The notes below the pieces were generated by a model, which made no database searches, was not told the origin of the DNA, and worked only from the letters and a program-made list of their open reading frames with translations. 64,000 nucleotides of DNA, from the NCBI RefSeq assembly GCF_001468465.1, contig NZ_LNSA01000001.1:62001-126000 (forward strand), given 5' to 3'. A program made the translations under genes and the position numbers. Source of the stretch: Sphingopyxis sp. H115 (GTDB lineage Bacteria > Pseudomonadota > Alphaproteobacteria > Sphingomonadales > Sphingomonadaceae). Shown one piece after another: positions 1 through 64,000 of this stretch (the stretch's first letter is position 1; each line of letters starts with the position of its first letter).

Positions 1-486
1 GTGAGCTGGCTCCCTATCATAGTTGCCGTGTTAAGTACGCAGGAGCCCGGACCAATGCGGGTGGTGCCTGAACCGCCGCTTGGCGAAGCTCGCCCGGCGA
101 CGAGCTGGAGCTGCAATTTTTTCGACGCGACTGGTGAAAGCTTCACCGTTGAAGGTCGATTTCCCGAGGCCCCTGTCGGCTGGGATCCGTATACTGAGCT
201 CGAGACTGTGGTGACGGGTCAGGCTCCTACAAATTTATTAGGTGCCAAGCGCGTTCGGCTGGCGAAGTCGGCACCAGAGGTGCGAGAATATTTGATGTAC
301 GAAGTCACACCCGAAAGCGTACGATATGATTTCAATTTTCAGTTTGTCCGCGACGCTCGTAGTTTGGCCACTGTAACCCGCTACACGCCGCCATCGGGTG
401 ACAAACTCGGTCAAATCGTGGCCTTCGCTACGGGGCACTGTCTCTCAAAATTTCACGCCGTCGGCGAAAAGGAAGCCGGGTCATGA
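1..486 (+). CDS. Hypothetical protein inserted upstream of nuoI
   Basis: I do not recognise this 161-residue protein. It opens with a GTG at the very first base of the window, so the true start could lie further upstream. The N-terminus is short and hydrophobic (WLPIIVAVL), which could be a signal peptide or the remains of one; the rest looks like a small soluble domain with two late cysteines at most. Its base composition is visibly lower in GC than the nuo genes that follow, and its codons include many A/T-ending ones that the neighbours avoid. The stop overlaps the nuoI start as ATGA, so it is cotranscribed with complex I genes. In related genomes nuoH normally sits directly before nuoI, so this looks like an insertion in the operon. 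No function is proposed. Confidence 0.6.
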
Positions 487-965
487 TTGCCCATCTCGTC
501 AAAAGCTTCACCTTGTGGGAATTCGTGAAGGCGCATGCCCTCACGCTGAAATATTTCTTCAAGCCCAAGGCGACGATCAACTATCCGTTTGAAAAGAACC
601 CGCTCAGCCCGCGCTTCCGCGGCGAGCATGCGCTGCGTCGCTACCCGAACGGCGAGGAACGCTGCATCGCGTGCAAGCTGTGCGAAGCGGTGTGCCCGGC
701 GCAGGCGATCACGATCGAGGCCGAACCGCGCGACGATGGGTCGCGCCGCACGACGCGCTACGACATCGACATGACCAAGTGCATCTATTGCGGTTTCTGT
801 CAGGAAGCATGCCCGGTCGATGCGATCGTCGAGGGGCCGAACTTCGAATTCGCGACCGAAACGCGCGAGGAACTGCTCTATGACAAGGCCAAGCTGCTCG
901 CCAATGGCGACAAATGGGAACGCGCGATCGCGGCGAATCTTGCCGCCGACGCGCCCTATCGATAA
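483..965 (+). CDS. nuoI: NADH-quinone oxidoreductase subunit I
   Basis: NuoI is the ferredoxin-like subunit of complex I that carries the N6a and N6b [4Fe-4S] clusters and passes electrons toward the quinone site. The 160-residue product shows two CxxCxxCxxxCP motifs, with cysteines at about 61, 64, 67, 71 and 100, 103, 106, 110, exactly as expected for the family. The ATG overlaps the stop of the preceding gene and has an AGGAAG-like ribosome site. It is followed after 12 nt by nuoJ. Length is normal for alphaproteobacterial NuoI. Confidence 0.97.
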
Positions 966-977
966 GGGCGCGCGCAC

Positions 978-1589
978 ATGATTCAGCTCTTCGCCTTTTA
1001 CCTCTTCGCGACCGTCGTCATCGCCTCCGCGGCGATGGTGATTTTCGCGCGCAACCCGGTCCACAGCGTCATGTGGCTGATCCTCGCCTTCTTCAACGCG
1101 GCGGGGCTGATGCTGCTCGCGGGGGCGGAGTTTATCGCGATGCTGCTCGTCATCGTCTATGTCGGCGCGGTCGCGGTGCTGTTCCTGTTCGTCGTGATGA
1201 TGCTCGACATCGATTTCGCGGAATTGCGTGCGGGTTTCGTGCGTTACCTGCCGCTCGGCGCGCTGGTCGCAATCATCCTTGCCGCTGAACTGGTGTTCGC
1301 GGTCGGTGCATGGAGCGCCGGCGGCGTCGATCTGGCCGCGCGCGCCGCACCGGCGGTGACCGACAAGAGCAATATCCAGCAGATCGGCGAGCTTCTCTAT
1401 ACGCGCTACATCTTCCTGTTCGAGGCGGCGGGTATCGTCCTGCTGGTCGCGATGATCGGCGCGATCGTGCTGACGCATCGCCAGCGCGGCGGCGTGCGCA
1501 CGCAGAATATCTCAAAGCAGAATCAACGCCGTCCGCAGGACGCGACGCGCCTCGTCGATCCGGGCGTCGGGCAGGGGATGGAATTGTGA
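978..1589 (+). CDS. nuoJ: NADH-quinone oxidoreductase subunit J
   Basis: NuoJ is a membrane subunit of complex I (ND6 counterpart) that takes part in proton translocation. The 203-residue protein has five hydrophobic segments; the conserved stretch with [17 protein letters not shown] near residues 56-75 is characteristic of the family. The C-terminal 40 residues are polar and rich in Gln, Arg and Asn. It lies between nuoI and nuoK, and its TGA overlaps the GTG start of nuoK (GTGA). Confidence 0.96.
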
Positions 1590-1891
1590 TTTCGGTCGGC
1601 CACTATCTCGCCGTTTCGGCGGTGCTGTTCACGCTCGGCGTGCTTGGCATCTTCATCAACCGCAAGAATATTATCGTCATCCTGATGGCGATCGAGCTGA
1701 TCCTGCTGGCAGTAAACATCAACCTCGTCGCGTTCAGCGCGGCGCTGAACGATCTCGTCGGACAGGTCTTCTCGATGTTCGTGCTGACCGTCGCCGCGGG
1801 TGAAGCTGCGATCGGTCTGGCCATTCTCGTTATCTATTTCCGCGGCCGCGGCACCATTGCCGTCGACGATGCCAACCGGATGAAGGGGTAA
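1586..1891 (+). CDS. nuoK: NADH-quinone oxidoreductase subunit K
   Basis: NuoK is the small three-helix complex I subunit (ND4L counterpart). The 101-residue product starts with GTG overlapping the nuoJ stop. It carries the family pattern GIFINRKN followed by a buried glutamate in the second helix ([11 protein letters not shown]) and a second glutamate in the third helix ([11 protein letters not shown]), both known to matter for proton pumping. Length matches the family. nuoL follows 4 nt after the stop. Confidence 0.96.
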
Positions 1892-1895
1892 GCCG

Positions 1896-3944
1896 GTGAT
1901 TCAGGCGATCGTTTTCCTGCCGCTGCTGGCGGCGCTTGTTGCAGGGCTTGGCCAGCGCGCCATCGGTCCCTTCGCATCGAAGCTGGTCACCACGGGCGCG
2001 CTGTTCACGAGCTGCGCGCTGAGCTGGCCGATCTTTCTGTCGTTCGTGGCCAGCACGGGGCAGGCGGAAGTCGTGACCGTGTTGCATTGGGTCAGCTCGG
2101 GCGCCCTCCAGTTCAACTGGGAACTGCGCGTCGACACGCTGACGTCGGTCATGCTCGTCGTGATCACGACGGTGTCGGCGCTCGTCCACCTTTATTCATG
2201 GTCATACATGGAGGAAGACCCCGACCAGCCGCGCTTCTTCGCCTATCTCTCGCTCTTTACCTTCGCGATGCTGATGCTGGTGACCGCAGACAATCTCGTC
2301 CAGATGTTCTTCGGCTGGGAAGGCGTCGGTCTCGCATCCTATTTGCTCATCGGTTTCTGGTACAAGAAGCCCAGCGCCAATGCTGCGGCGATCAAAGCGT
2401 TCGTGGTCAACCGCGTTGGCGACCTTGGCTTCATGCTCGGCATATTCGGCACCTTCCTTGTGTTCGGCACCGTCTCGATCCCTGAGATTCTGGCGGCCGC
2501 ACAGGGCATGGCGGGCTCGTCGATCACCTTCATGGGAATGCGTCTCGACACGATGACGATCCTCTGTCTGCTGCTGTTCATCGGCGCGATGGGCAAGTCA
2601 GCGCAGCTTGGCCTCCACACCTGGCTTCCCGACGCGATGGAAGGCCCGACCCCGGTGTCGGCGCTGATCCATGCCGCGACGATGGTCACCGCGGGCGTCT
2701 TCATGGTGTGCCGCTTGTCGCCGATGTTCGAAACCGCGCCCATCGCGCTCGGCGTCGTGACCTTCGTCGGCGCTGCGACCTGCTTCTTCGCCGCAACCGT
2801 CGGCACGACGCAGTGGGACATCAAGCGCGTCATCGCCTATTCGACCTGTTCGCAGCTCGGCTACATGTTCTTCGCTGCGGGCGTCGGTGCCTATGGCGCA
2901 GCGATGTTTCACCTGTTCACGCACGCCTTCTTCAAGGCGCTGCTGTTCCTCGGTGCCGGCTCGGTCATCCATTCGATGCACCACGAACAGGACATGCGCT
3001 ATTATGGCGGCCTGCGGAAGCGCATCCCGATCACCTTCTGGGCGATGATGATGGGTACGCTGGCGATTACCGGCGTCGGTATCGCGGGCGTGGCGGGCTT
3101 TGCCGGCTTCCACTCGAAGGACGGCATTCTTGAAGCAGCCTTTGCTGCCGGCGGTGGCGGTCAGGTCGCCTTCTGGGTCGGCATCTTTGCCGCGCTGCTG
3201 ACGAGCTTCTATTCGTGGCGCCTCGTCTTCCTGACCTTCTATGGCAAGCCGCGCTGGGAACAGAGCGAGCATATCCAGCATGCGGTTCACGATGATCACG
3301 GCCACGGTCATGACGATCAAGGGCATGCGCCGCACGACGAGCACCACCTTCATGACGCGTCCGGCGACGGGACCGCAGGCTATCATCCGCACGAAAGCCC
3401 TTGGCCGATGCTTGTGCCGCTGATCGTGCTGTCGATCGGCGCAGTGTTCGCGGGCTTCGTCTTTGCGCACCCGTTCATCTATCCCGAGGAAGGCATGGCC
3501 TTCTGGGCGGGTAGTATCGCATTTGACGAGCATCTGATGCACGCCGCGCACGAAGTGCCGACCTGGGTGAAGTGGACGCCGTTTACGGTGATGGCGATCG
3601 GGCTATTCTTGGCGTGGAACAGCTATATCCGCAACACCACCTTGCCGGCGCGCTTCGTGGCGCAGTTCAAGCTGCTCCACCAGTTCCTGTACAACAAATG
3701 GTATTTCGACGAGCTGTATAACGTCCTCTTCGTGAAGCCCGCCTTCTGGATCGGCCGCTTCTTCTGGAAGAAGGGCGACGAAGGCACCATCGACCGCTTC
3801 GGTCCCGATGGCGCTGCGGCGCTCGTCGCTGGGGGGACCCGTCTCGCGGTCCGGCTGCAATCGGGTTATGTTTATGGATATGCGTTTGTGATGCTGCTCG
3901 GTCTTGTCGGCCTCGCCAGCTGGGCCATGGTGAATTTCCTGTGA
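1896..3944 (+). CDS. nuoL: NADH-quinone oxidoreductase subunit L
   Basis: NuoL is the most distal antiporter-like proton-pumping subunit of complex I. The 682-residue protein has the proton-conducting membrane core, with the [18 protein letters not shown] helix and the [24 protein letters not shown] signature in two parts, followed by a lateral helix and the C-terminal anchor. Between about residues 460 and 502 there is a loop very rich in His, Asp and Gly (more than a dozen histidines), which interrupts two membrane helices. The start is GTG 4 nt after nuoK; the stop overlaps the nuoM start. His-rich loops at this place occur in other alphaproteobacterial NuoL proteins, to my knowledge. Confidence 0.97.
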
Positions 3945-5494
3945 GCGGCTTTCCCATCCTTTCGCTGATGCTGGCGGTTCCGCTTGTCGGCGCCATCGTC
4001 TGTCTGTTTGTCGGCGACAAAGCCTCGCGCTTCGTCGCGCTCGGCGCGACGTTCGCGACGTTCGTCCTCGGTTGCATCCTTTGGGCGAATTTCGATATCG
4101 GCGGCGCGCAGTGGCAGTTCACCGAACGCGCCGATCTGTTCGGCCGCTTCCAGTGGGCCCTCGGCATCGATGGCATGGCATTGATGCTGATCATGCTCAG
4201 CGTCTTCCTGATGCCGCTTTGCATTCTTGCGAGTTGGGATGCGATCAAACAACGCGTTGGGCTCTACATGGCGATGTTCCTGATCATGGAAGTCGTGATG
4301 ATCGGCGTCTTCATGGCGCAGGATTTGCTGCTCTTTTACATTTTCTTTGAGGCCGGCCTGATCCCGATGTATTTCATCATCGGCATCTGGGGTGGCGCGA
4401 ACCGCAAATATGCGGCGTTCAAATTCTTCCTCTACACGCTGCTCGGATCCGTGCTGATGCTGATCGCGATGATCGCGATGATCATGGAAGCAGGCACGAC
4501 CGACATCCCGACGCTGCTGAGCTACAACTTCCCGCCGGAAATGCAGACCTGGCTGTGGCTCGCCTTTTTCGCCAGCCTTGCGGTCAAGATGCCAATGTGG
4601 CCCGTCCACACCTGGCTTCCCGACGCGCACGTCCAGGCGCCGACCGCGGGGTCGATGATCCTCGCGGGCGTGCTGCTGAAGCTCGGCGCCTATGGTTTTC
4701 TGCGCTTCATGATGCCGATGTTCCCCGATGCGTCGGGGCAGTTGATGTGGATCGTCTTCGCGCTGTCGATGATCGCGGTGGTCTACACCAGCCTCGTCGC
4801 GCTGGTGCAGAACGACATGAAGAAGCTCATCGCTTACTCGTCGGTCGCGCACATGGCGATTGTCACCGCGGGCCTGTTCGCTTTCAACCAGCAGGGCATC
4901 GAAGGTGCGCTGATCATCATGCTCAGCCATGGCGTCGTTTCGGCTGCGCTCTTCTTCTGCGTCGGCGTGATCTACGACCGGCTCCACACGCGCGAGATCG
5001 ACCGTTACGGCGGGCTCGCGGTAAACATGCCGGTCTATGCGCTGTTCTTCATGCTGTTCACCATGGCGTCGATCGGGCTGCCCGGCACCAGCGGGTTCGT
5101 CGGCGAGTTCCTGAGCCTCGCGGGCATCTACGAAGCTTCGAGCTTGGTAGCCTTCGTTTGCACAACCGGCATCATTCTCGGCGCCGCGTACATGCTCTAT
5201 CTCTACCGCCGCGTCGTGTTCGGCGAACTCACCAAGGACGATGTGAAGGCGATGCCTGACCTCAACGCACGCGAATGGACGATCATGGTGCCGCTGGCCG
5301 CTGTGGCGCTGTGGATGGGCGTCTATCCCGAAAGCTTCCTTGCCCCGATGCGCGGCGATGTGACCACGGTGGTAGCGCGCCTTGCGCCGGCGAAGCCTGC
5401 GGGCGACGCGCATCTTACCGCCGGCAAGCCGAAGCCCGCTGCGACGCATGGTGAAACCACCCATGGCTCCGCTCATGCGGGAGGCGTCCAATGA
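3941..5494 (+). CDS. nuoM: NADH-quinone oxidoreductase subunit M
   Basis: NuoM is the second antiporter-like proton-pumping subunit of complex I. The 517-residue protein shows about 14 membrane helices, the conserved glutamate helix ([20 protein letters not shown]) and the [22 protein letters not shown] signature region of the proton channel. It starts with GTG overlapping the nuoL stop (GTGA) and its own stop overlaps the nuoN ATG. The last 40 residues are an Ala, His and Gly-rich tail of low complexity that is probably cytoplasmic. Confidence 0.97.
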
Positions 5495-6921
5495 GCGCCG
5501 ATCTCGCCCTTATCTGGCCCGAACTGATCCTGACGATCGGGGGGCTGATCACACTGATGCTCGGCACCTTCATGGGCGACCGGCAGGTCGGCATCTATCA
5601 GCTCAGCGCGCTGCTGACGCTCGCTGCTGCGGCGGCTGCCGTGGTCGCGCTGTTCGGGGTCGAGGCGACGGTCTTTTCAGGCACGCTCTCGGTAGACAGC
5701 TTCGGCGGCTTCGCCAAACTGCTGATCTATGCCGCTAGCTTCGTCTGCATCGTCATCGCGCCGCGCTTCTTCAGCGGCGGGATGCGCGCCGAATATCCGA
5801 CCCTGATCCTGTTTGCCGCGCTCGGCATGGGAATCATGGCCTCGGCACGCGATCTGATGACGCTCTACGTCGGGCTCGAACTTAACAGCCTTGCGGCCTA
5901 TGTGCTCGCCAGCTTCATGCGCACCGATGAACGGTCGAGCGAAGCGGGCCTCAAATATTTCGTTCTCGGCGCGCTCGCGTCGGGCATGCTGCTCTATGGC
6001 ATCTCGTTGCTCTACGGTTTTTCGGGAACCACCGATTTTGCGGGCATCGCAAAGGTCATGGGTGGCGAGCTCAACATCGGCCTGATTTTTGGGATCGTCT
6101 TTGTGCTTGCGGGTCTCGGCTTCAAGATCAGCGCCGTGCCGTTCCACATGTGGACCCCCGACGTCTATGAAGGCGCGCCCACCCCGGTGACGACCTTCTT
6201 CGCCACCGCGCCCAAGGTCGCGGCGATGGCGCTGATGACGCGCGTCGTGATCGACGCGATGGGACCCGCCGTCGGCGCGTGGCAGCAGATCGTCATCTTC
6301 CTTGCTCTCGCGTCGATCATCCTCGGTGCGGTCGGTGCGATCGGGCAGAAGAATATCAAACGCCTGCTGGCCTATTCGTCGATCAACAATGTCGGTTTCA
6401 TGCTCGTCGGCCTAGCTGCCGGAACGCAGCAGGGTGTCGAAGGCGTGCTGACCTACCTGCTTGTCTATATGCTGACGACGCTCGGCGCCTTTCTCGTCGT
6501 GCTCCGGCTGCGTGATGCCGACGGGAACCAGGTCGAAAGCATCGCTGCGATGGCCGGCCTGTCGCAGCGGCGCCCGGGGCTTGCGGCGGCGATGGCGGTT
6601 TTCCTGTTCAGCCTCGCCGGCATTCCGCCGCTGTTCGGTTTCTGGCCGAAATATCTGGTGTTCGAGGCCGCAGTGAACGCGAACCTCGTGCCGCTGGCGG
6701 TCGCGGGCATCGTCGCTTCGGTGATCGGCGCCTTTTATTATATCGCTATCATCAAGACGATGTATTTCGACGATAAATCGGAGACTGAGTTTTCCGGTGG
6801 CGGCGCGATCGTCGAGGATGCGGTGATCACCGCGAGCGCGCTGTGGCTGTCGGTCATCGGCTATCTCTTCATTCCCGTGCTGGCGGTCCTTTCGGCCAGC
6901 GCCGCTGCGGTGCTGTTCTGA
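5491..6921 (+). CDS. nuoN: NADH-quinone oxidoreductase subunit N
   Basis: NuoN is the third antiporter-like proton-pumping subunit, next to NuoK in the membrane arm. The 476-residue protein shows the [10 protein letters not shown] glutamate helix and the [23 protein letters not shown] signature split over two helices, both typical. The ATG overlaps the nuoM stop. This is the last complex I gene in the cluster; birA follows without a gap, and its reading frame runs through the end of nuoN. Confidence 0.97.
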
Positions 6922-7646
6922 TACCGCCGATTGAGCGGGTAGCGCAGACAGGTTCGACCAACGCCGACCTGCTGGCGCGGCTGGCGGGTGGCGAGCATGT
7001 CGGCGAAGGGCATTGGCTGCTCGCCGATCGCCAGACCGCCGGGCGCGGCCGTCTGGGCCGCGGCTGGAACGACGGACGAGGCAATTTCATGGGCTCGACT
7101 GTCGTCCACCTGACGATCGGCGATCCGTCGGCAGCAACGCTGGCGCTCGTCGCGGGTGTCGCCCTGGCAAAAACCGTCGCCGCGCTGGCCCCCGAGATCG
7201 AGGCGCAGCTCAAATGGCCCAACGACCTGTTGGTGGACGGGAAGAAATGCGCCGGCATTTTGATGGAACGCACCGGCAATGCGGTCGTCATCGGCATCGG
7301 CGTCAACCTGATCGCCGCGCCCGAATTGCCCGATCGGCCGACCGCGACGCTGGCGGGAAAGGGGGCCGCGATCGACCGCGACCATTTCGCCAATGCGCTC
7401 GGCATCGCGATGATCGACGCGCTCTGGACCTGGCGGCAGGAAGGCGTCGCGAGCATCGTCCGCGCATGGCTGCCGCAGGCCCATCCCCTAGGCACGCCGC
7501 TCCGCGTATCCGAGCAGGGCATCGACGGCTATTTCGACGGTCTTGCAGAAGATGGTGCGCTGCGCTTGCGCCGCGATGGCGGTGAGACCATGGTAATCCA
7601 CGCAGGAGACGTAGAATTGCGGCGTCCGGTCGAGGAGGGGAATTAG
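6843..7646 (+). CDS. birA: Biotin--[acetyl-CoA-carboxylase] ligase, short form
   Basis: BirA activates biotin with ATP and attaches it to the carboxyl carrier protein of acetyl-CoA carboxylase. Recognisable motifs are GSTNADLL, the GRGRLGRGW biotinyl-AMP loop, [12 protein letters not shown] and GIGVNL. There is no N-terminal helix-turn-helix, so it is the catalytic-only form and not a biotin repressor. The coordinates use the only canonical in-frame start, a GTG inside nuoN. The first 25 or so residues then overlap nuoN and look non-homologous; the natural start is more likely near 6918-6921, where CTG and ATA codons overlap the nuoN stop. The family homology begins just after that point. Confidence 0.9.
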
Positions 7647-7647
7647 G

Positions 7648-8445
7648 GTGTCCATTCAGATGCTGCTCGCGATCGACGTCGGCAACACCAACGCCAAGTT
7701 CGCTCTTTTTCGCGGTACCGACCTGCTCGCGCGCTGGCGCATCGCAACCGATGACCGTCGTACCGCCGACGAATATATCGTCTGGCTCGACCAGCTGATG
7801 CGGATCGAAGGCTATGATCGCACCGACGTCGAGGCGGTGATCATTTCGACCGTCGTTCCGCGCGCGCTGCACAATCTCCAGCTGCTCGCGCATCGATATT
7901 TCGGGGTCGACGCACTTGTCGCGGGTCGCGATCCGGTGACCTGGGGCATAGCGCTCAAGGTAGCCGAGCCGCAATCGGTCGGCGCGGACCGCGCGGTCAA
8001 CGCCATCTCGGCGCAGGCGGTCGAACCGGGGCGCGACAAGCTGGTCATCAGCTTCGGAACGGCGACGACGCTCGACCATATCGGCCCGGACGGCGCCTAT
8101 CTTGGCGGCATCATCGCGCCGGGGGTCAACCTGTCGCTCGAAGCGCTGGTCGCGGCTGCGGCGAAGCTGCCGCGTATCGCGATCGAGGCGCCTGAGACTG
8201 CCAGCGTGATCGGCCGCACGACCGAAAGCCAGATGCTCATCGGCGTCTATTGGGGCTATGTCGCGATGATCGAGGGGCTGATCGCGCGCATGAAAGCCGA
8301 AATAGCCAATCCGTTGACCATCATTGCAACGGGCGGCCTTGCGACGCTTTTCCAGGAACAGGCGCATCTGTTCGATCGCATCGAGCCCGACCTGACCTTG
8401 AACGGATTGATGCACCTTTATCATCAACGGAATGGAAGCATATGA
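7648..8445 (+). CDS. coaX: Type III pantothenate kinase
   Basis: CoaX phosphorylates pantothenate, the first committed step of coenzyme A synthesis; this type needs a monovalent cation and is not inhibited by CoA. The 265-residue protein has the ASKHA-fold phosphate loop DVGNTN at about residues 10-15, the GADRAVN substrate motif near residue 111 and the SFGTATTLD motif near residue 132. The GTG start is preceded by GAGGAGGGG. It lies one base after birA, and its stop overlaps the ATG of the ribonuclease J gene. Confidence 0.95.
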
Positions 8446-10076
8446 CGAATCCGGGCAAGGAGCTGCTCTTCCTCGCGCTGGGCGGGTCGGGCGAGATCGG
8501 CATGAACGCCAATCTCTATGGCTGCGACGGCAAATGGATCATGGCCGACCTTGGCGTGACCTTTGGCAGCCATGATTATCCGGGCATCGACATCGTCATG
8601 CCCGACCTCGAGTTCATCGAGGATCGCAAGCATGACCTTTTGGGCATCATACTCACGCACGGGCATGAGGATCATATCGGTGCGATCCCCTATCTTGCCG
8701 CCGATCTTGGCGTGCCGCTCTATGCCAACCGCTTCACCGCGGGGCTGATCGCACACAAGCTCGCCGAAGAGGGACTGGAAAAGGAAGTCGAAATCAAGGT
8801 CGTCGATATAGACGACAGTTTCCAGCTGGGGCCGTTCGGCATCCGGCTTGTCCCGCTTGCGCATTCAATCCTCGAAATGAGCGCGGTGGTGATTGACACG
8901 CCCTATGGCCGGGTTTTTCACACCGGCGACTGGAAACTCGACGAAGAACCGATCCTTGGGCAGCCCGCGACCGCCACGGCGCTGACCGCGATCGGCGATG
9001 AAGGCGTGGACGTGCTCGTGTGCGATTCGACCAATGCTTTCAACCCCGACGCGTCGGGAAGCGAAGGCGGGCTGCGCAAGGGACTGGAGCAGGCGGTCGG
9101 CGCGGCGAAGGGGAGGGTGGTCGTCACCACCTTTGCATCGAACGCCGCGCGGCTCGCGACATTGGGCGAAGTTGCACGGGCGACCGGGCGCACGCTTTGC
9201 GTTGCGGGCCGCTCGCTCGACCGCATCCTTGGCGTCGCGCGCTCGGTCGGCTACCTCAAGGATTTTCCGCCATCGGTCGATTTCGACGAGGCGATGCGCC
9301 TGCCGCGCGACAAGGTGATGGTGATCGCGACGGGCGGGCAGGGCGAACCGCGCGCCGCGCTGGCGCGCATGGCCGCCGATATGCACCAGATCAAGCTCGA
9401 GGCGGGCGACACCGTCGTCTTCTCGTCGAAGCAGATTCCCGGCAATGAAGTCGCGATCGGGCGCATCATGAACCAGCTCGCCGCCAAGGACGTGCTGACC
9501 GTGACCGAGAAGCAGGCGCATATCCACGTCAGTGGCCATCCGGGGCAGCCCGAACTGGCGGCGCTCTATGGCTGGCTCAGGCCCAAGCTCGTCGTGCCGG
9601 TGCACGGCGAGATCCGTCATATGCACGAACAGGCGCGCTTCGCGCTCGAAAAGCGCGTGCCCGACGCGTTGATCCAGGAGAATGGCGATTTGGTGCAGCT
9701 CGCACCCGGTCCTGCGAGGATCGTCGAGCGCGTTCGTGCGGGACGATTGATCCTCGACGGCGACGTCATCCTGCCTGCCGACGGAGAGACGATGGGCGAG
9801 CGACGCAAGCTGTCGCTCAACGGCCATATCACCGTCGCGGCCATCTTTTTGGACAAGCGTTTCGTCGAAAGCGCGATCAGCTATCGCGGCGTGCCGGTCG
9901 AGGACGAGCGCGAAGCCTTTATCGACGAGATGCGCGAAGCTGCGCAGCAGGCGGCGACCGGCCCCGCGCGCGACGAGGAAAAGCTGCGCGAGGCGATCCG
10001 ACTTGGCGTGCGGCGTATCGCGACCGACTGGACGGGTAAGAAGCCTGTCGTCGACGTGATGCTGGTCGATATCTGA
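8442..10076 (+). CDS. rnj: Ribonuclease J (metallo-beta-lactamase/beta-CASP)
   Basis: Ribonuclease J is a 5'-3' exonuclease and endonuclease used in RNA processing and decay. The 544-residue protein has the metallo-beta-lactamase zinc motif THGHEDH at residues 72-78, a downstream HTGDWKLD motif, the beta-CASP region with STKQ-like SSKQIPGNE and the [13 protein letters not shown] motif, then a C-terminal domain. Length is normal. The ATG overlaps the coaX stop (ATGA), which makes coupled translation likely. It was annotated in many genomes simply as a beta-lactamase-fold hydrolase. Confidence 0.94.
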
Positions 10077-10092
10077 GCTGGAGACAAACGCG

Positions 10093-10353
10093 ATGAAGTG
10101 GACTTCGGCGCTCGCCATCTATCTGCTCTTCTGGGCATTCAGTGCCTTTTTCGTGCTGCCCTTCCATGGCCGGCGCGCGGGCGATGACGCGACGCCGCTT
10201 GTGCGCGGACAGGAACCGGGCGCGCCCGCGACTTTCCGCCCGGGCCGCATATTGCTCCAGATGACGATCGCCGCGACCATTGCCTTTGGGCTTTACTATA
10301 TTGCCTATGTCACCGGCTGGGCCGACCCCGATGTGCTGACCGGGCGCGCCTGA
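10093..10353 (+). CDS. DUF1467 family small membrane protein
   Basis: This 86-residue protein has two membrane helices (about residues 5-25 and 55-77) joined by a polar loop with FxxGRRAGDDATPLVRGQEPGAP, a pattern I associate with the DUF1467 family of alphaproteobacteria. It starts 16 nt after rnj on the same strand, behind a weak GGAG site, and appears to end that operon. Function is unknown. Confidence 0.8.
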   Translation: MKWTSALAIYLLFWAFSAFFVLPFHGRRAGDDATPLVRGQEPGAPATFRPGRILLQMTIAATIAFGLYYIAYVTGWADPDVLTGRA

Positions 10354-10944
10354 ACGAGCGCGCCAGATCTTGCTCGCATCATGGCTTTTATTTGCCCGTT
10401 TGCCCGCTGCAAAATCACATCTTGGGGAACGGGCAGGCAGAGAGCGCGCTCTTCCGCAAATTTGAGATAAGCCCGCTCTGAGGATGCGGCCAATCAGACC
10501 GTGTGAAATCGCAACCACCGATCCTTGAGCATGGTCCGGCCTTTGCGCTGCACGCTCGGAAGCCGCTTCATAGCGCTCATCGTCGGGTGATCTGAAGAAC
10601 CAGTCAAAGGGTGTCGCGCCATCGAGCCCGTCCGGCCACCGGGCATCGATATCGAAGTGCTCAACCCGTCCCAAGAGCCAACCGAAACCTCCGCCAGCCG
10701 ATCATCATAATGCACATCGGGAAACCGGCCACAGCCAGCTACAATCGAAACGGTCTGCAGGGTTCTTCCCAGTGGGCTTGCGACCAGACCGTCGAACTCG
10801 ATCCCGAGAGCAGAAAGCCTTTCACCGCAATGCTTTACCTGCACGATCCCGGTGTTGGTCAACGGACAGACGAGTTTTCCCAAAAAAACGGCCCGCAGCG
10901 TTCCACTCGGTCTCGCCATGGCGGATCAGATAGATTTCAGTCAT
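10354..10944 (-). pseudogene. Broken histidine phosphatase (phosphoglycerate mutase-like) gene
   Basis: A clear histidine phosphatase is readable on the minus strand, but only by switching frame at least three times. It begins at the ATG at 10944 with the catalytic motif LIRHGETEW. The frame shifts at a run of seven A residues (10882-10888), continues with PLTNTGIVQVKHCGERL and LVASPLGRT, shifts again near 10662 into HFDIDARWPDGLDGATPFDW and the second catalytic motif VVAISHG, and shifts a third time near 10480 into LKFAEERALCLPVPQDV. The 3' end runs into the end of the DUF1467 gene and the original stop is not evident. Both catalytic histidine motifs survive, so decay looks recent. Substrate of the intact ancestor is unknown. 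Confidence 0.8.
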
Positions 10945-10967
10945 CGACACTTCGGATATCGCGGCTT

Positions 10968-10981
10968 CTGGCAATTGCCAG
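10968..10981. promoter_or_regulatory. 14-bp palindrome upstream of the phosphatase pseudogene
   Basis: The sequence CTGGCAATTGCCAG is a perfect inverted repeat located 24 nt upstream of the start of the broken phosphatase gene, in the gap between it and the 3' end of the coiled-coil gene. The place suits an operator or a promoter-proximal site. No regulator is known for it and it may be chance. Confidence 0.25.
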
Positions 10982-11030
10982 ATTGGCCGGATTGACCGCA
11001 ATCGGGCAATCCGGCGTGTTGACATGCTGA

Positions 11031-13391
11031 TCAATTCCGCAGGCGGTCGATCGCCTGCGCGAGCGCGACATATAGCTTGCCGATGTCGGACGAGAGCAAG
11101 GTGACGCTGATCGCCGATCCGTCGCGCGCGCCGATAAGCAGGCGCAGCATCGCCTCGAAATCGTGGATGAACTGGTTCACCGACGCGTGGAAAGTGTCGT
11201 CGGCCTGATAGAGGCGCAGGATTTCCTTGGCCTCGCCATTCTCGATCAGCTTCACCGCGCGCCGGGCAAAGACGCCTCGGTCTCCCTTGAGATAAGCGTC
11301 CCATGCGGTGTCGCTGACTTCGCTAGACAGGATCTTGGTGACGTCGATCGCGGTCGATTTCAGCGCCTCGGTAAGCAGGCCGACCTGTTTCGCGAGCGAA
11401 TCGCGATCCGATGCGGCGATCGCCTGCTCGGCTTCGCTCACACGCTGTTCGACGCTCGCGCTGGTGTCCATGATCGTGATCAACTGGCGCATCAGCCGGT
11501 CGGCCGCGCCATTGGCGGCGGCAACCGCGCGCGCCGATGCCTCTTCGATCGCCGTGAGCTGCGCCATCACCTCATTCTTGAACGCAGCATCGATCGCACC
11601 CGTCGCGGTCGCCTGCATCGCGTCGCGCGCACCCGACACGAGCTTTTCGAGTGTCAGTCGCGCCTCGTCGGCCGCCGAATCAGCCGTAGCGCGGACTTGG
11701 TCAAGCGTCGCGATCATGCGCGCGCCGCCCTCTTCGGCAAATTCGTCGGCACCGTCGCGCAACTTGGCAAGCGCGGCCTCGGCCTCGGCGAGCGATCCGT
11801 TAAGGCGATCGACCAGCTCCTGCTGGCTCGCCGCGTGGCCCGCCATTTGCTCTTCGTTCGATTTGAGCGTCGCTTGGACGGCGTTGACGTGCGACATCGT
11901 CGACTGCGCGACAAGTTCCGAAGCATCGAGCAGGGGGCGCAGCTGAGACAATGAGCCCTGAGTCGTCTTGCCGTGCGCGGTGATGCGGTCGAGCGCGTGG
12001 GGCAGGGTTTCGTCGAGTTCGCGGGTCACAGCGTCGAGCGCGAGGAGCAGCGATTCGGCGTGGGTTATCAGCTGGTGCGCCGAAGCATTGCCGTTCTGAA
12101 CTTCCTGCATGAAGGCGGCGAGCTGGGCCTTCGTGTCGTCGATCGCGCGGCCGATGACGCCGGTGCTGGCACCGACGCTGATGTCGAGGATCTCGAGTTG
12201 CTTGCCGACTTCGGCGACGTGCGACGTGATGCGTGTGGCGAGCGCGTCGCTGGCGACGGCATGCGCGGCAAGCTGTGTGCCCATCGCATCGCCGGCCTCG
12301 CGGGCGGCCGCGAGTTTCCGGTCCATTTGCGCCGCAGCAGCGTCGACTCCGTCGCGAAACTGTTGCCAGCTCTGGTCCATCTGGCCGGCCACCGCAGCGA
12401 TGGTCGAAGTCATGTCGTTATGCGCGGCTGCGGTCACCTCGGTCATCCGCGCCAGCGCCGCGCCATGCGCGTCGGCAACCTGAGCCGATGCCGTGAGCAG
12501 ATCGGCTTCGGTTTCTTTCGTCTGTCCTTGCAAGGCAACGATTGCCTCGAGGATGCTCGCGGCCGAAGCCTCGCCCGCCTGCGCGGTCTTGGCCGCTTCC
12601 TCGCCAAGCGCGGCCAGCCGGGCTTCGAGATTAGCGCCCTGCTGATGCGCAACGAGCCCGGCTTCGCGAAAATTCACCGCCAGCCGCTGCGCCACGTCGT
12701 CGATACGCGGCAATCCGGCGAGCAGCCCGTCCATCCGCTGCATCGCGACATCGCCCGACCGCGCGAGCTGGTCGTACGCGTTGGCGATCACCGACGCGTT
12801 GCTGGCAAGCTTGTCGCTGCTTTCGTTGAGCCTGAGCACGGTATCGAGACCGAGCTGCTGCACGATTCGCGCCTGTTCGCCGAGTTGCTTTTGCGCATCG
12901 GCGAGGTGCAGCCCAAGCGAATGCATCGACTGGTTCAGCGCCAGATTTTCCTGGCGAAGGGAGTCGGTTATGCGCGCGAAGCGTGCTTGTTCGGACCGGC
13001 TCGACCGCAACAGGCTCATCCAGAGGACCGCGAGCAGGGTCAGCGGCATAGCGACCGTCGCAACAAGCGTCGGCCAGTCGGCGAGCGCCGGGCTGCGTGC
13101 AAAGCCGCCGGTCGCAACGAAGAACGCGAAACCCGTCCAGCCGATCGCGAGAAGGAGAAGGAGGGGCGGGGCGATGCGGTCACGCCAGGCGGGCGATCGA
13201 TGCGCGCTATCCTCGTTCGGTTCGGCCTCGGTCAGCGAGGACATGTCGAGCCAATCGCGTTCGGCGGGCGCCTCCGCTTCGGGCGCGCGCACGGTTTCTG
13301 CCGCGGCAACATCGTTCGGCGCGGCACTGTCTGTTTCCGGATTTGCCGCGGAATCCCGCCACAATCCCACGATTTTCTTGTCCCCCGTCAT
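11031..13391 (-). CDS. Large membrane-anchored coiled-coil protein of unknown function
   Basis: The 786-residue protein has an acidic, Ala/Glu-rich N-terminal segment of about 70 residues, two adjacent hydrophobic segments (about residues 73-95 and 105-127), then some 500 residues of Ala/Gln/Glu/Asp-rich helical sequence that reads as continuous coiled coil, and a compact C-terminal region from about residue 690 (WDAYLKGDRGVFARRAVKLI and following). The layout resembles membrane-tethered scaffolds or chemoreceptor-like proteins, but I see no conserved methyl-accepting signalling tip and no enzymatic motif. It stands alone, divergent from the Hpt-like gene 68 nt away. Role in envelope organisation or cell polarity is only a guess. 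Confidence 0.85.
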   Translation of the reverse strand: MTGDKKIVGLWRDSAANPETDSAAPNDVAAAETVRAPEAEAPAERDWLDMSSLTEAEPNEDSAHRSPAWRDRIAPPLLLLLAIGWTGFAFFVATGGFARSPALADWPTLVATVAMPLTLLAVLWMSLLRSSRSEQARFARITDSLRQENLALNQSMHSLGLHLADAQKQLGEQARIVQQLGLDTVLRLNESSDKLASNASVIANAYDQLARSGDVAMQRMDGLLAGLPRIDDVAQRLAVNFREAGLVAHQQGANLEARLAALGEEAAKTAQAGEASAASILEAIVALQGQTKETEADLLTASAQVADAHGAALARMTEVTAAAHNDMTSTIAAVAGQMDQSWQQFRDGVDAAAAQMDRKLAAAREAGDAMGTQLAAHAVASDALATRITSHVAEVGKQLEILDISVGASTGVIGRAIDDTKAQLAAFMQEVQNGNASAHQLITHAESLLLALDAVTRELDETLPHALDRITAHGKTTQGSLSQLRPLLDASELVAQSTMSHVNAVQATLKSNEEQMAGHAASQQELVDRLNGSLAEAEAALAKLRDGADEFAEEGGARMIATLDQVRATADSAADEARLTLEKLVSGARDAMQATATGAIDAAFKNEVMAQLTAIEEASARAVAAANGAADRLMRQLITIMDTSASVEQRVSEAEQAIAASDRDSLAKQVGLLTEALKSTAIDVTKILSSEVSDTAWDAYLKGDRGVFARRAVKLIENGEAKEILRLYQADDTFHASVNQFIHDFEAMLRLLIGARDGSAISVTLLSSDIGKLYVALAQAIDRLRN

Positions 13392-13459
13392 CGGACCATC
13401 TTAGCACCAAATGGCCGTCTTGAAACGGAAACTTAACCACGCGCTGCCAAAGCTGTGGA

Positions 13460-13753
13460 ATGTCGTTCGATAGTGGTCCTCTCGATCGTTACCTCAGCGC
13501 CGCGATCGGCGACGATCGGGCGATGGCGCTCGACCTGCGCAGCGCCTTCACCGGCAGCGCGCGCGACCTTGCCGACCTGATGCGACGGGCACGCTGTGAC
13601 GCCAATTGGGAGGTCGCGGCGCTTCGTCTGAAGGGGTTGGCGGCGACGTTCGGCATCATATCGCTGATCCAGCTGGCCGAAGAAGCGATGTCGGGGGCAC
13701 CGGGTGATCCTGCCGTGCTACGCCAAATCAACCAGGCGATCGAAGAAATCTGA
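13460..13753 (+). CDS. Hpt-like domain protein lacking the phosphoacceptor histidine
   Basis: The 97-residue protein matches the four-helix histidine phosphotransfer (Hpt) fold: about residues 8-45 give the first helices and AALRLKGLAATFG (53-65) aligns with the AHxLKG motif. In that motif the histidine position (residue 55) is leucine, coded by CTT, so it cannot accept phosphate in the usual way. It could be a structural pseudo-Hpt that binds a receiver domain or kinase. It is divergent from the coiled-coil gene and about 170 nt ahead of the TPR gene. The family call rests on the motif and size only. Confidence 0.7.
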   Translation: MSFDSGPLDRYLSAAIGDDRAMALDLRSAFTGSARDLADLMRRARCDANWEVAALRLKGLAATFGIISLIQLAEEAMSGAPGDPAVLRQINQAIEEI

Positions 13754-13924
13754 CAGCCCAGCCGGGTTCAATTCCGGTTCAGCCGTTCTCCGCCAGATGA
13801 AATATCGATGCCGGCTGTCTTGCCTTGGCAACGCGACGGGTTTAGCCGCGTTTACGACGCGCGGCCGAGCCCCTTTGCGTTGGTGCAGGCGGGGCAAGGC
13901 AACCGATTCTGAGGAGAGATTTCG

Positions 13925-15232
13925 ATGTTCACCCGTTTCCGCTCGATGCCCTTGGCGGCGATGGCCGTCCTGTTGGGCTGCGCGCTGACGACGACGGCCC
14001 CGGTTGCTGCCCAGGACAAGCCGAAGAAAGAAAAGAAGAAGAAAGAAGAAGCCAAGGGCGGGGGCATTTCCGTCAGCAAGGCTTTCATGCCGGCGGCTAA
14101 AAAGCTGGAAGACGCGGGCAAAGCGAAGGATGCTGCGGCCATGCAGGCCGCGCTCGCCGAAGGCCAGTCAACCGCGACCACGCCCGACGACAAATATCTG
14201 GTCGGCTTTTACCAGCTCCAGCTCGGCCTGCTGAACAAGGACCAGGGTTTACAGGCGCAGGGGCTCGACGCGATGCTCGAAAGCGGCAAGACGCCGGCGG
14301 AAAGCGTCGCAGTCTATAATTTCTTCTCGGGCAATTTCGCTTATGGCGCAAAGGATTACCCGAAGGCGATCCAGCGTCTCGAGGCCGCGAAAGCCGCGGG
14401 TTCGACCGAAACGAGCCTCCCGGCGATGCTGATGGACAGCTATCTCAGCGCCGGACAGATCGACAAGGGCTGGGAAATTGCCAAGGCGGGTATCGACGCG
14501 GCGCGCGCCGCGGGCACGCGCCCGTCGGAAGAGCTTTATGTCCGCCCGGCGCAGGCCTTCCAGAAGGCGAACCGCACGAACGAGATGCTCGACGTGCTGG
14601 CGATGCGCGTGCAGGACTATCCGACTCCCGCGACCTGGCGGAATACGCTCTATATCGTCCTTCAGCAGGCTGCCGGCGACAAGGATCTGACGCTCGACAT
14701 CCTGCGCCTGATGAAGGCGACCAATTCGATGTTGCAGCGCCCCGAATATCTTGAATATTCGGCGCTGGCGGTCGAAGCGGGCTTCCCCGGCGAAGTCGTC
14801 GGCGTCATCAAGCATGGCCAAAAGGCCGGCGTGATTCCGGCGAAGGACCCGCATTTCGACAAGATCCTTGAATCGCAGGAACCGCGCGCCGCGGCCGACG
14901 CGTCGGCGGTCGCCGCGGACGCTGGTAAGCCCGCCACGCTCGCCAATCCGAAGGCCGCGCGCGCGACCGGCGATGCGCTCGTCGGCAACGGCGAGCCGGC
15001 AAAGGCGATCCCGCTTTACGAAGCGGCGCTGAAGGCCGCTCCGACCGACGGCCTCGTCCAGTATCGCCTCGGCGTCGCCCAGGCGCTCGCGGGGCAAGCC
15101 GATGCCGCAGCCGCCAGCTTTGCCAAGGTGCAGGGCAATCGCCAGCGCCTCGCGCAGCTTTGGGCCATCCATGCCAAGGCGGGCGCAGCACCGGCGGCAG
15201 CTGCCGCGCCGGCGCCGACCACCGGAAGCTGA
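13925..15232 (+). CDS. Exported TPR-repeat protein
   Basis: The 435-residue protein starts with a signal peptide (hydrophobic core LAAMAVLLGCALTTTAPVAA, cleavage near AQD at about residue 30). A Lys/Glu-rich stretch follows, then helical repeats of tetratricopeptide type, most clearly in the region with GNGEPAKAIPLYEAALKAAP and YRLGVAQALAGQADAAAASF near residues 360-410. The C-terminus is Ala/Pro-rich. It is likely a periplasmic scaffold. Ribosome site GAGGAGA lies 6-7 nt before the ATG. A strong terminator follows directly. Similar proteins are common and uncharacterised in sphingomonads. Confidence 0.85.
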   Translation: MFTRFRSMPLAAMAVLLGCALTTTAPVAAQDKPKKEKKKKEEAKGGGISVSKAFMPAAKKLEDAGKAKDAAAMQAALAEGQSTATTPDDKYLVGFYQLQLGLLNKDQGLQAQGLDAMLESGKTPAESVAVYNFFSGNFAYGAKDYPKAIQRLEAAKAAGSTETSLPAMLMDSYLSAGQIDKGWEIAKAGIDAARAAGTRPSEELYVRPAQAFQKANRTNEMLDVLAMRVQDYPTPATWRNTLYIVLQQAAGDKDLTLDILRLMKATNSMLQRPEYLEYSALAVEAGFPGEVVGVIKHGQKAGVIPAKDPHFDKILESQEPRAAADASAVAADAGKPATLANPKAARATGDALVGNGEPAKAIPLYEAALKAAPTDGLVQYRLGVAQALAGQADAAAASFAKVQGNRQRLAQLWAIHAKAGAAPAAAAAPAPTTGS

Positions 15233-15257
15233 GTTATTCGACCTTCGATGAAAAACA

Positions 15258-15290
15258 GGGCGCCGTTCCACGAAGGAACGGCGCCCTTTT
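15258..15290 (+). terminator. Rho-independent terminator after the TPR gene
   Basis: A 12-bp perfect GC-rich stem (GGGCGCCGTTCC pairing with GGAACGGCGCCC) encloses a 5-nt loop and is followed by TTTT. It lies 26 nt after the TPR gene stop and ends that transcript. The complementary strand has an AAAAA run before the stem, so it could also act on the convergent Lrp-type gene that ends at 15316. Confidence 0.9.
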
Positions 15291-15315
15291 CATTGGGCCG
15301 CGCCAGCCATGCCCG

Positions 15316-15789
15316 TCAGGTTTCGACCGGGATTCCCGCCAGTTGCTTTGCGGTGCGGATCGTCAGCGAGGTTTTGACGCTGGTCACATTGGGCGCCGAG
15401 GTCAGATGTGCAGTCAGGAAGGACTGAAAGCTCTGCAAATCGCGGGCGACCACCTTGAGCAGGAAGTCGATTTCGCCGTTCAGCATATAGCATTCGCGCA
15501 CTTCCGGAAGCCCGCCGACATAATCTTCGAATGCCTTCAAATCGGCTTCGGCTTGGCTGCGCAGGCTGACCATCGCAAAGACAGTGATGCCATAGCCCAG
15601 CTTCGCCGCGTCGAGGTCGGCGTGGTACGAGCGGATGACGCCCGCTTCCTCGAGCGCGCGGACGCGGCGGAGACACGGCGGCGCGGTCAGTCCAACCATC
15701 TGCGCCAGTTCGACATTCGTCATTCGCCCGTTTTTCTGCAGTTCGCCCAATATCTGCAAATCGATTTGATCGAATTTCTGACTAGCCAT
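15316..15789 (-). CDS. Lrp/AsnC family transcriptional regulator
   Basis: The 157-residue protein has an N-terminal winged helix-turn-helix (residues about 5-60, with LDLQILGELQKNGRMTNVEL-type sequence and APPCLRRVRALEEAGVI as recognition segment) and a C-terminal RAM/AsnC ligand domain (about 70-150). Such regulators form octamers that sense amino acids or related small molecules. The start chosen is the ATG giving MASQKFD; 23 further in-frame residues upstream do not look like protein of this family. It faces the terminator of the TPR gene and is divergent from the kinase-like gene. Target genes cannot be told from the sequence. Confidence 0.92.
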   Translation of the reverse strand: MASQKFDQIDLQILGELQKNGRMTNVELAQMVGLTAPPCLRRVRALEEAGVIRSYHADLDAAKLGYGITVFAMVSLRSQAEADLKAFEDYVGGLPEVRECYMLNGEIDFLLKVVARDLQSFQSFLTAHLTSAPNVTSVKTSLTIRTAKQLAGIPVET

Positions 15790-15824
15790 CGTTGAAACAT
15801 CCGCTTTCCAAAACTGCGAGGACC

Positions 15825-15834
15825 ATAATATTAT
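15825..15834. promoter_or_regulatory. AT-rich palindrome upstream of the Lrp-type gene
   Basis: ATAATATTAT is a perfect inverted repeat placed 36 nt upstream of the Lrp-type start codon, in a local AT-rich patch within GC-rich DNA. Lrp/AsnC regulators commonly bind AT-rich dyads and repress their own genes, so an autoregulatory site is plausible. It may instead be simply the -10 region of this gene. Confidence 0.35.
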
Positions 15835-15940
15835 TTCAGCCGATTGCAATTGTCCCACAATGCGACGCGGATGGTTAAGGCACTTTCATGACCGGATGAT
15901 TCACGCTAGCCGGTAAGCATATTGTAACCAACGACCGAAG

Positions 15941-17605
15941 GTGTGGGGCTGGCTTCGCGTGACCGCTGACTCGATGATCGCCACCATCTTACGCCAAGCG
16001 CCGGCGGACCGCCGCGCGAGCATCGCCGCGTGGCGTCAACTATCCGATATTCTGGCGCAGCGCGGCAATCAATTGGACGATGACGATATTCGCCGCAGCC
16101 TTCACGCGCTTGCCGTCCTGCGGCCGCAAGTGCCCGAATCAGTGCGGCGCGATAGCGCGCGGGCGCTGGCACGACACGGCCGGTTTGCGCCGCTCGTCGC
16201 ATTCTACGCCAACGATGTTCCAGCGGTTTCGGCGATCATGCTGCGTGACACGCGCCTCAGCGAAGCCGACTGGTTGGCGCTGCTTCCCGCGACGAACGCC
16301 ATGGCGCGATCGGTCCTGGCCGGACGCGGCGACCTGCCCGATGGTGTCTATCGCGCGCTCGCCAGCCTTGGCAGCGCATCGGTCGCGCTGCCGCACCCCG
16401 AGGTCGCCGACGTCGTCGAGGACGCGCCCGAAGGAACCGTCACGGACGAGGTCGAGCTCGTGGCGGAGACCGGGCCGAGCCAGATCAGCGAGCTGGTCCG
16501 CCGAATCGACAAATATCAGTCGTCGCGTAGCCAGCCGCCCGCCCAGCGCCCACCCCGCGCGGCCTTTCTATTCGAAACCGGTCCCGACGGGGTCATTCAC
16601 TGGGTCGAGGGCGTCACGCGCGGCGCGGTCATCGGCTTGTCGATCGCCGAGGCGGCCTTTGGCGGCGAACCGGGCACCGATGGCGTTGCCGCCGGAGCCT
16701 TTCGCCAGCGCGCGGAGATCATCAACGCCCGAATGATCCTCGAAGGAACGGCGGCCGACGCCGGCGAGTGGCGGTTCTCCGCGTTGCCTTGGTTCGACCC
16801 CGCGACGGGACAGTTCCGCGGATATCGCGCCAGCGCGCGCCGTCCGTACCGCAATGAAACGCCTTATGGTCGGCAGACGCCCGAGGATTCGGGCGATTCG
16901 ATCCGTCAGCTCATCCATGAATTGCGCAGTCCGCTGAACGCCATTTCGGGCTTCGCCCAGATTATTTCGGGGCAGATGTTCGGGCCGGTCAGCCAGGATT
17001 ATCGGGCGATGGCCGAAACCATCGTCGCCGACGCAGCTTCGGTGCAGTCGATCATCGACGATCTGGAAACCGCGGCACGCAGCAACGCCGCGCCTGCGGA
17101 CCTGACATCGAACAGCGCGGTCGATGTCGGCGCCATCGTCGCGCAGGTCGAAAGCGATTTGGGCGGGCTTCTCGCCGAACGCCGCATCGACCTCAGCATT
17201 TCACGCGTCGGGGGCCCCTTTGTCGCGGTGACCGACGATGCCAACGCACGGCGGATGGTCGGCCGCATGCTGACAGCGCTGGTCGATATATCCGAACCTG
17301 GTGCGATCCTGGTCGGCCAATTGGTGACCGAATCGCCGCATGACGACATGCTGCAACTGCGCATCGTCCGTCCCGCGCCGATTCGCTTCGCCACCGCTGC
17401 CGAGCTGCTCGATCCCGGTTTCAGCCCCGACGGGGAGGCGCCGGGAGCGGCCGTTCTCAGCCTGGGTTTTTCGCTGCGGCTTGTCGACAGCTTGGCGCGC
17501 GCCGCGGGCGGACGGCTCGACATCGGGCATAACGCCTTGACCTTGCATGTGCCGTCGGCCAACTCGAAGGCCGAGGTCGGGCTGGAAGTCCAGCAAGGCG
17601 AGTAG
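15941..17605 (+). CDS. Soluble histidine kinase-like protein with degenerate ATPase domain
   Basis: The 554-residue protein has a helical N-terminal region of about 200 residues, a PAS-like middle part (FLFETGPDGVIHWVEG onwards) and a HisKA domain whose H-box is LIHELRSPLNAISG with the histidine at residue 326. The C-terminal ATP-binding domain is eroded: I see no N-box asparagine pair, no DxGxG and no GxGLG, although the last part still aligns in spacing (LSLGFSLRLVDSLARAAGG). No membrane helices are evident. It may be a dimerisation/phosphotransfer scaffold and not an active kinase. The GTG at 15941 was used; an ATG at 15974 is also possible. The deacetylase gene follows closely. Confidence 0.8.
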   Translation: MWGWLRVTADSMIATILRQAPADRRASIAAWRQLSDILAQRGNQLDDDDIRRSLHALAVLRPQVPESVRRDSARALARHGRFAPLVAFYANDVPAVSAIMLRDTRLSEADWLALLPATNAMARSVLAGRGDLPDGVYRALASLGSASVALPHPEVADVVEDAPEGTVTDEVELVAETGPSQISELVRRIDKYQSSRSQPPAQRPPRAAFLFETGPDGVIHWVEGVTRGAVIGLSIAEAAFGGEPGTDGVAAGAFRQRAEIINARMILEGTAADAGEWRFSALPWFDPATGQFRGYRASARRPYRNETPYGRQTPEDSGDSIRQLIHELRSPLNAISGFAQIISGQMFGPVSQDYRAMAETIVADAASVQSIIDDLETAARSNAAPADLTSNSAVDVGAIVAQVESDLGGLLAERRIDLSISRVGGPFVAVTDDANARRMVGRMLTALVDISEPGAILVGQLVTESPHDDMLQLRIVRPAPIRFATAAELLDPGFSPDGEAPGAAVLSLGFSLRLVDSLARAAGGRLDIGHNALTLHVPSANSKAEVGLEVQQGE

Positions 17606-17630
17606 CCCGGGGGCGGGCGAAGGGGAGCAT

Positions 17631-18644
17631 GTGCGGCCTGCGGGCGATTTCTTTGCGTATCCGGCTGCACCGGACCTGATCCAGCTGGAAGCGGATGAGC
17701 GTCCACGTTTCTGGGTGACGATCGATACCGAAGAGGATTTCGACTGGGACGCCCCCTTTTCGCGGACGGGCCATGGGCTTGGCTCGGTCCCGGCGCTCAC
17801 CGATTGTCAGCGCTATTTCGAACGCGCTGCGGTTCGCCCCATCTATCTTGTCGACTGGCCAATCGTTGCCGACGACCATGCCGTCGAAATTCTCGGCGCG
17901 GCGCAGCAAGCCGGACGCTGCGAAATCGGCGCACAACTCCACCCGTGGGTGACGCCGCCGCACGACGAAGATGTCAACGCGCGCAACAGCTATACCGGCA
18001 ATCTGCCCAGCGCGTTGCAGCGCGCAAAAATGACAGCGCTCCGCGATGCGATCCGCGATCGCTTTGGCGTCGCGCCCACGGCCTATCGCGCCGGACGGTA
18101 CGGGCTTGGCCCCGAAACGGCGACGATGCTCGCCGAACTGGGGTTCCGCTGCGACACGTCGGTTCGTTCCGGTTTCGACTATCGCGCGGGGCATGGCCCC
18201 AATTATCGTGATGCCCCCCTGCATCCCTGGTGGGTTCGCACTGGACAGGGCGCCGTGCTCGAAATGCCCGTCACGACGGTTTTTGCTGGTCTTCTCGGGC
18301 GCGCGGGCCGCTGGCTCTATCATCGCACCTCGTCGAATAGTCATGCGGCACTCGCGCGGCTTGGCTTGGTCGAGCGGATCGCGCTGACGCCCGAAGGCAT
18401 ACCGGCCGAAAAGGCGTGCCACGCGATCGATATCGCGATCGAAGCGCGCTTGCCGGTCCTGACCTTCTCCTTCCACTCGCCGTCGCTGCAACCGGGAAAC
18501 ACGCCATATGTGCGCAGCGATGCCGATCTGGCGCTCTTCTATCGCTGGTGGGACATCGTACTCGATCATCTCTCCCGCCGCGGCGTCGAACCGACGAACG
18601 CGGACGCGATTTGGGCGATGGCGGAGCGCAAAGGCGCGCGCTGA
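17631..18644 (+). CDS. Polysaccharide deacetylase family protein
   Basis: The 337-residue protein belongs to the NodB-fold deacetylases: TIDTEEDFDW near residues 29-38 supplies the metal-binding aspartate, QLHPW near residue 106 gives histidine, and YRAGRYGLG plus FHSPSLQPG match later motifs. Proteins of this subtype (WalW-like) occur with sensor kinases or polysaccharide genes. The likely start is the GTG at 17631, behind GAAGGGGAGC and 26 nt after the kinase-like gene, so the two are probably cotranscribed. No signal peptide is visible. Substrate is unknown. Confidence 0.85.
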   Translation: MRPAGDFFAYPAAPDLIQLEADERPRFWVTIDTEEDFDWDAPFSRTGHGLGSVPALTDCQRYFERAAVRPIYLVDWPIVADDHAVEILGAAQQAGRCEIGAQLHPWVTPPHDEDVNARNSYTGNLPSALQRAKMTALRDAIRDRFGVAPTAYRAGRYGLGPETATMLAELGFRCDTSVRSGFDYRAGHGPNYRDAPLHPWWVRTGQGAVLEMPVTTVFAGLLGRAGRWLYHRTSSNSHAALARLGLVERIALTPEGIPAEKACHAIDIAIEARLPVLTFSFHSPSLQPGNTPYVRSDADLALFYRWWDIVLDHLSRRGVEPTNADAIWAMAERKGAR

Positions 18645-18724
18645 TCGTCGCCGCTTCGTTGCCGCTTGCCAATGCGGCTCGGCCTCCGCTATCGCCCGCA
18701 CATCCCCGCCGGGATTTCAACGGG

Positions 18725-18800
18725 GGGCCTGTAGCTCAATGGTTAGAGCTGGCCGCTCATAACGGCTAGGTTGCGGGTTCGAGTCCTGCCGGGCCCACCA
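18725..18800 (+). tRNA. tRNA with CAU anticodon, probably tRNA-Ile2
   Basis: A 76-nt cloverleaf with encoded CCA: acceptor GGGCCTG/CGGGCCC, D arm GCTC..GAGC, anticodon arm with loop CTCATAA, T arm GCGGG TTCGAGT CCTGC and discriminator A. The CAU anticodon fits elongator tRNA-Met or tRNA-Ile2, in which the C is changed to lysidine by TilS. The overall sequence resembles bacterial tRNA-Ile2 more than tRNA-Met in the acceptor and anticodon stems as I remember them. It is not an initiator, since the first base pair is G-C and the anticodon stem lacks three G-C pairs. Confidence 0.92.
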
Positions 18801-18922
18801 TTTTTAACGGTTGCGATATCGCTGCGCCGCCCGACGGACGATTTGCCCGGGCAAGCCCGAATTTCCCTTGCAAAATGGGACCGGTGGCGGTCCATTGGGG
18901 CATCAGGAAAAGGAGAGGGGGC

Positions 18923-20398
18923 ATGGGAAAGCGGCGGAGGTTCCTGCTGGGCGGTCTGGCGATCGCAGCGATTGCGGCAGGCGTGGTGGGGGTGCGCACG
19001 GCGACCTTCGCGCCCACCGATATCGCCGATGGCAGCGATATCCGCTTGGCAGCGGCACCCTCGTTCGATCTCGACGCCGCCATCGCGCATCTGAGCGCCG
19101 CGGCGCAATTCCGGACGATATCGCATCAGGACCCGGCGGAGAATGAAATCGCCGAATGGGACCGTCTTCACGCTTGGCTTGCCGCCACCTATCCTGCGAC
19201 ACACCGGGCGATGACGCGCACCATCTTGCCGAACCGGACGCTTGTCTATCACTGGCCGGGAAGCGATGCCTCGCTGGCGCCGATCATTCTCATGGCGCAT
19301 CAGGATGTCGTCCCCGTTACCGAGGGCACCGAAGGCGACTGGAAATATCCGCCCTTTTCAGGCACGATCGCGGAGCAGGCGGTGTGGGGCCGCGGTACCG
19401 TCGACGACAAGGGTTCGCTGGTCGGACTGTTCGAGGCAATCGAAGCGTTGGCGGTGCAGGGATTTCAGCCGAAACGCGGCGTTTACCTGGTCTCCGGCCA
19501 CGACGAAGAGGCGGGCGGTTCGGGCGCGGTCGCGGCGGCGGCGAAACTCGAAGCTGCCGGCGTCAAGGCGCTATTCACGTTGGACGAAGGCAGCGTGGTG
19601 CTGCGCGACACGCCGATCATCGACGGCCCTGCGATCCTGATCGGGGTCGCCGAAAAGGGCTATGCGACGATGAAGGTCACCGCCGATGCGCCCGGCGGGC
19701 ACAGTTCGATGCCGCCTGCGGAGACCGGGGTTACCACGCTCGCGCGCGCGGTGCTCGCGATCGCCGAAAAGCCGTTCCCGATTGAAATGCGCGGTCCCGG
19801 CGCTGCAATGGTCGAGGCGCTGGCCGCGCATAAGGGCGGTGCGACCAAGGTGGCGGTCGCCAACCAGTGGTTGCTTGGCCCGGTGCTGAAAGGGCAATTG
19901 TCGGCTTCGCCATCGGCCGCCGCAGCCTTCCATACGACGATCGCGCCAACGATGCTGGAGGGCAGCCCGAAGGAAAATGTCCTGCCCCAGTCGGCGAGCG
20001 CGCTCATTAACTATCGTATCGCGCCGTGGAACCGCTCGGCCGATGTGATGGCGCGCGCCAAGGCCGCGGTGGGTGACGCTCCCGTCAAGCTCAGCTGGGT
20101 AAAGCCGCCGAACGAACCGTCGCGCGTCTCTTCGAGCAATTCGCTGGGATGGAAATATGTCGTCGCGGCGGCGCGTGCCGACGCGCCCGATGCGGTCGTC
20201 GCACCCTATCTGGTCGTCGCTGCAACCGACAGCCGCAGCATGGAATCGGTATCGGACGACGTGTATCGTTTCATGCCGATGCATTTCACGCTGAAAGAGA
20301 CGGCGATGATCCACGGCACCAACGAACATATGACGATCGACAGCTTTCGGCGTATGATTGCCTTCTATGCGCGGCTGATTGCGACGTCTGCGGGATAG
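18923..20398 (+). CDS. M20 family metallopeptidase (PM20D1/carboxypeptidase S type)
   Basis: The 491-residue protein begins with a basic MGKRRRF followed by one hydrophobic segment (residues about 8-27), which acts as a signal anchor or signal peptide. The M20 metal site is visible as [10 protein letters not shown] near residue 125, [11 protein letters not shown] near 155, and [11 protein letters not shown] near 190. The dimerisation domain follows. It hydrolyses peptide or N-acyl amino acid bonds with two zinc ions, probably in the periplasm. The start is set by AGGAGAGGGG just upstream of the ATG. tRNA genes flank it on both sides. Confidence 0.92.
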
Positions 20399-20434
20399 AC
20401 TTCGCGGTCCAGCCTGTTTAAGGCGCCCCAGCGT

Positions 20435-20514
<80 letters not shown>

Positions 20515-20520
20515 TTCCTG

Positions 20521-21750
20521 CTAATTCGCTCTCTTTGCCGTCGTCTGCCGGCGCCGCGATCGCGCCTTGGGCGGGGCTGGGGGTGTGATCACCGCACCGG
20601 TGCGCGCATCGACGGCGCCGTGCAATGTCCCGGGATCGATCCCCAGCGCGGCCGCCCACCGTACGAGGTCGGCCGGGCGATAGGCGGGAACCTTGCGCCA
20701 GCGGTCGAAGACGCTGGCGTCGATCGTCTCGTTGGCGGTCAGCCAATGTCCCTTGTCGACTTGCGTCGCAGGCGCGGCGATCGGGCGCTGGAACCGCCGT
20801 CCGCGTTTCAGGAGTCGGTAGAGTCCGCGCAGGAAACGGTGAAAACTGTCGTGGATCGGCGCGGTGATCTCATAGCCCGTGGGGACGACTGCGCCGCGGT
20901 AGGCAAGACCCAGCGCGCCGGCCTTTGCCATCAGCCAGGCCAGCGATAACTGCGGCATGTCGTCACCGGCGATGCCGCCGCCGACATTGGCATGCGCACC
21001 CGCGAACCAGCGCTGTTCGACGATTGTCTGTCGTACGCGGCGTTTGCCGGGCGGATCGGGACGCGCCGGGATGAAACGCGTCCACAGCGTCGGCGCGAAG
21101 GCGGCGCGATGCTCGTCGAGTGCGAGCGCGTGATAGGCATGTTCGAAGATCGCCGAAAGCTGCGTATTGTGGAAGCCGAAGCGGCGCCGGCTGATACCTC
21201 GAATATTGCCGAACGGGACGCCGAGCGCCCCGACGGTATCCCATACGCCGATCATTTTGATCGGCACGCGCCGCGAATGGCGCAGTAGGCGCTTTTCCTG
21301 CGGCGGCAGATCCTTCGTCTGGTGAAGCTCGACGAAAGAGGCCGCCTTCGCATCGAGACGATATCGTTCGTAAAGCTCCTCGACCGACAGTGGCGAGCCC
21401 GGGCGCAGCAATCCGCACCGGGCGATCATCCCCGCAACGCTGCGCGCGGTGAAGGCGCCGCGGCTGAAACCGAACAGGAATATCTGGTCGCCCTGGTCGT
21501 AGTGGCCCATGAGCCAGCGATAGGCACCGATGACATCGCGATCGAGCCCGTGGCCGAAGATGCCGCCGCGGATCGCCTCGCCGCGCGGCGTGCCGACCCC
21601 AGCGGTATAATAGCAAAGCTGCTCGACCCCTGCGCCGTCCCGCGGCGCAACAAGCTGGCTGAGGCGCCACACGCTCGTGTTGTCCGCCGAGCTGTTCCAA
21701 GTGCCGTCAAGCAACAGAACGAGGCGTTTTCCGCGAGCGCTTTCAGGCAT
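20521..21750 (-). CDS. DUF2235 domain hydrolase (Tle1-like lipase fold)
   Basis: The 409-residue protein carries the DUF2235 alpha/beta-hydrolase domain. It opens with LVLLLDGTWNSS, has a YTAGVGT segment, and the nucleophile elbow GFSRGAF with the serine near residue 102. DUF2235 is the catalytic domain of type VI secretion Tle1 phospholipases, but stand-alone copies also occur, and no secretion genes are seen here. There is no signal peptide. Start choice is uncertain: the ATG at 21750 has AGG 4 nt upstream, and an in-frame ATG at 21768 is also possible. The gene has no operon partners. Confidence 0.85.
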   Translation of the reverse strand: MPESARGKRLVLLLDGTWNSSADNTSVWRLSQLVAPRDGAGVEQLCYYTAGVGTPRGEAIRGGIFGHGLDRDVIGAYRWLMGHYDQGDQIFLFGFSRGAFTARSVAGMIARCGLLRPGSPLSVEELYERYRLDAKAASFVELHQTKDLPPQEKRLLRHSRRVPIKMIGVWDTVGALGVPFGNIRGISRRRFGFHNTQLSAIFEHAYHALALDEHRAAFAPTLWTRFIPARPDPPGKRRVRQTIVEQRWFAGAHANVGGGIAGDDMPQLSLAWLMAKAGALGLAYRGAVVPTGYEITAPIHDSFHRFLRGLYRLLKRGRRFQRPIAAPATQVDKGHWLTANETIDASVFDRWRKVPAYRPADLVRWAAALGIDPGTLHGAVDARTGAVITPPAPPKARSRRRQTTAKRAN

Positions 21751-21849
21751 TTTCCTATCGCTTGGCATTCCGATCGGTCCGTGAAGGTGTCTCACAGCCC
21801 GGCAAGCCCCGCAAGGCCGAGGTACGGCCCGATAACGGACATCGGGCAC

Positions 21850-21881
21850 AAAAAAAGCGGCCTTCCCGAGGGAAGACCGCT
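21850..21881 (-). terminator. Rho-independent terminator after the Ala-rich lipoprotein gene
   Basis: On the minus strand an 11-bp stem (AGCGGTCTTCC pairing with GGAAGGCCGCT, one G-T pair) with a short loop is followed by a run of seven T. It lies about 37 nt after the stop of the lipoprotein gene and upstream of the DUF2235 gene, so it separates the two transcripts. Confidence 0.88.
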
Positions 21882-21917
21882 CTTTTCGTTTCAGTCATCG
21901 CCCCGAAGGGCTGCGAC

Positions 21918-22202
21918 TTACTTCTTTTCTTCAGCCGGAGCGGCAGCGGCGTCAGCCGGAGCAGCAGCAGCGTCGGCCGGAGCGGCAGCAGCGTCGGCCG
22001 GAGCAGCGGCTTCGGCGCCGGCAGCGGCAGCGTCGGCACCAGCAGCAGCGGCTTCGGCGCCGGCAGCAGCGGCGTCGGCGCCTTCTTCGGCAACCGCTTC
22101 AGCGGTCGGAGCTTCGGTGGTGGCTTCTTCAGCAGCCTTTTCACCGCAAGCGGCGAGGGCGAACATGCTGGCAGCAACGGCGATAGCAGCAAACTTCTTC
22201 AT
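21918..22202 (-). CDS. Small Ala-rich repeat lipoprotein
   Basis: The 94-residue protein has a lipoprotein signal peptide with lipobox LAAC (Cys at residue 19), so the mature chain is lipid-anchored. The rest is almost wholly Ala with Glu/Asp, Gly and Pro, in 7-residue units GA[DE]AAAA (four) and PADAAAA (three), ending in a charged EEKK. This looks like a flexible or helical acidic spacer in the envelope. A dedicated terminator follows, so it is a single-gene transcript that may be abundant. Function is unknown. Confidence 0.8.
   Translation of the reverse strand: MKKFAAIAVAASMFALAACGEKAAEEATTEAPTAEAVAEEGADAAAAGAEAAAAGADAAAAGAEAAAPADAAAAPADAAAAPADAAAAPAEEKK
21930..22082 (-). repeat. 21-nt tandem repeats coding for Ala-rich heptads
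   Basis: The DNA is built of 21-nt units that are nearly identical within each of two types, giving the GA[DE]AAAA and PADAAAA heptads of the lipoprotein. Such an array is prone to gain or lose units by slippage without changing frame, so its length may vary between strains. Confidence 0.75.
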
Positions 22203-22350
22203 GATGTGTGGGCTCCCTAAAATGCCTTTCGCGTCCCGGAAACTTTCCCGTTCCGCGAGCGGCGGGATTTAGCCGTTCCGCGTGAATCGTCAACAAAAAT
22301 AATTGAGATGGTGGGCCCGCGCGCGGAAATCTGTCATTTCCTCGTAACAG

Positions 22351-23769
22351 TCATGGAAGCTCCGCGTCGCCGCTGTTCGCGAGAATCGCCAGCACCGCCG
22401 ACCAAACGACAACATTTTGCCGCAACTGCGCGGGATCGATCTTGTCCAGCGTGTCGTCCGGGGTGTGGTGGATGTCGAAATAGCGTGCGCCATCTTGGGC
22501 CAGGTCGATCGCGGGGACCCCTGCTTGCACCAGCGCGCCGATGTCGGCGCCGCCGTTTGCCGGCTGTCTTCCGCGCACGACGCCGAACGGCATCACCGCC
22601 GCCGCCAGCCGGTCGGCCAGCTCTTTCGCGCTGTCGGGCAGTTTGAAGTCGATCCGCCACACTCGGTCGGCGCCGAAATCGGATTCGAGCGCAACGGCAT
22701 GCTTTTCCGTCCCATGTTTTTCGAAATAGGCCTTGCCGCCGAACACGCCGACCTCTTCGGCGCCCGCCCAGAGAATGCGGATCGTGCGGCGCGGCTGGCC
22801 CGCGCTCATGACATGCTTCGCGGCGGCGGTGATGATGGCGCAGCCCGCCGCATCGTCGATCGCACCGGTGCCAAGGTCCCAGCTGTCGAGGTGGCACGCG
22901 ACGATGACGGGGCTGGCATTCGGGTCGCTGCCCGGCACTTCGGCAAGGACATTGCCCGATTTTCGGATCCCGGTGTCCTGCGGCGTCAGGACCAGCTTCA
23001 TCCGCAGCGGTTCGGCGATATAGCCGAGCGGGGTTTCCTTCGCGCGCATCTGCTGCGCGCGATTCCACTGGCGCACGAGCTGGTCGGCGTCGGGGTTCGA
23101 GATCGCGCCGGCGGGGATCGGCTTTACCCCGGCCTCGAAATTGGTCACGCCGGTATGGGGATTGCGGTGCGCGTCGGTGCCGATCGATCGGATGACGATC
23201 GCGATAGCACCCTTCCTTGCCGCCACATTGGGCCCGGTGAAACGCCCGCGGCCGTAGTAGCCGTATCCGCTGCCGTCCTGCGTCGGCTGCATCTTGTGGT
23301 CGATAAAGACGATACGGCCCTTCACGAGATGGTCGGGCGCCGCGACGAGCGCGTCGAAGCTGTCGAAATAGGCAATATCGCCCTCGATACCCTTCGTTCC
23401 CGTCGATGCGGAATTACCGAGCGCCGCGATCGCCAGCTTCTGCGGCAGAAAGGGGCCCGTCAGCCAAGCCTCTTCCTCGCCGCGCACCCAGACGGGCATG
23501 TCGAACGGCTCTTCGCGCACATTGGCGAAGCCCATCGCTTGCAGTCGCGCTACAGCCCAGCGCCGCGCCGCTGCTTCGGCCTCGGTACCCGCCATGCGCG
23601 GCCCGATTTCGGTCGTCAGGCCCTCGGTGATCGTCCAGGCGATATCGTCGCCGCGCTGCGCCAGTTCGGCCGCGCCCGGTGGGGGCGGAATCGACGCCGA
23701 CGCGCTGGTGGTCGAAAGGACGAGGACGGCAATTCCGGCAAGGCGGGGCAGGGGGAAGGAAAGGATCAT
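22351..23769 (-). CDS. M28 family metallopeptidase, exported
   Basis: The 472-residue protein has a signal peptide (ILSFPLPRLAGIAVLVLSTTSASA, split over the core and cleavage site) and a PA-type insert domain before the M28 zinc aminopeptidase domain. Zinc ligands are seen in CHLDSWDLGTGAIDDAAG (in two parts), WAGAEEVG, ESDFGAD and FDIHHTPDDT. It likely acts as a periplasmic or outer-surface aminopeptidase or carboxypeptidase. The start at the ATG giving MILSF puts the signal peptide at the N-terminus. It is divergent from ettA, 126 nt away. Confidence 0.92.
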   Translation of the reverse strand: MILSFPLPRLAGIAVLVLSTTSASASIPPPPGAAELAQRGDDIAWTITEGLTTEIGPRMAGTEAEAAARRWAVARLQAMGFANVREEPFDMPVWVRGEEEAWLTGPFLPQKLAIAALGNSASTGTKGIEGDIAYFDSFDALVAAPDHLVKGRIVFIDHKMQPTQDGSGYGYYGRGRFTGPNVAARKGAIAIVIRSIGTDAHRNPHTGVTNFEAGVKPIPAGAISNPDADQLVRQWNRAQQMRAKETPLGYIAEPLRMKLVLTPQDTGIRKSGNVLAEVPGSDPNASPVIVACHLDSWDLGTGAIDDAAGCAIITAAAKHVMSAGQPRRTIRILWAGAEEVGVFGGKAYFEKHGTEKHAVALESDFGADRVWRIDFKLPDSAKELADRLAAAVMPFGVVRGRQPANGGADIGALVQAGVPAIDLAQDGARYFDIHHTPDDTLDKIDPAQLRQNVVVWSAVLAILANSGDAELP

Positions 23770-23895
23770 GTCGTGGTGGTAGCGCCGCGTGCCGCCCGCG
23801 CAAGCGCCGATTGCCAACAGCGCCCCCATTCGCTAACCGGCGCGCAACATCTCTCCCGGCCGCGCACCGCGGCCCAGCCCATACCGGAGCATATC

Positions 23896-25575
23896 ATGGC
23901 CGCCCAATATAGTTTCGTGATGAAGGGTCTGACCAAGACCTATCCCGGCGCGCAAAAGCCGACGCTCAACAACCTCAGCCTGCAATTCTATCCTGATGCC
24001 AAGATCGGTATCGTTGGCCCCAACGGCACGGGTAAATCGACGCTGATGAAGATCATGGGCGGCATCGACAAGGATTTCACCGGCGAAGCCTGGCCCGGCG
24101 AAGGCATCACCGTCGGCTATCTGGCGCAGGAACCGCAGCTCGACCCGACCAAGACGGTCAAGGAAAATGTCATGGACGGCGTGCGCCCCGTTGCGGACAT
24201 GATGGACCGGTTCAACGAGATCAGCGCACTGATGGCCGACCCGCCCGCCGACGCCGATTTCGACGCGCTCATGGAAGAAATGGGCACGCTGCAGGAAAAA
24301 ATCGACGCGGTCGACGGCTGGACGCTCGACAACCAGCTCGAAATCGCGATGGAAGCGCTCCGCTGTCCGCCGGGCGACTGGAGCGTCGAGAATCTGTCGG
24401 GCGGTGAAAAGCGCCGCATCGCGCTCACCCGCCTGCTGCTCGAAAAGCCCTCGATCCTGCTGCTCGACGAACCGACCAACCATCTCGACGCCGAAAGCGT
24501 CGCGTGGCTCGAAAAGCATCTGGTCGACTATCCGGGCAACGTCATCCTCGTCACCCACGATCGCTATTTCCTCGACAATGTCGTGAACTGGATCCTCGAA
24601 CTCGATCGCGGCCGCTATTTCGTCTACGAGGGCAATTATTCGACCTATCTCGAAAAGAAGGGCAAGCGCCTCGAACAGGAGGCGCGCGAGGACCAGGGCC
24701 GCCAGAAGGCGATCAAGGACGAACTCGAATGGATCCGGCAATCTCCTAAAGCCCGCCAGGCCAAGTCGAAGGCGCGTATCAAATCGTTCGATCAGCTCGT
24801 CGAGGCGCAGGAAAACCGGGCGCCCGGCAAGGCCCAGATCGTCATCCAGGTTCCCGAGCGCCTCGGCGGCAAGGTAATCGAGGTCTCGAACATCTCGAAG
24901 GCTTATGGCGACAAGCTGCTGTTCGAGGATCTGTCCTTCACACTGCCGCCCGGCGGCATTGTCGGTGTCATCGGTCCGAACGGCGCGGGCAAGTCGACGC
25001 TGTTCAAGCTGATCACCGGGCAGGAACAGCCCGACAATGGCAGCGTGTCGATCGGCGATACCGTCCGCCTCGGCTATGTCGACCAGAGCCGTGATGCGCT
25101 CGACCCGAACAATAATGTCTGGGAAGAAATTTCGGGCGGCCACGATATGATGTCGATCGGCAAGCACGAGATGCAGACGCGCGCCTATGTCGGCGCGTTC
25201 AACTTCAAGGGCACCGACCAGCAGAAGAAGGTCGGCCAGTTGTCGGGCGGTGAGCGCAACCGGGTCCATATGGCGAAGATGCTGAAGCAGGGTGGCAACG
25301 TCCTGCTACTCGACGAACCGACCAACGACCTCGACACCGAAACCCTCGCCGCGCTCGAAGAAGCGCTCGAGAATTTCGCGGGCTGCGCCGTGGTTATCAG
25401 CCACGATCGCTTCTTCCTCGATCGCCTTGCGACGCATATCCTGGCCTTCGAGGGCGACAGCCATGTCGAATGGTTCGAAGGCAATTTCGAATCCTATGAG
25501 GAAGACAAGATCCGCCGCCTCGGCGAAGGCGCGACGCGCCCGCACGCGACGACCTACAAAAAGCTGTCGCGCTAA
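23896..25575 (+). CDS. ettA: Energy-dependent translational throttle protein EttA (ABC-F)
   Basis: EttA is a soluble ABC-F ATPase that binds the ribosomal E site and gates entry into elongation according to energy state. The 559-residue protein has two ABC domains: GPNGTGKST, LSGGEKRR and LLLDEPTNHLD in the first, GPNGAGKST, LSGGERNR and LLLDEPTNDLD in the second, with the linker and arm between. The two different Walker B endings (NHLD and NDLD) are the EttA hallmark. The ATG at 23896 gives the standard MAAQYSFVMKGL N-terminus. The thioesterase gene starts 5 nt after the stop. Confidence 0.96.
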   Translation: MAAQYSFVMKGLTKTYPGAQKPTLNNLSLQFYPDAKIGIVGPNGTGKSTLMKIMGGIDKDFTGEAWPGEGITVGYLAQEPQLDPTKTVKENVMDGVRPVADMMDRFNEISALMADPPADADFDALMEEMGTLQEKIDAVDGWTLDNQLEIAMEALRCPPGDWSVENLSGGEKRRIALTRLLLEKPSILLLDEPTNHLDAESVAWLEKHLVDYPGNVILVTHDRYFLDNVVNWILELDRGRYFVYEGNYSTYLEKKGKRLEQEAREDQGRQKAIKDELEWIRQSPKARQAKSKARIKSFDQLVEAQENRAPGKAQIVIQVPERLGGKVIEVSNISKAYGDKLLFEDLSFTLPPGGIVGVIGPNGAGKSTLFKLITGQEQPDNGSVSIGDTVRLGYVDQSRDALDPNNNVWEEISGGHDMMSIGKHEMQTRAYVGAFNFKGTDQQKKVGQLSGGERNRVHMAKMLKQGGNVLLLDEPTNDLDTETLAALEEALENFAGCAVVISHDRFFLDRLATHILAFEGDSHVEWFEGNFESYEEDKIRRLGEGATRPHATTYKKLSR

Positions 25576-25580
25576 AGGCG

Positions 25581-26027
25581 ATGGCGGGGGAGGCGGCTCC
25601 GATCTCGTCGGGCGCGATCCGCATGGACGCTGACGCGCTCAACGCCTTCATGGCGGAGGCTTTCCCGCATTCGCAGCCGGGATCGCGCGGGCGCGTGGTC
25701 TCGGCGGTTCCGGGCCATATTCAGGCGCGCCTCGATCCTAATGAACAGGCGCTGCGTCCCGGCGGGCTGATTTCGGGACCGACGCAGATGGGCTTTGCCG
25801 ACATGGCTGCCTATGCGCTCGTCCTTGCGCATATCGGTCCCGTCGCGATGGCGGTGACGAGCGCGCTCAATTACCAGTTCCTGCGCCCCTGCCGCCCTGG
25901 ACCGCTGTTCGCCGACGCGCATCTGCTACGCCTCGGCAAGCGGCTGGCGGTAATGGATATCCGCATCTGGACCGACGACGCCGACAAGCCCGTCGGTCAG
26001 GCGAACGTCACCTACGCGATTCCTTAG
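25581..26027 (+). CDS. PaaI-type hotdog-fold thioesterase
   Basis: The 148-residue protein fits the hotdog-fold acyl-CoA thioesterases: QALRPGGLISGPTQMGFADM, split around residues 54-73, holds the usual helix N-terminus with a conserved Gly and Asp. Substrate acyl-CoA is unknown. It is 5 nt downstream of ettA and probably cotranscribed. Its 3' end overlaps the last 4 nt of the convergent ClC gene. Confidence 0.85.
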   Translation: MAGEAAPISSGAIRMDADALNAFMAEAFPHSQPGSRGRVVSAVPGHIQARLDPNEQALRPGGLISGPTQMGFADMAAYALVLAHIGPVAMAVTSALNYQFLRPCRPGPLFADAHLLRLGKRLAVMDIRIWTDDADKPVGQANVTYAIP

Positions 26028-27349
26028 GCCGCAGCGCTTTTTCCAGGCAGCATTCGCATCGCGAGCCCATGATAGAGGCGCGTCGGACAGATTTGCGCGC
26101 TCGTCCAGTCGGCGATTAGCGCGGTCATGAACAGCGGCAGGATCACGCCACGCGCCGCAGTCGCTTCGATCAGGATGATGACGGCGGTCAGCGGCGCACG
26201 CACGACGCCGACGAAATAGGCGACCATCCCCATCATCACGACCGCGCCCGCCGGGCTTTCGGGAAAGGCCGGGGTGAGGAGATTGCCGAAGCCCGCGCCG
26301 ACGGCGAGCGATGGTGCGAAGATGCCGCCTGGCGCGCCGCTCAACGTCGAAGCGAGCGCAGCGGCAAATTTGGCAGGGAAAAACCACAGCTTGCCCTGAT
26401 TGCCTTCGACGAGGAATCTGGTGACGTCATAGCCCGTACCCCAGGTGCCGCCGTTCGTCGCGACCCCGACGACGGCGACGACGAGGCCGCATCCCGCCGC
26501 GAACACGACAGGGCGCTGCGCAGCATAGCGCGCCCAGCCCACGGTCCGTGCGCTTGCCGCGAGGACGATCCGCGCGAACAGGCCGCCGGCGAGGCCGCCG
26601 CCGACCCCCGCGACCGGGGCGATGATCAGAACGTCCGCCACCGGCAGCGTCTCGCGCATCACACCGAAATAGACATAGTCGCCCGCGATGGCGAGGCTGA
26701 CGAGGCCGGCGATCATGACCGCGCCCATCGTTAGCACGGCGACGCGCTGTTCATAGGCCGAGGCGAGTTCCTCGATCGCAAAGGCGATCCCGGCGAGCGG
26801 GGTGTTGAACGCGGCCGCCACGCCCGCGGCGCCTCCGGCGATGAACACGCCCGCCGTAACGCGAACTTTCAGTAACCGGTGAACCGCGACCATGATCGCG
26901 GCGCTGACCTGGACGGTCGGCCCTTCGCGCCCGACCGAACCGCCCGCGGCCAGCGTCGCCAGCGTGAGTCCCAGCTTGGCGATGGCGGTGCGCAGCGACA
27001 CGAGTGGGCCCTTCACCGCCTCGTCGGGGCGGCGTCCGGCCGCGATGATCTGCGGAATCCCCGATCCGCGCGATTCGGAAAAAAATCGCGCCGCGGTCCA
27101 GACGATCAATGCAAAGGCGGCAGGCGTGATCAGGATCGGCAGCCACCACACCCGGTCGGTGACGCGAAAGATCAGTTGCTGTGCATGGTCGCCCGCCGCC
27201 GCAAACGCCAGTGCGACGAGGCCGAGCAAAACAGCGCCCCCGACCATTGCCACGCGACGGCGGATATCTACGACCTCGCTGCGCGCGCGGCGATTGATCC
27301 GCAACCGCCAGAGCCGGACCCAGCGCGGAAGAGTCAGTTTGAAGGGCAT
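26024..27349 (-). CDS. clcA: ClC-family chloride/proton antiporter
   Basis: The 441-residue membrane protein has the ClC anion-selectivity motifs GSGIP, GREGP and GGIFAPSL in correct order, and about 10-12 hydrophobic helices. The glutamate of GREGP is the gating glutamate; its presence argues for proton-coupled exchange and not a passive channel. Members help survival in acid. The start chosen is the ATG at 27349; extending upstream would overlap the neighbouring gene and add a non-homologous basic segment. The symbol is by family similarity. Confidence 0.92.
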   Translation of the reverse strand: MPFKLTLPRWVRLWRLRINRRARSEVVDIRRRVAMVGGAVLLGLVALAFAAAGDHAQQLIFRVTDRVWWLPILITPAAFALIVWTAARFFSESRGSGIPQIIAAGRRPDEAVKGPLVSLRTAIAKLGLTLATLAAGGSVGREGPTVQVSAAIMVAVHRLLKVRVTAGVFIAGGAAGVAAAFNTPLAGIAFAIEELASAYEQRVAVLTMGAVMIAGLVSLAIAGDYVYFGVMRETLPVADVLIIAPVAGVGGGLAGGLFARIVLAASARTVGWARYAAQRPVVFAAGCGLVVAVVGVATNGGTWGTGYDVTRFLVEGNQGKLWFFPAKFAAALASTLSGAPGGIFAPSLAVGAGFGNLLTPAFPESPAGAVVMMGMVAYFVGVVRAPLTAVIILIEATAARGVILPLFMTALIADWTSAQICPTRLYHGLAMRMLPGKSAAA

Positions 27350-27399
27350 GGGGCCGCATGGACCGCCGCGCCGCGCGGCGCAACCCCGCGGGTCCGATT

Positions 27400-27978
27400 T
27401 CAGCTCGGTGCGACTTCCCACAGGACCAGCTTGGTCGCATGGACATTTTCGCGGGCCTTCGCACCGTCGAGCCGGGTCAGCTTCGCGTCGCCCTTCAGCG
27501 CGCTCATTTCGAACATCGCGTCGATCACGACAACGTCGCCGGCGCCGACCTCGATCTCCATCGCGCCCGTCCGCGCCATGATGCCCTTCGCCATCGCGGC
27601 GTGCAGCCGGTGCACGCCCGGCGCCACGTCTGCCATCAACATCTGTCCGGACTTGATCTGGCCACTTGCGCTATCGTCGAGGGCGATATTCATTCCCTGC
27701 AACGCCGCGACGAAACCGCGGCGCGTGACATAAATGCGCGCCTTGCCCTCGGGAGCCCGCATCGCGCGCGCATCCGCGAGCGCTTCGGTGCCTGCGTTTT
27801 TTCCCGATTTGTTGGCCGACAGCGACCAGACGACCAATCCGACAATCGCGACGAGCGTCACTACCGAAAAGATCAGCATCGCCCCGGGCGAGAGCGATCG
27901 CGCAAGAGCGGGCCCCAAAAGCGCGCCGACGATCGCCGCGACAATGATGACCGTGACCCAGAATGCATTCTTGCTCAT
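27400..27978 (-). CDS. Hypothetical protein with two N-terminal membrane helices
   Basis: I do not recognise this 192-residue protein. It has two hydrophobic segments (about residues 6-26 and 33-53), a polar linker, then a compact beta-rich domain of about 115 residues with YVTRRGFVAALQGMNIALD and DVAPGVHRLHAAMA, which looks like a carbohydrate-binding or PEGA-like fold. It lies between the ClC gene and the carbonic anhydrase on the same strand, with small gaps, so the three may be cotranscribed. The domain is probably cytoplasmic or periplasmic depending on helix orientation. Confidence 0.75.
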   Translation of the reverse strand: MSKNAFWVTVIIVAAIVGALLGPALARSLSPGAMLIFSVVTLVAIVGLVVWSLSANKSGKNAGTEALADARAMRAPEGKARIYVTRRGFVAALQGMNIALDDSASGQIKSGQMLMADVAPGVHRLHAAMAKGIMARTGAMEIEVGAGDVVVIDAMFEMSALKGDAKLTRLDGAKARENVHATKLVLWEVAPS

Positions 27979-27991
27979 ATCGCCCTCCTGA

Positions 27992-28630
27992 TCAGGCTGG
28001 AGAAAAGTCTCCCGTCGCGTCGTCCATCAGATGCAGGACGCCGTCGCTGATTGCGAAAAACGCCCCGCGCAGCGTCAGCGTACCGCGCCGCTCCTTTTCC
28101 TGAATGCAGGGAAAAGTTCTTAGGTTGTCAATGCTTACCCGCACTGCTGCCATTTCCATGGCGCGGCCCGCGTCGCGCGTGTCGAGGTCCGCATGCGCGT
28201 GCCGTACCTCCTCGCTCGCTTCGTCAAGCATCGCGATCCAGTCGGCGATGAAGCCGCCGCGGCCCGGCTCGGCGCCCTCCATCGACTTGTGAAGCGCAGC
28301 GTGGCAGCCGCCACACAGGCCGTGGCCCATCACGACGATTTCCTCGACCTTCAGGAACTGGACGGCGAATTCAAGCGCCGCCGAAACGCCGTGACGGCCC
28401 GGCGTGGTTTCGAACGGCGGCACCAGCGCCGCGACGTTGCGCACGACAAAGATCTCGCCCGGATTGGTGTCGAATATCTGCGAGGGTTCGACGCGGCTGT
28501 CGGAGCACGCAATAACCATCACCTTGGGTGATTGGCCCACGGCGAGTTCATCCCAGCGCTCGCGTTGCTGTTGCCAGCCGCCGTTACGGAAACGCCGGTA
28601 GCCGTCGATCATGTCGGTAAAGTGAGTCAT
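27992..28630 (-). CDS. can: Beta-class carbonic anhydrase
   Basis: Carbonic anhydrase interconverts CO2 and bicarbonate. The 212-residue protein shows the zinc and active-site motifs CSDSRV (residues about 42-47) and GHGLCGGC (about 101-108), with the Cys, Asp-Arg pair, His and Cys in place. Length is normal. It is divergent from lipA. Placement next to a ClC antiporter suggests a shared role in acid-base or ion balance, which is an inference. Confidence 0.95.
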
Positions 28631-28692
28631 GGACGCGCCTTAGCATAGGTAGAGAGGTTGAGAAGAGGCGCGTGCGCGACTATGTGGGCGGC

Positions 28693-29628
28693 ATGAACGC
28701 TCCTGCCACATCCGCGGCCGCTCCCGGCCAGCGCAGCCGCAAGCCCGACTGGATCCGCGTCAAGGCGCCGACCAGCCCCGGATACGCCGAAACACGCAAG
28801 CTGATGCGCGAGCTGAACCTGCATACGGTGTGCGAGGAAGCGGCGTGTCCGAACATCGGCGAATGCTGGACCAAGAAGCATGCGACGGTGATGATCCTCG
28901 GCGACACCTGCACGCGGGCCTGTGCCTTTTGCAACGTCAAGACCGGGATGCCGCGCCCGGTTGACCTGCTCGAGCCCGAGCATACAGCAATCGCGGCGGC
29001 GAAGATGGGGCTGACGCATATCGTCATCACCTCGGTCGATCGCGACGATCTTCCCGACGGCGGCGCCAGCCAGTTCGTGAAGGTTATCAACGCGCTGCGC
29101 CGCGAAACGCCGCAGACGACGATCGAGATCCTGACGCCGGACTTTCGCAACAAGCCCGAAAGCGCGGTCGCCGCGATCGTCGATGCGCGTCCCGACGTCT
29201 ATAACCATAATCTCGAAACCGTCCCGCGGCTCTATCCGACGATCCGCCCCGGCGCGCGCTATTATGCATCGCTGCGCCTGCTCGAAAGCGTGAAGCGTCG
29301 CGACCCATCGATCTTCACCAAGTCGGGCATCATGCTCGGGCTCGGTGAAGAACGGATGGAGGTGCATCAGGTAATGGACGACATGCGAAGCGCCGACATC
29401 GACTTCATGACGATGGGCCAATATCTCCAGCCGACGCCGAAACATGCGAAGGTCGCCGAATTCGTCACGCCTCAGGCCTTTGACGCCTATGCGCAGATCG
29501 CGCGGGCCAAGGGATTCCTGCAGGTCGCTTCGTCGCCCCTGACCCGGTCGAGCTATCACGCCGGCGACGATTTCGAACGGATGCGCGCGGCGCGCGAAGC
29601 GCAGCTGGCGCGCGTCAAGGCGGACTGA
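28693..29628 (+). CDS. lipA: Lipoyl synthase
   Basis: LipA inserts two sulfurs into octanoyl groups on the lipoyl domains of dehydrogenase complexes. The 311-residue protein has the auxiliary cluster motif [12 protein letters not shown], the radical SAM motif CTRACAFC, and the C-terminal [12 protein letters not shown] serine motif that ligates the auxiliary cluster. The ATG at 28693 is used; a GTG at 28672 with AGAGG close upstream is also possible. The COQ10-like gene follows 7 nt later. Confidence 0.97.
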
Positions 29629-29635
29629 GCGCCCA

Positions 29636-30079
29636 TTGCCAAGGCATCACGAAACGCGCGAGCTACCTTATAGCGACGAACAGATGTTCGCGCTCGTCAC
29701 CGACATCGCGCGCTATCCCGAATTCCTGCCGTGGGTCGTCGCGTTGCGCATCCGCGACGACAGCGAGCATGAGACGGTTGCCGACATGATCGTCGGCTTC
29801 AAGGGGCTGCGCGAAAGCTTCTCCTGCCGCGTCCACAAACAGCGCCCGCACGAGGTCATCGTCAGCTACATCGACGGCCCGATGAAGCATCTTAGCAATG
29901 AATGGCACTTCCGGCCTCTCGAGGGTGGCGGTTGCCGTGTCGACTTCATGGTCGATTTCTCATTCCGCAGCCGGATGTTCGAAGCGCTCGCCGGGCAGAT
30001 GTTCGACAAGGCGCTCAGAAAGATGATCGCGGCGTTCGAAACACGCGCCGACGAGCTTTATGGGGCGGCGGGCGGCTGA
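29636..30079 (+). CDS. COQ10/RatA-type SRPBCC domain protein
   Basis: The 147-residue protein belongs to the START-like SRPBCC family of coenzyme Q-binding (COQ10) and RatA proteins: YSDEQMFALVTDIARYPEFLPWV is the typical N-terminal part (in two pieces), and FSFRSRMFEALAGQMFDKAL the C-terminal helix. It likely chaperones ubiquinone or binds a lipid. The start is a TTG 7 nt after lipA, which is the only suitable start for the full domain. The link with lipA is conserved in alphaproteobacteria. Confidence 0.9.
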   Translation: MPRHHETRELPYSDEQMFALVTDIARYPEFLPWVVALRIRDDSEHETVADMIVGFKGLRESFSCRVHKQRPHEVIVSYIDGPMKHLSNEWHFRPLEGGGCRVDFMVDFSFRSRMFEALAGQMFDKALRKMIAAFETRADELYGAAGG

Positions 30080-30255
30080 TACCCAGGCTCCTTTCCGGAG
30101 CCATTGGAAACTTCGCCGGTGCCCTGATCGCCGTCTTATTTTTTGGGTCGATGCTCAAGCATATAGGGTCGTTGCTCTTGGCGGCGGCACTCCCGATGGC
30201 TTTTTCTGCCGTCGAGTTTTTGGTCGAGCGGGTCAAGCGTAACCCGAATGAGTAA
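30076..30255 (+). CDS. Possible small membrane protein, start codon unusual
   Basis: Reading on from the COQ10-like stop gives a 59-residue, mostly hydrophobic frame with two helices (FAGALIAVLFFGSML and GSLLLAAALPMAFSAVEFLV) and a basic end. No ATG, GTG or TTG stands at its beginning; CTG or ATA overlaps the upstream TGA, as also seen before birA and hflX. An internal ATG near 30150 would leave only one helix. It has lower GC than its neighbours. I regard it as possible, not proven. Confidence 0.35.
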   Translation: MIPRLLSGAIGNFAGALIAVLFFGSMLKHIGSLLLAAALPMAFSAVEFLVERVKRNPNE

Positions 30256-30279
30256 GTCCTTCTCGCGAGGGGTCACGTT

Positions 30280-30837
30280 TCAGGGGGCCGGCAGCACGAC
30301 ATCCTCCGACGGCCGCAGTCCGTCCTTTTCGGGCTGGAGGAGGCTGAGCGCAAATAGCGTCGCGTGATGGCGGATCGTGGAGCGGTCGGTCGAATCAAAT
30401 TGGATGCGCTGGGTGAAATAGTCGTCGGGGTCCTGTCCGCGCAGGGCGCGCGCGAAAACGACCAAGCCAACGGGTTTCTTTTCGGAGCCGCCGCCCGGGC
30501 CCGCGATGCCGGTGATCGCGACCGCGACGTCGGCATCGCTGTTTGCCAGCGCACCTGCCGCCATGGCCCACGCGGTCGCAAGCGAGACTTCGCCGAAGGT
30601 TTCGATAATCTCGCTGCTGACGTCGAGCTGTGTCTGCTTGGCGTGTCCCGAATAGGTGATGAACCCGGCCGAGAAAACATCCGAGCTGCCCGCAATGTCG
30701 GTCAGCGCGGCACTGACCATGCCGCCCGTGCAGCTTTCGGCCACGGCGACCCGCCGCCCTGCGGCGCGATTGTTAGCGAGCACGCTCGTAGCGAGGTCGT
30801 CGCGCGCGGCGAGGCGCGCTTGTTCGACAGACTGCAA
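30280..30837 (-). CDS. CinA C-terminal domain protein (NMN amidohydrolase type)
   Basis: The 185-residue protein matches the CinA C-terminal/PncC family, which deamidates nicotinamide mononucleotide in pyridine nucleotide salvage. Motifs are AVAESCTGGMVSAALTDIAGSS (near residues 31-52, shown here in family terms), GHAKQTQLDV and ITGIAGPGGGS. The start is an ATG 3 nt after the ispDF stop, so the two genes are coupled. Confidence 0.9.
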   Translation of the reverse strand: MQSVEQARLAARDDLATSVLANNRAAGRRVAVAESCTGGMVSAALTDIAGSSDVFSAGFITYSGHAKQTQLDVSSEIIETFGEVSLATAWAMAAGALANSDADVAVAITGIAGPGGGSEKKPVGLVVFARALRGQDPDDYFTQRIQFDSTDRSTIRHHATLFALSLLQPEKDGLRPSEDVVLPAP

Positions 30838-30840
30838 GGT

Positions 30841-32019
30841 TCAATTCTCCGGAAATTGCAAGGTCGCGACGGCCTGGGCCGCTATCCCCTCACGGCGGCC
30901 GGTAAATCCCAACCGCTCTGTCGTTGTTGCCTTAACACTAACCCGTTCGATCGAAATCGCAAGGATTTCGGCAATCCGCGCCCGGATGGCCGGCCGATGC
31001 GGACCGATTTTCGGCGCCTCGGCGATGATCGTCAAATCGACATGGTCGATGCGGCCGCCGCGTGCCGCGACGCGCCCAGCGGCAAAGGCGAGGAAGCGAT
31101 GCGAGGCGGCGCCGCGCCATTGCGGGTCGCTGGGCGGGAAATGATCGCCGATATCACCATCGGCAAGCGCGCCGAGGATCGCGTCGGTCAAGGCGTGGAG
31201 CGCGACGTCGGCATCGCTATGACCTTCAAGCCCATGACTATGGGCGATTTCTATCCCACCGATCCACAGCGACTTGCCCGCTACGAGGCGATGGACGTCA
31301 TATCCCATGCCGACCGCGGTTCGCATCATCGTGCCAATCCCCAATAATCCCCGAAGAATCGCCATATCCTCGGCATATGTCAGTTTGTGGAGCCGCGGGT
31401 CGCCCGGGACCGTCATCACGGCAACCCCCAGCCTCCGCACGAGTTGTGCATCGTCGGTTGCCGCCGTCTCCGCGGCTTCGGCATGCGCGCTACGCAGCGT
31501 GCCGAGACGAAAGGCCTGTGGTGTCTGCACGCGGGCCAGCGCGGCGCGGTCGACAACCCCGCCCGCGCCATCGTTCAACTGTTCGACGAGGGTGTCCGGC
31601 ACCGGCAGGGTCGGGATTGCGGCTTGGCAATCTCTCAACGCCGCGAGCAGGCGGTCGATAAGGTCCGGGGTCAAACCAGGGCGGGCGGCGTCGTGGACCA
31701 GAACGAGCGCGTCGTCCTCCCAGCCGGCGAGGGCGGCAAGCGCATTGCCCACCGAATGCTGTCGTTCCGCGCCGGGATCGGCGGAAGTCCATCCGTTGGG
31801 CATGGGCGCGATCGCCGCCATGGCATCATCGTCGGCTACCAGCACGCCCGCCGAAACTGCGTGATGCCCGGCCAGCGCATCGAGGCTCCAGCGCAGCACC
31901 GGCCGGTCGCCGAGTAGTTCCAACTGTTTCGGCTTTGCGAAACCGGTGCGGGTTCCCCGACCGCCGGCCAGCAATATCGCCGCGACGCGTGGGGCGGGAG
32001 AAGGAGCGGACTCGGTCAT
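30841..32019 (-). CDS. ispDF: Bifunctional IspD/IspF of the MEP isoprenoid pathway
   Basis: The 392-residue fusion joins the cytidylyltransferase IspD (residues about 1-230) and the cyclodiphosphate synthase IspF (about 233-392). IspD shows LAGGRGTRTGFAKPKQL and the VHDAARP motif; IspF shows GYDVHRL and HSDADVALHALTDAILGA with its zinc ligands. The two steps are non-consecutive in the pathway, and the fusion is well known in alphaproteobacteria. It is divergent from dusB with 78 nt between the starts, and cinA follows in the same direction. Confidence 0.96.
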   Translation of the reverse strand: MTESAPSPAPRVAAILLAGGRGTRTGFAKPKQLELLGDRPVLRWSLDALAGHHAVSAGVLVADDDAMAAIAPMPNGWTSADPGAERQHSVGNALAALAGWEDDALVLVHDAARPGLTPDLIDRLLAALRDCQAAIPTLPVPDTLVEQLNDGAGGVVDRAALARVQTPQAFRLGTLRSAHAEAAETAATDDAQLVRRLGVAVMTVPGDPRLHKLTYAEDMAILRGLLGIGTMMRTAVGMGYDVHRLVAGKSLWIGGIEIAHSHGLEGHSDADVALHALTDAILGALADGDIGDHFPPSDPQWRGAASHRFLAFAAGRVAARGGRIDHVDLTIIAEAPKIGPHRPAIRARIAEILAISIERVSVKATTTERLGFTGRREGIAAQAVATLQFPEN

Positions 32020-32097
32020 CGTCCGCGCCGGTTAGCGCAGCCGCGCCTTGCGGGAAAGCGGCTTAGCGTGTAGGGGCTGCTTAAAATTTAGGCAGTT

Positions 32098-33129
32098 ATG
32101 ACGAAAGCTCCCGCCATGGCGCCGCTCCGGCCCATTCAGATCGGTAATATCACCATTACGGATCCCGTGATTCTGGCGCCGATGACGGGCGTCACCGATC
32201 TGCCGTTCCGCAAGCTCGTGCGCTACTATGGTTCGGGACTTAACGTCACCGAGATGATCGCGAGCCAGGCCGCGATCCGCGAAACGCGCCAGTCGATCCA
32301 GAAGGCGGCGTGGGATCCGGTCGAAGAGCCCGTGTCGATGCAACTGGTCGGCTGCACCCCCTATGAAATGGGCGAGGCGGCGAAACTCAACGAAGATCGC
32401 GGCGCCTCGATCATTGACATCAACATGGGCTGCCCCGTGCGCAAGGTCACCAACGGCGACGCGGGTTCGGCGCTGATGCGCGACCTGAAGCTTGCGGCCG
32501 CACTGATCGACAGCTGCGTGAAGGCGGTTTCGGTGCCGGTGACGGTGAAGATGCGCATGGGCTGGTGTCACGACAGTCTGAACGCTCCCGAACTCGCGCA
32601 TATCGCCGAGGATTTGGGAGCCAAGCTCGTCACCGTCCACGGCCGCACGCGCAACCAGATGTACCGTGGCGAAGCCGATTGGAGCTTCGTGCGCAAGGTC
32701 AAGGATGCGGTTTCGATCCCGGTGATAGTGAACGGCGACATTTGTTCGGCTGACGACGCCCGCACCGCGCTCGCGCAGAGCGGCGCCGATGGCGTAATGA
32801 TTGGGCGCGGCGCCTATGGCCGGCCTTGGCTGCTCGGACAGGTGATGGCCGCATTGCGCGGCGAGGCCGAGCGACCCGACCCCGACCTCCACGAACAATA
32901 TGACGTCATCACGTCGCATTACCGCGCGATGATCGATCATTATGGAGAGGTGACCGGGGTCAATATGGCGCGCAAGCATCTCGGCTGGTACGTCAAGGGA
33001 CTTCACGGTTCGGCCGAATTCCGCAACAAGGTCAACCAAATACCTGATAGCAAGAGTGTGCTCGACGCGCTCGAAGCCTTTTACGGCCCGCATCTCGGCA
33101 AGGGGCATCTGGTCAGGGCGGCCGCGTGA
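32098..33129 (+). CDS. dusB: tRNA-dihydrouridine synthase B
   Basis: DusB reduces uridine in the tRNA D-loop using FMN and NADPH. The 343-residue protein has the [12 protein letters not shown] start of the TIM barrel, the catalytic NMGCPVRKV cysteine motif near residue 113, and [12 protein letters not shown] near residue 180. In alphaproteobacteria this gene (nifR3) classically leads the ntr operon, as here; its stop overlaps the start of ntrB by 4 nt. Confidence 0.95.
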
Positions 33130-34217
33130 CCGCGCTTACGTCGAGCATCCCGAGCTTCGACCATGATGAACTGATCCAGTCGCACCCGGTTCCCACATTG
33201 CTGATCGACGGCGGCGGGGTGGTGCTGTTCGTCAATGCGGCTGCTGAACAGCTTTGCAATGTCAGCCGGTCGGCCATGGTCGGACGCGTCATCTATGACG
33301 TCATCCGGATGGACCGTAGCTATCGCCAGCGAATGAGCGACGCCTCGACGTCGGCGCTTTTCGCCCATCGGACCGAGATTTCGGCGGGCGGGCGCAAATC
33401 GATCTTCGTCGACATGCAGATGGTGCCTTATGGGACCAGCGGGCATCGCATCCTCGCGCTGGTGGCGTCGCACAGCGATTCCGAACTGATGGGCGGCGCA
33501 ATCGGGCGATCAGGACGTGCGGCGGGGGCGGCGGCGTCGATGCTGGCGCACGAGATCAAGAATCCGCTGGCAGGGATCAAGGGCGCGGCGCAGTTGCTAG
33601 CGCGAAAGACCGATGCCGCGGGCGAACGCTTTACGACGCTGATTTGCGCCGAGGTCGACCGGATCGCGACGCTGATCGACCAGATGGAGCATTTTTCGCG
33701 CGGGCAGCCGATCGCCTGCGGTCCGATCAACCTGTATCAACCGATCCATCAGGCGATGGAGACGGCGCGCGCGCGCCAGTTCCCCGGCGTCCGTTTTGCA
33801 GAGGATTTCGATCCGTCGTTACCGCTGGTTTACGGGAATCATGACGCCTTGGTGCAGATCCTGCTTAATCTCGTGACGAACGGCTGCGAAGCGCTGAACG
33901 GACGCGACGATGGCGTTGTGCGGCTGACGACCGCCTACCGGCATGGCCTGTCGATCGACAATGGTGACGGGCGCGGCCGGATCGCACTGCCGATCGAGGT
34001 CAGCGTCAGCGACAATGGCCCCGGCGTTCCCGCCGATATCCGGGGTGATCTATTCGACCCGTTCGTGACGACGAAGCGGGAAGGGCGGGGGCTTGGCCTC
34101 GCACTGGTCGCCAAGCTGGCGCGCGACATGGGCGGCACGGTCCAGCATATCCGCGACGGCGACTGGACGCGCTTTCGCGTCCACCTTCCCGTCGCGCAAA
34201 AGGGACGACCGGCATGA
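33126..34217 (+). CDS. ntrB: Nitrogen regulation sensor kinase NtrB
   Basis: NtrB phosphorylates NtrC under nitrogen limitation and is controlled by PII. The 363-residue soluble protein has a PAS domain (about residues 15-115), a HisKA domain with [19 protein letters not shown] (His near residue 141), and an intact HATPase domain with [18 protein letters not shown] and [12 protein letters not shown]. Start GTG overlaps dusB; stop overlaps ntrC. Confidence 0.95.
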
Positions 34218-35632
34218 GCAAGGGCAAGACCATCCTGCTGGTCGAGGACGATCCCGCGATCGCGATGATTATCCGCGAAACGCTGGTTGGCGAATGCGCA
34301 CATTTTGCGTCGGTCGCGAGCATCGCCGAACGCAACGCCTGGCTTGCCGACAACCGTCCCGACCTCGTCATTTCGGACGTCGTTCTGCCCGACGGCGATG
34401 GGATAGATTCCTTGCCCGGAGCGGGCGTCGATGCGAACACGCCGGTGATCGTCCTGTCGGCGCAGAACACGCTCGACACCGCCGTGCGCGCGACCGGAAT
34501 TGGCAGCTATGACTATCTGCCCAAGCCGTTCGACCTCGACGAACTGACCGCGAGCGTCCGTGCCGCGCTTCAGCGGCAAGCCGAGTCGGCGATCCGCATC
34601 GATCCGGGGCAGGCCGACAGCCACGGCCTCGTCGGGCGGGCGCCTGCGATGCAGGCTGTGTATCGCACGATCGCGCGGCTCGCGTCTAACGATCTTGCGG
34701 TCCTGATTCTCGGCGAATCGGGGACCGGGAAAGAGGTAGTGGCGCGCGCGATCCATGCGACGGGCCTGCGCCGTGCGGGGCCGTTTGTCGCGATCAACAT
34801 GGCGGCAATCCCGCGCGAATTGATCGAGGCCGAATTGTTCGGCCACGAAAGGGGCGCCTTTACCGGCGCGCACAGCCGCAATGCCGGGCGCTTCGAACAA
34901 GCGGCGGGCGGCACGCTGTTCCTCGACGAAATCGGTGACATGCCGCTTGAGGCGCAAACGCGCCTGCTTCGCGTGCTGCAGAGCAACGAATATTCGACCG
35001 TCGGCGGCAGCCAGGCGCTCCGCGCCGACGTGCGCGTCATCGCGGCGACGCACCGCGACATGCGTACGCTCGTCGCCGACGGGCGCTTTCGCGAAGATCT
35101 CTTTTACCGGCTCAACGTCATTCCGGTCACCCTGCCGCCGCTTCGCGACCGACGCAGTGACATTGCCGCGCTCGTTCGCCATTTCGTCGATGCCGGACGT
35201 CGTTCGGGGCTTCCCGACCGGCAGTTCGCACCCGCGGCGATGCAATGGCTCGAACGATATGACTGGCCGGGGAATGTCCGCGAACTGGGCAATGTCGTGC
35301 AGCGGCTCGCGGTGCTGTCGCGCGACACGGTCGTCACCGTGCGCGACGTCGAAACCGTGCTGCACGAAGGCGGCGGGGACGGCGGCGCGGTGGAGCCGGC
35401 GACGCTCATCGCCCGCGCGATCGACGACTGGGCGCGCGAAGAAATGGCGTGCGCCGCAAGCGACGGGGCTATCCACGAGAAGCTGGAAGCGATCGTCGAG
35501 GCGGCGCTTTTCCGGCGTGTGTTGCGCGACGTCCGCGGAAACCAGCTCGAAGCCGCGCGGCGTCTGGGGATCAATCGCAATACGCTCCGCAAGCGGTTGG
35601 GGCAGCTGGATATCGACCCGGCGCACCCCTGA
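34214..35632 (+). CDS. ntrC: Nitrogen regulation response regulator NtrC
   Basis: NtrC activates sigma-54 promoters of nitrogen assimilation genes. The 472-residue protein has a receiver (LVEDDPAIA, phosphoacceptor Asp in VISDVVLPDGDG near residue 55, Lys in LPKPFDLD), an AAA+ domain with Walker A GESGTGKEV, the sigma-54 contact motif GAFTGA, Walker B GGTLFLDEIGD, and a C-terminal Fis-type HTH (QLEAARRLGINRNTLRKRL). All key motifs are intact, in contrast to NtrX downstream. Confidence 0.96.
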   Translation: MSKGKTILLVEDDPAIAMIIRETLVGECAHFASVASIAERNAWLADNRPDLVISDVVLPDGDGIDSLPGAGVDANTPVIVLSAQNTLDTAVRATGIGSYDYLPKPFDLDELTASVRAALQRQAESAIRIDPGQADSHGLVGRAPAMQAVYRTIARLASNDLAVLILGESGTGKEVVARAIHATGLRRAGPFVAINMAAIPRELIEAELFGHERGAFTGAHSRNAGRFEQAAGGTLFLDEIGDMPLEAQTRLLRVLQSNEYSTVGGSQALRADVRVIAATHRDMRTLVADGRFREDLFYRLNVIPVTLPPLRDRRSDIAALVRHFVDAGRRSGLPDRQFAPAAMQWLERYDWPGNVRELGNVVQRLAVLSRDTVVTVRDVETVLHEGGGDGGAVEPATLIARAIDDWAREEMACAASDGAIHEKLEAIVEAALFRRVLRDVRGNQLEAARRLGINRNTLRKRLGQLDIDPAHP

Positions 35633-35670
35633 GTTCCACGATAAACCCGGAATCGGGGCATTTGGGCGAC

Positions 35671-35694
35671 ACACACGCAAATTGTGTGTTTTCT
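35671..35694 (+). promoter_or_regulatory. ACACAC/GTGTGT hairpin between ntrC and ntrY
   Basis: A 6-bp stem (ACACAC with GTGTGT) encloses a 7-nt AT-rich loop and runs into TTTTCT, right in the 90-nt gap between ntrC and ntrY. It could be a weak terminator or attenuator dividing ntrBC from ntrYX, or a dyad bound by a regulator. The stem is short, so confidence is low. Confidence 0.3.
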
Positions 35695-35724
35695 ATGCAA
35701 CAGGATTGTCGTAACGCAGCAACA

Positions 35725-38016
35725 ATGGCGCAATCCTCTTCCCTGACTTTCGAAACGGATTCAGAGGTCGAGGACGTACGCTCGGGCTTCTGGCGTTTTG
35801 CCGCACCCGAATATTACACGCTTGCGCTCATCATCAGCGTTGCGATCGCGACCTATGTGTTCGTAACGGGTGATGCGCAGAGCGAGCGACTGCTGACGCC
35901 CGCGCTCGTGGCAGCGATCATGGTCGCCAATCTAGTGCCGGCGATGGCACTGATCGTGCTCATCGGCAGCCGCATTGCCCGCGCCCGCGCGGTCCGGTCG
36001 ATGGCGGGCGGCAACGGTCGTCTCCACGTCCGGCTTGTCGCGCTCTTTTCGTTGATCGCGGCGGCGCCGACCCTCCTCGTCGTGATCTTCGCCTCATTAC
36101 TGTTCCAGTTCGGGGTCGATTTCTGGTTCTCGGATCGCTCTCGTGGCATGTTCGAAAATGCAGCGAGCCTCGCAGAAGGCTATTATCAGGAAAACGAGCG
36201 CCAAGTCGGAGCCAATACATTTGCGATGGCGGCGGATCTGGGCAAACAGCTGAGCCTTGTGCCGATCGATAATCCGAAGTTCGGCAACTATTACTTTCAG
36301 CAGGTCGTGGTTCGCAGCCTCAATGAATCGGCGGTCATCGAGATCGGGGGAGACGGTGTCGCGCGCACGGCGGCGGCCATCAATCCTGACGACCGGGCGG
36401 CCGAAAATCGGCTGAATTCTCAGATGATCCGTCGCCTCAACGCCGGTGAAGATATCGTCGTCATACGACAGGCTAACCGGATTGAAGCCGCCGCGCGTTT
36501 ACCCGGCACTGACCGTGCCTACGTCTACGCCTCGCGCGACATCAATGTTCCGGGTTTTCAGCAATCGGCACGGGCGGGCGCCGTTCTCGCCGACTATAAT
36601 AATTTGTTCGAGCGATCCCAACAGCTCCAGTTGCAATTCAATGGTGCGCTCTATCTGGGCTCGCTTCTCCTCCTGGCGCTCGCCGTTATTGCTGCGATCG
36701 TCGTTGCCGACCGCATCGTTCGCCCGCTCGGCACGCTGATCGGGGCGACGCGGACAGCCGCTGGCGGGGACTTGTCAGTCCGCGTGACGCCACCGGCGCG
36801 CGACGACGAGATTTCGGTGCTGACACGCGCCTTCAACCGGATGACCGAGCAACTGGAAGGGCAGACCGGTGCACTGGTCAACGTCAACGAACAGTTGGAG
36901 GCGCGGCGCAGTTTTATCGAAGCGGTGCTGAGCGGCGTCTCGTCGGCCGTGATTTCGGTCGATGCCGATCACCGCATCCTGCTCGCCAATGCCGCAGCCG
37001 AGCGGCTGATCTGCCAATCAGCCGAATGCCTGACCGGGCGGCCGCTTGCCGACGTCGCGCCCGAATTGGCGCAATTGCTGACCGGCGACGAGCGTGAGGC
37101 GATCGTCCAACTCGCTCGCAAGGATGCCGAGCCCGCGACGCTGGCGGCCAAGGCGGTCGCGCAGGGCGACGGTTTTGTCCTGAGCTTCGAGGATATCACG
37201 CAGCAATTGCTAGACCAGCGCCGTGCCGCCTGGTCCGATGTCGCGCGCCGCATCGCGCACGAGATCAAGAACCCGCTCACCCCGATCCAGCTCGCCGCCG
37301 AACGACTGCAGCGCCGCTTCGGCGACAAGGTCGAGGACGACGCCGCGACGTTCCGGAAGCTCACCGACACGGTGATCCGCCAGGTCCACGACATGCGGCG
37401 GATGGTCGACGAGTTTTCAAGTTTCGCGCGAATGCCGAAGCCGACCTTCGGGGTCGAGGATGTTCGCGACATCGTGCGGCAGGCGGTGTTCCTGTTTGAA
37501 GTGGCCAAGCCCGACATCGTCTTTGCGATCCGTACCGAGGACGAAATCGAACCACTCGTTTGCGACCGTCGCCTGCTGTCGCAGGCGACAACAAATATCG
37601 TCAAAAATGCGGTGGAAGCGATTGAAGAAAAGGCGAAAAACTCGGAAGGTATGCCCGTCGGACACGTCGATGCCGAGCTCGCGATGGGGCCGGGCGGCGA
37701 ATTGCTGATCCGCGTGACCGACGACGGCATTGGGCTTCCGGAAGCGCGCGATGCCATCGCCGAACCCTATATGACGACGCGGCAGGGCGGCACGGGGCTC
37801 GGCCTTGCGATCGTCAAAAAGATTGTCGAGCAACATTATGGCGAACTCGAATTTTCGGACAATCCGGCCGGGCAGGGGACGCGCGTGACGCTTACGCTCT
37901 ATCCGGATCGGTTACGGCCACTGGCGGGACGTGGCGGCGAGGCCGGCACGGGACAGGGCGAATCGGTTCCCGGACGCATCCGGAATCGGCAGGACAGAGA
38001 AGATCATGGCGCTTGA
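35725..38016 (+). CDS. ntrY: Membrane sensor histidine kinase NtrY
   Basis: NtrY is the membrane partner of NtrX, tied to nitrogen and redox/microaerobic control. The 763-residue protein has membrane helices in the first 130 residues, a periplasmic sensory region up to about residue 310, another helix, a HAMP domain (VADRIVRPLGTLIGATR), a PAS domain, a HisKA domain ([21 protein letters not shown], split) and a complete HATPase domain with NIVKNAVEAIEE, TDDGIGLP and GGTGLGLAIVKKI. The ATG giving MAQSSS is used; an ATG 30 nt upstream is also possible. Its stop overlaps ntrX. Confidence 0.94.
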   Translation: MAQSSSLTFETDSEVEDVRSGFWRFAAPEYYTLALIISVAIATYVFVTGDAQSERLLTPALVAAIMVANLVPAMALIVLIGSRIARARAVRSMAGGNGRLHVRLVALFSLIAAAPTLLVVIFASLLFQFGVDFWFSDRSRGMFENAASLAEGYYQENERQVGANTFAMAADLGKQLSLVPIDNPKFGNYYFQQVVVRSLNESAVIEIGGDGVARTAAAINPDDRAAENRLNSQMIRRLNAGEDIVVIRQANRIEAAARLPGTDRAYVYASRDINVPGFQQSARAGAVLADYNNLFERSQQLQLQFNGALYLGSLLLLALAVIAAIVVADRIVRPLGTLIGATRTAAGGDLSVRVTPPARDDEISVLTRAFNRMTEQLEGQTGALVNVNEQLEARRSFIEAVLSGVSSAVISVDADHRILLANAAAERLICQSAECLTGRPLADVAPELAQLLTGDEREAIVQLARKDAEPATLAAKAVAQGDGFVLSFEDITQQLLDQRRAAWSDVARRIAHEIKNPLTPIQLAAERLQRRFGDKVEDDAATFRKLTDTVIRQVHDMRRMVDEFSSFARMPKPTFGVEDVRDIVRQAVFLFEVAKPDIVFAIRTEDEIEPLVCDRRLLSQATTNIVKNAVEAIEEKAKNSEGMPVGHVDAELAMGPGGELLIRVTDDGIGLPEARDAIAEPYMTTRQGGTGLGLAIVKKIVEQHYGELEFSDNPAGQGTRVTLTLYPDRLRPLAGRGGEAGTGQGESVPGRIRNRQDREDHGA

Positions 38017-39385
38017 TATTTTGATCGTCGACGACGAACGCGACATCTGCGACCTCGTCGCAGGGGTCATGGAAGACGAAGGCTATGAGGCGCGCACCGC
38101 CTCCGACAGCGATTCGGCGCTCGAAGCGATCCGCCAGCGGCGCCCCTCGCTTGCGCTGATCGACGTCTGGCTCCAAGGCTCGCGGCTTGACGGGCTCGGC
38201 CTCGTCGAGGCGATAAAGGCGTTCGACCCAACGTTGCCGATCATCGTGATTTCGGGGCACGGCGGGCTCGACACAGCGGTGGCGGCGATCCGGCGCGGTG
38301 CGTTCGACTTTATCGAAAAGCCGTTCGAGGCGTCGCGCCTGCTCCACCTCGTCGCGCGCGCGACCGAAAGCGAGCGGCTGAAATTCGAATATGAGCAGCT
38401 GCGCGAAAAGGCGGGGCCGTCAGACGAACTCACTGGCACGAGCGCGGCGATCAACAATGTCCGCGCGACGTTGAAGCGCGTCGCGGGGACAGGAAGCCGT
38501 GTGCTGATCACAGGAGCGCCGGGCGTCGGCAAGGAGGTCGCCGCGCGCGTCCTCCATGGTTGGAGTGGACGGCAGAATGCGCCGTTCCGCGTCATTTCCT
38601 CGGCGCGCATGGATCCTGAAACGGTCGAGACCGAATTATTCGGGTCGGAGGCGGAGGACGGTTCGATCCGCGTCGGGCTGCTCGAACAGGCGCACGGCGG
38701 CACGCTGTTTCTCGACGAGGTCGCCGACATGCCGCTCACGACGCAGGGAAAAGTCCTGCGTGTCCTCACCGACCAGAGCTTCACGCGCGTCGGGGGGCGC
38801 ACCATGATCCGCGTTGATGTGCGCATCATTTCGGGGTCGGCGCGCGACCTGATGACCGAAATTGCCGAAAGCCGGTTTCGCGAAGATCTGTATTATCGGC
38901 TCAACGTCGTCCCGGTGCATATCCCGCCGCTGCGCGAACGGCGCGACGATATCGCGAGCCTTTGCGACCATTATATTCGCCGCTACGCCGCCGATCGCCG
39001 CGTTCCGCCGCCCGAAATCAGTTCGGAGGCGATGGCCGCGCTCCAGGCGCATGAATGGCCCGGCAACGTCCGCGAACTCAGGAACGTCATCGAGCGCGTA
39101 ATGATCCTGGCGCCGAGCGCCCGATTGAACCGGATCGACGCCGACATGCTGCCCGCCGAACTGGTACGGGGAGGGGCAGATATCCTCCCCAATTCGGAAT
39201 CGATCACCGCCATTCCGCTCAAGGAGGCGCGCGAGAATTTCGAACGCGAATATCTGCGTATCCAGATCAATCGGTTTTCGGGCAACATCTCGCGCACTGC
39301 TAGCTTCATCGGGATGGAAAGATCGGCGCTGCACCGCAAACTGAAACTTTTGGGCCTTACCGAGAGTTCGGACGGTGAAGGCTGA
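38006..39385 (+). CDS. ntrX: Response regulator NtrX
   Basis: NtrX is the cognate regulator of NtrY. The 459-residue protein has a receiver domain (ILIVDDERDI, Asp in LIDVWLQGSRLDG near residue 53, KPFEASRL), an AAA+ domain with Walker A GAPGVGKEV and Walker B GGTLFLDEVAD, and a Fis-type HTH at the end (SRTASFIGMERSALHRKLKLLG). Where NtrC has GAFTGA, this protein reads SEAEDGSIRVGLLEQ, so the sigma-54 contact loop is missing. This fits the known alphaproteobacterial NtrX type, which probably does not work through sigma-54. Start overlaps ntrY by 11 nt. Confidence 0.95.
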   Translation: MALDILIVDDERDICDLVAGVMEDEGYEARTASDSDSALEAIRQRRPSLALIDVWLQGSRLDGLGLVEAIKAFDPTLPIIVISGHGGLDTAVAAIRRGAFDFIEKPFEASRLLHLVARATESERLKFEYEQLREKAGPSDELTGTSAAINNVRATLKRVAGTGSRVLITGAPGVGKEVAARVLHGWSGRQNAPFRVISSARMDPETVETELFGSEAEDGSIRVGLLEQAHGGTLFLDEVADMPLTTQGKVLRVLTDQSFTRVGGRTMIRVDVRIISGSARDLMTEIAESRFREDLYYRLNVVPVHIPPLRERRDDIASLCDHYIRRYAADRRVPPPEISSEAMAALQAHEWPGNVRELRNVIERVMILAPSARLNRIDADMLPAELVRGGADILPNSESITAIPLKEARENFEREYLRIQINRFSGNISRTASFIGMERSALHRKLKLLGLTESSDGEG

Positions 39386-39504
39386 CGGCTTTGCGCTAGA
39401 CGTTCCTTATGGTTTGCCGCATAGTGGGGCGGCAAAGAATGTCAAAGATGCCGGGTCTACCGAGCATCGAAACGCGGCTTCGCCGCCAAGAACAGGAGGC
39501 AAAT

Positions 39505-40008
39505 ATGTCCGATAAGAATCAGAATCTCCAAGATCTTTTCCTCAATGCTGTGCGCCGCAGCAAGACCCCGGTGACCATGTTCCTGGTCAAGGGCGTCAAA
39601 TTGCAGGGCATCATCACCTGGTTCGACAATTTCTCGTTGCTGCTTCGCCGCGATGGGCAGTCGCAGCTTGTCTACAAGCATGCGATTTCGACCGTGATGC
39701 CGTCGCACGACTTCGATCTTGCGCTGCTCGGTGACAATCTGCGCGAGGCGCCCGCCGGCAGGGGAAAGGCGCTGCAGGATGTTTTCCTGAACGCGGTGCG
39801 CCGGTCCGACGAATCGGTGACGATGTTCCTCGTCAACGGCGTGATGCTGCAGGGCGATATCGTGGCGTTTGACCTGTTCTGCATGCTGCTCGAGCGCGAG
39901 CGGCAGGTGCAGCTCGTCTACAAGCACGCGATTTCGACGGTTCAACCAAACGGGCCGATCAACCTGACCGACAATGGCGAGGCTGACGGCGAAACGGACG
40001 ACGCCTGA
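39505..40008 (+). CDS. hfq: Tandem (double Sm-domain) RNA chaperone Hfq
   Basis: Hfq normally is a protein of 75-100 residues that forms a hexamer and pairs small RNAs with mRNAs. This product has 167 residues and two full Sm domains, at about 5-67 and 87-149, joined by a linker of some 20 residues, plus an acidic tail. Both copies keep the proximal-face residues (Q-D at 9-10 and 91-92; YKHAIST at 57-63 and 139-145) and the rim arginines (17-18 and 99-100). On the distal face the first copy has GVKLQG, the second GVMLQG, so the usual Lys is Met at 114. The ATG follows AGGAGGC. Gene order (ntrX-hfq-hflX) is the standard one, so this is the main hfq gene. Confidence 0.96.
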
Positions 40009-40067
40009 TCGACCCTATAATCGACAATGAGGACGAGGTAACGCGCGGCGCCGCCGCGCTTGTCGTC

Positions 40068-41357
40068 GTGCCCGAATGGCATAGCCAGCGCCTCGCGCGC
40101 GACCTTGACGCACGCGCCGAGGAGGCGAGGGGTCTTGCGCTCGCGATCGGGCTTGACGTCGTTGCTGTCCACACGCTGCGGCTCCGGCAGACACGCGCGG
40201 CGACGCTGCTCGGCGTCGGGCAGATCGACGCGATCGCGCCTGACATCGCAGCAAAGGGTGTCCAACTCGTCGTTGTCGACGCTGCGCTCAGTCCGATCCA
40301 GCAACGCAATCTCGAAACTGCTTTCGGGACCAAGGTCATCGATCGCACCGGGCTGATCCTCGAAATCTTCGGTGAGCGCGCCGCGACCGCCGAAGGACGG
40401 TTGCAGGTCGAGCTTGCACATCTCGACTATCAGGCGGGCCGGCTCGTGCGGAGCTGGACGCACCTCGAGCGCCAGCGCGGTGGCTTTGGCTTCCTAGGTG
40501 GCCCCGGCGAAACGCAGATCGAGGCCGACCGGCGGATGATCCGAAACCGCATGGCACGCATCCGTCGTTCGCTCGACGATGCGCGGCGGACGCGCCAGCT
40601 CCAGCGGTCGAAACGCCAGCGCGCACCCTGGCCGGTGGTCGCGCTCGTCGGCTATACCAACGCTGGAAAATCGACCTTCTTCAACCGCTTGACGGGAAGT
40701 GACGTCATGGCGGAGGACATGCTTTTTGCAACGCTCGACCCGACGATGCGCGAAATCGGGCTGCCGGGCATCGAAAAGGCGATCCTGTCGGACACCGTCG
40801 GGTTCGTGTCCGACTTGCCGACGCAACTCGTCGCCGCCTTCCGCGCGACGCTCGAGGAAGTGACGACCGCCGACCTGATCGTCCACGTCCGCGACATCGT
40901 CCATCCCGACAGCGAAGCGCAGTATGACGATGTGCGCGCCATATTGGATTCGCTCGGCGTCAACGGTCCGCAAGACGACGGGGAGGGCGATGCCCCCGCC
41001 GCGGTTCCGCAGATCGAAATCTGGAACAAGATCGATACCGCCGATGCCGACGCGCGCGCGGCGATCGAGGAGATGGCGGCGCGGCGGCCCGACGTCGCGG
41101 TCATTTCGGCGGTAACGGGCGAGGGAGTCGAGGCGGCGCGCGTCCTGATGGCATCGCAACTGACCGCGCAGCACAAGGTGCAGCGCATCTATCTGGGCTA
41201 TGGCGAGGGTGAGGCGGCGGCGTGGCTCCACGCGCGCGGCGAGGTTCTCGCAGACGAGCCGCAGGGCGAAGGCCATGTCCTGACCGTCCGCCTCGACCCG
41301 GCCGACAACGCACGGTTCGAGCGGTTATGGCCGGCTAAGAACGCTCCGCGGCCTTGA
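40068..41357 (+). CDS. hflX: Ribosome-associated GTPase HflX
   Basis: HflX is a GTPase that binds and splits stalled ribosomes. The protein has the N-terminal HflX domain with GVGQIDAIA and RTGLILEIF, the GGxGFxGGPGETQIEADRR motif, and the G domain with GYTNAGKST (G1), TLDPT (G2), DTVGF (G3) and NKID (G4). Coordinates use the GTG at 40068, but the conserved fold appears to begin earlier: in-frame codons upstream (NEDEVTRGAAALVVVPEW) resemble HflX N-termini and run back to a CTG/ATC overlapping the hfq stop at 40005-40008, without any ATG, GTG or TTG. The 3' end overlaps mazG by 23 nt. Confidence 0.93.
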   Translation: MPEWHSQRLARDLDARAEEARGLALAIGLDVVAVHTLRLRQTRAATLLGVGQIDAIAPDIAAKGVQLVVVDAALSPIQQRNLETAFGTKVIDRTGLILEIFGERAATAEGRLQVELAHLDYQAGRLVRSWTHLERQRGGFGFLGGPGETQIEADRRMIRNRMARIRRSLDDARRTRQLQRSKRQRAPWPVVALVGYTNAGKSTFFNRLTGSDVMAEDMLFATLDPTMREIGLPGIEKAILSDTVGFVSDLPTQLVAAFRATLEEVTTADLIVHVRDIVHPDSEAQYDDVRAILDSLGVNGPQDDGEGDAPAAVPQIEIWNKIDTADADARAAIEEMAARRPDVAVISAVTGEGVEAARVLMASQLTAQHKVQRIYLGYGEGEAAAWLHARGEVLADEPQGEGHVLTVRLDPADNARFERLWPAKNAPRP

Positions 41358-42108
41358 CCGCGACCCAATGTTTTTCCTGATCGTCGAGCGATAGCCCGGC
41401 AAGGCTGCCGCCGGCGCGATCTTCCATTGCGACAAAGCGCCGCGCGAATTTCAGATTGGCATCGCGCAGCGCGCTCTCGGCATCGATGCCGAGCTTGCGG
41501 GCATAGTTGACGACCGCGAACAGCAAGTCGCCGACTTCCTCATGGCGCTCGGCATCGGTTGTCGCTTGTGCGACTTCGGCCAGCTCCTCGTCGATCTTTG
41601 CACGCGGCGCGTCGGTATCGGGCCAGTCGAAACCGACGCGTGCAGCACGGCCCTGCAGCTTTTGCGCGCGCAGCAACGCGGGCAAGGACGAGGCCACTCC
41701 GGCGAGCGCGCTCGTCGGACCGTCGACGGCGCGTTCGGCCGCCTTGATCTGTTCCCATTGTTGACGCACGTCGTCGGTCTTGCCGTCGCCGAAGATATGC
41801 GGGTGTCGGCGTTCCATCTTATCGCTGATCGCGTTGGCGACGTCGTCGAAACCGAACAGGCCTTCGTCGGCCGCGATCTGACTGTGAAAGACGACCTGCA
41901 ACAACAGGTCGCCAAGCTCGTCGCAAATCGCAGCAGGATCGCCGCCGGTGATGGCGTCCGAAACCTCATAGGCTTCCTCGATCGTATAGGCAGCGATCGT
42001 ACCGAAGCTTTGCGCCAGATCCCATTCGCATCCACCATCGGGATCGCGCAGTTGGCGCATGATTGCGAGCAGGCGCTCGATGGGGGACAGCGTAGCAGCT
42101 CCGGTCAT
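41335..42108 (-). CDS. mazG: Nucleoside triphosphate pyrophosphohydrolase MazG
   Basis: MazG hydrolyses NTPs, dNTPs or (p)ppGpp-related nucleotides to monophosphates and pyrophosphate. The 257-residue protein has the two-repeat architecture: EEAYEV with DELGDLLLQVVFH in the first half and EELAEVAQ with EEVGDLLFAVVNYAR in the second, supplying the metal-binding acidic residues. It is convergent with and overlaps the end of hflX by 23 nt. Length is normal. Confidence 0.95.
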   Translation of the reverse strand: MTGAATLSPIERLLAIMRQLRDPDGGCEWDLAQSFGTIAAYTIEEAYEVSDAITGGDPAAICDELGDLLLQVVFHSQIAADEGLFGFDDVANAISDKMERRHPHIFGDGKTDDVRQQWEQIKAAERAVDGPTSALAGVASSLPALLRAQKLQGRAARVGFDWPDTDAPRAKIDEELAEVAQATTDAERHEEVGDLLFAVVNYARKLGIDAESALRDANLKFARRFVAMEDRAGGSLAGLSLDDQEKHWVAVKAAERS

Positions 42109-42119
42109 GAAATTATCCG

Positions 42120-42133
42120 ATAATATATATTAT
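42120..42133. promoter_or_regulatory. AT-rich palindrome in the mazG promoter region
   Basis: ATAATATATATTAT is a perfect 14-bp inverted repeat 12 nt upstream of the mazG start codon, in a 40-nt AT-rich island (42112-42148) that stands out in this GC-rich sequence. It probably contains the mazG -10 element and may be an operator. The core resembles the ATAATATTAT upstream of the Lrp-type gene. Confidence 0.4.
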
Positions 42134-42171
42134 GTTAAATATAGTTGCACAGGAAGGAGGAGTGCCCGGCG

Positions 42172-42348
42172 TCACGTCACCGCCTGCCATGCACGGATGA
42201 CCAGGAATACCAGCCCGAAGATCGCCACCCACGCGAGCGCCATTTTAACCCAGTCGGCCATCGGTAAGCGCCGCGCGAGCAGCGAACTTAGCACCAGCGC
42301 GAACGCGCCCGCGAACCAGAGAATCTGGACGGTCGTGTCACCGGTCAT
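42172..42348 (-). CDS. 58-residue membrane protein
   Basis: Reading from the ATG that overlaps the stop of the metallo-hydrolase gene (ATGA) gives a 58-residue protein with two hydrophobic helices (ILWFAGAFALVLSSLLA and MALAWVAIFGLVFLVI) joined by the short polar turn RRLPMADWVK. The pattern recalls the N-terminal membrane part of retropepsin-like aspartic protease genes (TIGR02281) of alphaproteobacteria, but no protease domain follows. It is the last gene of the long minus-strand run. Function is unknown. Confidence 0.65.
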   Translation of the reverse strand: MTGDTTVQILWFAGAFALVLSSLLARRLPMADWVKMALAWVAIFGLVFLVIRAWQAVT

Positions 42349-43109
42349 AGCTGCACCTCCAATCCGTCGTACCCGGGTTCGACGCCTGACGGCAATTCCG
42401 CCGCAAGGTCTTCATAATCCATCGTATTGTCCATATGCGTGATGATCGCGCGTGGATTGCCGACCTTCGCCAGCCCTTCGAGCGTCATCGCGAGATGCGG
42501 ATGCGTCGGATGGGGATAGCGGCGCAGCGCGTCGATCACGAACAGGTCGACGTCCTGAAAAAATTCCACCATCTCGTCGGTGAATTTAGAAAAATCAGTA
42601 GCATAGGCTATCTTGTGCGCACCATCGCTGAAGATCAGGCCCGTCGCTTTGATCGGCCCGTGCGGCATTTCGATCGCCGAAACCTCGATCGGGCCGATCG
42701 ATTGATGGTCGTTCAGGTCGATCGGATCGACTGATGCCGGATAACCGGCATTTCCCGCAAATGCATAAGTGAAGCGCCATTTGAGGATGTCGAGAACATG
42801 ATCGCGGGCATAGACCGGGACTGGCGAGCGGCGCAGGTGCATGACCTGGCGCAGGTCGTCCAGACCGTGCGTGTGATCGGCGTGTTCGTGTGTCCAGATG
42901 ACGGCGTCGAGTTCGCCGACCCCGGCGTCGAGCAGTTGGAGCCGCATGTCGGGGCTGGTGTCGACAAGGATACGAAAGCCGCCGAGCGAGACCATGATCG
43001 ATGCCCGGCTGCGCAGGTTGCGCACATTGTCCGGATCGCACTGTCCCCAGTCGTTGCCAATCCGCGGAACGCCCGAAGACGTGCCGCAGCCCAGGATTCT
43101 GACCTTCAT
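42345..43109 (-). CDS. PhnP-like metallo-beta-lactamase fold hydrolase
   Basis: The 254-residue protein opens with MKVRILGCGTSSGVPRIG, as in PhnP-type cyclic phosphodiesterases, and carries the metal motif THEHADHTHGLDD near residue 76, then a second group with ATDFSKFTDE and THMDN. It probably cleaves a phosphodiester, possibly a cyclic sugar phosphate; the exact substrate is unknown. It sits 13 nt after tatD, a conserved pairing in alphaproteobacteria. Confidence 0.88.
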   Translation of the reverse strand: MKVRILGCGTSSGVPRIGNDWGQCDPDNVRNLRSRASIMVSLGGFRILVDTSPDMRLQLLDAGVGELDAVIWTHEHADHTHGLDDLRQVMHLRRSPVPVYARDHVLDILKWRFTYAFAGNAGYPASVDPIDLNDHQSIGPIEVSAIEMPHGPIKATGLIFSDGAHKIAYATDFSKFTDEMVEFFQDVDLFVIDALRRYPHPTHPHLAMTLEGLAKVGNPRAIITHMDNTMDYEDLAAELPSGVEPGYDGLEVQL

Positions 43110-43122
43110 GCCGCGCCTGACG

Positions 43123-43899
43123 TCATGACGCCGCCTTGCTGAAAAGCGCATAGAAATTGGCGGCCGTCGCTGCCGCCAGCCCATCCCTGTCGTCGCCGCG
43201 CAGGTCGGCAAGGAACGCCAGTGTGTCGGCGACAAACGCCGGCTCGCCGGTCTTGCCGCGGTGCGGAACGGGCGCGAGGAAGGGGGAATCGGTTTCGATG
43301 AGCAGCCGGTCCCGCGGCAGCCATTTAGCGGTCGCCTGAAGCTCCGCAGCATTTTTGAAGGTCACGATGCCCGAAATCGAAATGAACAGGCCGAGGTCGA
43401 GCGCCTTGCGCGCGAAATCGTCGCTCGCGGTGAAGCAATGGATCACGCCGGGGAATTCCGCCCTGCCCATCTCCTCGTCCAGCAGCGCCAGCGTGTCGTT
43501 CTCGGCGTCGCGCGTGTGGACGATGATCGGCAATCCAGTCGCCTGCGACGCATGGATATGGCGTCGAAAGCTGTCCTGCTGCCGCACGCGGTCGCTCTTG
43601 TCGTAATAATAGTCGAGCCCAGTCTCGCCGATCCCGATGACGCGCGGATGCCCGGCGCGCTCGACCAGCTTCGCGGTGTCGATATCGGGATGGTTGTCGG
43701 CATCGTGCGGATGGATGCCGACGCTCGCCCAGACATCGGCATTGGCCTCGGCCGCGGCAAGCACATCGTCCCACTCGCTTTCGCGGGTCGCGATGTTGAG
43801 CATTGCGGTAACGCCCCGCGCGCGCGCGCGCGCCAGCACCTCACCCTGCTGCTCGGCAAGTCCTTTGTAGTTGAGGTGGCAGTGCGAATCGACGAGCAT
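43123..43899 (-). CDS. tatD: TatD family metal-dependent hydrolase
   Basis: The 258-residue TIM-barrel protein has the TatD motifs DSHCHLNY at the N-terminus, GIHPH, GETGLDYYY, VIHCFTAS and LLIETDSPFLAP, with the expected His, Glu and Asp metal ligands. Members are 3'-5' DNA/RNA exonucleases or deoxyribonucleases. Its ATG overlaps the metG stop (TAATG), so the two are translated in a coupled way. Confidence 0.94.
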   Translation of the reverse strand: MLVDSHCHLNYKGLAEQQGEVLARARARGVTAMLNIATRESEWDDVLAAAEANADVWASVGIHPHDADNHPDIDTAKLVERAGHPRVIGIGETGLDYYYDKSDRVRQQDSFRRHIHASQATGLPIIVHTRDAENDTLALLDEEMGRAEFPGVIHCFTASDDFARKALDLGLFISISGIVTFKNAAELQATAKWLPRDRLLIETDSPFLAPVPHRGKTGEPAFVADTLAFLADLRGDDRDGLAAATAANFYALFSKAAS

Positions 43900-45476
43900 T
43901 ATGCCTCCCCTTCCCCTTCAGGAAGCTCGAGCCGGGGGAAGATCGGGACCGGTTGGCCGACGGTGAAGCCGCTGGCGGCGAGCGTGGTGAACCAGTCGGC
44001 GTCGGCGAGCGCCCCAAAATCGCGCGCATTTTCTGCGATGCCCATCTGGTCGAGCAATTTGTCAGCCGCTGCCGGCACGACCGGGCGGATCGCGATTGCC
44101 AGCGTGCGGACCGCTTGGAACAGGGTCATCAGCACCGCGCGCATGCGGTCGGGATCGGTCTTGCGCAGCGCCCAGGGGGCCTGCGTGTCGACATATTGGT
44201 TGCACGCGAAGACCGCGCGGATCCAATCCTCGATCCCGACCGAAAAAGCGAGCTGCTCGAACTCGCGCGGCAGGCGCTCGGTCGCCATCGTGGCCAGATC
44301 GGCGAGCAGGTCGCTATCGTCCTGCGCGGGCGCATAGTCTACCGAAATCTTGCCGTCCAAATTCTTGAAAATCATGGACAAGCTGCGCTGCGCGAGATTG
44401 CCGAAGCTGTTCGCAAGATCGGCGTTGGCGGTGCGCACAATCGCTTCGGCCGAATAGCTGCCGTCCTGACCGAAGCTCACTTCGCGGAGCAGGTAATAGC
44501 GTAGCGCGTCGACCCCGAAACGCTCGGCGAGTTCCATCGGGTCGACGACGTTGCCCAGCGACTTCGACATCTTTTCGCCGCGGTTGAGCAGGAAGCCGTG
44601 GCCGAACACCTGCCTGGGTAGAGGAAGCTTTGCACTCATCAAGAAAGCCGGCCAGTAAACCGTATGAAAACGAACGATATCCTTGCCGATCATATGGATA
44701 TCTGCCGGCCAGAACTGGCCCCACTCCCCACCCTGATCGGGAAAACCGAGCGCCGACATATAGGTGGTGAGCGCATCGACCCAGACATACATGACATGGC
44801 CCGGCGAGTCCGGCACCGGTACCCCCCAGTCGAAACTGGTGCGCGAAACGCTGAGATCCTTGAGCCCGCCCTCGACAAAGCGCATCACTTCGTTCCGGCG
44901 GCTTTCGGGACGTATGAAATCGGGATTCTCGTTGTAGAGCGCGAGCAGTCTGTCCTGATAGGCCGACAGGCGGAAGAACCAGCTTTCCTCAACGGTCCAT
45001 TCGACCGGCGTCCCCTGGGGCGAGAGCTTTGCCTCCCCTTCCCCCTGAACCAGTTCGCTTTCGTCATAGAAAGCCTCGTCGCGCACCGAATACCAGCCTT
45101 CATAGCGGTCGAGATACAGGTCGCCATTGGCCTCCATCGCGCGCCACAGCGCCTGCGACGCGGCATGGTGCGCGGGGTCCGACGTGCGCATGAAATGGTC
45201 GAAACTGATATTCAGCTTGCCGTACATCTCACGGAAATATCCCGACATTTCATCGGCAAATTCTATGGTCGCGCGGCCTTGGTCGCGCGCCGTCTGGTAC
45301 ATTTTCAGGCCATGCTCGTCGGTTCCGGTGGTCAGCCGCACGTCGCGGCCGCGCGCGCGCTGGAAACGCGCCATCACATCGGTCGCGATCGCTTCATAGG
45401 CATGGCCGATATGCGGACGGCCATTGGGATAGCTGATCGCCGTGGTGATATAGAAGGGGGCTTTGTTTTCGGACAT
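43899..45476 (-). CDS. metG: Methionyl-tRNA synthetase
   Basis: MetG charges tRNA-Met. The 525-residue protein has the class I HIGH motif as PHIGH (residues 21-25) and KMSKS near residue 301, the connective insert without the four-cysteine zinc knuckle pair of E. coli, and an anticodon-binding helical domain. There is no C-terminal tRNA-binding extension, which is normal for the short type in alphaproteobacteria. It lies between holB and tatD in the conserved order. Confidence 0.97.
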   Translation of the reverse strand: MSENKAPFYITTAISYPNGRPHIGHAYEAIATDVMARFQRARGRDVRLTTGTDEHGLKMYQTARDQGRATIEFADEMSGYFREMYGKLNISFDHFMRTSDPAHHAASQALWRAMEANGDLYLDRYEGWYSVRDEAFYDESELVQGEGEAKLSPQGTPVEWTVEESWFFRLSAYQDRLLALYNENPDFIRPESRRNEVMRFVEGGLKDLSVSRTSFDWGVPVPDSPGHVMYVWVDALTTYMSALGFPDQGGEWGQFWPADIHMIGKDIVRFHTVYWPAFLMSAKLPLPRQVFGHGFLLNRGEKMSKSLGNVVDPMELAERFGVDALRYYLLREVSFGQDGSYSAEAIVRTANADLANSFGNLAQRSLSMIFKNLDGKISVDYAPAQDDSDLLADLATMATERLPREFEQLAFSVGIEDWIRAVFACNQYVDTQAPWALRKTDPDRMRAVLMTLFQAVRTLAIAIRPVVPAAADKLLDQMGIAENARDFGALADADWFTTLAASGFTVGQPVPIFPRLELPEGEGEA

Positions 45477-45514
45477 GCGCGCGCCTTAGCCGCTGCCGCG
45501 CGCAAGGGAAAGCG

Positions 45515-46489
45515 TCAGCGTGCCGGCTGACCCGCTCTTGGCGCGAGTTCGGCGAGGCAGTTGCCGATTTCGAACCCCACCATCGCACCGTCGTAGGATC
45601 CGCGGATCGCATCGCGAACGGTGCGCTGGACGCGGTCCCACTGCGCAAGGACGGGCGCGACCTCCGCAACCGGACGCTCGCGCGCGATCCTTGCGAGCAG
45701 GCCCGGTACGATGTCGATCACCAATTCCAGCCGCGCGCGATTGCTCGTTCCGCCGACTTCACGGGCGAGCGCTTCGCGGAGCCGGTTTTCGGGGTCTCCC
45801 GAACTGGCAATGGCCAGCAGCTTCTTTTCCATCGTCGCCACATCGCTATCGATCAGCGCTAGCGCCTTGCCTGGAACGCCACCCGATGCAGCGACGATCG
45901 CGCGCACCTCGGCCATTTCGAGCATCGGCCGCATCTCGTGCAGCCACGCCGTCATGACGTCATGATCAACCGGTTGAAAACGAAGGCTTCTACACCGCGA
46001 CCGGATCGTTGGCAGTAAGCGTCCGGGCGAGTGACTGACAAGCAGGAACAGTGTCTTGGCGGGCGGTTCCTCGAGCGTCTTGAGCAGGGCGTTCGATGCC
46101 GAGGCTTCGAGGTCGTCGATCGCGTCGACGATGATCACGCGCCGTTCGCCGAGAGAAAGCGAAAAATGGAGCCGCGCCTTGAGTTCGCGAACCTGCTCGA
46201 TCGTGATATTGCGCGCGAGGTCCTTGGCCTTGTCTTTCGCCTGACGAACGAGGCGAAGAATTTCTGGATGGTTGCCTGCGTCGACCAGTCGCGCCGCCGA
46301 TTCCTCACCGCGATCGTCGAGCGATTCCGCTTCGCCTGCGGTGGCATGGGTTACAAGGAACCGCGCGACGCGATCGGCAAAGGCGCCCTTGCCCATCCCT
46401 TGCGGACCCGCAAGAAGCCAGGCGTGGTGAAGCCGGTCGCCCTGCCACGCTTCGAGGAACGCCTTTTCGGCATCGCTGTGCCCGATCAT
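45515..46489 (-). CDS. holB: DNA polymerase III subunit delta'
   Basis: Delta' is a fixed part of the clamp loader that places the sliding clamp on DNA. The 324-residue protein has an AAA+ fold with HAWLLAGPQGMGKGAFA (a P-loop like segment), the VIIVDAIDDLEASASNALLKTLEEPP region and the SRC motif in IRSRCRSL that contacts neighbouring subunits. The ATG overlaps the tmk stop (ATGA); a GTG 9 nt upstream is less likely. Confidence 0.93.
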   Translation of the reverse strand: MIGHSDAEKAFLEAWQGDRLHHAWLLAGPQGMGKGAFADRVARFLVTHATAGEAESLDDRGEESAARLVDAGNHPEILRLVRQAKDKAKDLARNITIEQVRELKARLHFSLSLGERRVIIVDAIDDLEASASNALLKTLEEPPAKTLFLLVSHSPGRLLPTIRSRCRSLRFQPVDHDVMTAWLHEMRPMLEMAEVRAIVAASGGVPGKALALIDSDVATMEKKLLAIASSGDPENRLREALAREVGGTSNRARLELVIDIVPGLLARIARERPVAEVAPVLAQWDRVQRTVRDAIRGSYDGAMVGFEIGNCLAELAPRAGQPAR

Positions 46490-47106
46490 GGCAGCCACCC
46501 GGCCAGTTCGGCGAGGATCGCCGCAGTGACGTGCGCGGCCGGCGCGTCGGCATCGATAATCCGCCAGCGGTCCGGTTCGGCGTGCGCCAAGTCGACGAAA
46601 CGCGCGGCAAGGCGTTCCTGATAATCGGCCGGCTTGCTCCCCATCCGATCGCTACCCCCCCGTTCGGTCAGCCGCCGCGCCGCCTCGTCAGCGCTGACGG
46701 TGAGCAGGAAGGTGCGGTCGGGCATCAGCCCCTCGGACCCGAAGTCGTGCAGCATCATCAGGTCCGCGTCGGTTATCCCGCCGCCGCCGCCCTGATAGGC
46801 GCGGCTCGAATCGACGAAGCGGTCGCACAAGACCCACGCGCCGCGCGCCAGCGCCGGTCGGATCAGCCGTGCGACATGATCGGCGCGCGCTGCAGCAAAG
46901 AGCAGCGCCTCGCTCCGCGCGTCCCAGCGGTCGTCGCTGCCTTCCATCAGCAGCGACCGGATCGCTTCGGCGCCCGCACTGCCACCCGGCTCGCGCGTTG
47001 CCACAACCTCGATCCCGTGCGCTTCAATTCCGGCAGTGAGCGCGGCGATCTGTGTCGACTTGCCGACCGCCTCGCCGCCCTCCAGCGTGATGAAGCGCCC
47101 GGTCAC
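46486..47106 (-). CDS. tmk: Thymidylate kinase
   Basis: Tmk converts dTMP to dTDP. The 206-residue protein has the P-loop LEGGEAVGKST, the DRFVDSSRAYQGG substrate motif and the LID region with arginines (RLTERGGSDRMG). The start is a GTG overlapping the stop of the carboxypeptidase gene (GTGA). It stays next to holB, as in most bacteria. Confidence 0.95.
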   Translation of the reverse strand: MTGRFITLEGGEAVGKSTQIAALTAGIEAHGIEVVATREPGGSAGAEAIRSLLMEGSDDRWDARSEALLFAAARADHVARLIRPALARGAWVLCDRFVDSSRAYQGGGGGITDADLMMLHDFGSEGLMPDRTFLLTVSADEAARRLTERGGSDRMGSKPADYQERLAARFVDLAHAEPDRWRIIDADAPAAHVTAAILAELAGWLP

Positions 47107-48371
47107 AGCCCGGTCAGCCGGTAGAATCCGGTCCGTGCGCGTGCCCACCAGCCGCCTTCGCCAACATCGGCCGAGGCCAGCAGCGGTGTCGTCTGCGGCG
47201 GCAGGCCGTCGGGCCGGACGACGAGGTCTGCCACCCGCGCGCCGCGCGCGACGGGCGCCGGCAGGGGAGTCTTGGAACGCATGACCGCGCGGTAGCCGCC
47301 GACATAGCCTTTGGGAACCGTCATCCGTACGGCCATGCCGGTTTCGGTCGCGACGGCGGGCTTGGCGCCCTTGCCGACATCAAGGCGCCCGACGCTTGCG
47401 CCGGCGGGGAGTAATTCCCTACCCTCCCAAGCTTCGAAACCCCATGTCATGAGCCGTTCGGCCTCGTCGCGCCGCGCCTTTTCGCTGCGCATCCCCGCGA
47501 CGACCATGATCAGCCGGCGGCCATCGCGCTTCGCTGAGCCGAGGAAGCAATAGCCCGCCTCGCTGGTGTGACCCGTTTTTAGCCCGTCTGCCCCCTCGAA
47601 GCGGCCGAGGATCGGGTTGAGGTTGGGCTGGACGATCGGCTTGCCGTCCGGCGACGTGCCGTGCTGGAGCTTCGACAGTGAAAAATAGCGCGCATAGCCG
47701 CTCGGATGGTCGCGGATCAGCCGGTCGGCGAGCGTGATAAGGTCGGCAGCGCTCACCTTGGTAACACCACCGTCCGGCCAGCCATTGGGCGTCCCGAACC
47801 GGCTCGACGCCATTCCAATATCGGCCGCCACTGCATTCATTCGTTTGACGAAAGCCGCTTCGCTGCCGTCGATCCCGACCGCCAGCGCTGCCGCTGCATC
47901 ATTGCCCGAGACGGTGATCAATCCCTTGAGCAGTTCGTCGACCGAGATTTTTTCTCCGGGCCGCAGGAACATCGTCGATCCGCCGTTGCCGCCGTTCCAC
48001 TTCTTCCACGTCGCCTCGCTGACCGTGATTTGCCGGTTGCGGTCGAGTTCGCCCTTCTTGATCAGCTCGAGGACGACATAGGCGGTCATCACCTTTGCCA
48101 TCGACGCGGGAGCGAAGCGCTTGTCAGCGCCGCGCGAGAAAAGGATTGCGCCTGAATCGAGATCCTTCAGCATCACGATCGGCGCCTGCGTGACGTATAG
48201 CGGCCGGCTTGCGGCTGCCTTTTGGGCTGGCGCGTTCTGGGCGGGGCCATTTTTTAGTCGCGCGTCACCCGCCGACGCCGCCGGAAGGGCAACCGCCAGC
48301 GCGGCGAGCGTCAGGACCGCCGCCCCGACCTTCGCCCATATTCCCCTTTGCCGCATCGGTCGGCGCGTCAC
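47103..48371 (-). CDS. dacA: D-alanyl-D-alanine carboxypeptidase (PBP5/6 type)
   Basis: This enzyme trims the terminal D-Ala from peptidoglycan pentapeptides. The 422-residue protein has a signal peptide (VGAAVLTLAALAVALPAASA), the catalytic SxxK as SMAK near residue 89, SGN near 154 and KTG near 265, followed by the C-terminal PBP5 beta domain and a short terminal amphipathic region. The GTG start overlaps the rlpA stop. The symbol reflects family, since several dac genes may exist in the genome. Confidence 0.94.
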   Translation of the reverse strand: MTRRPMRQRGIWAKVGAAVLTLAALAVALPAASAGDARLKNGPAQNAPAQKAAASRPLYVTQAPIVMLKDLDSGAILFSRGADKRFAPASMAKVMTAYVVLELIKKGELDRNRQITVSEATWKKWNGGNGGSTMFLRPGEKISVDELLKGLITVSGNDAAAALAVGIDGSEAAFVKRMNAVAADIGMASSRFGTPNGWPDGGVTKVSAADLITLADRLIRDHPSGYARYFSLSKLQHGTSPDGKPIVQPNLNPILGRFEGADGLKTGHTSEAGYCFLGSAKRDGRRLIMVVAGMRSEKARRDEAERLMTWGFEAWEGRELLPAGASVGRLDVGKGAKPAVATETGMAVRMTVPKGYVGGYRAVMRSKTPLPAPVARGARVADLVVRPDGLPPQTTPLLASADVGEGGWWARARTGFYRLTGL

Positions 48372-49372
48372 CGGTCGCGCTGGACCACCGCGTCGCGGAA
48401 GCCCTTGGCCTTCGCCTTGCCAAGCGCGCCCTGCGCTTCGGCCTCTCCGGCGAACGGGCCCATGCGCACGCGCCAGTATCTGCCGGACTTCGATACCGAT
48501 CCGCCAACCGACTTTGCCGCGCTATTGGCGCGCGCTTCGCTGCTGAACGCGCCGACCTGGACGACGAAGCCACTGGGGGCGACCTGGGAGTCAACGGGCT
48601 TGGCCAGATCGGGCTTGGCGACCGGCGCAGGCTTTGTATCTGGTTTCGTTGCCCCCGGCCCCTCGACGATGAATCGATCGTCGCCGGGCTTCGCCTTACC
48701 CGAGGCGATCGGCGCCGCAGGCTGTGTGGCAATCGGCGCCGCAGCCACCGCTACACTCTTGGGAACGGGCAGTTCCTTCATCTTGCGGCGCAGAATCGCG
48801 AGTAACGAACCGGGGGTTGCGATCCGTTCGCGAACCGGTTGGCCGGCACGAAGCTGGGCGCGTTCGGCGGCGGGTGGGCTGGTCCGGCGCACGCGCACCC
48901 CGCTCACACCTTCGCTCAGGCCCAACTGTTCCGCCGCGCCGCGCGACAGGTCGATCAGCCGGTCGTTCACCATCGGCCCGCGATCGTTGACGCGCACCAG
49001 GATTGTCCGTCCGGTATCGAGCGCGGTCACTTCGACATAGCTCGGCAGCGGGAGCGTCTTGTGGGCAGCACTGATCCCGGCGGGATCGAAAGTCTCGCCA
49101 TTCGCGGTCGGCCGCCCGGCAAGCTCTTCGCCATACCAGCTCGCGTAGCCGACCTCGTCATAATCGGCGACGTCGGCGGGGGTATAAGTCGTGTCGCCGA
49201 CCTTGTAGGGATCGCCGATCTTGACCGGCCCGTCGACCACGCCCGAAACGCTCGATACCGGGGCAGGACCGGCGGCCGGCCCGCCTTCGCGCTTGCCGTC
49301 GAAACCGCCGCAGCCTGCAAGCGTCAACACCGCCCCGGCCAACAGACCCCCGCCCCTAACCATCGATTTCAT
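48368..49372 (-). CDS. rlpA: Septal ring lytic transglycosylase RlpA with SPOR domain
   Basis: The 334-residue protein is a lipoprotein (lipobox LAGC near residue 21), with the double-psi beta-barrel RlpA domain (GYASWYGEELAGRPTANGE, HKTLPLPSYVEV, VRVNDRGPM with the catalytic Asp) and a C-terminal SPOR domain (about 258-330) that binds denuded glycan strands at the septum. A Pro/Ala/Lys-rich linker joins them. Start ATG at 49372 lies within the 3' end of the upstream transglycosylase gene. Confidence 0.94.
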   Translation of the reverse strand: MKSMVRGGGLLAGAVLTLAGCGGFDGKREGGPAAGPAPVSSVSGVVDGPVKIGDPYKVGDTTYTPADVADYDEVGYASWYGEELAGRPTANGETFDPAGISAAHKTLPLPSYVEVTALDTGRTILVRVNDRGPMVNDRLIDLSRGAAEQLGLSEGVSGVRVRRTSPPAAERAQLRAGQPVRERIATPGSLLAILRRKMKELPVPKSVAVAAAPIATQPAAPIASGKAKPGDDRFIVEGPGATKPDTKPAPVAKPDLAKPVDSQVAPSGFVVQVGAFSSEARANSAAKSVGGSVSKSGRYWRVRMGPFAGEAEAQGALGKAKAKGFRDAVVQRDR

Positions 49373-50417
49373 CCGCCAGCAACCCCACAGATAGTGCGTA
49401 AAAATTGGAACAATTATAGTCCAATATCGCACGATAATTACCAGTGAGCAAATAAGCGGTCCGCCCCGGGCCATCGGGTTCGAGCAAGGTCGCCTGGATC
49501 TTGCCGTCGGGCCAGCGGCCGTTCACCGGCTGGATGCCCGCCGCGCGCCACTCAGCCATCGAGCGCCAGCGGCTGTGCCGTTCGAAAACGCGCGGGCAGC
49601 GCGTCGGGGTCAGCCGGTTGGCAACCGCGCCGCGGTCAAAGCCTGCGGGAACCGTCACCGCGACACCCCACGGCTGGCCGGCGCGCCAGCCGGCGTTGCG
49701 CAGATAGGATCCGATCGATTCGATCGCGTCGGCTTCGCTCGACCAGATGCGCGCGACCCCATCACCGTCGCCGTCTTCGGCAACGCGCAGATAGACCGAA
49801 GGCAGGAATTGCGGATAACCGAACGCCCCCGCCCAGCTTCCTTTTAGGGCGCTGCGCGGCACACCGCGTTCGACCATCACCATCGTTGCGATCAGCTCGG
49901 GCTCGAACAGCGACCGGCGCCGCCCTTCATAGGCGAGCGTCGCGAGCGCTTCGGGCAAGTCGAAATTGCCCGTCACCTGCCCATAAGCGGTTTCATGGCC
50001 GTAAATTGCGATCATAATGCTCGTCGGAACGCCGGTGCGTTGCTCGATGCGCGACAGCAGTGGCAGCAGCCGGTCGTGGACGCGGCGCCCGCCGCCGATG
50101 CGCGCGGCATCGACATGCTTGATCCGGTACGGGCCAAAGGCCGGGATTGGCGTATTCGGGCTCGGCGGCGAGCCGAGATTGTCGCGGTCGAGCGCGACGA
50201 CGCGCGTATTATAGCTCAGCCCCGCCGTCACCCGGTCGAACGTCGCGCGCGATACTCCGCGCACCTGCGCCTTCGGCCATAGCGACTGGACATAGGCGTC
50301 GAAGCTGCCGTCGCCGCTCTGCGCGTGCAGCGGCGCAGACGCGGTGAGCAGCCACGCCGACAGGAAGGCGGCGGCAACGGCGAAAAGGCGTCTGGTTCCG
50401 AAAGCAATAGCGTGCAT
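49356..50417 (-). CDS. mltB: Lytic murein transglycosylase, MltB family
   Basis: The 353-residue exported protein (signal peptide ending near LHAQS) has the MltB-type catalytic domain with YGHETAYG holding the catalytic Glu, GSWAGAFGYPQFLPS, and a C-terminal part with NYRAILDYNCSNFYALSVG. It cleaves the MurNAc-GlcNAc bond with 1,6-anhydro ring formation. The ATG at 50417 follows GGGGACATC. It starts the long minus-strand run of cell wall and replication genes; tRNA-Ser lies 149 nt upstream. Confidence 0.92.
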   Translation of the reverse strand: MHAIAFGTRRLFAVAAAFLSAWLLTASAPLHAQSGDGSFDAYVQSLWPKAQVRGVSRATFDRVTAGLSYNTRVVALDRDNLGSPPSPNTPIPAFGPYRIKHVDAARIGGGRRVHDRLLPLLSRIEQRTGVPTSIMIAIYGHETAYGQVTGNFDLPEALATLAYEGRRRSLFEPELIATMVMVERGVPRSALKGSWAGAFGYPQFLPSVYLRVAEDGDGDGVARIWSSEADAIESIGSYLRNAGWRAGQPWGVAVTVPAGFDRGAVANRLTPTRCPRVFERHSRWRSMAEWRAAGIQPVNGRWPDGKIQATLLEPDGPGRTAYLLTGNYRAILDYNCSNFYALSVGLLADEIDG

Positions 50418-50565
50418 GATGTCCCCACCCATAGGGCGTGTCTCGCACAGATGCGAGCGGCTTGGCCACCCCGGCGCGAGACGGGCCGAGTCATACGCGC
50501 GGTGGACGGAATGCCGTCATCTTTTGCTTGCCGCCGCGCCGGTGCGCGCTATGGCGGCGGGCATA

Positions 50566-50655
50566 GGACAGGTGGCCGAGTGGTTTAAGGCAGCGGTCTT
50601 GAAAACCGCCGTGGGTGCAAGCTCACCGTGGGTTCGAATCCCACCCTGTCCGCCA
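50566..50655 (+). tRNA. tRNA-Ser (UGA)
   Basis: A 90-nt class II cloverleaf with encoded CCA: acceptor GGACAGG/CCTGTCC, anticodon loop CTTGAAA with anticodon TGA, a long variable arm (GTGGGTGCAAGCTCAC), T arm GTGGG TTCGAAT CCCAC and discriminator G, all typical of tRNA-Ser. Confidence 0.97.
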
Positions 50656-50658
50656 AGT

Positions 50659-52197
50659 TTAACGCACCCCAGCAAGCTTCGCCGCCCTTATATCTTTCTT
50701 CAGCACCTTCCCTACCTTTGACCGCGGCAGGTCATCCCAGATTTCGAGCTCTTTCGGCGCCTTGACGCTGCCGATCGCAGCCTTGACCGCGGCGATCAAC
50801 TCGTCGGGGTCGGCTGTATGCCCTGCCCTCAACTGCACCACCGCGCACACGCGTTCGCCCCATTTTTCGTCGGGCAGGCCGAACACCGCGCCGTCCTGCA
50901 CCGCGGGCAAGGCGAGCAGCGCCTGTTCGACCTCGGCCGAATAGACGTTGAAGCCGCCGGTGATGATCATGTCCTTGGCGCGGTCGACGATGAAGAGGAA
51001 ATTGTCGGGGTCGAGATAGCCGATGTCGCCGGTGCGGTGCCATCCGTTCACCGTCGCCTCAGCGGTCGCTTCGGGGTTCCTGTAATAGCCGTCCATGACC
51101 AGCGAGCCCTTGACGACGATTTCGCCGCGCTCGCCCTGCGGCAATTCCCTGCCCTCGCTGTCGACGATCGCGACGCGGACGAGCGGGCCGGGCCTCCCCG
51201 CCGACGACAGGCGCTGGCGCGCGATCGTCCCGTCAGGATTGAAATGATCCTTCGGCGCCATCATCGAGATCATCATCGGCGCCTCGGTCTGGCCGAAGAG
51301 CTGTGCCATCACCGGGCCGAGCTTGCCGATCGCCTCTTCCAGCCGCGCCGCCGAAATCGGCGCTGCGCCATACCAGAAGCACTGCATCGCCGACAGGTCG
51401 GTCGCAGGCAGCGCCGGATGATCGAGCAACACGTAGATCAGCGTCGGCGGCAGGAAGCTGTGCGTCGCGCGGTGCCGTGACGCCAATGTCAGAAATTCGC
51501 CGATATCGGGGTACGGCATGATCACGATCTCGCCGCCATGCGCCATGACCGGAAACGCCAGCACCCCCGCCGCGTGAGTGAGCGGCGCCATCGCGAGATA
51601 GACCGGGCGCCCTTCGAACGGATAGCCCATCAGGGTCAGCGCGGTCATCGCCTCCAGGTTGCGATTGGTCAGCATCACTCCCTTGGGATGCCCTGTCGTG
51701 CCGCCGGTTCCCGGCAGCATCGCGAGGTCGCTGACGGGTGTCGCCGCGAACGGGGCCTCGGCAACGCCCGCCAGCCATGCGTCGAGCGATGGGGCGAAGG
51801 GCTGTTCGGAATCGAGGCAGACGAGCAGTTCCAGCTTCGACAACTCCCCTCGCAGCGCATCGACGAGGTCGGCGAATTTCGAATGGAAGAACAGCGCCGC
51901 GCAGTCGAAATTGTCGAGCACATAGGCGTTCTCGGCAGCTTCGTTGCGCGGGTTGATCGGGCACCACACGGCGGCGGCGCGTGAGATGGCGAAGACGCAG
52001 GCGAAAGCGATGGGATCGTTGCCCGACAGGATCGCGACATGCTTGCTGGGTGTAATCCCAGCGCCGTTCAGCCCGCGTGCGACCCGGTGGGTCAGCAACT
52101 GTACCTCGGCGTAGGACAGGCTCTTGCCTTCCATCGTCAGGCATGGCGCGTCGGCTCCAAGCGACGCCCCCTTGTCGAGCCAGTCGACCAGCCGCAT
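50659..52197 (-). CDS. AMP-dependent acyl-CoA synthetase/ligase
   Basis: The 512-residue protein is an ANL-superfamily ligase: P-loop-like GTGGTTGHPKGVML near residue 160, YGAAPIS, GQTEAPM, TGDIGYLD, the hinge DRAKDMIITGGFNVYSAEVE (split) and the C-terminal catalytic Lys in PRSKVGKVLKK. It activates a carboxylic acid via an adenylate to its CoA thioester. The ATG overlaps the stop of the saccharopine-dehydrogenase-like gene. The acid is unknown; the family members nearest in style act on fatty or aromatic acids. Confidence 0.92.
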   Translation of the reverse strand: MRLVDWLDKGASLGADAPCLTMEGKSLSYAEVQLLTHRVARGLNGAGITPSKHVAILSGNDPIAFACVFAISRAAAVWCPINPRNEAAENAYVLDNFDCAALFFHSKFADLVDALRGELSKLELLVCLDSEQPFAPSLDAWLAGVAEAPFAATPVSDLAMLPGTGGTTGHPKGVMLTNRNLEAMTALTLMGYPFEGRPVYLAMAPLTHAAGVLAFPVMAHGGEIVIMPYPDIGEFLTLASRHRATHSFLPPTLIYVLLDHPALPATDLSAMQCFWYGAAPISAARLEEAIGKLGPVMAQLFGQTEAPMMISMMAPKDHFNPDGTIARQRLSSAGRPGPLVRVAIVDSEGRELPQGERGEIVVKGSLVMDGYYRNPEATAEATVNGWHRTGDIGYLDPDNFLFIVDRAKDMIITGGFNVYSAEVEQALLALPAVQDGAVFGLPDEKWGERVCAVVQLRAGHTADPDELIAAVKAAIGSVKAPKELEIWDDLPRSKVGKVLKKDIRAAKLAGVR

Positions 52198-53318
52198 CAG
52201 TCGTGGACCGTGACGATCGGTTTCAGCACCAGCCCGAACTGGCGCAGCACGCCGAGCAGTTCTTGATGCCCAAACGCCTGACAGGCGGAGGCGAAGCCGG
52301 TCCGGCGCGGCGGCTGCTGGAGCAGGTTCATCGCGCACCACGCCTGCATCAAACCGGTCTGCTTGTAATTGCAATTGCCGTGGATCAGCACATGCGCGCG
52401 GCCGAGCGGTCCCGATGCGTGGACCGAATCGATGCTAGTGTTGAGCCGCGGATTTTCGCGCGGCGGCATGTCGCCCTGCACGGTCTCTGCCATTTTCGAT
52501 AGCGCCTCCTCCTGCTCGGCGAAGGGCAAAGGCTTGATGTCGGTATCGATCATCTTCGTCATGCTGACGACATTGTCCATCACTTCACGCGCGAAGACGC
52601 CGCCATAGACTTTCACCGTCGACACGCGCGAATCCTGCTTGAACCATATCGGATGTGACGTCCCGCCCCACGGCAGCGTCAGCGCGGTCGCGTGCTGGCC
52701 GGGCACGTGGCATTCGGTCGCGGTCATCGTCGGCCACTGGACATATTGGTTGTTCTCGAGGAAATACCAGTCGGCCTTCAGGATCGTGAAGATGGTCTGG
52801 ACCGAAGCATAGGTCGGGAAACCCTTCCACAAAACGAGCATGTCGAGCGTGTCGAGCCCCGGCGCCTGTTCGAGCGCGATGTTCGCCGCAATCTCACCCG
52901 TCGTGTACATCTGCGCGACGCACGGCGACAGCAGCAACCCCTTCTTCGCAAAGCCCTCGCCCCATTTTTCTTGAACCGACAGCATCCAGTCCTGCTCGCC
53001 GGTGGTGTCGAGATAATGGACGCCGGCGGCCAAACACGCCTCGACCGTTTCGGGACCATATTTGATGAAGGGGCCGACCATGTTGCAAACGACCTTCGCG
53101 CCCTTGAACAGCTTGGTCAGCGCCTCGACGCTATGTTCGACTTCGGCGACCTCATAGTCGGCGGTCTCAATGCCGGGGACCTTATCCATTACCTCCTGCA
53201 CGCGTTTCTTATCGCGTCCGGCGGCGATGAAGGGAATGCCCAACTCGCGCAGATATTCGCAGACGAGGCGGCCGGTGTAGCCCGAGGCGCCATAGACGAT
53301 GACCGGTTTCTTGCTCAT
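52197..53318 (-). CDS. Saccharopine dehydrogenase-like protein (DUF5938 type)
   Basis: The 373-residue protein has an N-terminal Rossmann domain with VYGASGYTGRLVCEYL and AGRDKKRV, typical of saccharopine dehydrogenase/trans-acting enoyl reductase-type proteins. The later part (FKGAKVVCNMVGPFIKYGP, YLDTTGEQDWM) recalls DUF5938 proteins of sphingomonads. It is probably an NAD(P)-dependent oxidoreductase, but the substrate is unknown and lysine metabolism is unlikely given the neighbours. It lies 35 nt after the SDR gene and overlaps the ligase gene. Confidence 0.85.
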   Translation of the reverse strand: MSKKPVIVYGASGYTGRLVCEYLRELGIPFIAAGRDKKRVQEVMDKVPGIETADYEVAEVEHSVEALTKLFKGAKVVCNMVGPFIKYGPETVEACLAAGVHYLDTTGEQDWMLSVQEKWGEGFAKKGLLLSPCVAQMYTTGEIAANIALEQAPGLDTLDMLVLWKGFPTYASVQTIFTILKADWYFLENNQYVQWPTMTATECHVPGQHATALTLPWGGTSHPIWFKQDSRVSTVKVYGGVFAREVMDNVVSMTKMIDTDIKPLPFAEQEEALSKMAETVQGDMPPRENPRLNTSIDSVHASGPLGRAHVLIHGNCNYKQTGLMQAWCAMNLLQQPPRRTGFASACQAFGHQELLGVLRQFGLVLKPIVTVHD

Positions 53319-53353
53319 GATACCCAATCCCTCTCTGGATGATGTGTGTTCGG

Positions 53354-54124
53354 TCAGACCGCGGTGTACCCGCCGTCGACTATCAACTCGCTGCCGCACA
53401 TGTACGCGGCGTCGTCGCTCGCGAGGAACAGCAGCGGACGCGCGATCTCGCGCGTCGTCGCCATTCGGCCCAATGGAATGGCGGCGGCGGTCGCGGCAGC
53501 AAAACCCGCCGCTTCGTCACCCAGCGCGCCGACCGCATCGGCGACCAGCTTGGTCTCGCAATAGCCGGGGTGCAGCGAGTTGATCCGCACCGGCCAGCCC
53601 TTGCGCGCACAATCGACCGCGACCGCCTTGGTCAGCATCGCGACCCCCGCCTTGCTCGCGTTGTAGGCGGGGAAGAGCGGCTCGGCGACGTTCGCGGCGA
53701 TCGACGCGACGTTGACGATCGTCCCGCCCCGTTCCTTCATCGCCACGATGCCGGCGCGAACGCCGAGGAAAACGCTCTCCAGATTGACCGCCATAAGCCG
53801 TTGCCATTCGGCAAGGTCTGTATCGACGACCGATTTCAGGAAGCCCATGCCGGCATTGTTGACGAGGATGTCGAGCCTGCCCTCGCGCGCCACCACATCG
53901 GCGATCAGCACTTCCCACGCGGCTTCGTCCGCGACATCCTGCCGCCGCGCTTCGGCTTTCAGCCCTTCGGCGCGGATCGCTGCGGCGGCGGCTTCGGCTT
54001 CGTCGGCGTCGATATCGGTGATCGTTACCGATGCGCCTTCGCGCGCAAACTCTTGCGCGGCGGCGAGGCCGATCCCCCTTGCCGCCCCTGTGACCAATAC
54101 GCTCTTGCCGGTAAATCGCATCAT
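53354..54124 (-). CDS. Short-chain dehydrogenase/reductase
   Basis: The 256-residue classical SDR has the cofactor motif VTGAARGIG (residues about 11-19), Asp after beta-2 in TDIDADE (favouring NAD over NADP), NNAG, and the catalytic YNASK with Ser upstream. The C-terminus GSELIVDGGYTAV is typical. GGAG lies 6 nt ahead of the first of two adjacent ATG codons. It is the second gene of the receptor operon and probably oxidises a hydroxyl group on the imported compound. Confidence 0.92.
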   Translation of the reverse strand: MMRFTGKSVLVTGAARGIGLAAAQEFAREGASVTITDIDADEAEAAAAAIRAEGLKAEARRQDVADEAAWEVLIADVVAREGRLDILVNNAGMGFLKSVVDTDLAEWQRLMAVNLESVFLGVRAGIVAMKERGGTIVNVASIAANVAEPLFPAYNASKAGVAMLTKAVAVDCARKGWPVRINSLHPGYCETKLVADAVGALGDEAAGFAAATAAAIPLGRMATTREIARPLLFLASDDAAYMCGSELIVDGGYTAV

Positions 54125-54201
54125 ACGACACTCCTCAGTCAAATGTCGGGATCGGGAAGGACGGGAGCGAAAGGCTGCCCGTTTTTGCCCGCTGCGGAGG
54201 C

Positions 54202-56793
54202 TCAGAAGCTGAACGTCGCTTCGACGCCGTAAGTGCGCGGTGTCCCGCGGTTCAGATAGTCGAGCCCGAAGACGTCGATGTTGAGGCCGTAGGTGTAATA
54301 ATATTTGTTGGTCAGGTTCTTGACCCATGCGCTGACCGATAGAGTGTCGTTGGCCTTATAGGTCAGGCGGCTGTTGAGCAGCCAGTAACCCGGATTGCCG
54401 CAGGTGAAGGCGACGCCCGCCGGGCGGACGGCGCCGGGCGCGCCGGGCTTGTCGCACGGGTCGAGCCCATAGTCGCCGAACGCATCGAAATAATATTTGC
54501 CCATGTAACTGGCGTCGCCGCGCAGCGTCAGCTCGCTGTCGCCATGGTCGAAGATGTCCCAGTCGAACCCGGCGTTGAACGTGACCTTCGGCGCATTGGG
54601 AAAGGGGTTACCGTTGACGTTACGCGTGAACTGCGTCGCCGGATCGTTCGGGTCGACGACGTTGCCCTTATATTTGCTGTTGAGATACCCGAATGCGGCA
54701 TTGAGTTGCAGCCCGTCGACCGGCGCGACGGTCAGCTCGGCCTCGCCGCCCCACACGCGGCCGTTGGCGCTGCGCGTGAAAGTGGTGGCGCCGACGACCT
54801 GCGTCGTCTGCTGGTTCGAATAGTCATAATAGAAGCCCGCGAGGTTGAGCTGGACGCGGCGGTCGAGGAACTGGGTTTTCAGGCCGCCTTCGTAGGCGTT
54901 CACCTTTTCGGGCTTGATATAATAGACCTGGTTCGTGCCCTGATAGGCAAGGCCGTTATAGCTGCCGCTGCGATAGCCGCGGCTGTACTGGACATAGCCC
55001 ATGATATCGTCGGTGAACTGATAGCTGACATTCGCCCGGCCGGTCAGGCGGTTCGCCTTTTCCTGGAGGTTCATCGTCGGCAGGCTCGGGTCATAGGGGA
55101 AGGCGTAGGGGATCAAATTGACCACCGGCGTGACGCCGTCGAGCGCGTAGATGATCGTACTGCCGTTGCGGAACTTCACCTTGTCCATCGTATAGCGGAG
55201 TCCGACAGCCAAAGTGAGCTTGTCGGTCGCCTTCCACGTAAGGTCGCCGTAGATTGCCTTCGACGGGCGCTGAATGTCGAACCTTTGCTCGCCCATGATC
55301 GGGCCGAACGGCCCTGCGCCGGCGGCGAGGCATCCCTGATAATAGGCGCCGCCTGCCGGGAAATTGCCGCTGTTGTTGATCGCGGCATCGGTCTGGTACG
55401 CGACCAGCGTCCGCGCATCGAAAAAGCCGTTCGGATTGACGACGACAGGATCGCAGAAGCCCGCCGATCCGGGCGTCAGCGTCGGATCGAGCGCGAAGGC
55501 CGGCAGCACACGGATCGAATCGGGGGTCCCAATCGGGGCATTATTGTAGCTGCCGGGAACACCCAGCCCCAGGAGCAGTGGCCGCAATTCGCCGAAAAAG
55601 TCTGGCTCGTTGCGAGTCTTGATCGTGTCCTTGCCATAATAGAGCCCGCCGACGAAATCGATATTGTCGTCGGAATAGTTCAGCCGCAGGTCCTGGTTGA
55701 AATTCTTGCTGCGGCTGTTGAACCGGATCGAACAGACGTTGAGCGGCGAGCCGTCGCAGTCGTTTGGCGAGATGCTATATTTCCCCGTGTCGTAGCCGGT
55801 GATCGAGGTCAGCGTGAAATAGTCGTTGAGCTCCAGCGCGATGTTGAGCGCGACGCCTTTCGACGACGAAAGCGACTTGCCGCCCTGATCGGCGGATACC
55901 TCATTCTTGCCCAGCGCGCGGCCGCCGTTCTGGGCGGGATTGAAGCGCGAATAGCCGACGATATCCTCGCCGTTCGCGAACTGGCCGATCGAATAGGCAT
56001 TGGCGGTCCATGGATCGTCCTTCGCCGCATAGACCTTCAGATTGATGTCGAGCGCGTCGGTCGGCTTCCAGCGGAGCGAAATGCGGCCGGCCATCGAGTC
56101 GGTCGTGGCGGCGTCGCGGCCCTGCGCGGGATTATATTGCCAGCCGTCGCCCTTCGCGACCGTCCCCGCGACGCGAACGCCGAGGACGTCGGGGATCAGC
56201 GTCTTTTCGAACCCGCCCTCGACCGTCTTGGTGTCGTAATTGGCGTAACCGATGGTAAAATAGCCTTCGTCCGCGCCCAGTTCCGGCTTGCGGGTGAAGA
56301 AGCTAATTGCGCCGCCGGTGGTGTTGCGGCCGTACAGCGTGCCTTGCGGGCCGCGCAGCACCTCGACGCGGTCGATATCGTATAGCTGCCCACCGTGGCT
56401 GGCGCGGAAGCTTTGATAGACTTCGTCGACATAGACCCCGACCGGCGACGCGGTGGACGCCGAAAATTCGTTCGCGACCGAAATACCGCGCAGCGAGAAG
56501 TTGGGCTGCGTCTTGCCATAGGGGGTCGATATCTGGAGACTCGGCACCGCGCCCATCAGGTCGGAGGTTTCGTTGATACCCCGTGCCGCGAGTGCATCGC
56601 CGCCGATCGCCGATACGGCGGCGGGAACATCCTGCAAATTCTGCGCGCGTTTCTGCGCGGTGACGACGATTTCGGCAATGCCGCCGCTGTCGGCTTCGGG
56701 TGCCGGTTCGACACTCTGCGCAAATGCGGCGCCCTGCCATCCGAACAACATGGTGGTGGACAGGCAACAGGCCAGAATCGCTTTCTTCGTCAC
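54202..56793 (-). CDS. TonB-dependent outer membrane receptor
   Basis: The 863-residue protein has a signal peptide (AILACCLSTTMLFGWQGAAFA, cleavage AFA-QS), a TonB-box like segment EIVVTAQKR, a plug domain (about 40-160, with LRGISVANEFS and VEVLRGPQGTLYGRNTTGGAI) and a 22-strand barrel ending in FSF. It takes up a specific nutrient by TonB energy. The start is the GTG with AGAAGAGGC close by. It leads the operon with SDR, saccharopine-dehydrogenase-like and ligase genes; by context the ligand is an organic compound and not an iron chelate. Confidence 0.93.
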   Translation of the reverse strand: MTKKAILACCLSTTMLFGWQGAAFAQSVEPAPEADSGGIAEIVVTAQKRAQNLQDVPAAVSAIGGDALAARGINETSDLMGAVPSLQISTPYGKTQPNFSLRGISVANEFSASTASPVGVYVDEVYQSFRASHGGQLYDIDRVEVLRGPQGTLYGRNTTGGAISFFTRKPELGADEGYFTIGYANYDTKTVEGGFEKTLIPDVLGVRVAGTVAKGDGWQYNPAQGRDAATTDSMAGRISLRWKPTDALDINLKVYAAKDDPWTANAYSIGQFANGEDIVGYSRFNPAQNGGRALGKNEVSADQGGKSLSSSKGVALNIALELNDYFTLTSITGYDTGKYSISPNDCDGSPLNVCSIRFNSRSKNFNQDLRLNYSDDNIDFVGGLYYGKDTIKTRNEPDFFGELRPLLLGLGVPGSYNNAPIGTPDSIRVLPAFALDPTLTPGSAGFCDPVVVNPNGFFDARTLVAYQTDAAINNSGNFPAGGAYYQGCLAAGAGPFGPIMGEQRFDIQRPSKAIYGDLTWKATDKLTLAVGLRYTMDKVKFRNGSTIIYALDGVTPVVNLIPYAFPYDPSLPTMNLQEKANRLTGRANVSYQFTDDIMGYVQYSRGYRSGSYNGLAYQGTNQVYYIKPEKVNAYEGGLKTQFLDRRVQLNLAGFYYDYSNQQTTQVVGATTFTRSANGRVWGGEAELTVAPVDGLQLNAAFGYLNSKYKGNVVDPNDPATQFTRNVNGNPFPNAPKVTFNAGFDWDIFDHGDSELTLRGDASYMGKYYFDAFGDYGLDPCDKPGAPGAVRPAGVAFTCGNPGYWLLNSRLTYKANDTLSVSAWVKNLTNKYYYTYGLNIDVFGLDYLNRGTPRTYGVEATFSF

Positions 56794-56924
56794 GCCTCTT
56801 CTCCCACGTTTGAGCCCATTCTGTGTGGGCCCTTCGACAAGGAGAGAGGCTATGGCGTTCGGAAGACGATGCACAGGCAGCGCGGCGGGGGGACCGGTGG
56901 GGGGGACGCTTGCCGCGGGGCTTC

Positions 56925-56940
56925 CATGGCTATAGCCATG
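56925..56940. promoter_or_regulatory. 16-bp perfect palindrome between receptor and LuxR genes
   Basis: CATGGCTATAGCCATG is a perfect inverted repeat placed 23 nt before the LuxR-type start codon and about 130 nt before the divergent receptor start. The position suits an operator for regulation of both directions. As RNA it could also form a hairpin just ahead of the ribosome site GGAGGG at 56951. Confidence 0.5.
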
Positions 56941-56963
56941 ACGGACAGATGGAGGGCGAAGAT

Positions 56964-59651
56964 ATGACCATCCAGCCGGGTTTGGGGATCGAGGCAAGCA
57001 CTCAGGATCGCGCCACGACGACGGGCAACACGCGGGCCTTCGCCCGGAGCAAATTCACGCCGCCGCGCTTTCCCGCCGACCTGGTCGGGATCGCGCGCTG
57101 GCAAGCGACGCTCGCGGCCCTCGCAGATAATGAAATATGTCTCGTGCGCGCACCCGCAGGCTACGGCAAGACGGCCTTTTCGGCAACGCTGTTCGCTGCG
57201 GCGCGTGCTGCGGGCTGGTTCGCAGGCTGGGTCTCTTTCGAGCGCGAAGATAATGAACCGGCCGCAATCGGCCATCTGTTCGAAGCCGTGCGACTGGCAA
57301 GCGGCGCGTCCACCGGCGATGGTTCGCGCGACATTTCGGCGGCCTCGATGCCCGCGGCCATCCTGTCGGCCGCGCTCGCCGATTTCATCGACGGTGCGGA
57401 CCGGCCGCTCCTGCTCGTCCTCGACGATGTCGACCGGCTGACCGATGCGCGCGTGATCGATGTATTGAACGGACTGCTCCGTCATCCCCCTGCCCGGTTG
57501 CGGCTGGTCCTGTCGAGCCGGGCCGTTCCCACGATCGACACCGGCGATGTCGAGCGGCGCGGCATGGCGCTCGCCGTGAGCGCGGCGGACCTCGGCCTGA
57601 CCGACGAAGAGGTACGATCCTTCCTGCGCGCCACCGGCAAGACGCCAACCGTGCAAGAGGCGGCCGCGATCAATGCAATGCTGCAGGGCTGGCCGGCGGG
57701 GTTGCGGCTGACGGCGCGCCACGGCGGCGGCGACGCGCTCCCACCGCAGATCGATCTCCATCTTGCTCCCGTGATCGGCAGCCTGACCGACGCGGAGCGA
57801 CGCTTCGCGCAACGCTGCGCGGCGGTCCCGCACCTCGGCGCCGAGCTCGCGCGGCTGCTCGGCGGCGAAGAGGATGGTGCGGCCATGCTGTACGACTTTG
57901 CAGCGCGCGGGCTTTTCTTCGAACCGCTCGCGGGACGCGGCGGCTGGTACCGCATCCACCCGGCGTTTCGCGCGACGCTTGCGCGATATCCGGGCGCGCC
58001 CAAGCCCGATACGCGCGTCGAGCTGCACCGCGCCGCGGCGCGCTATTTCGCGGCGCAGCGCATGCAAGAACCCGCCGCCGAGCAGGCGATGCTTGCGGGC
58101 GACGCCCGACAGGCCGCAGCGCTGCTGGCCGAAATCGCCATGCTGATGCTGCGAAAGGGCGATCTTTCGGCGCTGTCTGGATGGATCGAGCGGTTGCCGC
58201 CCGCCGAGGTCGCGGCGGTTCCGGCGCTGCGCCACGCTCGCGCCTGGCTGTTCGCCCTAACCGGGCATCCGGCGGCGCAGGCGGCGATTGCCGCGCTCGA
58301 CGCCAATGCGGCCGATCCAGAGGCGCGGGCGATCGACCTGGTCCACCGTGCCTATGCGGGCGACCAATTCCCCGAAATCGTCGAGATGTGCGACCAACTG
58401 CTCGCGGCACCGGAAGGGCTTTCCGACTTCGCGGTCGCCATGATACGTAACCTCGTTGCACACGGTGCGCTGAAACGGGGGTTGTTCGGTCTCGTTCACG
58501 ATGCGCTTCGCCCGCTGACGCCGCACGATACCGACTGCTCGCTCGACTTGCCGTTGGCACTCGCAATATGTGCCCGCGCCTCGCTATCGCGCGCGCAGGG
58601 ACAGCTCGACGATGCCGAACGGCTGCTTGACGACGCCCGGCAGCTCGCCTCAGCCGGCGGCTTTGCATCGGCGCTGATCGATTCCGCGTTGGCCCGCTGT
58701 CATTATGAACGCGACGACATGGCCGCGGCCGCTGGGCTGGCGGCTAACGCCCTGCCCACGCTGGAAGGCACCGCGTTTCAGGACGCAGCGATCCCGGCCT
58801 TCCTCGTTGCGATCCGTGCCGCGGCCAGTCTGGGACAGGCGCATACGGCCGCCTCGCTCATCGACCGCGCCGAATCGCTTGCGTTCGCCCGCGACTGGCT
58901 TCCGATGAAAGCCATGTGCCTAGTCGAGCGCGCGCGGCTCCGCCTTCCGCAGACGATCGACGCCGAATCGATCGTCGCCATCGGCGAGGAAGCGGCCGCG
59001 GTGCTCGATCCGCTGTCTGCACCGGCGCGCGCCTTTGCCCTCCTTTCCGAAATGCGGGCCTACGAGGCAATCGCCAATGGCGACCGCCCGCGCCTGACGA
59101 CGGTCGCCGAACGGCTGTTGCGCCTCGCGTCCAACGCCGACGACGCCGAACTGCGCGCGACCGCGACGCTACTCAACATCCTGCCCCAGCTCAGCGGCCG
59201 TTGCGACAAAATGGTTGAGCTCGAGATCGTGCGCTTCCTCAACCACGCCGCCAGCGTCGGATTTCGTCGAACGATCGTCGACATCCTCGACGTCACCGGT
59301 GTTCGCGCGATCCAGAATTTCTGTGGCGAGGCCTATTCGTCGGGATCTTTCCTCGCGCTCCTGAAACTCGCCGAACCGTCGCGCCGGAACCCGGCGCTCG
59401 AGGGGGGCCACGCTGTCGCACCGGGCGAGGCCTTTTCGTTCCTCACCGAGCGCGAGATCGAAATATTGAGCGCGCTGAACGCAGGCGAATCGAACAAGGA
59501 AATCGCAAGGACGCTGCAACTGGCGCCCGAAACGGTGAAATGGCACCTCAAGAATGTCATGCGCAAACTGCGCGCAAACAGTCGCGAGGAAGCCGTTCAA
59601 AATGCGGCGACGCTGGGCCTGAAGCTGATCGAGATGCCGGCGCGGCACTAG
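56964..59651 (+). CDS. MalT-like LuxR family transcriptional regulator (STAND ATPase)
   Basis: The 895-residue protein has the layout of large ATP-dependent LuxR activators: N-terminal P-loop APAGYGKTAF near residues 62-71, Walker B LLLVLDDVDRL near 150-160, a winged-helix part, a long Ala/Leu-rich helical repeat region (about 340-800), and a C-terminal LuxR HTH (FLTEREIEILSALNAGESNKEIA onwards, about 826-890, in two pieces). Such proteins bind a small inducer and ATP, then multimerise and activate transcription. The ATG at 56964 is set by GGAGGG 7 nt upstream. Divergent from the TonB receptor operon, its most likely target. Confidence 0.92.
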   Translation: MTIQPGLGIEASTQDRATTTGNTRAFARSKFTPPRFPADLVGIARWQATLAALADNEICLVRAPAGYGKTAFSATLFAAARAAGWFAGWVSFEREDNEPAAIGHLFEAVRLASGASTGDGSRDISAASMPAAILSAALADFIDGADRPLLLVLDDVDRLTDARVIDVLNGLLRHPPARLRLVLSSRAVPTIDTGDVERRGMALAVSAADLGLTDEEVRSFLRATGKTPTVQEAAAINAMLQGWPAGLRLTARHGGGDALPPQIDLHLAPVIGSLTDAERRFAQRCAAVPHLGAELARLLGGEEDGAAMLYDFAARGLFFEPLAGRGGWYRIHPAFRATLARYPGAPKPDTRVELHRAAARYFAAQRMQEPAAEQAMLAGDARQAAALLAEIAMLMLRKGDLSALSGWIERLPPAEVAAVPALRHARAWLFALTGHPAAQAAIAALDANAADPEARAIDLVHRAYAGDQFPEIVEMCDQLLAAPEGLSDFAVAMIRNLVAHGALKRGLFGLVHDALRPLTPHDTDCSLDLPLALAICARASLSRAQGQLDDAERLLDDARQLASAGGFASALIDSALARCHYERDDMAAAAGLAANALPTLEGTAFQDAAIPAFLVAIRAAASLGQAHTAASLIDRAESLAFARDWLPMKAMCLVERARLRLPQTIDAESIVAIGEEAAAVLDPLSAPARAFALLSEMRAYEAIANGDRPRLTTVAERLLRLASNADDAELRATATLLNILPQLSGRCDKMVELEIVRFLNHAASVGFRRTIVDILDVTGVRAIQNFCGEAYSSGSFLALLKLAEPSRRNPALEGGHAVAPGEAFSFLTEREIEILSALNAGESNKEIARTLQLAPETVKWHLKNVMRKLRANSREEAVQNAATLGLKLIEMPARH

Positions 59652-59726
59652 CGTCCTGACGCTAACCCACCCGAACGGGAAATTTTTTCCAAGGCTGCGC
59701 CGCACCGCCTCCGTCTTGTGATTGTC

Positions 59727-59743
59727 GCCGGAAAAAATCCGGC
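59727..59743 (+). promoter_or_regulatory. GCCGG/CCGGC hairpin before the autotransporter gene
   Basis: A 5-bp GC stem with the 7-nt loop AAAAAAT lies 22 nt upstream of the autotransporter start codon, in the 114-nt gap after the LuxR gene. There is no T-run behind it, so it is not a standard terminator. It may affect translation of the next gene or be chance. Confidence 0.25.
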
Positions 59744-59765
59744 CCCAGATCACAAGAGGAACCCG

Positions 59766-62700
59766 ATGCGTAAGATTTTGCTAGCGTCCACCAGCCTGGC
59801 CGCCATGTTGGCGGCGCCCGCCGCGGCCGAAACCGTGATCGGCAACGCCCTTACCGCGCCGATTCGCACCTCGACGGTCAAGGGCGGTACGGACGCGGAC
59901 GATGCGCGCCTTGCCGCCTCGGGTTCGATCAAGCCCACCACCTCGGGCCCCGCGATCACGATCGACAGCAACCACAAGGTGGTCAACGAAGGCACGATCG
60001 AGTTCATCAATATCGACGGCGCGACGGGTATCTTCGCGAACGACGGGGTGGCGAGCGGCATCACGGTAGCGACCGGCGGCAAGATCAACCTCGGCGAAAC
60101 CTATGCGCCGACCGACATCGACAAGGACGGCGACCTCGACGGTCCCTTCGCGGTGGGCAGCAATCGCGTCGGCATCGCGACCGGCGGCGCCTTTACCGGC
60201 AATATCACGAATGGTGGCGTCATCACGGTCAAGGGCAATGATTCGGCGGGTATCCGCCTTGGCGGCCCGCTGACGGGCAATTTCGTCAACAATGGCACGG
60301 TGCAGGTCCTCGGCGACCGCGCGCTCGGCATCGGACTTCAGGACGTCACCGGCAACGTCCGCCTTGCCGGCGAGATCAGCGGAACCGGCGTCGATGCGAT
60401 GGCTGCGCGGCTTTCGGGCAACATCTCGGGCGCGCTCGTCGTTCAGGGCAACCTCACTGCGACCGGCTATCGCACCGTCACCCCGCCCGCCGACCCATCG
60501 AAGCTCGACGCCGACGACCTGCTAATCGGCGGTCCGGCGTTGTCGATCGAGGGCAATGTCGGCGGCGGCATCGTCCTCGCCGTGCCGCCCAAGGATAGCA
60601 GCACGACCGATAACGACGAAGACAAGGACGGCATCGAGGATTCGAAGGAAGGGGTCGCTTCGGTTCGCTCCTTCGGCTCGGCCGCCGCGATCCGCATCGG
60701 CTCGGCGACGCAGGCCGTGACGATCGGCCCAGTCGCAGGCACCGGAACCGGTTTCGGCATGATCATCGACGGATCGGTCCTTGGGAACGGCGTCTACGCC
60801 GGCAAGGATGGCAATGCGATCCAAGTCGGTGGCCTCGGCGGCGCGGTGACGATCGCCGGCGGGCTCGGTATCGGCAGCACGGGCACCGTATCGGCGCAGT
60901 CGAAGGACAGCGCGGCAACCGCTATCCGCTTCGGTAATGGCGCGACGACCCCCGAAATCCGCAACGCGGGCAAGGTCGAGGCGATCACCGGGGGCAACGC
61001 GGCGGGGTCGATCGCGACCGCGGTACTGATCGACGCCGGTGGCGACGTCGGGATGATCCGCAACAGCGGCTCGATCATTGCGAAAACGGGTGGCGACAAT
61101 GGCACGGCACGCGCCATCGTCGATCTGTCGGGAACGGTGACGACGGTCGAGAACAGCGGCACGATCAGCGCGACGGGCGCGGCTGCCACGTCGGATCGCA
61201 ATATTGCGATCGACCTGTCGGCGAATAGTGCCGGCACGACGGTCAAGCAGACCGCCGTGGCATCGGGCGTCACCGCTCCCAGCATCGTCGGCGACGTCCG
61301 CTTCGGCGGCGGCAGCGACACCTTCGACATCGCCGACGGTTCGGTAAAGGGCGACAGCTTCTTCGGCGCGGGCGATAACAAGCTCGCCCTGTCGGGCGAC
61401 GCCACCTATGATGGCACGGCGCTGTTCGGCGCGGGCAGCGACAGCGTGACACTCGCCGGCACCTCGAAATTCGGCGGCGTGATCGATTTCGGCGGCGGCA
61501 GCGACACGCTCAGCATCGCTGGCACGTCGGTCTTCTCCGGCAGCTTGCGCAATTCGCAGGGCACCGCCGTGACGGTCGCCGGCGGCATCTTCGACATCGG
61601 CGGCGCGGCGACCGTCGCGTCGCTGGCGGTCACCGACAAGGGCACGCTTGGCGTCATGCTCGACAGCGGCGACGCGGGCACCGCGCTTCAGGTCAGCGGC
61701 AACGCCAGCTTTGGCGCCGAATCCAATCTGCTGCTCAAGCTGTCGAGCATCGAAGAGGCCGAGGGCCAGCATGTCGTACTGAGTGCCGGCTCGCTCACTG
61801 GCGCGAACAACCTCACGGCGTCGCAGGCGCTGCTGCCCTTCCTCTACAAGGGCACGCTGTCGTCGAACGCAACGCAGCTCATCGTCGATGTGTCGCGTAA
61901 GAGCACAAGCGAACTCGGGCTCAACCGCTCCGAATCGGGCGCCTTTAACGCCGTCATCGACGCGGTCGTCGCCGACGAGCAGATCGAAGATGTGTTCCTC
62001 GGCATTCGCGACGGCGAACAGTTCAAGGCGCAGCTCGGGCAGATGCTGCCTGAACATGAAGGCGGCGTTTTCGAAACCGTGACCTCGGGCTCGCGCGCCC
62101 TGTCGCGCTATCTGCAAGACCCCAACGCGCCGTTCCAGGACGAGGGCAAATGGGGCTATTGGGTCAACCAAGCCGTCTGGGGCACATCGAAGAGCGTCGG
62201 CGAAACGGCGAGCTACGACGTCAGCGGTTGGGGCATTTCGCTCGGTGCCGAAATCGAGAGCGATCTCGGCAATTTCGGTGGCTCGATAGCCTATCTCAGC
62301 GGCAAGGACGGCAATGGCAGCAACGCCAACGAAGTGAGCAGCAGCCAGTTCGAAGGCGCGCTACACTGGCGCCTGCGTTCGGACGGTTTCATGGCGAACG
62401 CACGCGTTTCGGGCGCGCCGATCAGCTTCAAGGGCACGCGCATCTTCCGCGCGGAAGCCGGCGCCGAGGACATCGAAAAGACGATGAAGGGCAAGTGGGA
62501 CGGCACCTTGTGGTCGGCCTCGGGCTCGCTTGCCTACGACGCGCACGCCGGCGGGTTGACGATCCGCCCGATGGTCGCGGTCGATTATTATAAGCTGAAG
62601 GAAGACGGCTATCAGGAAACCGGAGGCGGCGACGCGCTCGACCTCAATGTGCTCAGCCGCGACAGCGATGAACTCGCGGTGTCGGGTACGGTTGCTGTCG

Positions 62701-62984
62701 GGATGGAATTTGGCGGAGCCGACGAATATGATGGCTGGACGCGCTTCGAGATCGAAGGCGGCCGCCGCCAGATCGTGAGCGGCACGCTGGGCGCGACAAC
62801 CGCCTCGTTCAAGGACGGCACGCCGTTCACCCTCACGCCCGATGATCGCACCAGCGGCTGGGTCGGCCGTTTCCGCGGTATCGCCGGCAACTCAGCTTTC
62901 CAAGTCGCCGGTGAAGTCTCCGCAGAAGAACAGCAGAGCCATGTCGGCTGGGCGTTCCGTGCCAGTTTGCGGGTCGGCCTCTAG
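59766..62984 (+). CDS. Autotransporter (type Va) with beta-helix passenger
   Basis: The 1072-residue protein has a signal peptide (ILLASTSLAAMLAAPAAAE), a Gly/Thr/Asn/Ser-rich passenger of about 750 residues with many short repeats ending in NSGTI- or NNGT-type turns (beta-helix), and a C-terminal autotransporter barrel (about 794-1072) ending in a hydrophobic strand FRASLRVGL. Two segments, DIDKDGDLDG near 116 and DNDEDKDGIED near 281, look like calcium-binding loops of the thrombospondin type 3/EF kind. AAGAGGA precedes the ATG. It follows the LuxR gene on the same strand. Passenger function is unknown; adhesion is a guess. Confidence 0.92.
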   Translation: MRKILLASTSLAAMLAAPAAAETVIGNALTAPIRTSTVKGGTDADDARLAASGSIKPTTSGPAITIDSNHKVVNEGTIEFINIDGATGIFANDGVASGITVATGGKINLGETYAPTDIDKDGDLDGPFAVGSNRVGIATGGAFTGNITNGGVITVKGNDSAGIRLGGPLTGNFVNNGTVQVLGDRALGIGLQDVTGNVRLAGEISGTGVDAMAARLSGNISGALVVQGNLTATGYRTVTPPADPSKLDADDLLIGGPALSIEGNVGGGIVLAVPPKDSSTTDNDEDKDGIEDSKEGVASVRSFGSAAAIRIGSATQAVTIGPVAGTGTGFGMIIDGSVLGNGVYAGKDGNAIQVGGLGGAVTIAGGLGIGSTGTVSAQSKDSAATAIRFGNGATTPEIRNAGKVEAITGGNAAGSIATAVLIDAGGDVGMIRNSGSIIAKTGGDNGTARAIVDLSGTVTTVENSGTISATGAAATSDRNIAIDLSANSAGTTVKQTAVASGVTAPSIVGDVRFGGGSDTFDIADGSVKGDSFFGAGDNKLALSGDATYDGTALFGAGSDSVTLAGTSKFGGVIDFGGGSDTLSIAGTSVFSGSLRNSQGTAVTVAGGIFDIGGAATVASLAVTDKGTLGVMLDSGDAGTALQVSGNASFGAESNLLLKLSSIEEAEGQHVVLSAGSLTGANNLTASQALLPFLYKGTLSSNATQLIVDVSRKSTSELGLNRSESGAFNAVIDAVVADEQIEDVFLGIRDGEQFKAQLGQMLPEHEGGVFETVTSGSRALSRYLQDPNAPFQDEGKWGYWVNQAVWGTSKSVGETASYDVSGWGISLGAEIESDLGNFGGSIAYLSGKDGNGSNANEVSSSQFEGALHWRLRSDGFMANARVSGAPISFKGTRIFRAEAGAEDIEKTMKGKWDGTLWSASGSLAYDAHAGGLTIRPMVAVDYYKLKEDGYQETGGGDALDLNVLSRDSDELAVSGTVAVGMEFGGADEYDGWTRFEIEGGRRQIVSGTLGATTASFKDGTPFTLTPDDRTSGWVGRFRGIAGNSAFQVAGEVSAEEQQSHVGWAFRASLRVGL

Positions 62985-63215
62985 CCCCCCGGCCCGACCC
63001 GCATGCAAGGGGGAAGCGACCTCCCCTACCCCCGCTTCCCCCTTGCTCAGGAACGAACGAAGAAACCGATGTTTGCACTCGCCATCTCCTCCTCCCCTTC
63101 ACCGCGGTTGCGCGGCGGGGCATTGGCGCTATATGACGGCGTCGTCAGGGGGACGTATGGCGCACAGCGGGATGGCGCCGACCGGCAAAAGATGGCGTTC
63201 CAAAGCAAGCAATCC

Positions 63216-63737
63216 ATGACCAGTTCGCACGATCGAACCGACGCCGCCCAAGGCATCGAAGGCGTCTTGCTCGGCAATCGGGACCGGATCATCCGTTTCC
63301 TCGAGGTGCGCGGTGCCGGCGACGCGGCCGAGGACCTGTTCCAGGATCTGTGGATGCGCCTGACCGACCGGCGCATGGGGCCGGTCGCCGAACCGCTGTC
63401 CTACGTCATGCGCGCCGCGAACAATCTGATGCTCGATCGCTACCGGTCGGCGCGGCAGAGCGAATTGCGCGATCAGGCGTGGGGTGAAGTCTCGGCCCAG
63501 CAAAGCCCTTCGACCGAGGCATCGCTGATCTCGCGCGAACAACTGGCGCTCGTCGAAACCGCGATCGCCGCCACCGGCGACCGTCCGGCCCGCATATTTC
63601 GCCGTTTCCGTGTCGACGGCATCCACCAGCGCGATATCGCGAGTGAAATGGGGGTCAGCCTGAGCACCGTCGAGGCCGATCTGCGTAAAGTCTATGCCAC
63701 GCTCGCCGCGATGCGGAGGCAGTTCGATGCAGGCTGA
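63216..63737 (+). CDS. ECF-family RNA polymerase sigma factor (FecI-like)
   Basis: The 173-residue protein has sigma region 2 (RGAGDAAEDLFQDLWMRL and LSYVMRAANNLMLDRYR) and region 4 (GDRPARIFRRFRVDGIHQRDIASEMGVSLSTVEADL, given in parts) of ECF sigma factors. FecI-like members are activated through a FecR anti-sigma protein by an outer membrane TonB receptor. The ATG at 63216 is used; another in-frame ATG is at 63192. Its end overlaps the start of the fecR-like gene by 11 nt. Confidence 0.92.
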   Translation: MTSSHDRTDAAQGIEGVLLGNRDRIIRFLEVRGAGDAAEDLFQDLWMRLTDRRMGPVAEPLSYVMRAANNLMLDRYRSARQSELRDQAWGEVSAQQSPSTEASLISREQLALVETAIAATGDRPARIFRRFRVDGIHQRDIASEMGVSLSTVEADLRKVYATLAAMRRQFDAG

Positions 63738-64000
63738 CGCGAACAACCCCGCCGCAGAGGCGCGCGCGATCGACTGGCTGATCCGGCAGCGCGACCCCGC
63801 CTTCGCCGATTGGGACAGCTTTGCCGACTGGCTGGCCGAGGATCCCGGCCATGTCGCGATCTACGATGCGGTGGCGAGCCTCGATCAGGATCTCGAAGCG
63901 CTGCCTCGGACGCCGGCGAGGTCCGCGATGCCGATGCAGAGCGAACAACCGCGCCGCCCGTCGCGCCGCGCCTGGTTCGGCGGTGCGGTCGCGGCCGCCT
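63727..64000 (+). CDS. FecR family anti-sigma regulator, partial
   Basis: The first 91 residues of a FecR-type protein are present; the gene runs off the right edge. The visible part has the N-terminal DUF4880-like segment (AIDWLIRQRDPAFADWDSFADWLAEDPGHVAIYD, in pieces) with the conserved W residues, then a basic RRPSRRAW just before the expected membrane helix (FGGAVAAA). It overlaps the sigma gene by 11 nt, as usual for such pairs. A TonB receptor with an N-terminal signalling domain would be expected next. Confidence 0.88.
   Translation, partial: MQADANNPAAEARAIDWLIRQRDPAFADWDSFADWLAEDPGHVAIYDAVASLDQDLEALPRTPARSAMPMQSEQPRRPSRRAWFGGAVAAA

Follow-up and report, generated by a model that had tools for sequence, protein, structure and literature searches.

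A tandem Hfq with two Sm domains in one chain in Sphingopyxis and its family, with fixed differences between the halves and a proposed three-chain ring

The sole hfq gene of Sphingopyxis sp. H115 encodes a tandem Hfq of the Sphingomonadales type, in which one chain carries two Sm domains, D1 and D2. The gene lies in the window analysed here, a stretch of 64,000 nucleotides of contig NZ_LNSA01000001.1 (Table 1). The patterns of conservation in the two halves and the predicted fold are best explained by one tandem duplication of hfq, after which three chains would assemble into a pseudo-hexamer with three functional rims and a distal face of alternating character. The probability of this reading is estimated at about 0.6.

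Both PF17209 matches in the hfq ORF exceed the cut-off of 27 bits (101.6 and 88.9 bits), and the two domains are read in a single open frame with zero stops. The YKHAIST sequence of the Sm2 motif and the proximal Q-D are present in both halves, and DES follows the second RR, as the first-pass annotation of the window had stated. That annotation had also described two complete Sm domains in one chain and a single hfq, and both statements hold. No PF17209 match beyond the two of the hfq ORF was found in the H115 genome (4.49 Mb in 63 contigs, 100% complete and 0.68% contaminated), and thus no second ordinary hfq elsewhere in it. A frameshift or assembly artefact, named in that annotation among the refuting conditions, is ruled out by the one open frame, by halves of 62% identity (mean of D1 versus D2 within the same protein, 115 relatives) and by the double-match genomes retrieved from the window's family, in which both domains lie in one ORF in 54 of 54 cases, the H115 genome excluded. 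The top relative, the Hfq of Sphingopyxis sp. JAI128, is 98% identical across all 167 residues. The neighbouring ORFs are taken, from family knowledge, to be ntrX and hflX. The tRNA genes at 18725-18797, 20435-20508 and 50566-50652 are the window's only Rfam matches at gathering score.

Table 1. Features of the hfq locus in window coordinates
Feature	Position	Strand	Evidence
hfq, 167 residues and stop, two Sm domains per chain	39505..40008	+	ORF translation, profile search
Shine-Dalgarno sequence AGGAGG of hfq, 5 bases upstream of the ATG	39494..39499	+	sequence reading
First Sm domain D1, residues 1-66; ancestral-like, with full basic rim, K29 and K32	39505..39702	+	PF17209 101.6 bits; conservation
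Codon of K29 (E. coli N28), apparent gain in D1	39589..39591	+	K in 115/115 D1; N in 115/115 D2 and 38/38 single-domain Hfq
Linker, residues 67-90; without in-frame ATG, GTG or TTG in the window protein	39703..39774	+	codon scan
Second Sm domain D2, residues 84-151 by two-sequence profile, overlapping the linker; rim reduced, M114 for K32	39754..39957	+	PF17209 88.9 bits; conservation
Codon of M114, D2 position 32 (E. coli K31)	39844..39846	+	M in 114/115 D2; K in 38/38 single-domain Hfq
Acidic C-terminal tail, residues 149-167	39949..40005	+	115 relatives: median charge -5, median length 15
ntrX (presumed), upstream neighbour of hfq, tree marker	38006..39385	+	
hflX (presumed), downstream neighbour of hfq, tree marker	40068..41357	+	

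A survey of the order covered 396 genomes, the H115 genome included, with 313 in the window's family and 83 outside it. A hand count showed two PF17209 matches in 300 of the 313 family genomes and one match in the other 13, bearing out the suspicion that the double protein is common to sphingomonads; beyond the retrieved genomes described above, the doubles among the 300 are classed by the two-match count alone. The named doubles fall in NCBI's Sphingopyxidaceae, Sphingobiaceae and Sphingomonadaceae. The 83 genomes outside the family comprise 76 with a single match, six without any and G001 with two. Surveys of the class (190 genomes, 157 with a PF17209 match) and of the phylum (120 genomes, 79 with a match), which partly overlap, each showed a single double-match genome outside the family, G454 and G603, respectively. 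Neither looks like a carrier of tandem Hfq: the two matches of G603 sit on different contigs, and for G454 the single frame listed, for one of its two matches, has 109 residues. In G001, which belongs to another family of the order, the one match retrieved (L126) is a single-domain ORF. All three genomes have separate hfq genes by their look, as judged on that one retrieved match and on the listed frames and contigs. The tandem form was seen only in the window's family within the order, class and phylum samples. Elsewhere in the phylum, the listed members of two families (f162 and f171) have no Hfq match in genomes at least 96% complete.

The locus set comprises 182 loci, of which two (L001 and L002) are the window's own and the rest are 134 doubles and 46 singles. 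Conservation was counted over 115 different doubles, the window protein excluded, and 38 different singles. The 80 loci from the tandem-query search were left out of the frequencies because they had been selected by similarity to the query.

A tree of HflX and NtrX was built from 93 chosen rows of the 182 and 867 columns by a quick method, with SH-aLRT as the sole support. The 67 doubles in it form one group with a support of 100, and the domain-number label requires one change. Thirteen single-domain members of the window's family (L113-L125) branch outside the doubles, with a weak root placement of L113 (support 57). In the outgroup, 11 of the 13 rows are represented by HflX alone, and the NtrX match in L151 and L152 may be a paralogue. 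Since the state of the outgroup is single-domain, one gain with zero losses is the simplest history among the sampled rows. In this simplest history, hfq would have been duplicated in tandem in one event, inside the sphingomonad family, and repeated origin or loss of the tandem form is unneeded on the tree. The one-domain Hfq proteins of L113-L125 have acidic tails and offer natural before-duplication comparisons. An NtrX match is present at every locus of the window's family except L158, and also at the 8-kb outside loci L151 and L152. The 3-kb loci outside the family (L003-L018 and L020-L032) have HflX beside hfq and lack an NtrX match; their gene order may differ.

The tree of the two halves suggested by the first-pass annotation was built from 26 chosen doubles and 24 singles. 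D1 and D2 each form one group, with supports of 92 and 99, respectively, in a tree of 64 columns in which 48 of the 71 inner branches are unresolved. Because each half forms one group, homogenisation between the halves is not indicated, and the domain tree rules out gene conversion between D1 and D2.

Comparisons of the aligned halves showed that 29 of the 59 core positions hold the same residue in at least 90% of both D1 and D2, and that six (29, 32, 39, 42, 44 and 65) are fixed in opposite states at 90% or more in each half. Positions follow D1; in the alignment the E. coli numbers are one lower through 48 and two lower from 50, given an assumed start of the E. coli Hfq numbering. Position 29 (E. 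coli N28) is K in every D1, and N in every D2 and every single-domain Hfq. At position 32 (K31), D1 has K in 112 of 115 proteins and R in the other 3, and the D2 and single-domain states are those of Table 1; the distal difference between K32 and M114 that had been read in the window protein is correct and family-wide. Position 65 (V63) is M in 109 of 115 D1 and in all 38 singles, and Q in 114 of 115 D2. Similarly, position 39 (S38) is W in 112 D1 and all 38 singles and A in 105 D2, and position 42 (Q41) is N in 110 D1 and 37 of the 38 singles and L in 105 D2. At position 44, S is found in 114 D1 and C in 105 D2, and the singles are mixed (27 C, 11 S). In 109 of the 115 doubles, positions 29, 32 and 65 carry the signature KKM in D1 together with NMQ in D2. 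D1 thus appears to have fixedly gained K29, and D2 to have fixedly exchanged K32 for M, W39 for A, N42 for L and M65 for Q. These differences arose once, on one stem branch, so that the 115 proteins are not independent origins. Their conservation in the alignments shows constraint, not the proposed function.

Q9, K58 and H59 (E. coli Q8, K56 and H57, which we take to be proximal-face residues) are retained by 114 or more of the 115 proteins in both halves. Q34, Q54 and T63, presumably distal-face sites with the E. coli counterparts Q33, Q52 and T61, are kept in at least 112 of 115 of each half. Judged by Q9, K58 and H59, the uridine pockets seem to be largely preserved at every ring place, save for N42L (105 of 115) and a frequent D10E in D2 (45 of 115, against 69 with D). 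These alterations beside the pocket of D2 are a point against the preferred reading.

The two halves differ in their variability. The mean identity across the family (115 relatives) is 0.754 for D2 and 0.878 for D1, and the mean identity to single-domain Hfq is 0.650 for D2 and 0.811 for D1. The greater variability of D2 would be expected if the fusion merely tethers subunits, for assembly or dosage, and the differences between the halves are drift in a redundant copy. The D2 and tail of three loci from one genus, L180-L182, look degraded and point the same way. However, M32 and Q65 of D2 are near-invariant (114 of 115 each) and K29 of D1 is found in 115 of 115; drift does not keep derived states fixed. 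In the 32 Sphingopyxis-type loci (L033-L064), the dN/dS ratio is 0.024 for D2 and 0.027 for D1 (Nei-Gojobori, on the means of 496 pairs). With a ratio no higher than that of D1, D2 is strongly constrained in these loci, and decay of D2 in Sphingopyxis is ruled out by this value. Tethering with drift is a rather unlikely account.

The L180-L182 proteins (genomes G094, G151 and G153, part of genus g12) have a D2 of 45-56 bits and a linker of 16 residues; the acidic tail is gone and D1 is divergent as well. This degraded-looking tandem Hfq may have lost its function or gained a different use.

The basic rim is reduced in D2. Averaged over rim positions 17, 18, 20, 48 and 49, the charge is 5.00 in the singles, 4.97 in D1 and 1.10 in D2. 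In the window, D2 keeps RR, but position 20 is D and position 48 is E; the earlier statement that both halves keep the rim arginines stands for the pair itself and not for the rim around it. In the crystal structure of Caulobacter Hfq, according to the accessible text of its report (PMC6561178), the tip of the acidic tail lies against the rim residues R18, K19 and K21, with adjacent-subunit contacts both modelled and seen and with K21 itself making no contact to the tip. The same text describes a tail glutamate that bonds with R49 and S39 in the neighbouring subunit, and tails that additionally pack on neighbouring hexamers. Caulobacter R18, K19, K21, R49 and S39 correspond to positions 17, 18, 20, 48 and 38 here, and were counted as kept when K/R or S/T. 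All five are kept in class in 112 of 115 D1 and in 38 of 38 singles, and in 0 of 115 D2; 105 of the 115 D2 domains have two or fewer of them. By these residues, the basic rim and the tail-holding residues are mostly gone from D2, and D1 has retained both. The D1 rim would be retained just as well if RNA were the sole reason for keeping it. Most relatives have an acidic tail behind D2, with at least three D/E among the last eight residues in 109 of 115. The linker has 21-25 residues in 112 of 115 relatives and a charge near neutral. It is a bit longer than the Caulobacter tail, given as 15 residues in the accessible text (PMC6561178), and thus fits neighbouring places in one ring.

The AlphaFold2 monomer was predicted from an alignment of 39 near-relative tandem proteins (the window protein and 38 from the 80 tandem-query loci). 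The best of five models has a mean pLDDT of 86.2 and a pTM of 0.82, and the mean pLDDT values of the other four are 85.8, 84.7, 79.2 and 69.3. The model consists of two units of one helix and five strands (helices H8-19 and H90-101). Since the pTM, taken here with no control, is above what one domain could give, it suggests that D1 and D2 are packed in a defined way within the chain. The best Foldseek match of the model is Caulobacter Hfq (6gwk, rmsd 0.8 over 66 columns), which is also the nearest solved sequence to both D1 and D2. Single Hfq chains among the 50 Foldseek matches listed cover 60-69 columns with query-length TM-scores of 0.36-0.40. The sequence search gave no solved tandem Hfq; the 35 distinct solved sequences that it matched have 63-114 residues.

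Six chains could also form two stacked rings joined by the linkers, with the six D1 domains in one ring and the six D2 domains in the other, as both halves hold the ring-core residues and share nearly half of the core positions. Such stacking would force the D2 tails onto D2 rims, in none of which the five contacts are complete, and would not use the defined packing inside one chain that the pTM suggests. It is judged unlikely, slightly more so than tethering with drift. An ordinary ring of six D1 domains, with the D2 domains hanging outside as regulatory tails, would suit the closeness of D1 to single-domain Hfq. It leaves the uridine-pocket and ring-core residues of D2 superfluous in a loose appendage and is at odds with the invariant change N29K in D1 alone, which makes it very improbable. 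Least probable of all is that the halves are additionally made separately, by an internal start or proteolysis, and enter mixed rings: at least one in-frame ATG, GTG or TTG occurs in the linker of 86 of 115 relatives, but none in that of the window protein or of the other 29, so an internal start is not universal.

In the preferred three-chain ring, the tandem-duplicated Hfq would have become one chain occupying two adjacent ring places, and three chains would close a pseudo-hexamer with D1 and D2 alternating. Judging by conservation, Q9, K58 and H59 in all six places would still allow the 3' U-tails of small RNAs to bind the proximal face. The full basic rim and the tail-docking residues would be present only at the three D1 places. 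Each D2 tail would dock onto the D1 rim of the next chain, and the linker between D1 and D2 would follow the route of the former, lost D1 tail. The outcome would be three annealing stations with one acidic lid apiece. On the distal face, D1 would contribute two lysines at positions 29 and 32 (K29 and K32) and D2 none (N and M). The ring would still contain six such lysines (three chains with two each, against six subunits with one each in an ordinary ring), in a pattern repeated thrice rather than six times. Since the total is unchanged, the lysines would be redistributed rather than lost. The distal face would then prefer mRNA segments whose A-rich period is doubled, or have fewer strong sites.

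The more specific proposal is an obligate three-fold 3:3 ring in which only alternate places anneal, each gated by the tail of the preceding chain, and in which the distal face reads a doubled A-rich period with the lysines moved to one half. It is put forward tentatively, at somewhat less than even odds. Mutants of E. coli Hfq bear on the preferred reading as a whole. In the accessible text of a preprint (PMC12262471), K31A left 28% of the wild-type RIL-seq chimeras and R16A almost none; earlier reporter assays had shown a mild effect of K31A, and regulatory activity was partly retained with R16A. With such mixed effects, the corresponding losses in half of the ring places could matter or be tolerated.

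The tandem architecture, its occurrence in Sphingomonadales and the three-chain question have been in the literature since 2010. In its accessible text, the report of Yang et al. (2010, PMC2877685) describes ZMO0347 of Zymomonas mobilis with two Sm-like domains in one chain, the architecture of the window protein, notes the same for six other Sphingomonadales and raises the question of whether three chains form a ring. Unlike the present analysis, that account was found, in the text available, to contain no division of labour, single origin or tail and rim pattern. What appears to be new is the fixed division of labour between the halves and the way in which it fits the tail-rim mechanism. The first-pass annotation knew of no functional study; such work exists. 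The available text of PMC2877685 ascribes a role in stress tolerance to hfq from an insertion mutant of Z. mobilis, further mutants are described in PMC9797736, with related work in PMC5770649, and in Sphingopyxis granuli TFA SuhB acts on thnR in an Hfq-dependent manner (review, PMC6563040). As far as the accessible text of these four sources goes, the two Hfq domains were not separated. In PMC7546472, also on Z. mobilis Hfq, domain-level wording was not found. Among the papers listed by the literature search, none was a structural or domain-level study of tandem Hfq, which is weak evidence of absence, as subscription journals lie mostly outside the coverage of the search.

Among known systems, Caulobacter crescentus Hfq (6gwk) resembles the tandem Hfq in the short acidic tail on the rim of the adjacent subunit (PMC6561178, accessible text), but has one domain per chain and six like subunits. 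E. coli Hfq (1hk9, 3gib and others) has counterparts of Q8, K56, H57, Q33, Q52 and T61 in both D1 and D2, but differs in its single domain, in K31 in each subunit and in a longer tail. Burkholderia, with hfq and hfq2, likewise has two Hfq sequences per genome, but in two genes rather than one chain, and Novosphingobium aromaticivorans is listed with two hfq copies in the same 2012 paper (PMC3474761, accessible text). We infer that the tandem protein was meant. The listing reportedly goes back to a 2002 survey by Sun and colleagues. Eukaryotic Sm/LSm hetero-rings, also described in PMC2877685 (accessible text), are built of seven separate, non-identical chains in a fixed order. Their non-identical subunits and fixed order are like those of the proposed ring, whereas the separate chains and the seven members are unlike the tandem Hfq.

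A mutation in an ordinary Hfq strikes all six subunits together, which makes it difficult to learn how many rims, tails or distal sites are needed per RNA pair. A ring with probably three places of each kind, kept in most sampled genomes of the family, makes this question of stoichiometry directly testable. If the proposal is true, the family would have an Hfq with a fixed 3:3 stoichiometry and its own rules for the choice of small RNAs and mRNAs. The small-RNA rules of E. coli may then not transfer to Sphingopyxis, Novosphingobium, Sphingobium and Zymomonas, which figure in bioremediation and ethanol work.
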